Positions 1 to 20,865 of a DNA stretch of 20,865 nucleotides are shown piece after piece (positions within the stretch are counted from its first letter, which is position 1; each line of letters opens with the position of its first letter). Both the position numbers and the translations under genes were made by a program. The notes beneath the pieces are model-generated. The model was not told where the DNA came from, ran no database searches, and was given only the letters and a program-made list of their open reading frames with translations. Location of the stretch: IMG/VR virus record IMGVR_UViG_3300009495_000105, positions 1-20,865 of that record, one strand, 5' to 3'. This DNA is from a virus.

Positions 1-1
1 G

Positions 2-622
2 GGTACAGGTCTTGGTTCACAACAAATGATGCAAACTTTTGGTTGGGGTAATTATTCACCAGGTGTATCGTTTATGATGCAACCAATGTTTGATGACCTT
101 TTAAGACTACAAGCAATCGAATTTAATGACCACATCCGTAAATCATCATATGGTTTCCACGTTGATGGTCAACGTATCAGATTATTCCCAGTTCCAGCAA
201 ATGGTGATACTGGTGCTAAAGTATATTTTGATTACACGTTAGATAGTGAAACTAATTCACCAATCGCAAATTCAAATGTGGTTAGTGATTTGTCAAATGC
301 ACCATTTAATAGATTGGAATATACAAAAATCAATTCAGCTGGAAAGCAATGGATTGCAAGATACGCTTTGGCTCTTGCTAAAGAAATGTTGGGCGCAGTT
401 AGAGCTAAATTTTCTTCAATTCCAATTCCTGGTGCTGATGTAACTCTCGATGGGTCAGACCTTCGTAACGAAGCATCCGCTGAAAAAGAATCATTGTTAA
501 GTCAATTGACCGAAATGTTGGAATCAACATCTCGTAGAGCATTGATGGAAGCAAGAAAAGAAGAGAGTGAGTATTTGGAAGAAACACTTAATAGAGTTCC
601 AAGACCAATTTATATAGGATAA
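2..622 (+). CDS. gp13: Neck protein, T4 gp13-like (5' partial)
   Basis: The reading frame is open to the left edge of the window, so the true start lies outside; 206 residues are visible, against about 309 in T4 gp13. Gp13 and gp14 form the neck that closes the filled head and receives the tail. The C-terminal half aligns with T4 gp13 from memory: the WIARYALALAKEMLGAVRAK stretch matches the T4 segment WVKDYATALAKELNG, followed by a proline/glycine turn, a VTLDGSDLRNEA segment (T4 VTIDGQRLIEEA) and a charged helix. The Gly- and Met-rich beginning also resembles the middle of T4 gp13. The next gene starts 4 bases after the stop and resembles gp14, which is the T4 order. The first in-frame ATG (position 26) is probably internal. 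The family call is confident; the start is unknown. Confidence 0.85.
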   Translation, partial: GTGLGSQQMMQTFGWGNYSPGVSFMMQPMFDDLLRLQAIEFNDHIRKSSYGFHVDGQRIRLFPVPANGDTGAKVYFDYTLDSETNSPIANSNVVSDLSNAPFNRLEYTKINSAGKQWIARYALALAKEMLGAVRAKFSSIPIPGADVTLDGSDLRNEASAEKESLLSQLTEMLESTSRRALMEARKEESEYLEETLNRVPRPIYIG

Positions 623-626
623 CCAA

Positions 627-1154
627 ATGGCTTTATTCGGTGGACAAAGAGATATGGCTCTATTCAATAAAGTGAATAAAGAACTTATCAACGACATTAT
701 TGATACTGAAATCTACTACTACCAAGTTGCTTTGACTGAAACTAAAGCAAATCTATATGGTGAAGGTAAGGATAAGGTATTCAATCAACCGGTTAAGATT
801 CCAGCTCTTATTGAAAGAAATCAGTCAAGTCAAATCTCCGATGATTTTGGTCAATCGTACTCTCGTGAAGTTCAGTTTAGATTTTTACGAGATACATTGG
901 TAGATGTAAATGTAAAACCTGAAGTTGGTGATATTATTCAATGGAATGGTGAGTATCATTTGATTGATGCACAATACTCATACCAATATTTTGCTGGTAA
1001 GAATCCACAAACTTGGGATGGTGGTGAAACACAAGGTCTTAACGTATCTATTATATGTGATACTCATGTTACAAGACAAACATCTATCAAATTGGTAGAT
1101 ACATATAGAGGTAACTCACGACAAAATGATAACGAAGTACCATTAGGATTGTAA
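627..1154 (+). CDS. gp14: Neck protein, T4 gp14-like
   Basis: A 175-residue protein, shorter than T4 gp14 (256 residues). The order of segments fits gp14: an N-terminal helix (ELINDIIDTEIYYYQVAL), a YGEGKDKVF segment corresponding to FGEDLKNKF in T4, an acidic loop ending in FGQSYSREVQFRF, and PEVGDIIQWNGEYHLIDA matching the T4 PKEGDLIYFPMDNSLFEI strand pair. T4 gp14 joins gp13 in the neck connecting head and tail. The gene sits between the gp13-like and gp15-like genes with gaps of 4 bases and 1 base, so it is surely co-transcribed and probably translationally coupled. A second in-frame ATG (position 654) is possible, but the first keeps the gene spacing. The T4 C-terminal extension is missing. 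Confidence 0.8.
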   Translation: MALFGGQRDMALFNKVNKELINDIIDTEIYYYQVALTETKANLYGEGKDKVFNQPVKIPALIERNQSSQISDDFGQSYSREVQFRFLRDTLVDVNVKPEVGDIIQWNGEYHLIDAQYSYQYFAGKNPQTWDGGETQGLNVSIICDTHVTRQTSIKLVDTYRGNSRQNDNEVPLGL

Positions 1155-1155
1155 G

Positions 1156-1995
1156 ATGGCTCAAAAGTATAGAAACGAAGACAAATCGAAACCAAACCTT
1201 ACTCAAACTCAATCTTCTACAAGTGAAGATGTGAAATTGAATAAGGCAAGGCAGATTCGTAGAGACCAAGACAATGTAAAGAACATTTCAGTTGGTATTT
1301 ACGATGTTGATTCTGCATTTAAGACATTTTTGGAGAAGGATGTAAAACCTACCATTGAAGATGATGGTAGATTCTATCCAGTTCCAGTAATGTATGCTTC
1401 TCCAGAGAAATGGGCAAGTGCACAACGTGATGGATTTATGAGAGACGAGAATGGTATGATTTTAACACCGATTATCTCATTCAAACGAAACAATCTTTCA
1501 ATCAACACGGAATTATCCAAGTTAAAGGTAGCACAAAATGAAGATGCTCACCAAATGTTTGAAAGAAAGTATACAAGAACCAATAGATACGACCAATTTT
1601 CCATTTTAACCAATCAACAACCAAAAAAAGAGTATATGTCGGTTGAAAGACCCGATTATGTAAATTTAGAGTACGAAGTAGTCGTTTGGTGTGATTACAT
1701 GGAGCAAGTAAACAAGATTGTCGAACAAATCGTGTTTTTCCAAGGTCGTTCTTTTGGCGATAGATACAAATTCGTAATCAAAGGTGATTCTTACTCATTT
1801 GAAACCATTTCAGAGATGGGACAAGATAGAATTACTAAAGCAAACATCAATTTGACTGCTAAAGCATACATTGTTCCAGAATATGCGGCAATGGCCAATA
1901 ATACTAAACGTAAAATTTCGGTTGGTAAGGTATCTTGGGGTGAAAGTCCTAAATTGGGTGGAAATGACTTACCAATTAATAGTGGTAATGAATAA
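1156..1995 (+). CDS. gp15: Tail completion and sheath stabilizer protein, T4 gp15-like
   Basis: A 279-residue protein, close to T4 gp15 (272). Gp15 caps the finished tail tube and sheath as a ring and provides the surface that docks to the neck. Matching features are the PVPVMYASPEKWASAQRDGF segment (T4 VPITYASKEHF), NLEYEVVVWCDYMEQVNKIV (T4 IYELSIFTRYEDDMFQIV) and the following EQIVFFQG (T4 EQILPYFQP). The N-terminal 45 residues are polar and probably disordered, which is longer than in T4. ATG follows the previous stop by one base (TAAGATG). In T4 the terminase genes 16 and 17 come next; here a coiled-coil gene and the sheath gene follow, so this block has been rearranged relative to T4. 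Confidence 0.85.
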   Translation: MAQKYRNEDKSKPNLTQTQSSTSEDVKLNKARQIRRDQDNVKNISVGIYDVDSAFKTFLEKDVKPTIEDDGRFYPVPVMYASPEKWASAQRDGFMRDENGMILTPIISFKRNNLSINTELSKLKVAQNEDAHQMFERKYTRTNRYDQFSILTNQQPKKEYMSVERPDYVNLEYEVVVWCDYMEQVNKIVEQIVFFQGRSFGDRYKFVIKGDSYSFETISEMGQDRITKANINLTAKAYIVPEYAAMANNTKRKISVGKVSWGESPKLGGNDLPINSGNE

Positions 1996-2003
1996 TATTT
2001 ACA

Positions 2004-2011
2004 TATTTATA
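2004..2011 (+). promoter_or_regulatory. Putative late promoter element TATTTATA
   Basis: TATTTATA lies in the 40-base gap between the gp15-like stop and the coiled-coil gene, 24 bases before its ATG. It belongs to a family of identical elements found before several structural genes here (2343, 4754, 5343, 5712, 6850). Read on the + strand it is the reverse complement of the T4 late box TATAAATA. The promoter role is inferred from position and recurrence. Confidence 0.5.
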
Positions 2012-2035
2012 TAGTGAAACAAATAAAATAATGTT

Positions 2036-2317
2036 ATGGAAGAAAAAACAATAGTAAATTTTACCGAAGAAGAAGTTGGTAAGGTTACGGGGTTACAACA
2101 AAAGGTATTGACTATCAATACACGACTTGGGGAAATTGAATTAGAGATTCACGAGTTAGAAACGAGATTCCAAAGTTTAAAATCTGAAAAACAAACACTC
2201 ATTAATTCATTTTCAGAAGTAAAAGCAGAGGAGGTGGAGTTGGGTAAGAGTTTAAGAGACAAATATGGTGAGGGAACTTACGATATTAGAACAAATACCT
2301 TTACTCCTAACAAATAA
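2036..2317 (+). CDS. Small coiled-coil protein, function unknown
   Basis: A 93-residue acidic protein. Residues 20-75 show a continuous heptad-like pattern of Leu, Ile and Val (VLTINTRLGEIELEIHELE and onward) typical of a two-stranded coiled coil. The tail (GEGTYDIRTNTFTPNK) is non-helical. I do not recognise a T4 counterpart. It lies between the gp15-like tail terminator and the sheath gene, so a role in tail assembly, perhaps as a chaperone or a small structural component, is possible but only inferred from position. There is no clear Shine-Dalgarno before ATG 2036; an A-rich leader (AAACAAATAAAATA) precedes it, and a TATTTATA element lies 24 bases upstream, so it may start a transcript. 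Confidence 0.7.
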   Translation: MEEKTIVNFTEEEVGKVTGLQQKVLTINTRLGEIELEIHELETRFQSLKSEKQTLINSFSEVKAEEVELGKSLRDKYGEGTYDIRTNTFTPNK

Positions 2318-2342
2318 GTAGTCGTTTCCCCATTTTTTGGTG

Positions 2343-2350
2343 TATTTATA
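2343..2350 (+). promoter_or_regulatory. Putative late promoter element TATTTATA
   Basis: Located in the 70-base gap before the sheath gene, 37 bases upstream of its ATG, with the strong ribosome binding site TTAGGAG between them. It is a full match to the recurring element. No convincing terminator was seen between the preceding stop and this site, only a weak CCA/TGG stem around T6. Confidence 0.55.
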
Positions 2351-2387
2351 ATAAGGAAAACCGAAAATTATATTTTAGGAGAAAATA

Positions 2388-4739
2388 ATGGCTGAAAGAA
2401 TTGTAAGTCCTGGCGTATTTACAAGAGAAAAAGACCTCTCATTCTTACCTGTTGGTATTGGTGAGATTGGAGCTGCTCTTATCGGACAAACCGTAAAAGG
2501 GCCTGCTTTCGTACCAACGAGAGTTGAGTCTTTTAACGAGTATCAACAAAAATTTGGTGGTCTTACCGAAGATTCATACCTTCCGTATACCGCTCAATCG
2601 TATTTAGAAGAAGCTGGTGCTGCAACTATCGTAAGAGTGTTGGGGTCTGCTGGTTATACCGCTAACCCAATCGCATTGGTGATGTCATCATCTGCTGGTC
2701 AAAAAGTTGCCGCTCTTCTACACCCAACAACAACTACAAATGGTGGTGATTTTACTAAATCAGTAGTTGAAGCTCCATATAGTGCTTCTGCGTTCCAATT
2801 GGCGTTGAGTGGTAGTTCTATAAGTAACACTAGCGTAACTGCGTCATTGACTCCATCTGATTCAAATTACATTACTAAAGTATTTGGATACGCTCCTAAA
2901 TCTTCTAAAGTAGCATACACAATGTTGAACTTCTCAACATTCCAATCTGCGTCTATGGCAGCTCCGTATGATACATCATCTTATGGAACTCCAAAGCTCA
3001 CTATTGTAACTGCTTCTGTTGACTACACTAAAGCTTATTCTGAAGCATCAACTCCATGGGTTAAGTCTCAAAAGGTGGCAGGTGTAGCAAGAAACTTATT
3101 TAAGTTACACACGCTATCACATGGTACAGCTACTAACTACGAATTTAAAGTAGGTATCCGTGACATCAAACCAGCTTCAGAGGTGCCAGGTTCTGAATAT
3201 GGTACATTTAGTGTAATTGTTAGAAGAGTAGATACTGAAAAGATTCCTAACTCAATTTTCGGTCAAGGTATTAGTGATTCAGATACTAAACCAAATATTG
3301 TAGAAGAATTTACAGGCCTCAACCTTGACCCTAATTCTCTAAACTACATTAAGAGAGTAATTGGTGACAAATACATTACTGTTGACGCTAATGGTAAATT
3401 ATCGACCAATGGTGACTATGACAATGGTTCGGTTCACATTCGTGTAGTAGTTGATTCTGATGTAGACGCTGGTTCTATTGACTCAACACTTGTTCCATTT
3501 GGGTTTGGTGCTTTGACCTCACCGCTTAGTAGTACATACACAGTACCTAATCCAACTTACAATGTATCACAATCACTTTCAGGAGAATACAACAAGAGAG
3601 TATTCTTGGGATATGATTTTGACTTTGTAAATACTGATAACTTAAACTTCTTGATGCCAACACCAGATGCTAATAGTACACTTGTTGGTTCTGATTTTGA
3701 TTTGGCAGATTGTCACTCAAATGGTTCATCAATCACATTAACTTCAGATATCGATGCTAAGAAATTCATCGTACCTTTCCAAGGTGGTTTTGATGGGTGG
3801 GAGCCGAATCGAGTAGTTCTAACAGGAACTAACATTCTTCCAGGAAACACTCAAGGTTTAGATTGTACTAACGCAACATCTGCCGGTACGGTTGCTTATA
3901 GAAAAGCTATCAACGCAGTATCAAATCCTGATGAGTTTGACATCAATATGGTTGTGACTCCAGGTATCATCAATAGACTTCACTCTTCAGTTACCACATT
4001 CGCTAAAGATATGTGTGAAGATAGATTGGATTGTTTCTATGTAATGGATGGTGGTGCATATGGTGACTCAATCAATGTGGTTGTTAATTCATTGACTTCG
4101 TTTGATTCTAACTATGTTGCTACTTACCATCCTTGGTGTAAAATTCTTGATACCAATAAGAACAAACCAGTCTGGGTTCCGCCAAGTGTTGTACTTCCTG
4201 GTGTAATTGCATTTAGTGATTCAGTAGGTGCTGAATGGTACGCTCCTGCCGGTTTAAATCGTGGTGGACTTCCAAACGTAATTGAAGTTGAGACTCGTTT
4301 AACTCACGATGAGAGAGATACTCTATATACAAATAGAATCAACCCAATTGCTACGTTCCCAGCACAAGGTGTGACTGTATTCGGTCAAAAGACACTTCAA
4401 GCTAGACCATCGGCTTTGGATAGAATCAATGTTCGTAGATTGTTAATCGCAGTGAAGAAATACATCGCATCTTCAACAAGATACTTGGTATTCGAAAACA
4501 ACACCGCTGCTACAAGAAACCGCTTCTTGTCAATCGTGAACCCATACTTGGAATCAATCCAACAAAGAAATGGTTTGTACGCATTCCGTGTAGTAATGGA
4601 TGATTCAAATAACACACCGGATGTGATTGATAGAAACATTATGGTAGGGGAAATTTACTTACAACCAGCCAAGACTGCTGAATTCATTGTACTTGACTTC
4701 AACATTCTTCCAACTGGCGCTGCATTCCCAGAGGCATAA
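2388..4739 (+). CDS. gp18: Contractile tail sheath protein, T4 gp18-like
   Basis: A 783-residue protein. The sheath contracts on infection and drives the tube through the host envelope. The N-terminus (SPGVFTREKDLSF, then GAALIGQTVKGPAFVPT, a hallmark of sheath N-terminal arms) and the conserved C-terminal domain from about residue 650 (INPIATFPAQGVTVFGQKTL, then INVRRLLIAVKKYI, TRYLVFENN and the terminal YLQPAKTAEFIVLDFNI) are characteristic of gp18-family sheaths. The length exceeds T4 gp18 (659). The extra mass is in the variable central part (about residues 100-500), where sheaths carry surface domains; it is Ser/Thr/Asn rich. A strong TTAGGAG ribosome binding site and an upstream TATTTATA element suit a very abundant protein. 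It is followed by the tail tube gene, the usual sheath-tube order. Confidence 0.96.
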   Translation: MAERIVSPGVFTREKDLSFLPVGIGEIGAALIGQTVKGPAFVPTRVESFNEYQQKFGGLTEDSYLPYTAQSYLEEAGAATIVRVLGSAGYTANPIALVMSSSAGQKVAALLHPTTTTNGGDFTKSVVEAPYSASAFQLALSGSSISNTSVTASLTPSDSNYITKVFGYAPKSSKVAYTMLNFSTFQSASMAAPYDTSSYGTPKLTIVTASVDYTKAYSEASTPWVKSQKVAGVARNLFKLHTLSHGTATNYEFKVGIRDIKPASEVPGSEYGTFSVIVRRVDTEKIPNSIFGQGISDSDTKPNIVEEFTGLNLDPNSLNYIKRVIGDKYITVDANGKLSTNGDYDNGSVHIRVVVDSDVDAGSIDSTLVPFGFGALTSPLSSTYTVPNPTYNVSQSLSGEYNKRVFLGYDFDFVNTDNLNFLMPTPDANSTLVGSDFDLADCHSNGSSITLTSDIDAKKFIVPFQGGFDGWEPNRVVLTGTNILPGNTQGLDCTNATSAGTVAYRKAINAVSNPDEFDINMVVTPGIINRLHSSVTTFAKDMCEDRLDCFYVMDGGAYGDSINVVVNSLTSFDSNYVATYHPWCKILDTNKNKPVWVPPSVVLPGVIAFSDSVGAEWYAPAGLNRGGLPNVIEVETRLTHDERDTLYTNRINPIATFPAQGVTVFGQKTLQARPSALDRINVRRLLIAVKKYIASSTRYLVFENNTAATRNRFLSIVNPYLESIQQRNGLYAFRVVMDDSNNTPDVIDRNIMVGEIYLQPAKTAEFIVLDFNILPTGAAFPEA

Positions 4740-4753
4740 ATTAGAGAAACGAC

Positions 4754-4760
4754 TATTTAT
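4754..4760 (+). promoter_or_regulatory. Putative late promoter element TATTTAT
   Basis: Found in the 44-base gap between sheath and tube genes, 23 bases before the tube ATG and just ahead of an AATAGGAGATATA ribosome binding site. It would give the tube gene its own transcript besides read-through from the sheath gene. Confidence 0.5.
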
Positions 4761-4783
4761 TAGAAAGACAATAGGAGATATAA

Positions 4784-5272
4784 ATGGCACAATTACTTGA
4801 CCCAAATGAAATTATGTTCACCAACTTTGAACCTAAAATGTCCAATAGGTTCATTATGTACATCGAGGGAATCCCTGCGTACTTGGTGAAAACGGCTGCC
4901 AGACCTGAAATCCAAAATGGTAAAGTGACTATCGACCATATCAACACTCGTAGATATGTAAAAGGTCGTTCTGAATGGCAAGACCTTTCAGTAACTCTTT
5001 ACGACCCAGTAGTTCCATCTGCTGCACAAGCAGTAATGGAGTGGGTACGTTTACACCACGAATCAGTAACAGGCCGTGATGGTTATTCTGACTTCTACAA
5101 AAAAGAAATCGTATTCAACAGTTTGGGTCCTGTTGGTGATAAAGTAGAAGAGTGGACATTGAAAGGTGCTTTTGTACAATCGGCTAAATTCTCTGATATG
5201 GATTACGCTGGTGAAGATTTGGCAACAGTAGAATTGACACTTACTTACGATTACGCTATCTTACAATACTAA
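4784..5272 (+). CDS. gp19: Major tail tube protein, T4 gp19-like
   Basis: A 162-residue protein, almost the same length as T4 gp19 (163). It polymerises as stacked hexamer rings on the tape measure to form the DNA channel inside the sheath. Typical features are the N-terminal segment PKMSNRFIMYIEGIPAYLVK, the IDHINTRRYVKGRSEWQDLS strand-loop, and a C-terminal strand AEDLATVELTLTYDYA-like pattern (here GEDLATVELTLTYDYAILQY), all seen in gp19-family tubes. It starts after a strong AGGAG site, lies directly downstream of the sheath gene, and ends shortly before a strong terminator at 5306. Confidence 0.95.
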   Translation: MAQLLDPNEIMFTNFEPKMSNRFIMYIEGIPAYLVKTAARPEIQNGKVTIDHINTRRYVKGRSEWQDLSVTLYDPVVPSAAQAVMEWVRLHHESVTGRDGYSDFYKKEIVFNSLGPVGDKVEEWTLKGAFVQSAKFSDMDYAGEDLATVELTLTYDYAILQY

Positions 5273-5305
5273 AATACCGGATTGTAGTAAAAATTGCAAA
5301 ATGAT

Positions 5306-5327
5306 AACCCCACTTCGGTGGGGTTTT
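5306..5327 (+). terminator. Rho-independent terminator after tail tube gene
   Basis: A perfect 8-bp stem AACCCCAC/GTGGGGTT closed by a stable TTCG tetraloop and followed by T4 then C. It lies 33 bases after the tube stop codon and ends the sheath-tube transcript. Confidence 0.92.
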
Positions 5328-5342
5328 CTATTAAATTGAGTA

Positions 5343-5363
5343 TATTTATTTGAGGTTAACCAA
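5343..5363 (+). promoter_or_regulatory. Late promoter element with GGTTAACC palindrome, copy 1
   Basis: TATTTATTTGAGGTTAACCAA: the recurring TATTTAT element followed four bases later by the 8-bp palindrome GGTTAACC. It sits just after the terminator and 24 bases before the ATG of the 84-residue gene, with AAAGGAG in between. A near copy (19 of 21 bases) precedes the gp26-like gene at 5712. The palindrome would fall close to the transcription start, so it may be an operator or a feature of the 5' leader. Confidence 0.55.
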
Positions 5364-5386
5364 TTTATTAAACAAAGGAGATATCT

Positions 5387-5641
5387 ATGGCTATTCACGC
5401 AATCAAAAGAATCGAAGACAACATCGTAGTATACGTTAATGGTGGTACTATTGTTGATTCTTCTACTGAAAACCACTTGACATTCCAAGAAGCTACTGCA
5501 GAGTGGGGTCTTGATGTAGATGGTTGGGACAAAGCAAAGTTCACATCAGTTGAATTGGCAGATGAATATGAGTTTTCAGAAGGTTTCGCATGTGATGAAA
5601 CTTGGAATCTTGTAGGAACTACAATGACCAAAGTAGGGTAA
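5387..5641 (+). CDS. 84-residue protein in its own transcription unit, unknown
   Basis: An acidic 84-residue protein rich in Asp, Glu, Val and Thr, with a probable N-terminal beta hairpin (IEDNIVVYVNGGTIVDSS) and conserved-looking aromatic residues (EWGLDVDGWDKAKF, ETWNLVG). No signal peptide, membrane segment or cysteine pair is seen (a single Cys). I do not recognise its family. It has its own TATTTAT element, a strong AAAGGAGATAT ribosome binding site, and strong terminators both upstream and downstream, so it appears to be a monocistronic, highly expressed late gene inserted between the tail tube gene and the gp26-like gene. A small virion or tail-associated protein is a reasonable inference, not shown. 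Confidence 0.8.
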   Translation: MAIHAIKRIEDNIVVYVNGGTIVDSSTENHLTFQEATAEWGLDVDGWDKAKFTSVELADEYEFSEGFACDETWNLVGTTMTKVG

Positions 5642-5661
5642 TTAAAAAAACCTTAAAAAAG

Positions 5662-5688
5662 ACCCTCACCAATCGGTGGGGGTTTTTT
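5662..5688 (+). terminator. Rho-independent terminator after the 84-residue gene
   Basis: A 9-bp stem ACCCTCACC/GGTGGGGGT (one G-T wobble) with loop AATC, followed by TTTTT and preceded by A6, so it can also act in the other orientation. It begins 20 bases after the stop codon. Confidence 0.92.
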
Positions 5689-5711
5689 GTATTATAAATC
5701 TTTGACTTCCA

Positions 5712-5732
5712 TATTTATATGTGGTTAACCAA
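5712..5732 (+). promoter_or_regulatory. Late promoter element with GGTTAACC palindrome, copy 2
   Basis: TATTTATATGTGGTTAACCAA differs from the copy at 5343 at only two positions. It lies between the terminator at 5662 and the AAGGAAAG ribosome binding site of the gp26-like gene (ATG 5752). The element overlaps the upstream ATG at 5719, which argues that 5719 is not the real start. Confidence 0.55.
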
Positions 5733-5751
5733 AAATATAACAAGGAAAGTT

Positions 5752-6621
5752 ATGGCAGATTTACAAGATGATTACAAACTATCCGATAAGGATGTTGCTG
5801 AAAAGTTGAGAGCTCAACACGAGGTTCAACAAGTTCGTGATTACAAATTCCCAACTGAAATTATTGACCTACCATCAAGAGGATTAATTTATCCAACAGA
5901 CAACCCACTTTCAAGTGGTAAGGTAGAAATGAAATATATGACTGCAAAGGAAGAGGACATCCTCACAACACAATCATATATTAAAGATGGGTCGGTACTT
6001 GACCGACTATTCCAATCCCTAATCGTATCTAATGGTGAAGGTGTTGCTATTAAATACGTTGATTTAGTAGTTGGTGATAAAAACGCAATTATGATTGCTG
6101 CACGTGTGCTGGGTTATGGTAAAGACTATGAAGTTGAAGTAACCGACCCATTTACAGGTAATAAACAAAAAGAAACCATTGACCTTACTCAATTTGAAAA
6201 TAAAGAGTACGATGGTTCAGCACAAATTGCACCAAATGTTAATGAATTTCAATTCACACTCCCACGTTCTAACCGAGAAATTACTTTTATGGGTATGACT
6301 GAATCAAAAGAACGTAAGGTAAAACATCAAGTTGATGAACTCAAAAAGGCAAATCGTAAATTAAAAGATGAGACCTCAAGAGAATTAACAACTCGTTTAA
6401 AAACTATGATTCTTTCAGTAGATGGTCAAACTGAACAAAAGGTAATTAATCACTTTGTTGATAATGAGTTGTTTGCAGTAGATTCAAAAGCACTTCGTGA
6501 CTATATTTCACAAACTCTTCCTGATATTGACCTTACTTGGGAATTTATTTCAGAGGAGACTGGCGAAGGGAGGGAAATGTCCTTGCCAATGGACACGAGC
6601 TTTTTTTGGCCTAACTCTTGA
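5752..6621 (+). CDS. gp26-like baseplate hub / tail assembly protein (frame 0)
   Basis: A 289-residue protein with the conserved opening of the T4-like gp26/T4_baseplate family: FPTEIIDLPSRGLIYPTDNP (residues 33-52), then a Lys-Met-Thr-Ala-Lys-Glu-Glu-Asp run (KYMTAKEEDILTTQSYI), a LDRLFQSLIV helix and LVVGDKNAIMIAARVLGYGKDYE. The zinc-type cysteines I would expect in many relatives after GKDYE are absent. A charged helix lies around residues 184-215. The start at 5752 is chosen because AAGGAAAG precedes it and the longer start at 5719 lies inside the promoter element. The gene occupies the slot between the tail tube and the tape measure, where many phages encode tail assembly chaperones made by frameshifting. 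It ends in SFFWPNS at a T7 run, and a second frame continues the protein (see 6608-6817). Hub component versus assembly chaperone is unresolved. Confidence 0.8.
   Translation: MADLQDDYKLSDKDVAEKLRAQHEVQQVRDYKFPTEIIDLPSRGLIYPTDNPLSSGKVEMKYMTAKEEDILTTQSYIKDGSVLDRLFQSLIVSNGEGVAIKYVDLVVGDKNAIMIAARVLGYGKDYEVEVTDPFTGNKQKETIDLTQFENKEYDGSAQIAPNVNEFQFTLPRSNREITFMGMTESKERKVKHQVDELKKANRKLKDETSRELTTRLKTMILSVDGQTEQKVINHFVDNELFAVDSKALRDYISQTLPDIDLTWEFISEETGEGREMSLPMDTSFFWPNS
6601..6607 (+). other. Candidate slippery site T TTT TTT for +1 or -2 frameshift
   Basis: Frame 0 reads AGC TTT TTT TGG CCT AAC TCT TGA. Skipping one base (+1), or slipping back two (-2), gives TTT TTT GGC CTA ACT CTT GAT and opens the frame that continues to 6817. 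A -1 slip would read TTG GCC TAA and stop at once, so a simple -1 event is excluded. A homopolymer sequencing error (true T6) would also make one continuous gene. Confidence 0.6.
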
Positions 6622-6817
6622 TTATAGAAAGCATCTTCACTCTCACATTTTTGATTTGATTTATCACGGAAATGGTGGGTTTACATTCTCTGATGTTTAC
6701 AATATGCCTGTTTGGGCACGAAAGTTCTATATTAACAAGATTATAGAATTTAAACAAGAAGAGAAGAAGATTCACGATACTGAATCAGCTAAAATACGTG
6801 CTAAAACACGAAGATAA
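6608..6817 (+). CDS. Trans-frame C-terminal domain of the gp26-like gene (probable frameshift product)
   Basis: This frame encodes 69 residues beyond the T run, with protein-like character: YRKHLHSHIFDLIYHGNGGF, FSDVYNMPVWARKFYINKII, then a basic, charged tail. An aromatic/Gly-Gly-Phe segment followed by VYNMP and a basic helix is the kind of small helical domain found in phage tail assembly proteins. There is no ATG or GTG in this frame near the domain start. The nearest upstream ATG (6497) lies deep in the previous gene and would add an N-terminus that reads as out-of-frame noise (Cys-Pro-Cys, hydrophobic runs); a TTG at about 6650 would cut the domain and has no Shine-Dalgarno. Read with frame 0 by +1 shift the product would be 354 residues, or 355 by -2. 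It ends just before a terminator and upstream of the tape measure. Confidence 0.65.
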   Translation, partial: GLTLDYRKHLHSHIFDLIYHGNGGFTFSDVYNMPVWARKFYINKIIEFKQEEKKIHDTESAKIRAKTRR

Positions 6818-6824
6818 TGAAAGG

Positions 6825-6847
6825 CCCAACTTAAAGTTGGGTTTTTC
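6825..6847 (+). terminator. Rho-independent terminator after the gp26-like unit
   Basis: A 7-bp perfect stem CCCAACT/AGTTGGG with a TAA loop followed by TTTTTC. It starts 8 bases after the stop of the trans-frame, consistent with that frame being the real end of the gene. Confidence 0.88.
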
Positions 6848-6849
6848 TA

Positions 6850-6857
6850 TATTTATA
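6850..6857 (+). promoter_or_regulatory. Putative late promoter element TATTTATA
   Basis: Begins three bases after the terminator T tract and ends 15 bases before ATG 6873, with TATGGAG as ribosome binding site between. It would drive the 63-residue gene and the tape measure operon. Confidence 0.52.
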
Positions 6858-6872
6858 CAATATGGAGAACTT

Positions 6873-7064
6873 ATGAAAAAGAGTCAACTTAAAGAAATTA
6901 GGGAAAACGAAGAACTCCGTGAGGGATTAGTCGATATTATTCTTAAAAAGATTGCTAACAAAAAAATCAAAGCAAACAAAAAAGATATGATGGACATCCT
7001 CAAGGGAATCTATGGTTCAGAAGACAAAATACCTGATTGGAGAAAAGACCGATTGGGTCTTTAA
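6873..7064 (+). CDS. 63-residue basic helical protein, unknown
   Basis: A 63-residue Lys-rich protein (MKKSQLKEIRENEELREGLV, then IILKKIANKKIKANKKDMM), predicted mostly helical, ending in PDWRKDRLGL. No family recognised. ATG 6873 is chosen because GGAG lies 7 bases before it and the longer possible start (6798) lies inside the previous gene and runs through the terminator. It has its own TATTTATA element and is followed after 13 bases by the tape measure gene, so it is probably in the same late transcript. Position suggests a minor tail assembly factor; nothing in the sequence proves this. Confidence 0.72.
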   Translation: MKKSQLKEIRENEELREGLVDIILKKIANKKIKANKKDMMDILKGIYGSEDKIPDWRKDRLGL

Positions 7065-7077
7065 TTAAGGAGTTCAA

Positions 7078-9168
7078 ATGGCTGAAAAGTCTGGAGCAGA
7101 TTACGAGAAAGAATTAAGAAGCGCAAACGACTATGCTAGAAATCTAGCAAAGGAGTTTATGGAGCTGGATGGTATATCGGAGTCAACCCGAAAAAAAATG
7201 GCTGCGATGTCCCTCGAAATGAAGGGGCAGGCTGACATTGGCGACCAACTAAATACACTTATTGCTCAACGACAAAAATTCATTGAAGATGAAATAGCCG
7301 CAGGTCATACTATTAGTAAAGCCGCATTAGGCAGACTTGATAGTGAAATAAAATTACTTGAAAAAGCAAAAACTCAAAAGGATTTACAAGAGGAACTAAA
7401 AGATAATCTAAAAGATTCGGTTGGTTTAAATAATGAGTTTGTAAAAGCATTAACGAAGGGTGGTATTGTTGCTCTTGGATTATTGGTTCTGGCCAAAGTA
7501 GTAACATTCTTTACCGATGCAGTTAAACGTGGCATAGAACTTAACAAAACTTTAGGTTTAAATGTAAAGAATGCTGCTGTATTTGAAGGTAACTTACAAC
7601 GTGCACGACTATCGGTAGATGGTATGAAGCATGGTATGGATGCACTTACCAAATCAGCCGAAGAATTAGTAAAACAAACAGGTAACATTAATCTATCACC
7701 TGATTTGATTGCAAACGCAACTGAAATTTCAGGGCTTCTTGGTGATGATACATTAGGTGTGTCTCTTACAAGAAGTATTGAAAACGCAGGTGTAAACTCT
7801 GGCGAGTTAGCTGATAAGGTCAAAGACATGGCCAACGCATTGGGGGTTGATGCAACCTCTGGAATGGAAATGTTGGCGTCCAATCAAGGTATTCTTAATA
7901 GTATGACTGAAGAGCAGATGTTAAATCGTGCTAAAGAAGGTTTAATGATTAAGAAAATGGGTCTTGATGTTAAAAAGATGAATGACCTTGCATCTGAACG
8001 ATTGGATATTGAATCCTCACTTCGTGCAGAAATGAAACTTCAGATGTTCTCTGGTCAACAATTAAATATGCAAGCCCTTCGAGAGGCAAAGGCAAGAGGT
8101 GATGCTGCTGGTATCGCAATGGAAACTAAAAAGTTGATAGATACGTTGGGGCCTGCTTATGAAAGTAACGCCCAACTTCAACGTATTATTGCAGATGAAA
8201 CAGGATTCACCAAAGATGAAATTCAGAATGTGCTTAATGCTACCGAAGAACAAAAGAAACTTGATGAAGAGTTGTTGGAGCTTAGAAAACAAATGCCAGA
8301 AGCAACATTGGAAGATTTGGATGCTCAAAAGCAACAAGAAGCACAAACTGCTGCTACAATTTCTACCGTAGGTCAATGGGCTGCTGGTCTTGGTGCCGTA
8401 GCCGCCGCCTATCTTTTAATAAAAAAGTTTGGTGGTGGTTTAGGAAAACTAATGGGTGGTAAGGGTGGAAACCCGATTGCAAACTTTATCAAAGGATTTG
8501 GTAATAAGAAAGTTCTTATGGGTGCTGCTGCAATGGCATTAGTTGCCGGGTCACTATTCATATTTGGCGCAGCCGTAAAACAATTTATGGAAGTATCGTG
8601 GGATGCAGTCGCTATGGCAGTTGTATCTATGTTAGCTCTTGTTGGAGCACTTGCTCTTGTTGGTGCTATTATGAGTAGTCCTATTGGAGCAGGTGTACTT
8701 ATCGGTGCTGCTGCTATGTTAGTAATCGCAGCCGCATTGTTAGTTCTTGGTCTTGCAATTCAAGAAATCGCCAAAGGATTTGGAATGATGGGTGAACTTG
8801 GTAGCCAATTAATTGCATTAGTAATGATTGCTCCAGGTCTTATTGCACTTGCTGGTGTCTTTGCTCTATTGGGGGCATCTATGATACCATTTGCTATGGG
8901 ACTTGCATTTATTACACCATTCCTTCCTACATTATTGATTTTAGGTGCCATGTTACCATTAATTGCAGGTGCTCTTGGATTTGGTGGTGAAGGTGAATCA
9001 GAAGGTGCTGGTGGTGGTGCTAGTTCAGACCCATTATTGGATGAAATTAAAGGACTCCGTAGAGATATTCAGTCACAACCTGTTCAGATTGTTATTGATG
9101 ATAAAGTGGTGTCTCAAATGAATAAAAAGAATGTAAGAATGCAATCTTATAGAGATGGATTTAAGTAA
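7078..9168 (+). CDS. gp29: Tail tape measure protein, T4 gp29-like
   Basis: A 696-residue protein (T4 gp29 is 590). The tape measure fixes tail length and fills the tube before DNA passage. The composition is typical: an N-terminal charged helical region (residues 1-120), a first hydrophobic segment GGIVALGLLVLAKVVTFF (about 128-145), a long amphipathic helical middle (150-420), then a dense hydrophobic Ala/Gly/Leu region at about 422-640 with several membrane-like stretches, a Gly/Glu/Ser-rich linker, and a C-terminal VQIVIDDKVVSQMNKKN strand pattern common at tape measure C-termini, which bind the baseplate. The start has AAGGAG 6 bases upstream. The next gene starts directly after the stop. 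Hydrophobic segments could suggest a membrane protein, but the context and overall pattern favour a tape measure that may insert in the host membrane on injection. Confidence 0.88.
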   Translation: MAEKSGADYEKELRSANDYARNLAKEFMELDGISESTRKKMAAMSLEMKGQADIGDQLNTLIAQRQKFIEDEIAAGHTISKAALGRLDSEIKLLEKAKTQKDLQEELKDNLKDSVGLNNEFVKALTKGGIVALGLLVLAKVVTFFTDAVKRGIELNKTLGLNVKNAAVFEGNLQRARLSVDGMKHGMDALTKSAEELVKQTGNINLSPDLIANATEISGLLGDDTLGVSLTRSIENAGVNSGELADKVKDMANALGVDATSGMEMLASNQGILNSMTEEQMLNRAKEGLMIKKMGLDVKKMNDLASERLDIESSLRAEMKLQMFSGQQLNMQALREAKARGDAAGIAMETKKLIDTLGPAYESNAQLQRIIADETGFTKDEIQNVLNATEEQKKLDEELLELRKQMPEATLEDLDAQKQQEAQTAATISTVGQWAAGLGAVAAAYLLIKKFGGGLGKLMGGKGGNPIANFIKGFGNKKVLMGAAAMALVAGSLFIFGAAVKQFMEVSWDAVAMAVVSMLALVGALALVGAIMSSPIGAGVLIGAAAMLVIAAALLVLGLAIQEIAKGFGMMGELGSQLIALVMIAPGLIALAGVFALLGASMIPFAMGLAFITPFLPTLLILGAMLPLIAGALGFGGEGESEGAGGGASSDPLLDEIKGLRRDIQSQPVQIVIDDKVVSQMNKKNVRMQSYRDGFK

Positions 9169-11472
9169 ATGGCATTAAAAGATTTAAAATCAGACTTGTC
9201 TAAATTTAGAAGACCCGTTGAAAATCCACTTGTAGAAAAACCACGAGTGAATATTCCAAAATCTTCTAATCAGACCCCATTATCTCAATTTGTGGGTAAT
9301 ACCCCTGATGCGCCAAAGTCTCAAACAACAGCCCCTAAACAAGGTGTGACTCCAACAAAGTTTGATAATTCACCAAACTATTTGGGAGAAACATCGCCAA
9401 GTCAGTTTGATAACTCATCAAACTATTTGGGAGAAACTACTACAAAACGAATGTCTTTAGAAGAAAGATTCTTGGGACAAACTGAAACAACATTAGTTCA
9501 ACAAGGGGATAAATTCAAAGGTGAAACCGAAACGGCAAATATTACTCAAGGAGATAGATTTAAGGGTGAAACGACTCCTGGAGACTACTCCAATGCCGAA
9601 AAGTTCAAAGGTGAAACCACACCAACAGAACTAAAATTTACACAACAATTTTTAGGTGAAACAACACCAAAGCCAAGCAATCTTTCAGAAAAGTTTTTGG
9701 GTGAAACTAACCCAACCAAGATGAATTTAGAAGCAAGGTTCTTGGGAGAGACTGATATGCCGGATATGGTATTAGAAAGTCCATTTAAAGGTGAGACCAC
9801 TCCAACTAAAATGAATTTGGAAGCCGGATTTTTAGGTGAAACGACCCCAAGTACCTTTACATTTGACCCTAATCTACAAACCCAAGCAAAAGACCCTCAA
9901 TTTGTTGACTTTATTACAAATGATGATGCACGTGGATTTTCACCATTCCAACAACCAAAGAATAATTCTACTTTTGTTGGAGTAGACCCATCTCAAACTC
10001 AATTTGAGGGAGTTACCCCAATAACAGGTCAGTTTGTAATCAGTCAGTACAATGTATCAAAGCAAAATGATAGTGGATTGGGTAAATCATATACTGATAA
10101 TAGGTTAAACGAACTATATAATCGGTATAATCTAAAAGAAGATTCTTACAACTCATCAGTCTTCAAACAACCATTTATTTTGAGTGGTATTCAGAAAACA
10201 AATGGTGAGCCGGAACGAGTTGGTATAGGTTCGTTTTCATTCATCAGAGGGGGTGCTATTACATCCACGGCTAGAGCTGTAATTGACGCAGTAAGAGTGG
10301 GACAATTCCTTTTAACTCCTCGTGGTTTAATTTGGTCTTTGAAACAAGTAGGTATGCAGAGAAGCCAAACATATGGTAAAAAATGGAAACCAATTAATCT
10401 ACTTTCTAATATAGCAACCCAACATCTTGGTTTACGATTTGATAGACCTGGTGTTAAACCTATTGGTGATGAGACTTGGAAGTATAACCCAAATGCGTCT
10501 ATAAATGAAAGCCCATTGTTAAACACATATAATACATTTACATTGGGTGGTATAGGTATAGAGTCCGATATTTGGGTATTTAAGGCCCAAATCGGAGGAC
10601 CTGACTCATTCTATGGTATTGGTGCTAGCGCTCACACAAGAACCATAAATACTTTTACAAATTACAAAAGTGACTCTGTATTACCATTACCTACCATAAA
10701 AGATTATGAAGGTATTTCATATGGTACAATTTCAAAAATTGCAAATGGTAACGCACCATCAAAATACAAAGGTGATTTTAGAAATCTAAAAGATACATCA
10801 ATCCAAAAATCAGATTACACTCAAACAAATCGTAATAAAACCTATGGTTTGCCTGAAACATTTAAGACAAATGCCGAAAGAATCAGGCCGAGTAATTTTA
10901 GAGCAAGAACGGATAGTGTATACAACTCTGTATTTAATGCTAAATTACAAAATGATTTTGTACACCTATTCTTCGCATATGATACTGATGCTGGTACTCA
11001 AGACTCCGGTAAGATAATTCAATTCCGTTCTACAATCAATGGTGTAACTGAAACATTCTCACCAAGTTGGAATGGTATCAAATATCCCGGTCGTGCTGAT
11101 AAAGCATATATGTATAGTGAATTTGAGAGAACGCTTTCATTTAATTTCAAAGCATATGCATCATCACGAGATGATATGAAACAAATGTGGGAAAAGTTAT
11201 CAGAGTTGTCAAAACTTACAATGCCAACTTACGGAAGTGCATATTCTGGCCACATTTGTTACTTTAGATTGGGTCAACTTTGGGGTAATGGTACAACAGG
11301 AGTTCCCACTTTGATTACATCATTGACTTATACCATTCCTGATGATTTATCTTGGGATATCACCGAACAAGTTCCAATGGGTATTGATGTTTCAATTGGA
11401 TTAACATTATTGCCAGATACTATTTATAGTAGTGATAAAAACCACTATTCATTTTACGATACGTTGACATAA
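9169..11472 (+). CDS. Tube-initiator/baseplate protein with N-terminal 15-residue repeats (gp48/gp54-like, tentative)
   Basis: A 767-residue protein. It opens with MALKDLKSDLSKF, then a low-complexity region holding 11 consecutive units of exactly 15 residues with consensus [LK]GETTP...[KR]F (residues 72-236), plus two degenerate units before (42-71). Residues 270-580 form a polar domain with no motif I know. The C-terminal third (about 600-767) looks like a folded beta domain: FSPSWNGIKYPGRADKAYM, FERTLSFNFKAYASSRDDMK, a W/LSELSKLTMPTYG helix-loop, then ICYFRLGQLWGNG and LITSLTYTIPDDLSWDITEQ. Such an ending is seen in baseplate-proximal tube proteins. Its place directly after the tape measure and before a LysM-like baseplate gene matches tube-initiation proteins (T4 gp48/gp54), which are only about 320-364 residues, so the assignment is by position and fold impression rather than clear homology. 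The start abuts the tape measure stop. Confidence 0.6.
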   Translation: MALKDLKSDLSKFRRPVENPLVEKPRVNIPKSSNQTPLSQFVGNTPDAPKSQTTAPKQGVTPTKFDNSPNYLGETSPSQFDNSSNYLGETTTKRMSLEERFLGQTETTLVQQGDKFKGETETANITQGDRFKGETTPGDYSNAEKFKGETTPTELKFTQQFLGETTPKPSNLSEKFLGETNPTKMNLEARFLGETDMPDMVLESPFKGETTPTKMNLEAGFLGETTPSTFTFDPNLQTQAKDPQFVDFITNDDARGFSPFQQPKNNSTFVGVDPSQTQFEGVTPITGQFVISQYNVSKQNDSGLGKSYTDNRLNELYNRYNLKEDSYNSSVFKQPFILSGIQKTNGEPERVGIGSFSFIRGGAITSTARAVIDAVRVGQFLLTPRGLIWSLKQVGMQRSQTYGKKWKPINLLSNIATQHLGLRFDRPGVKPIGDETWKYNPNASINESPLLNTYNTFTLGGIGIESDIWVFKAQIGGPDSFYGIGASAHTRTINTFTNYKSDSVLPLPTIKDYEGISYGTISKIANGNAPSKYKGDFRNLKDTSIQKSDYTQTNRNKTYGLPETFKTNAERIRPSNFRARTDSVYNSVFNAKLQNDFVHLFFAYDTDAGTQDSGKIIQFRSTINGVTETFSPSWNGIKYPGRADKAYMYSEFERTLSFNFKAYASSRDDMKQMWEKLSELSKLTMPTYGSAYSGHICYFRLGQLWGNGTTGVPTLITSLTYTIPDDLSWDITEQVPMGIDVSIGLTLLPDTIYSSDKNHYSFYDTLT
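9292..9876 (+). repeat. In-frame 45-bp tandem repeat array (15 residues per unit)
   Basis: Eleven units with xG[EQ]T at residues 72, 87, 102, 117, 132, 147, 162, 177, 192, 207 and 222 of the 767-residue protein (from base 9382), with no break in the 15-residue period. Each unit ends in an aromatic residue (F or Y) before the next xGET, except the last. Two degenerate units, VGNTPDAPKSQTTAP and KQGVTPTKFDNSPNY, extend the register back to residue 42 (base 9292). Two units share TPTKMNLEA or NPTKMNLEA, pointing to recent duplication. Codons differ between units, so the array is protein-selected. Confidence 0.92.
11423..11430 (+). promoter_or_regulatory. TATTTATA element inside the 3' end of the 767-residue gene
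   Basis: A full match to the recurring element, 43 bases before the ATG of the LysM-like gene. Because it lies in coding sequence (codons for DTIYSS) it could be chance; the distance to the next start is like that of the other sites. Confidence 0.3.
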
Positions 11473-11473
11473 T

Positions 11474-11776
11474 ATGAACCGATACGAAAACATACAATTA
11501 CAAAAGGACAAGACTGGTCGCAGATTCAGAACTACTGTATTGTTACCTGTAATTGAACCCGATTTAAATGATATATACATCATTGGTCAAGTGGGTGACC
11601 GATTAGATAATCTTGCATTCAAATATTATGGGGATTCTTCACTTTGGTGGATTATTGCAAGAGCAAATGATATTGGTAAAGGTGATTTTACTGTACCAAT
11701 TGGATTACAATTAAGAATACCGGCAAACCAATATGATATTATAGATGCATACAAGATTTTAAATAATATTGAGTAA
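11474..11776 (+). CDS. LysM-like baseplate protein (gp53 / tail protein X type)
   Basis: A 100-residue protein. Residues 36-85 form a LysM-like fold: YIIGQVGDRLDNLAFKYYGD, then SSLWWIIARAND and a closing VPIGLQLRIPANQY strand. This is the pattern of phage tail protein X and of the LysM part of T4 gp53, which help lock the baseplate wedges or the inner baseplate to the hub. T4 gp53 is 196 residues, so this is a shorter form. In phages such LysM domains usually bind other baseplate proteins rather than peptidoglycan. It starts one base after the previous stop and precedes the hub-like gene by 5 bases. The LysM-like call is firm; equivalence to gp53 is probable only. Confidence 0.78.
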   Translation: MNRYENIQLQKDKTGRRFRTTVLLPVIEPDLNDIYIIGQVGDRLDNLAFKYYGDSSLWWIIARANDIGKGDFTVPIGLQLRIPANQYDIIDAYKILNNIE

Positions 11777-11781
11777 AAGTT

Positions 11782-13509
11782 ATGGCTAGTAGTATATTCG
11801 ATACGGGAACTTTACCAATCCCACCAAGTCCGTTTGATAGTAGAGAACGTGCATACAAACGTAGGTCATATGGTAGTGTTACTTGTGTTGGTAATGACCA
11901 ATTTGATTGTGGATTAAGTTATACAATTTCATTCAAGAGTAACGAATCTGCAAAATATGCTCAAGGTGGTGCATTACAAGCTCGTGGTGGTGGTAGATAC
12001 ACTCCAAACTCACACTTAACATCGATAAAGACAAAAAACCAAGGTAGTGGTGATATTAACGACTCAGCATTATGGGAAATTGAATTTCAATACACTTGTT
12101 ATAGTACAGCGCAACTAAATTCTGCTACAAATGCATTTATGGTTCCTGGAAATTTATTAAACATCACCATAGGATATGACCCTGGAAGTAAATTGACTAT
12201 AAATAACGCTCGACTATATGACTTTAGTTGGTCTTATAATTCAGATGATGGAACATATAGTTGTACCGGAAAGGCATTGGGCAAAAACTCTAAAGCCGGT
12301 ATTTTGAACGCGGTGACAGTAAAACCATCAGATGTTTCTGTTTCAATTAAAGATAAAGGTGACAAATCACAATCCGGCCATGGCGTCATAAAAAAGTTAG
12401 CAAACGAAGGTGAGCTTGCATTAGGATTAACTCGTAGAGATGGTAAACTTACCGGAGCTCGAATACCATCAACGGATGGTAGAGCATATGCAAAGGAAGA
12501 TTACGCTATTTTAAAATTGCAGAAAGATGCCGGTTTTTGGGATATGACATTTTCACTTGGTAGTGCTGACAATATAATTGTTCCAATGGTTAAGATTAAA
12601 AAAGTTGTTGATTATATGGCAGAGAACACCGGAGTCCCTATTGAATTTAATAAAGGGCAATTTAATACGGGGTTTTCATTATTAAAATCAGCCGACCCTA
12701 GGAAAATGTGTTTTCCTGGAAAACGAGGAAAGTATGGTGATGATAATGATTTTAGTGCATTAACGGGTACCGATGGTGAGGTGAGTGACATTTATGTAAG
12801 TTTTCCTCATTTAATAGAATTGGAAGAACGTATCCTAAATGAAATCAGTAAAGAGGGTCAAAGTTATACACTACCTACTTTTTTTAATACGTTGTTTGGT
12901 GATTTAGAAATCGTGTCGGGTGGGGCCATTGATTGTTTTTTAACAGCAACATCAACCGGATATGCCATAATCAATCGTAAATATGATATTAAAAAGAGTG
13001 GATATAGTACAATTAACTTATATAGTAAAGATTCCGCTGTAAAGAGCGTAAATATGTCATCTAATCTTGACCCTGATATGGCGGCACTTGCATTTGCAGG
13101 TGGTAGTGGTAAATATCCTACCGCATTTGCAAATAATTTGTTTAGTGGATGTACACGAAAAGATACAAAAGCCACTAAACCAGTAGGAGACCCAGCAGCT
13201 AAACTTCAAGAAAAAATAGATGATATTGGAAAAAACTATAAATCAGAAATCGTATCTGACTTTCAGTCAGTATTAAGAGAATATATAAATTCAAACGCAA
13301 AGGGGTTTGCTATACGATATGGTATTGATTTATCAATAACAATGGATGGGTATTCTGGTCCTGAATTTATGCAAAAGTTTAGAGTAAGTCCAATGCCAGC
13401 AGCAGTTTCTGGTGCAAGTGTTTACTTTGTAGTTGGTGAGATTGAACACACTTGTGATGGTGAAACGTGGGATACTTCCATAGTTGGATATATGATGGTT
13501 TCAGTATAA
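11782..13509 (+). CDS. Baseplate hub protein (gp27-like, tentative)
   Basis: A 575-residue protein, polar and Gly/Ser rich, with beta-rich character. The C-terminus carries the pattern seen in phage hub proteins of the gp27/gpD type: LSITMDGYSGPEFMQKFRVS, a spacer, VYFVVGEIEHTCDG and ETWDTSIVGYMMVSV (strand, His in a turn, W-x-T strand). This gene follows tape measure, tube-end and LysM genes, the usual place for the hub. No lysozyme domain as in T4 gp5 and no obvious spike (VxGxxxxx) repeats are present, so a separate spike must be elsewhere. Residues 370-430 carry hydrophobic beta strands. T4 gp27 is 391 residues, so extra domains exist. The stop overlaps the next start (TAATG), which suggests translational coupling. 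Confidence 0.65.
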   Translation: MASSIFDTGTLPIPPSPFDSRERAYKRRSYGSVTCVGNDQFDCGLSYTISFKSNESAKYAQGGALQARGGGRYTPNSHLTSIKTKNQGSGDINDSALWEIEFQYTCYSTAQLNSATNAFMVPGNLLNITIGYDPGSKLTINNARLYDFSWSYNSDDGTYSCTGKALGKNSKAGILNAVTVKPSDVSVSIKDKGDKSQSGHGVIKKLANEGELALGLTRRDGKLTGARIPSTDGRAYAKEDYAILKLQKDAGFWDMTFSLGSADNIIVPMVKIKKVVDYMAENTGVPIEFNKGQFNTGFSLLKSADPRKMCFPGKRGKYGDDNDFSALTGTDGEVSDIYVSFPHLIELEERILNEISKEGQSYTLPTFFNTLFGDLEIVSGGAIDCFLTATSTGYAIINRKYDIKKSGYSTINLYSKDSAVKSVNMSSNLDPDMAALAFAGGSGKYPTAFANNLFSGCTRKDTKATKPVGDPAAKLQEKIDDIGKNYKSEIVSDFQSVLREYINSNAKGFAIRYGIDLSITMDGYSGPEFMQKFRVSPMPAAVSGASVYFVVGEIEHTCDGETWDTSIVGYMMVSV

Positions 13510-14051
13510 TGGCAACACGAAAAAAAATATATTATCCAGAAGGTCAAATCCAAAAAGGACTCTATACTGAAGGTAAAGAGTGGATGTTGGAAGACGGTAC
13601 TGAATATGTTGGAGATTATCACAAATACTCCACAGGTGAAGTATTTACCAAATCATCGTACATAAAAAATGTATCTGAATTATTGATACCATATGTCAAC
13701 TTGAATATCAGAGAGTTTAAAGAAAAGTTTGAGTATGACCGATTGATAGGTGAGCCGCCAGAAGATTTTGTGTTTGCTACTTATGGAGTAACCCCACCTA
13801 CTCAAAAGGAATACGACTTTGGATACTTTAAAAGATATTTTGTAAAGAGACATTTTGATAATATTATAATCGAAGTTACATTTGACACATTTGACGCAGT
13901 TCAAGAAGAACACTATGTGAAAGTCGAAATAGGGTGGAAGTTGACCGGTGGTGTAGTTGATGTTAATTATACACAAATTGCATTAGCTAACGAAAAGATG
14001 GTTGGTTTACGAAACTACATTACAAATTATTCTGAATTTGCAAAAGTTTAA
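13509..14051 (+). CDS. Conserved structural-type phage protein, unknown
   Basis: A 180-residue protein. The start at 13509 overlaps the hub stop by one base (TAATG); a longer frame from 13467 lies inside the hub gene and is not supported. Notable segments are IYYPEGQIQKGLYTEGKEWM, then EDGTEYVGDYHKYSTGEVFT, SYIKNVSELLIPY, and a second half with FKRYFVKRHFDNIIIEVTFD and HYVKVEIGWKLTGG. The YYPxxQI/LYTxGxEWM/GxYHxYxTG arrangement is one I associate with conserved unknown proteins of marine tailed phages, from memory. It is the last gene before a strong terminator and belongs to the baseplate operon, so a virion or baseplate role is likely but not proven. Confidence 0.75.
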   Translation: MATRKKIYYPEGQIQKGLYTEGKEWMLEDGTEYVGDYHKYSTGEVFTKSSYIKNVSELLIPYVNLNIREFKEKFEYDRLIGEPPEDFVFATYGVTPPTQKEYDFGYFKRYFVKRHFDNIIIEVTFDTFDAVQEEHYVKVEIGWKLTGGVVDVNYTQIALANEKMVGLRNYITNYSEFAKV

Positions 14052-14065
14052 CAATTTCTTAACAT
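14042..14065 (+). repeat. 24-bp direct repeat, copy 1
   Basis: AAAAGTTTAACAATTTCTTAACAT (24 bases; identical to 14463-14486). It overlaps the stop codon (GTT TAA) of the preceding gene and ends right where the terminator stem begins. A 13-base version (AAGTTTAACAATT) recurs at 19109-19121 just after the gp32-type promoter. Confidence 0.85.
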
Positions 14066-14093
14066 AGGGGGCTTGTATAAGTCCCCTTTTTTT
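14066..14093 (+). terminator. Rho-independent terminator closing the structural region
   Basis: A 9-bp stem AGGGGGCTT/AAGTCCCCT (one G-T pair) with loop GTAT, followed by a run of T. It lies 14 bases after the stop codon and marks the border between the tail/baseplate operon and the small unknown genes. Confidence 0.93.
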
Positions 14094-14103
14094 ATTATCT
14101 TTA
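14072..14103 (+). promoter_or_regulatory. Possible Bacteroidota-type promoter overlapping the terminator
   Basis: CTTG, 20 bases, then TATCTTTA, close to the TTG-N(19-21)-TAnnTTTG form, with the last G replaced by A. The -33 part lies inside the terminator hairpin. The -7 element ends 22 bases before ATG 14126. It is weaker than the other three, but the spacing is the same. Confidence 0.38.
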
Positions 14104-14114
14104 ACTTGTTAAAG
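14099..14114 (+). promoter_or_regulatory. Perfect palindrome CTTTAAC-TT-GTTAAAG, operator candidate
   Basis: Two 7-base arms separated by TT, at the expected transcription start of the gene at 14126 and just before an AGAGAG ribosome binding site. It could bind a dimeric repressor or form a small leader hairpin. The function is inferred. Confidence 0.4.
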
Positions 14115-14125
14115 AGAGATAAGTT

Positions 14126-14464
14126 ATGATAATGAAGAACGAAAGATTCCAAGTGACCAACGAGCTAGTTGGTAAGTACATCAACCGAGTGTTGTTTTCA
14201 GATGTTGACCCTGTGGGTAAGATTGTAGGTATCAAAGGTAAGACCAAAATACTGATTCAGCCAGTTTACGCAAGTGAGAACAAAACCAAGATGGAATACA
14301 TCCCAGGCGGATTCGCCGGACATTGTACTAATATGTACAACCAATCATATGAATTTTACGAAGATGGTGAGGTCTTTGAGGCCACTTTGAGTAAAACGGC
14401 TATGAAGAAACGATTTTGGTCAATCAACGAACATCCTCGTAAATTTTACGATTACAACTTCTAA
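14126..14464 (+). CDS. 112-residue protein, unknown
   Basis: A 112-residue basic protein. The middle is beta-rich: LVGKYINRVLFSDVDPVGKI, then VGIKGKTKILIQPVYASE, and an EYIPGGFAGHCTNMYNQSYE loop with one Cys and one His. The C-terminus has KKRFWSINEHPRKFYDYNF. No family recognised; an SH3-like or nucleic-acid-binding barrel is conceivable from the alternating strands, but this is a guess. Starts at 14126 or 14132 (MKNERF) are both possible; AGAGAG is 7-13 bases upstream. It follows the terminator and an operator-like palindrome, and its stop is followed by copy 2 of the 24-bp repeat, so it may be a single-gene unit of the early or middle class. Confidence 0.78.
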   Translation: MIMKNERFQVTNELVGKYINRVLFSDVDPVGKIVGIKGKTKILIQPVYASENKTKMEYIPGGFAGHCTNMYNQSYEFYEDGEVFEATLSKTAMKKRFWSINEHPRKFYDYNF

Positions 14465-14486
14465 AAGTTTAACAATTTCTTAACAT
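14463..14486 (+). repeat. 24-bp direct repeat, copy 2
   Basis: Identical to 14042-14065 and likewise placed at a gene's stop codon, six bases before the -33 element of the promoter at 14493. Position upstream of transcription starts suggests a binding site or a recombination remnant. Confidence 0.85.
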
Positions 14487-14492
14487 TAGAAG

Positions 14493-14524
14493 TTTGGATA
14501 TTAAAAAAAGATTTCGTACATTAG
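14493..14524 (+). promoter_or_regulatory. Bacteroidota-type promoter TTTG-N20-TACATTAG
   Basis: TTTG at 14493-14496 and TACATTAG at 14517-14524 with 20 bases between, a near match to the TTTG-N(19-21)-TAnnTTTG promoter of Bacteroidota. The 91-base gap holds nothing else besides the 24-bp repeat. It lies 31 bases before ATG 14556 and probably drives the four small genes and perhaps the polymerase. Confidence 0.65.
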
Positions 14525-14555
14525 TACTGTAAGATTGAGAGTTAATAATTAAATA

Positions 14556-14837
14556 ATGAAAAGTATGACTTACCAAGAGTTAAACCAAATGACCATCGAA
14601 GAACTACGAGTGTTAAACAACAAAGTAGTTGAAGTGATTAAGATTAAGAAAAGTGAAGTCGCCCTTGATGTTAAAGAATCACTTTATGTGGGTGCTAATG
14701 TTAAGGTTAACCACCCCAAGTTGATGGGTAAACAACTTCGTGTTGAAAAGATTAACCGAACCAAGGCCGTTCTTAAAGTCCTTAATGGGTTTGGTGGTTA
14801 CACAGTTCCTTTGTCAATGATTGAAGTAGTAAAATAA
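14556..14837 (+). CDS. 93-residue protein with helical N-terminus and SH3-like C-terminus
   Basis: A 93-residue basic protein in two parts. Residues 5-40 form an amphipathic helix (MTYQELNQMTIEELRVLNNK). Residues 44-93 look like a small five-strand barrel of the SH3/KOW kind: VGANVKVNHPKLMGKQLRV, then EKINRTKAVLKVLNG and a VPLSMIEVV ending. Such barrels often bind nucleic acid, and small proteins of this build are common in phages; the precise family is not recognised. It is the first gene after the promoter at 14493 and is followed after 6 bases by the next small gene. No strong Shine-Dalgarno is seen before ATG 14556 (AT-rich leader), in contrast with the structural genes. Confidence 0.8.
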   Translation: MKSMTYQELNQMTIEELRVLNNKVVEVIKIKKSEVALDVKESLYVGANVKVNHPKLMGKQLRVEKINRTKAVLKVLNGFGGYTVPLSMIEVVK

Positions 14838-14843
14838 TCAGAT

Positions 14844-15062
14844 ATGGCTATTCTAAATAAACCCCAAACACGAGGTATTGAAATTGACCTCACCGGCCCT
14901 CAAGGTAACGCATTCTTCCTTCTTGGAACTGCTAAGAACCTGGCTCGCCAACTCGACTTCAATGAAAGTTTCATTTTGAATGAAATGAGAAGTGGTGATT
15001 ACGAAAATCTAATCAAAGTATTTGACCACTACTTCGGTAGTGTGGTAACCCTTTATCGTTAA
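14844..15062 (+). CDS. 72-residue conserved phage protein, unknown
   Basis: A 72-residue protein with the pattern IEIDLTGPQGNAFFLLGTAK, a NLARQLDF helix, LNEMRSGDYENLIKVFDHYF and a VVTLYR ending. The IDLTGPxGNAF opening followed by a helix and an EMxxGDYxxLIxxFxxxFG segment is one I recall from conserved unknown proteins in many large phages; no function is known to me. It begins 6 bases after the previous stop and is followed 4 bases later by the next gene, so it is in a compact early-type operon. Translation probably depends on coupling, as no clear Shine-Dalgarno is visible. Confidence 0.82.
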   Translation: MAILNKPQTRGIEIDLTGPQGNAFFLLGTAKNLARQLDFNESFILNEMRSGDYENLIKVFDHYFGSVVTLYR

Positions 15063-15066
15063 GATT

Positions 15067-15300
15067 ATGATGAGTGGTAAACTTGATTTTCAAACTTTAA
15101 GTAAAATTGAGAAAGAGTTTGGTTCATTTGATATTGGGCAAGTTCATGGTGGTGGTAATCCAATCTACCTACGATTTGGATATTGGAATCGAGTTGATGT
15201 TGTTAAACTAGCCGAAATCATTGGTTATCGTGCTAATGTAATCGAAGAAGATTACTTTGATGATGATTGTGGTTGGAAATATTCATACTATCTAAAATAG
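15067..15300 (+). CDS. 77-residue protein, unknown
   Basis: A 77-residue acidic protein (MMSGKLDFQTLSKIEKEFGS, FDIGQVHGGGNPIYLRFGYW, NRVDVVKLAEIIGYRANVIE, then an acidic DYFDDDCGWKYSYYLK end). Two adjacent ATGs (15067 and 15070) are possible starts. No family recognised. The helical middle (VDVVKLAEIIG) and beta ends fit a small alpha/beta domain. It lies 4 bases after the previous gene and 5 bases before a very short possible gene, in the operon leading to the polymerase. Confidence 0.75.
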   Translation: MMSGKLDFQTLSKIEKEFGSFDIGQVHGGGNPIYLRFGYWNRVDVVKLAEIIGYRANVIEEDYFDDDCGWKYSYYLK

Positions 15301-15305
15301 TAGGT

Positions 15306-15386
15306 ATGTGGTATCAGATAGAAATTGAAGCTGATAAATGGGAAGAACAACAAAAAGTTCTTCGTGATTTGGAAATCAACGAATAG
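15306..15386 (+). CDS. Possible 26-residue microprotein
   Basis: ATG at 15306 to TAG at 15384-15386 encodes 26 residues (MWYQIEIEADKWEEQQKVLR and DLEINE). It fills the space between the 77-residue gene and the polymerase, starts 5 bases after the previous stop, and its composition (amphipathic, acidic helix) is protein-like. The -33 element of the polymerase promoter lies in its 3' end. It may be real or just leader sequence. Confidence 0.4.
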   Translation: MWYQIEIEADKWEEQQKVLRDLEINE

Positions 15387-15399
15387 TTTCGTATATTTG
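15368..15399 (+). promoter_or_regulatory. Bacteroidota-type promoter TTTG-N20-TATATTTG
   Basis: TTTG at 15368-15371, 20 bases, then TATATTTG at 15392-15399: an exact match to TTTG-N(19-21)-TAnnTTTG. It ends 5 bases before the GTG start of the polymerase, so a transcript from here would be leaderless or nearly so. Confidence 0.65.
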
Positions 15400-15404
15400 T
15401 CTTT

Positions 15405-16628
15405 GTGAAGATAGTAGATACAAACGAAAGATTAAGAAAGCATATTGTCTCTCTCTCCGAGAAGGTGTTGGTATTTCCCATTCTAACAAGTTTGGAGAAA
15501 CACCCTCACCTTTCTCGTATATCGGCTATTTTAGTATCCGATGGGGTAACTGACCTCTTTGTCAATTATAACAACATAGACGCTAGCTGTGTAAGTGATA
15601 CGATAGATTTCAGCCCATTCAAAGAAGTATGGGTAGTAGGTCTGAAAGACTTTTTACATCACTATGAGTTCCTACCTAATATGTATGACCTTGAAATGGG
15701 TCTATTTCACGAAGCGAGAGACTTTGATGTAGAGGAGAAACCCATCTACACTATATTCAGAAGAAGAAAAGCACCCAAAGCAAACGACCTCATACCAATT
15801 TGGAAACACTACGAACAATTCCAAGAGTGGAAAACGAAGTGGGATAACCTCACTCCATCCAAATTCAGCCAACTATACCCCAAAGGGTACAATTGGATAG
15901 AGACGAGTGGGCTTCATACCCCAACGGGTATAGAATACACCCAATATAATATGTTGACTACAACTTCACGACCTTCAAATGCATTTGGTGGAGTTAACTA
16001 TGCCGCACTACCAAAAGATGGTGATGTTCGTAAGAGGTTTATATCACGATTTGAGGGTGGTAAATTATATCAACTCGACTTTGATGGGTATCACCCACGT
16101 TTGATTGGAAAACTTATAGGTGTAGACATACCATTGGATATAAAAGCACATAAATGGTTGGCTGACCAATATGGAGCAGACATCAAAGACGCCAAAGCAA
16201 TTACATTCCGACAATTATATGGTGGGGTGCAGGATGAATACAAGCATATTCCATTTTTCAGTAAAACTGCAGAGTATATTGATTCACTTTGGAGTGAGTT
16301 TTTACTAAAGAGAGAGGTATTTACCCCAATTTTTAAAAGAAAGATAAAATATCACCAAGATTTAAACAAAAATAAGCTATTTAACTACATTCTCCAATCC
16401 GTTGAGACCGAACGAAACATACTTATAATCGAGAAATTGTCTAAAATGAGATTATCTCAACAGTCCTTACCAATCCTATACACATATGACTCAATTTTGT
16501 TTGATGTTCATTCTGATGATGGTAATGACTATGTAAAAAAGATAAAAGAGGTGATGGAGATGGATGGATTCCCTACCGATGTAGAATTTGGTGACAACTA
16601 CAAAGATATGGTTAGGGTAAACCTTTAG
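15405..16628 (+). CDS. polA: Family A DNA polymerase, polymerase domain with degenerate exonuclease-like N-terminus
   Basis: A 407-residue replicative-type polymerase. In order: residues 20-110 look like a remnant of a DnaQ-type exonuclease fold without the D-x-E motif; 185-212 (TTTSRPSNAFGGVNYAALPK, then RKRF) match the Thr/Arg/Asn primer-binding motif; motif A is LDFDGYHPR (D225); motif B is KAITFRQLYGG (K264, F268, Y272); the Q-motif region is FNYILQSVETE (Q331); motif C is YTYDSILFD (D362). Both metal-binding aspartates are kept, so activity is likely. The steric-gate glutamate is replaced by H230, and the motif C Glu by S363. E. coli Pol I has 928 residues, so this is a compact form. GTG 15405 is the only usable start; an in-frame TAG lies 19 bases upstream. 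T4 itself uses a family B polymerase, making this gene unusual for a phage with a T4-like tail. Confidence 0.88.
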   Translation: MKIVDTNERLRKHIVSLSEKVLVFPILTSLEKHPHLSRISAILVSDGVTDLFVNYNNIDASCVSDTIDFSPFKEVWVVGLKDFLHHYEFLPNMYDLEMGLFHEARDFDVEEKPIYTIFRRRKAPKANDLIPIWKHYEQFQEWKTKWDNLTPSKFSQLYPKGYNWIETSGLHTPTGIEYTQYNMLTTTSRPSNAFGGVNYAALPKDGDVRKRFISRFEGGKLYQLDFDGYHPRLIGKLIGVDIPLDIKAHKWLADQYGADIKDAKAITFRQLYGGVQDEYKHIPFFSKTAEYIDSLWSEFLLKREVFTPIFKRKIKYHQDLNKNKLFNYILQSVETERNILIIEKLSKMRLSQQSLPILYTYDSILFDVHSDDGNDYVKKIKEVMEMDGFPTDVEFGDNYKDMVRVNL

Positions 16629-16629
16629 A

Positions 16630-16636
16630 TATTTAT
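16630..16636 (+). promoter_or_regulatory. TATTTAT motif overlapping a start codon (ambiguous)
   Basis: A match to the recurring element between the polymerase stop and the next gene, but it overlaps ATG 16635 and ends 4 bases before ATG 16641. If it were a promoter, both starts would lie upstream of or at the transcript start. It may be coincidence, or the true start may be downstream. Confidence 0.2.
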
Positions 16637-18602
16637 GGTTATGAAGAAACTTATCAATTACATAGCACAAAAAGTGTGGAACGAGGTCGGAGTATCCCTA
16701 AAAGAGGGTATTACTGAAGAAGAGGCATTAAAGGCCACCTTCAAAGTCGTTTCAGAAATCGTAGATGAAGAGTTTGCTGAAGCATATATCGTATCATTGT
16801 TAGAAGTTCAAGGTGCCAGCGGCGAAGAACCTGAAGTAGGTGATGAAAAAGACCTTGAAGATGAAAAACTTGGTATGATGACCCAAGCTGAAAAAGATGC
16901 TCAAAAGAAAAAATTAGAACTTGATGAAGCCGATGGTGATATTCAATCAGTTCTCAATAGTAAGATAACAAATCCAGATACGGGTAGACAAATTAAGGTA
17001 AGTTCAGGCCTATCTTATGATAAAAATTCCGGTGGTTACCAAGCCGCAAAGGCAAAAATGAAAGATTCTGGTATTTCGGATGATGATATTGAAAAAGCAA
17101 CTACCACATCAACCGATGATACTAAATCCACATCCAAGTCAGAACCACAAGCAAATGGATATGTTGGTGATAAGGATAAATCGTTAAAACAAGGTGACCC
17201 TACAAAAACCGAAACATATTCAATGGATTTACCACCAGATGAAGCTGATTTCCAAAAAAGAAATGCTAAATTTGCTAATCCAACCCCACCCGAATCATAT
17301 AAGATGCCAGACTTTATGAAGAACAATCCAAAGTTCCCTAAAAAGTATCTGACCGCATTAGAACGAATGATGAATACTCAACCAAAAGGTGATGCTACTA
17401 AATGGCAACATTATAGTGACATTGCTGGTGGCGCAGGTCAAATTTCCGCACAAGCCGGTGAATTGATGACCATGATGGGTGCTACTATGAGTGATAAAGA
17501 ATGGGGTGAATTCAGTAACTCACTCCTTCAACACGAAGCTTCTCTAAAAGAGAATCATCCTGATGTCTTTATGAAAAAAGATGCAAAAACTGGTAAGTAC
17601 AAAGACAATCCTGGTTCAAGAGTTGTTGATGGTTCTTGGGTTAAAGCCGCTACTCAAAGTAGAAAGGCAATCAAAGACCGACTTTTGAAACAATATGGTG
17701 AGGGTACTGAAATTGTAGCTGGTGCTTGGGATACTGAAGCTGATGTTGAAGCAATGGGTATGTCAAATTACAATGATAACAAAGGGTTCTCAACCGATAT
17801 GTACCTAAAGGTGAAAACGCCAAATGGTGAACAAGTATTAGATGAGGTGTCTTTGAAGAAATCAACTAATGTAAACTTTTTAAATTCAGGCGCAGGTAAA
17901 TTTAACGAATGGGACCCTGATTTACCAGATGAAATCAATCCATCGGTATATACTCAAAAAGCAAGAGAGCGAAACATCTCGTATGTATCACGAAATAGAG
18001 CTAAACTTGAAGAGTTGATGAAATCGCCAAAGGGTAAAGAAATTAACGCAGTTTTAAAGTCAAAGAAATTAACCCTTGACCAAGCTTTAGAAGGTAACTC
18101 ACGAGATAAACAAAAAGTTTTATGGACTGCTATCAATTCATTAGCTAAAGCTGGTGACAAATCTGCAAGTGAAATCGTAGATAGAGATGATAGGGAGCAT
18201 AGAGAGTTCCAAGAAAATTCAGTAAAAGCAATTACTGAAAACCCAAAGATGAAAGAGGGTATGTTAAGTGAAATTCGTTCAGAATTCCCTCTTAAAGCAG
18301 TTTCCGAAGGTGAAGAGACAATGGCTATTGGCCCTTACTCATTGGATAAAGAAACTATGAAAACTATCTTTGGTACTGATGATTATGATAAATTAAAAGA
18401 AAATCTTGTAGCAGAATCAAGTCCAGAGGGCCCATTTGTTGGATATCGTATCCAATCTTCAGGTGAAGTTTTTAAAGTAGCAGATATTGTTATTAGAGAA
18501 GATGGCCGTGGATATGGTGGTCAGTTTAAGTTTGAAATGAAACTGAATCAAAAAGGATTTGCTAACCAACTTCGTAAAGCGCAATCCGAAGTATACGGAT
18601 AA
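16635..18602 (+). CDS. Large acidic protein with possible nuclease-like motif, unknown
   Basis: A 655-residue protein (653 if started at 16641, MKKLINYIAQKVW). Residues 1-60 are helical; 60-240 are acidic and Ser/Thr/Lys rich with low complexity, likely disordered; 240-600 look folded. Within this, D388 (STDMYLKVKTPNGEQVLDEV) and DEVSLKKSTNVNFLNSGAGK (E404, K408) resemble the D...ExxxK/SLKK core strands of restriction-like (PD-(D/E)XK) folds, but the spacing is not canonical. A conserved-looking DPDLPDEINPSVY follows. The C-terminus has FKVADIVIREDGRGYGGQFK. I do not recognise the family. It lies between the polymerase and the gp32-type gene, so a DNA-processing role or an internal virion protein are both possible. 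Neither start has a good Shine-Dalgarno. Confidence 0.72.
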   Translation: MVMKKLINYIAQKVWNEVGVSLKEGITEEEALKATFKVVSEIVDEEFAEAYIVSLLEVQGASGEEPEVGDEKDLEDEKLGMMTQAEKDAQKKKLELDEADGDIQSVLNSKITNPDTGRQIKVSSGLSYDKNSGGYQAAKAKMKDSGISDDDIEKATTTSTDDTKSTSKSEPQANGYVGDKDKSLKQGDPTKTETYSMDLPPDEADFQKRNAKFANPTPPESYKMPDFMKNNPKFPKKYLTALERMMNTQPKGDATKWQHYSDIAGGAGQISAQAGELMTMMGATMSDKEWGEFSNSLLQHEASLKENHPDVFMKKDAKTGKYKDNPGSRVVDGSWVKAATQSRKAIKDRLLKQYGEGTEIVAGAWDTEADVEAMGMSNYNDNKGFSTDMYLKVKTPNGEQVLDEVSLKKSTNVNFLNSGAGKFNEWDPDLPDEINPSVYTQKARERNISYVSRNRAKLEELMKSPKGKEINAVLKSKKLTLDQALEGNSRDKQKVLWTAINSLAKAGDKSASEIVDRDDREHREFQENSVKAITENPKMKEGMLSEIRSEFPLKAVSEGEETMAIGPYSLDKETMKTIFGTDDYDKLKENLVAESSPEGPFVGYRIQSSGEVFKVADIVIREDGRGYGGQFKFEMKLNQKGFANQLRKAQSEVYG

Positions 18603-18616
18603 CACGGGAGATATGA

Positions 18617-19003
18617 GTGAGAACACAATTATTATGTACCTTCACAAATGAAGGGCAATTTGAACAAGTTATTGCTACGATATTTAAGTCGTTTGAATTA
18701 TTCAGTCGTAAGATATTCGTATTAAAATTAGACCCATCCAAAGAATTGGTGATAAGTTATAATATTATTCCAAATTCATCAACAAAGTTCTTACCATCAA
18801 CCATTATGGTTCATCGTAAGAAAGAGTCAAACACCATGTACACTATTAACGCATTGAATAGATTGATTGTTGATGAGAATGGGTCAATGGATAAAACATA
18901 CCAAGTAGATTGGGAAAAATATCGTAATTCAGTAATCCTAACCGATGGTGATGGATATAAGGTAATGAAGACAAGTTTGTTCCGAATTATTGATGTTAAT
19001 TAA
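18617..19003 (+). CDS. Conserved T4-like phage protein next to gp32, unknown
   Basis: A 128-residue protein starting at GTG 18617, with GGGAG 6 bases upstream; an ATG at 18613 is in another frame and gives only 12 codons. Segments: MRTQLLCTFTNEGQFEQVIA, IFVLKLDPSKELVISYNIIP, MVHRKKESNTMYTINALNRL, then DKTYQVDWEKYRNSVILTDG. From memory, small proteins with the same LLCTFTNE, VHRKKExNTxYTINALN and VDWExYRNSxxLT blocks occur in marine T4-like phages. No function is known to me. It lies 14 bases after the 655-residue gene and ahead of the gp32-type gene, suggesting a link with replication, only by position. Confidence 0.82.
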   Translation: MRTQLLCTFTNEGQFEQVIATIFKSFELFSRKIFVLKLDPSKELVISYNIIPNSSTKFLPSTIMVHRKKESNTMYTINALNRLIVDENGSMDKTYQVDWEKYRNSVILTDGDGYKVMKTSLFRIIDVN

Positions 19004-19014
19004 CCCCAGCACCA

Positions 19015-19022
19015 TATTTATA
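19015..19022 (+). promoter_or_regulatory. TATTTATA element upstream of the gp32-type gene
   Basis: A full match in the 139-base gap, 58 bases before the -7 box of the host-type promoter and 120 bases before the gene start. It may be a late promoter added to the early one, so that the SSB is made throughout infection. The distance to the start is larger than at the other sites. Confidence 0.4.
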
Positions 19023-19072
19023 CCAGTAGTACAACTACAAATTGAAGATTGAAAAAAATATTTTGAAATACA

Positions 19073-19104
19073 TTTGGAATTGTCACCCAAATGTTGTATA
19101 TTAG
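19073..19104 (+). promoter_or_regulatory. Bacteroidota-type promoter TTTG-N20-TATATTAG
   Basis: TTTG at 19073-19076 and TATATTAG at 19097-19104, 20 bases apart. It is followed by AAGTTTAACAATT (shared with the 24-bp repeats) and AAAAAGGAAATT as ribosome binding site before ATG 19143. This gives a leader of about 34 bases. Confidence 0.68.
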
Positions 19105-19142
19105 TGACAAGTTTAACAATTAACAATTAAAAAAAGGAAATT

Positions 19143-19904
19143 ATGGCTATTGATTTAAACGCAATCCGTAACCGTCTGAACACCCTTCAGACAAAAGTAA
19201 CAAAAACCGATAATTTGTGGAAACCACAACCCGGTAAACAACAAGTAAGGATTCTCCCTTACGTTCACAACACAGCAAACCCTTTCATTGAACTTTACTT
19301 CCATTTTGACTTTGGTGGTAAAAACATCATTTCTCCGATGTCCTTTGGTGAGGCTGACCCTGTTGTTGAATTTGCTGACAAGTTAAAAGCAACTGGTAAT
19401 CGTGATGACTATCAACTTTCTCGTAAGTTAACTCCAAAGATGCGTACTTACGTTCCTGTATTGGTTCGTGGTGAAGAATCTGAAGGTGTTAAGTTTTGGG
19501 GATTTGGTAAAAACGTATACCAAGAGTTGTTGGGATTCTTCGCAGACCCAGACTATGGTGATTTGACTGACCCTGTAAATGGTCGTGATATCACAGTAGA
19601 ATTCAAAACTGCTGCTGAATTGGGTAAGTCTTACCCCGAAACTTACATTCGTGTAAAACCTAACACATCTCCTGTTTCAGAAGACAAAAACATTTTGGAA
19701 GTTGCTAAAGACCAAATTGAACTCCCATCTATGTTCAAACGTGTTTCTTACGAAGAAATGCAAGGTATGTTAGAACAATGGTTGGAAACTGGTAAAGTAG
19801 AAGACACGAAACAAGAACCTGTTGCAGAAACTTCTCAACCAACACAAGCTACTTCACCTGCTGGAAACGTGAAGGAAGCATTTGATGACCTATTTAACGA
19901 CTAA
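19143..19904 (+). CDS. gp32: Single-stranded DNA-binding protein, T4 gp32-like
   Basis: A 253-residue protein (T4 gp32 is 301). It coats single-stranded DNA in replication and recombination. Matching features: an N-terminal basic, cooperative-binding region (LNAIRNRLNTLQTKV), an OB-fold core with WKPQPGKQQVRILPY, FFDFGGK-type strands (here YFHFDFGGKNIISP), GEADPVVEFADKLKATG, RKLTPKMRTYVPVLVRGEES and VKFWGFGKNVYQELLGFF, and an acidic C-terminal tail (KEAFDDLFND) that in T4 contacts partner proteins. The T4 zinc-site His-Cys3 set is missing; the protein has no cysteine at all. A strong AAAAAGGAAATT ribosome binding site and its own promoter fit high expression. The recombinase gene follows after 7 bases. 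Confidence 0.93.
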   Translation: MAIDLNAIRNRLNTLQTKVTKTDNLWKPQPGKQQVRILPYVHNTANPFIELYFHFDFGGKNIISPMSFGEADPVVEFADKLKATGNRDDYQLSRKLTPKMRTYVPVLVRGEESEGVKFWGFGKNVYQELLGFFADPDYGDLTDPVNGRDITVEFKTAAELGKSYPETYIRVKPNTSPVSEDKNILEVAKDQIELPSMFKRVSYEEMQGMLEQWLETGKVEDTKQEPVAETSQPTQATSPAGNVKEAFDDLFND

Positions 19905-19911
19905 TTAGATT

Positions 19912-20865
19912 ATGGCAAAGAAGAAGGAAAGTTCTCGTGATGAACTATCTTCAATCCTAGCCGACAACCTCAACAAGAAGTTTAAGTCCGCCCACAAGGT
20001 GGCTTTCTTCTTGGATGGGGAGGAAGTTACTCCAACCGACTTAAATGAGTGGGTATCAACGGGGTCTCCTATGTTGGATTTGGCAATCTCAAATAGACCA
20101 AATGGTGGATTGCCAGTAGGTCGTATTACCGAGATTACAGGATTAGAAGGTAGTGGTAAATCGCTACTTGCAGCTCACGCAATCGCAGACACTCAAGCAA
20201 AGGGTGGACTTGGAGTCTATATTGACACCGAAAATGCCCTCAACCAAGAGTTTCTTGAAGCTATTGGAGTTGACATTAAGAAGATGTTATATGTTCCATT
20301 AGAAACAGTAGAAGACATCTTTGAAGCAATTGATTCAATCATTGAGTCAGTTCGTTCTTCTGACAAAAAGAAATTGGTTACAATCGTAGTAGACTCCGTT
20401 GCAGGTGCATCTACTAAAGTTGAGATTTCAGCCGATTATGACCAAGCCGGTTACGCAACTCAAAAAGCCATCATTATTTCGAAGGCAATGAGAAAGGTAA
20501 CTAATCTTATTGGTAGAGAACGAATCTCACTAATTTTTACAAATCAATTGAGAACTCGTATGGGTGTGTCGTTTGGTGACCCTTGGACAACGAGTGGTGG
20601 TAAGGCAATTGCTTTCCACTCATCGTGTAGATTGAGACTGAAACAAATGGGTCAGTTAAAATCTAAAGTAGGTGGTGTAGACCAAGTGGTTGGTATCAAG
20701 ACTCGTGCTCAAGTGGTTAAGAATAGAATGGGGCCACCACTCCGTTCGGTAGATTACGATATTTACTTTGATAGAGGTATCGATAATTATGGTTCTTGGT
20801 TACAAATGATGAAGAGTTATAAACTGATTGACCAAAGTGGTGCTTGGTACACTTATGTAGATAAA
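19912..20865 (+). CDS. recA: RecA/UvsX-family recombinase (3' partial)
   Basis: The frame is open to the window end; 318 residues are visible. It forms filaments on single-stranded DNA and drives strand exchange, important for recombination-dependent replication. Walker A is GLEGSGKS (77-84), Walker B is VTIVVDSVAG with D161, and FTNQLRTRMGVSFGDP (N211, Q212, R214) matches the ATP-sensing glutamine region. IAFHSSCRLRLKQMG and VVKNRMGPPLRSVDYDIYFD follow, then RGIDNYGSWLQMM. The fTNQlR.rmGvsFGDP and VVKNRxGPP blocks look more like bacterial RecA than T4 UvsX. It directly follows the gp32-type gene (7-base gap), and these two proteins cooperate in T4. The C-terminal domain is outside the window. 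Confidence 0.93.
   Translation, partial: MAKKKESSRDELSSILADNLNKKFKSAHKVAFFLDGEEVTPTDLNEWVSTGSPMLDLAISNRPNGGLPVGRITEITGLEGSGKSLLAAHAIADTQAKGGLGVYIDTENALNQEFLEAIGVDIKKMLYVPLETVEDIFEAIDSIIESVRSSDKKKLVTIVVDSVAGASTKVEISADYDQAGYATQKAIIISKAMRKVTNLIGRERISLIFTNQLRTRMGVSFGDPWTTSGGKAIAFHSSCRLRLKQMGQLKSKVGGVDQVVGIKTRAQVVKNRMGPPLRSVDYDIYFDRGIDNYGSWLQMMKSYKLIDQSGAWYTYVDK

Follow-up and report, generated by a model that had tools for sequence, protein, structure and literature searches.

A probable +1 frameshift at phenylalanine codons in a gp26-like tail assembly chaperone gene of a T4-related virus

Introduction

In a 20,865-base virus record (the whole stretch that was analysed, called the window below), a gp26-like gene ends at a TGA codon shortly after a run of seven T, and a protein-like reading of 69 residues continues past that stop in another frame. 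The question raised by this locus is whether the two readings are joined by ribosomal frameshifting into a longer second product, and if so, in which direction the ribosome slips. An earlier note on this DNA had proposed a +1 or −2 programmed frameshift by analogy with lambda G/GT, and had considered it unusual for a T4-like tail. The available portion of a review states that the G/GT arrangement is widely conserved “except T4”, with shifts of −1, −2 or +1 depending on the phage (PMC5009743), and gp26 and gp51 are described as hub assembly chaperones of T4 in excerpts of PMC3004832.

Genomic context of the locus

Open reading frames and profile matches place the locus within a T4-type tail gene cluster (Table 1). 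The gp26-like gene lies between the tail tube gene and the probable tape measure gene, as was seen when gene order was compared in the window, Flavobacterium phage immuto, Mel-JY01, and SP-15; one small open reading frame stands between the extension and the probable tape measure gene. The latter showed weak BLASTP similarity to the annotated tape measure protein of immuto (E 3e-5) and to a hypothetical gene at the tape measure place in Mel-JY01 (E 1e-9), and family profile searches with it gave no convincing match. Among the isolates found, those nearest to the window phage were one Microcystis phage and one Flavobacterium phage. Cultured relatives include the Microcystis phage Mel-JY01, immuto, which is grown on strain LMO8, and SP-15, which is grown on Bacillus subtilis. 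The start of the gp26-like gene was picked from the N-terminus common to close relatives; a further in-frame ATG is present at 5719.

Table 1 Features of the tail gene cluster and of the candidate frameshift locus in the window
Feature	Position	Strand	Basis or remark
gp15 sheath stabiliser gene			PF16724 match
Sheath gene			Profile matches
Tail tube gene (upstream context)	4784..5272	+	phrog_4542, E 1.2e-25
gp26-like gene, short form (TAC-N), 289 aa	5752..6621	+	PF12322, phrog_150; ATG 5752
Slip site, frame-0 codons TTT TTT TGG (T7, then GG)	6601..6609	+	Preceding base C
+1-frame extension, 69 residues and TAA	6608..6817	+	gp51-type C-terminal domain, as judged from profile comparison
Frame-0 stop TGA closing the short form	6619..6621	+	4 sense codons past the second slip codon
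Terminator-like stem with T-rich tail	6819..6847	+	Consensus scan; directly past the extension stop
Probable tape measure gene (downstream context)	7078..9168	+	Position and weak BLASTP
Baseplate wedge gene			Profile match

Several further observations were made in the window. Between 5200 and 7200, eight terminator-like sites were counted on both strands, compared with 0.9 expected, and the tail genes there may be separated by terminators. The sequence TATTTATA occurs seven times (2004, 2343, 5712, 6850, 11421, and 19015 on the + strand, 12198 on the − strand), compared with 2.3 copies expected and with seven reached in 1 of 100 shuffles; several copies lie at most about 130 bases upstream of genes, e.g., of gp26, making it a candidate late promoter element, and its complement resembles the T4 late promoter core. 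A 407-residue open reading frame (15405-16628) matched phrog_17, a phage DNA polymerase family, in the C-terminal part only (926-1235 of 1445), and the polymerase may be split. The 767-residue open reading frame at 9169-11472 carries many FLGET/FKGET repeats in its N-terminal third and had no match in family profile searches. Rfam and tRNA searches gave no match.

Reading frames at the T run

On re-reading, the T run (6601-6607), the frame-0 TGA and the 69-residue reading in the +1/−2 frame were all found where the earlier note had placed them, as was the immediate stop after a −1 slip (TTG GCC TAA in the window). A terminator-like stem begins at 6819, directly past the extension stop (6815-6817). 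The predicted long form (TAC-NC) would comprise 354 residues after a +1 slip, and 355, with one more phenylalanine, after a −2 slip. The claim that the extension has no start of its own needs a correction: a formal GTG is present in the extension frame at 6497, and such starts are not conserved, as 78 of 240 relatives (described below) have no ATG, GTG or TTG in that frame upstream of the slip site.

An SD-like sequence with an in-frame ATG, GGAGGGAAATG, was noticed at 6569-6579, which is about 32 nt ahead of the run; 27 of 46 window-like representatives have GGAG at this place. The ATG may be an internal start like that of T4 gene 26'.

Relatives and their conservation

A scan of viral contigs returned at least 596 relatives, and among the 80 that were kept, TTTTTTTGGCC was present at the site in all 80. 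Sequences from viral-contig scans, named phages, and one metagenome-assembled genome (MAG) contig were pooled (366, of which 363 matched), and identical stretches as well as contigs ending less than 200 nt from the stop were removed, leaving 243 distinct loci. The site motif was fitted by 240 of these (52 gp26 clusters at 70% identity), a proportion that has to be read with the selection bias of retrieval patterns partly keyed on the slip region, one of which allowed TTC; the remaining three (L085, L086, L087) were read by hand, and L087 has a −1 extension. A scan of genome contigs yielded one relative, in a Flavobacteriales MAG record, and an SP-15-centred scan recovered SP-15 itself and no further relatives.

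The same T run and the same extension frame recur among the relatives, which was the alignment check that the earlier note had set. All 238 relatives (of the 240) that could be read to a stop have 65 or more open codons in the +1 frame, and the −1 frame is closed within 20 codons in 206 of 240 and open further in the other 34. After the second slip codon, the frame-0 stop follows at four codons in 163 loci, at six in 76, and at three in one. A single continuous gene was encountered in none of the 243 distinct relatives, the longest frame-0 reading being 291 residues.

In current records, the extension is left unannotated in immuto, is given in Mel-JY01 as a hypothetical gene of its own that begins with TTG upstream of the run, and contains a short annotated gene in SP-15. 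The records of immuto and Mel-JY01 seem to miss the frameshift.

Codon constraint and selection

Codon periodicity moves from frame 0 to the +1 frame at the T run. In window-like loci (84-88 distinct stretches), variability by frame-0 codon position was 0.32, 0.26, and 0.56 upstream of the run, and variability by +1-frame codon position was 0.29, 0.20, and 0.52 downstream of it. Both halves are under purifying selection: pN/pS across 77 representatives was 0.26 for gp26; for the extension region it was 0.20 in the +1 frame, which is without stops in these representatives, compared with 1.81 and 1.30 in the other two frames.

Of the 82 conserved degenerate columns in gp26, none is as constant in its codon as the slip phenylalanine, with TTT in 230 and TTC in none of 235 rows (the 240 loci minus identical genes, with 13 TTC TTT loci described below standing outside this count). 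Four other phenylalanine columns of gp26 use TTC in 16-46%, and the next column is a proline codon with its third base inside the overlap. In 0 of 240 loci is the run preceded by a T, though 35.9% of gp26 codons end in T, and 14 different codons are used before the run.

Variants of the slip site

The first two slip codons read TTTTTT in 199 of the 240 loci, TTTCTT in 31, TTTCTA in five, CTTTTT in three, and GCTTTT in two, so that codon 1 is TTT in 235 and codon 2 in 204. The motif UUU_Y, or CUU_U, is found at codon 1 or 2 in all 240, and together with the codon constraint this amounts to a slippery site conserved throughout these relatives. Thirteen further loci outside the 240 are exceptions to the codon-1 rule; they read TTC TTT TGG, keep UUU_Y, and have T before TTC in five cases (their source set held 20 loci, of which two were too short and one identical, leaving the 13, two with T7, and two with a separate gene). 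UUU_Y is likewise kept at the sites of SP-15 (UUU_UUU_CAC) and GXN1 (UUC_UUU_CGU). Since no variant lacks a UUU with U or C after it, tRNA-Phe could re-pair in the +1 direction at every one of these sites. A −1 tandem slip of the type X_XXY_YYZ does not fit the 240 loci, where T never precedes the run and the coding frame is +1. The choice between +1 and −2 left by the earlier note could thus be narrowed, from variant sites with short or broken T runs, to probably +1.

Search for frameshift stimulators

RNAalifold on 65 representatives predicted no pairs in any 60-nt window near the site, and single-sequence folding of 40 of 46 representatives showed no low folding energy just downstream of the site; the strongest dip, a modest one, was located 105-165 nt downstream (mean z −1.54 against mononucleotide shuffles). 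An SD stimulator was not consistent among window-like representatives, and the SD-like GGAG about 32 nt upstream is too far for SD stimulation by known spacings. The A-site codon is a sense codon (TGG in 235 of 240) and not a stop. Features of the E. coli AGGGGG UAU CUU UGA pattern, as given in excerpts of PMC8710568, were absent, with no stop in the A site and GGG abutting the run in only 50 of 240 loci. According to the same excerpts, ribosomes of Flavobacterium johnsoniae generally disregard SD sequences, yet many members of its class have the prfB frameshift (PMC8710568), and parts of PMC12421855 describe the prfB frameshift as weak in this species; from these data, the host context matters.

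Homology and predicted structure of the two halves

The N-terminal part matched PF12322 above the curated cut-off (E 5.6e-7, 29.9 bits, cut-off 24.5) and phrog_150 (E 4.4e-10). By profile comparison the extension is a gp51-type C-terminal domain: a profile of 38 extensions aligned with seven gp51 C-termini, two of them identical, at 96.5% hhalign probability (E 1e-9). Single sequences were less sensitive, the match of a single extension to the gp51 family phrog_634 being weak (E 0.047; four of 38 members at 0.05) and that of the SP-15 extension alone to gp51 not significant (hhalign 2.5%).

An AlphaFold2 model of the +1 fusion, built with 44 aligned rows, had a mean pLDDT of 88 with low values at residues 280-289, i.e., the junction; an earlier model that was built on a single sequence was of no use (pLDDT 37). 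Foldseek against viral proteins returned gp26-type matches, e.g., the SP-15 baseplate hub subunit (target TM 0.82), and nothing significant against solved structures (E 2.0); a profile search of solved structures gave no match at E 1. With VIA-align against solved structures, the HK97 tail assembly chaperone 2ob9 ranked first for the N-domain (rmsd 3.1 over 77 residues, covering residues 32-122 of the model; next row Z 3.9), and since its Z of 5.6 falls in the range where chance arrangements occur, this match was counted as supportive only.

Other arrangements in T4-related phages

Among ten named phages, eight have an out-of-frame extension in either direction, T4 has two separate genes, and ICP1 gave no match to gp26 or gp51. 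In T4, gp26 matches positions 10-236 of phrog_150 and gp51 matches 3-281 including the C-domain, which indicates that T4 holds the short and the long form as two genes. A T TTT TTC site with the extension in the −1 frame is present in P-SSM2, S-PM2, and KVP40, as well as in LR756511, and HTVC008M has T TTT TTT, also with a −1 extension. All 73 distinct cyanophage-type loci (80 minus two too short and five identical) read T TTT TTC; in 70 of them the −1 frame has 59-62 open codons, and in the other three it is still open where the contig ends, while the +1 frame of each of the 73 is closed no more than 21 codons from the stop. The earlier view that a frameshift here would be unusual in a T4-like tail needs qualifying, as cyanophages, HTVC008M, and KVP40 carry a −1 site at the same place.

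The −1 form in T4-likes was probably known already, as −1 poly-T signals in T4-like TAC-N genes are cited after Vladimirov 2022 in the accessible text of PMC12846349; the title of Vladimirov et al. 2022 hints that T4-like phages use some mechanism other than frameshifting. Excerpts of PMC3037559 describe gp51 of cyanophage and marine vibriophage origin as short of about 200 N-terminal residues, and a −1 frameshift would account for these missing N-termini. No description of a +1 form in T4-related phages was found in the open-licence papers searched.

Two relatives (L392 and L402, at about position 3223 in each) have an extension that begins with a separate ATG directly past the gp26 stop, and the old slip position reads TTC TTG TAT in L392, with no UUU_Y left, and TTC CTT TGG in L402. 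An extension with its own start had been named as a refuting case; it does exist in these two, which are nested inside the +1 frameshifting clade beside TTTCTTT relatives and look derived. In a tree of 89 selected rows, the three modes were grouped, with four changes compared with 24.9 in shuffles, and the order of events is unsure owing to long branches at T4, SP-15, GXN1, LR756511, and KVP40. The two genes of T4 may replace an older frameshift, a point that the tree is too weak to prove.

It appears somewhat more likely than not that the direction of frameshifting flipped between lineages in one orthologous phage gene at the same two phenylalanine codons. T4-likes of cyanophage, pelagiphage, and vibriophage type would shift −1 (U_UUU_UUY), and a large lineage to which Flavobacterium and Microcystis phages belong would shift +1 (UUU_Y, with no stop, no nearby SD, and no RNA structure in sight). 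The switch may be the base that precedes the run; in T4 and in one or more other branches, separate genes take the place of frameshifting.

Proposed mechanism and alternative explanations

What is established here is that there are two reading frames and that both are conserved, that the slip codons are constrained, and that each half has homologues. Slippage itself, its +1 direction, its frequency, and its function we infer from sequence analysis, and with a probability of about 0.83 we read the locus as a lambda G/GT-like T4-type tail assembly chaperone pair produced by +1 frameshifting on tRNA-Phe. Most ribosomes would read gp26 through to the frame-0 TGA and release the short form. In a minority, peptidyl-tRNA-Phe on a UUU of UUU_UUU_U would move ahead by a single base and pair again (from UUU to either UUU or UUC), one U would be skipped, and reading would resume at GGC CTA ACT and run to the TAA at 6815, so that the long form would gain the gp51-type domain. 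If lambda G/GT is taken as the model, the tape measure protein would be bound through the N-domain, subunits of the tail tube would be brought in by the added domain, and the ratio of the two forms would be low and fixed.

A −2 slip of the ribosome on the T run, inserting one extra phenylalanine, is the least improbable of the alternatives and still unlikely. It is consistent with the prevalence of TTT at both phenylalanine codons, which −2 requires, whereas one UUU would do for +1, and there is a precedent in phage Mu, for which a −2 frameshift is reported in the available portion of PMC5009743. Under strictly cognate pairing, 202 of 240 loci allow a −2 shift, in a test stricter for −2 than for +1; with first-base G-U pairing, as was allowed for CUU_U, the 31 TTTCTT loci are added, giving 233 of 240. 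It would, however, entail a middle-base mismatch at the 13 TTC TTT TGG loci and at the TTC TTT CGT of GXN1, a first-base mismatch at the two GCT TTT TGG loci, and a third-base mismatch at the five TTT CTA loci, and at each of these loci UUU_Y for +1 is present. Clades could differ, and −2 could operate in the window's own T7 clade. Slippage of RNA polymerase, by which some mRNAs would carry T6 and the fusion would be read without ribosomal frameshifting, is very improbable: the T7 run is kept in most relatives, as it would predict, yet the run falls to T6 (CTTTTTT), T5 (GCTTTTT) or T4 (TTCTTTT) or is broken (TTTCTTT, TTTCTAT) while the extension frame stays unchanged, which speaks against it. 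A run of seven T is also short for known transcript slippage.

Equally little probability is given to the extension being a gene in its own right, with translation that begins at a start of its own or depends on coupling. The annotations of Mel-JY01 and SP-15, the ATG just past the gp26 stop in L392 and L402, and the separate genes of T4 point in this direction. Against it stand the relatives without a conserved start, including 43 of 240 with no ATG, GTG or TTG either upstream of the slip site or within 20 codons past it, and a separate start leaves the fixed phenylalanine codons and the absence of T before the run unexplained. Homopolymer runs are error-prone, and a sequencing error or a decayed pseudogene was considered as well; the relatives refute both, to the point that their remaining probability is negligible, as no relative is fused in one frame and both halves are under purifying selection. 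A sequencing error is ruled out by the recurrence of the site in many assemblies and in four named phage records (Mel-JY01, immuto, SP-15, and GXN1).

Frameshifting in the +1 direction would explain both the unannotated extension of immuto and the separate hypothetical gene of Mel-JY01. The relatives supply, in their hundreds, natural versions of a minimal +1 site for work on forward slippage without the usual stimulators.

Comparison with known systems

The analogy with lambda G/GT holds in that the extension corresponds, by profile comparison, to a gp51-type C-terminal domain; the difference is that lambda shifts −1, whereas the extension of the window lies in the +1 frame on a phenylalanine run. 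Neither form of the lambda chaperone is retained in the virion. Forward shifts in tail or capsid genes are shared with the haloarchaeal virus HSTV-2, for whose tail chaperone a +1 shift is called “very likely” in the excerpted review (PMC5009743), and with Listeria phage PSA, which differs by slipping on a proline codon. Influenza A PA-X, for which parts of PMC3498833 describe a +1 shift at UCC_UUU_CGU with proof by mass spectrometry, is alike in its UUU_C slip and sense A-site codon and is nearly matched by the GXN1 site; it belongs to a eukaryotic virus and an unrelated gene, so that the likeness would be convergence at most. Phage 0305phi8-36 has, according to excerpts of PMC2147016, a two-gene tail chaperonin with a duplicated domain instead of a frameshift.

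The closest counterparts are the loci of cyanophages, HTVC008M, and KVP40, with the same gene, the same two codons, and the same C-domain, and with the difference that their extension is in the −1 frame. T4 differs in having two genes on opposite strands, whose products are homologous to the halves of the window gene. T4 is the named exception to the rule of tail-chaperone frameshifting in the consulted part of the review (PMC5009743), and is set here against eight of ten named phages with an out-of-frame extension.
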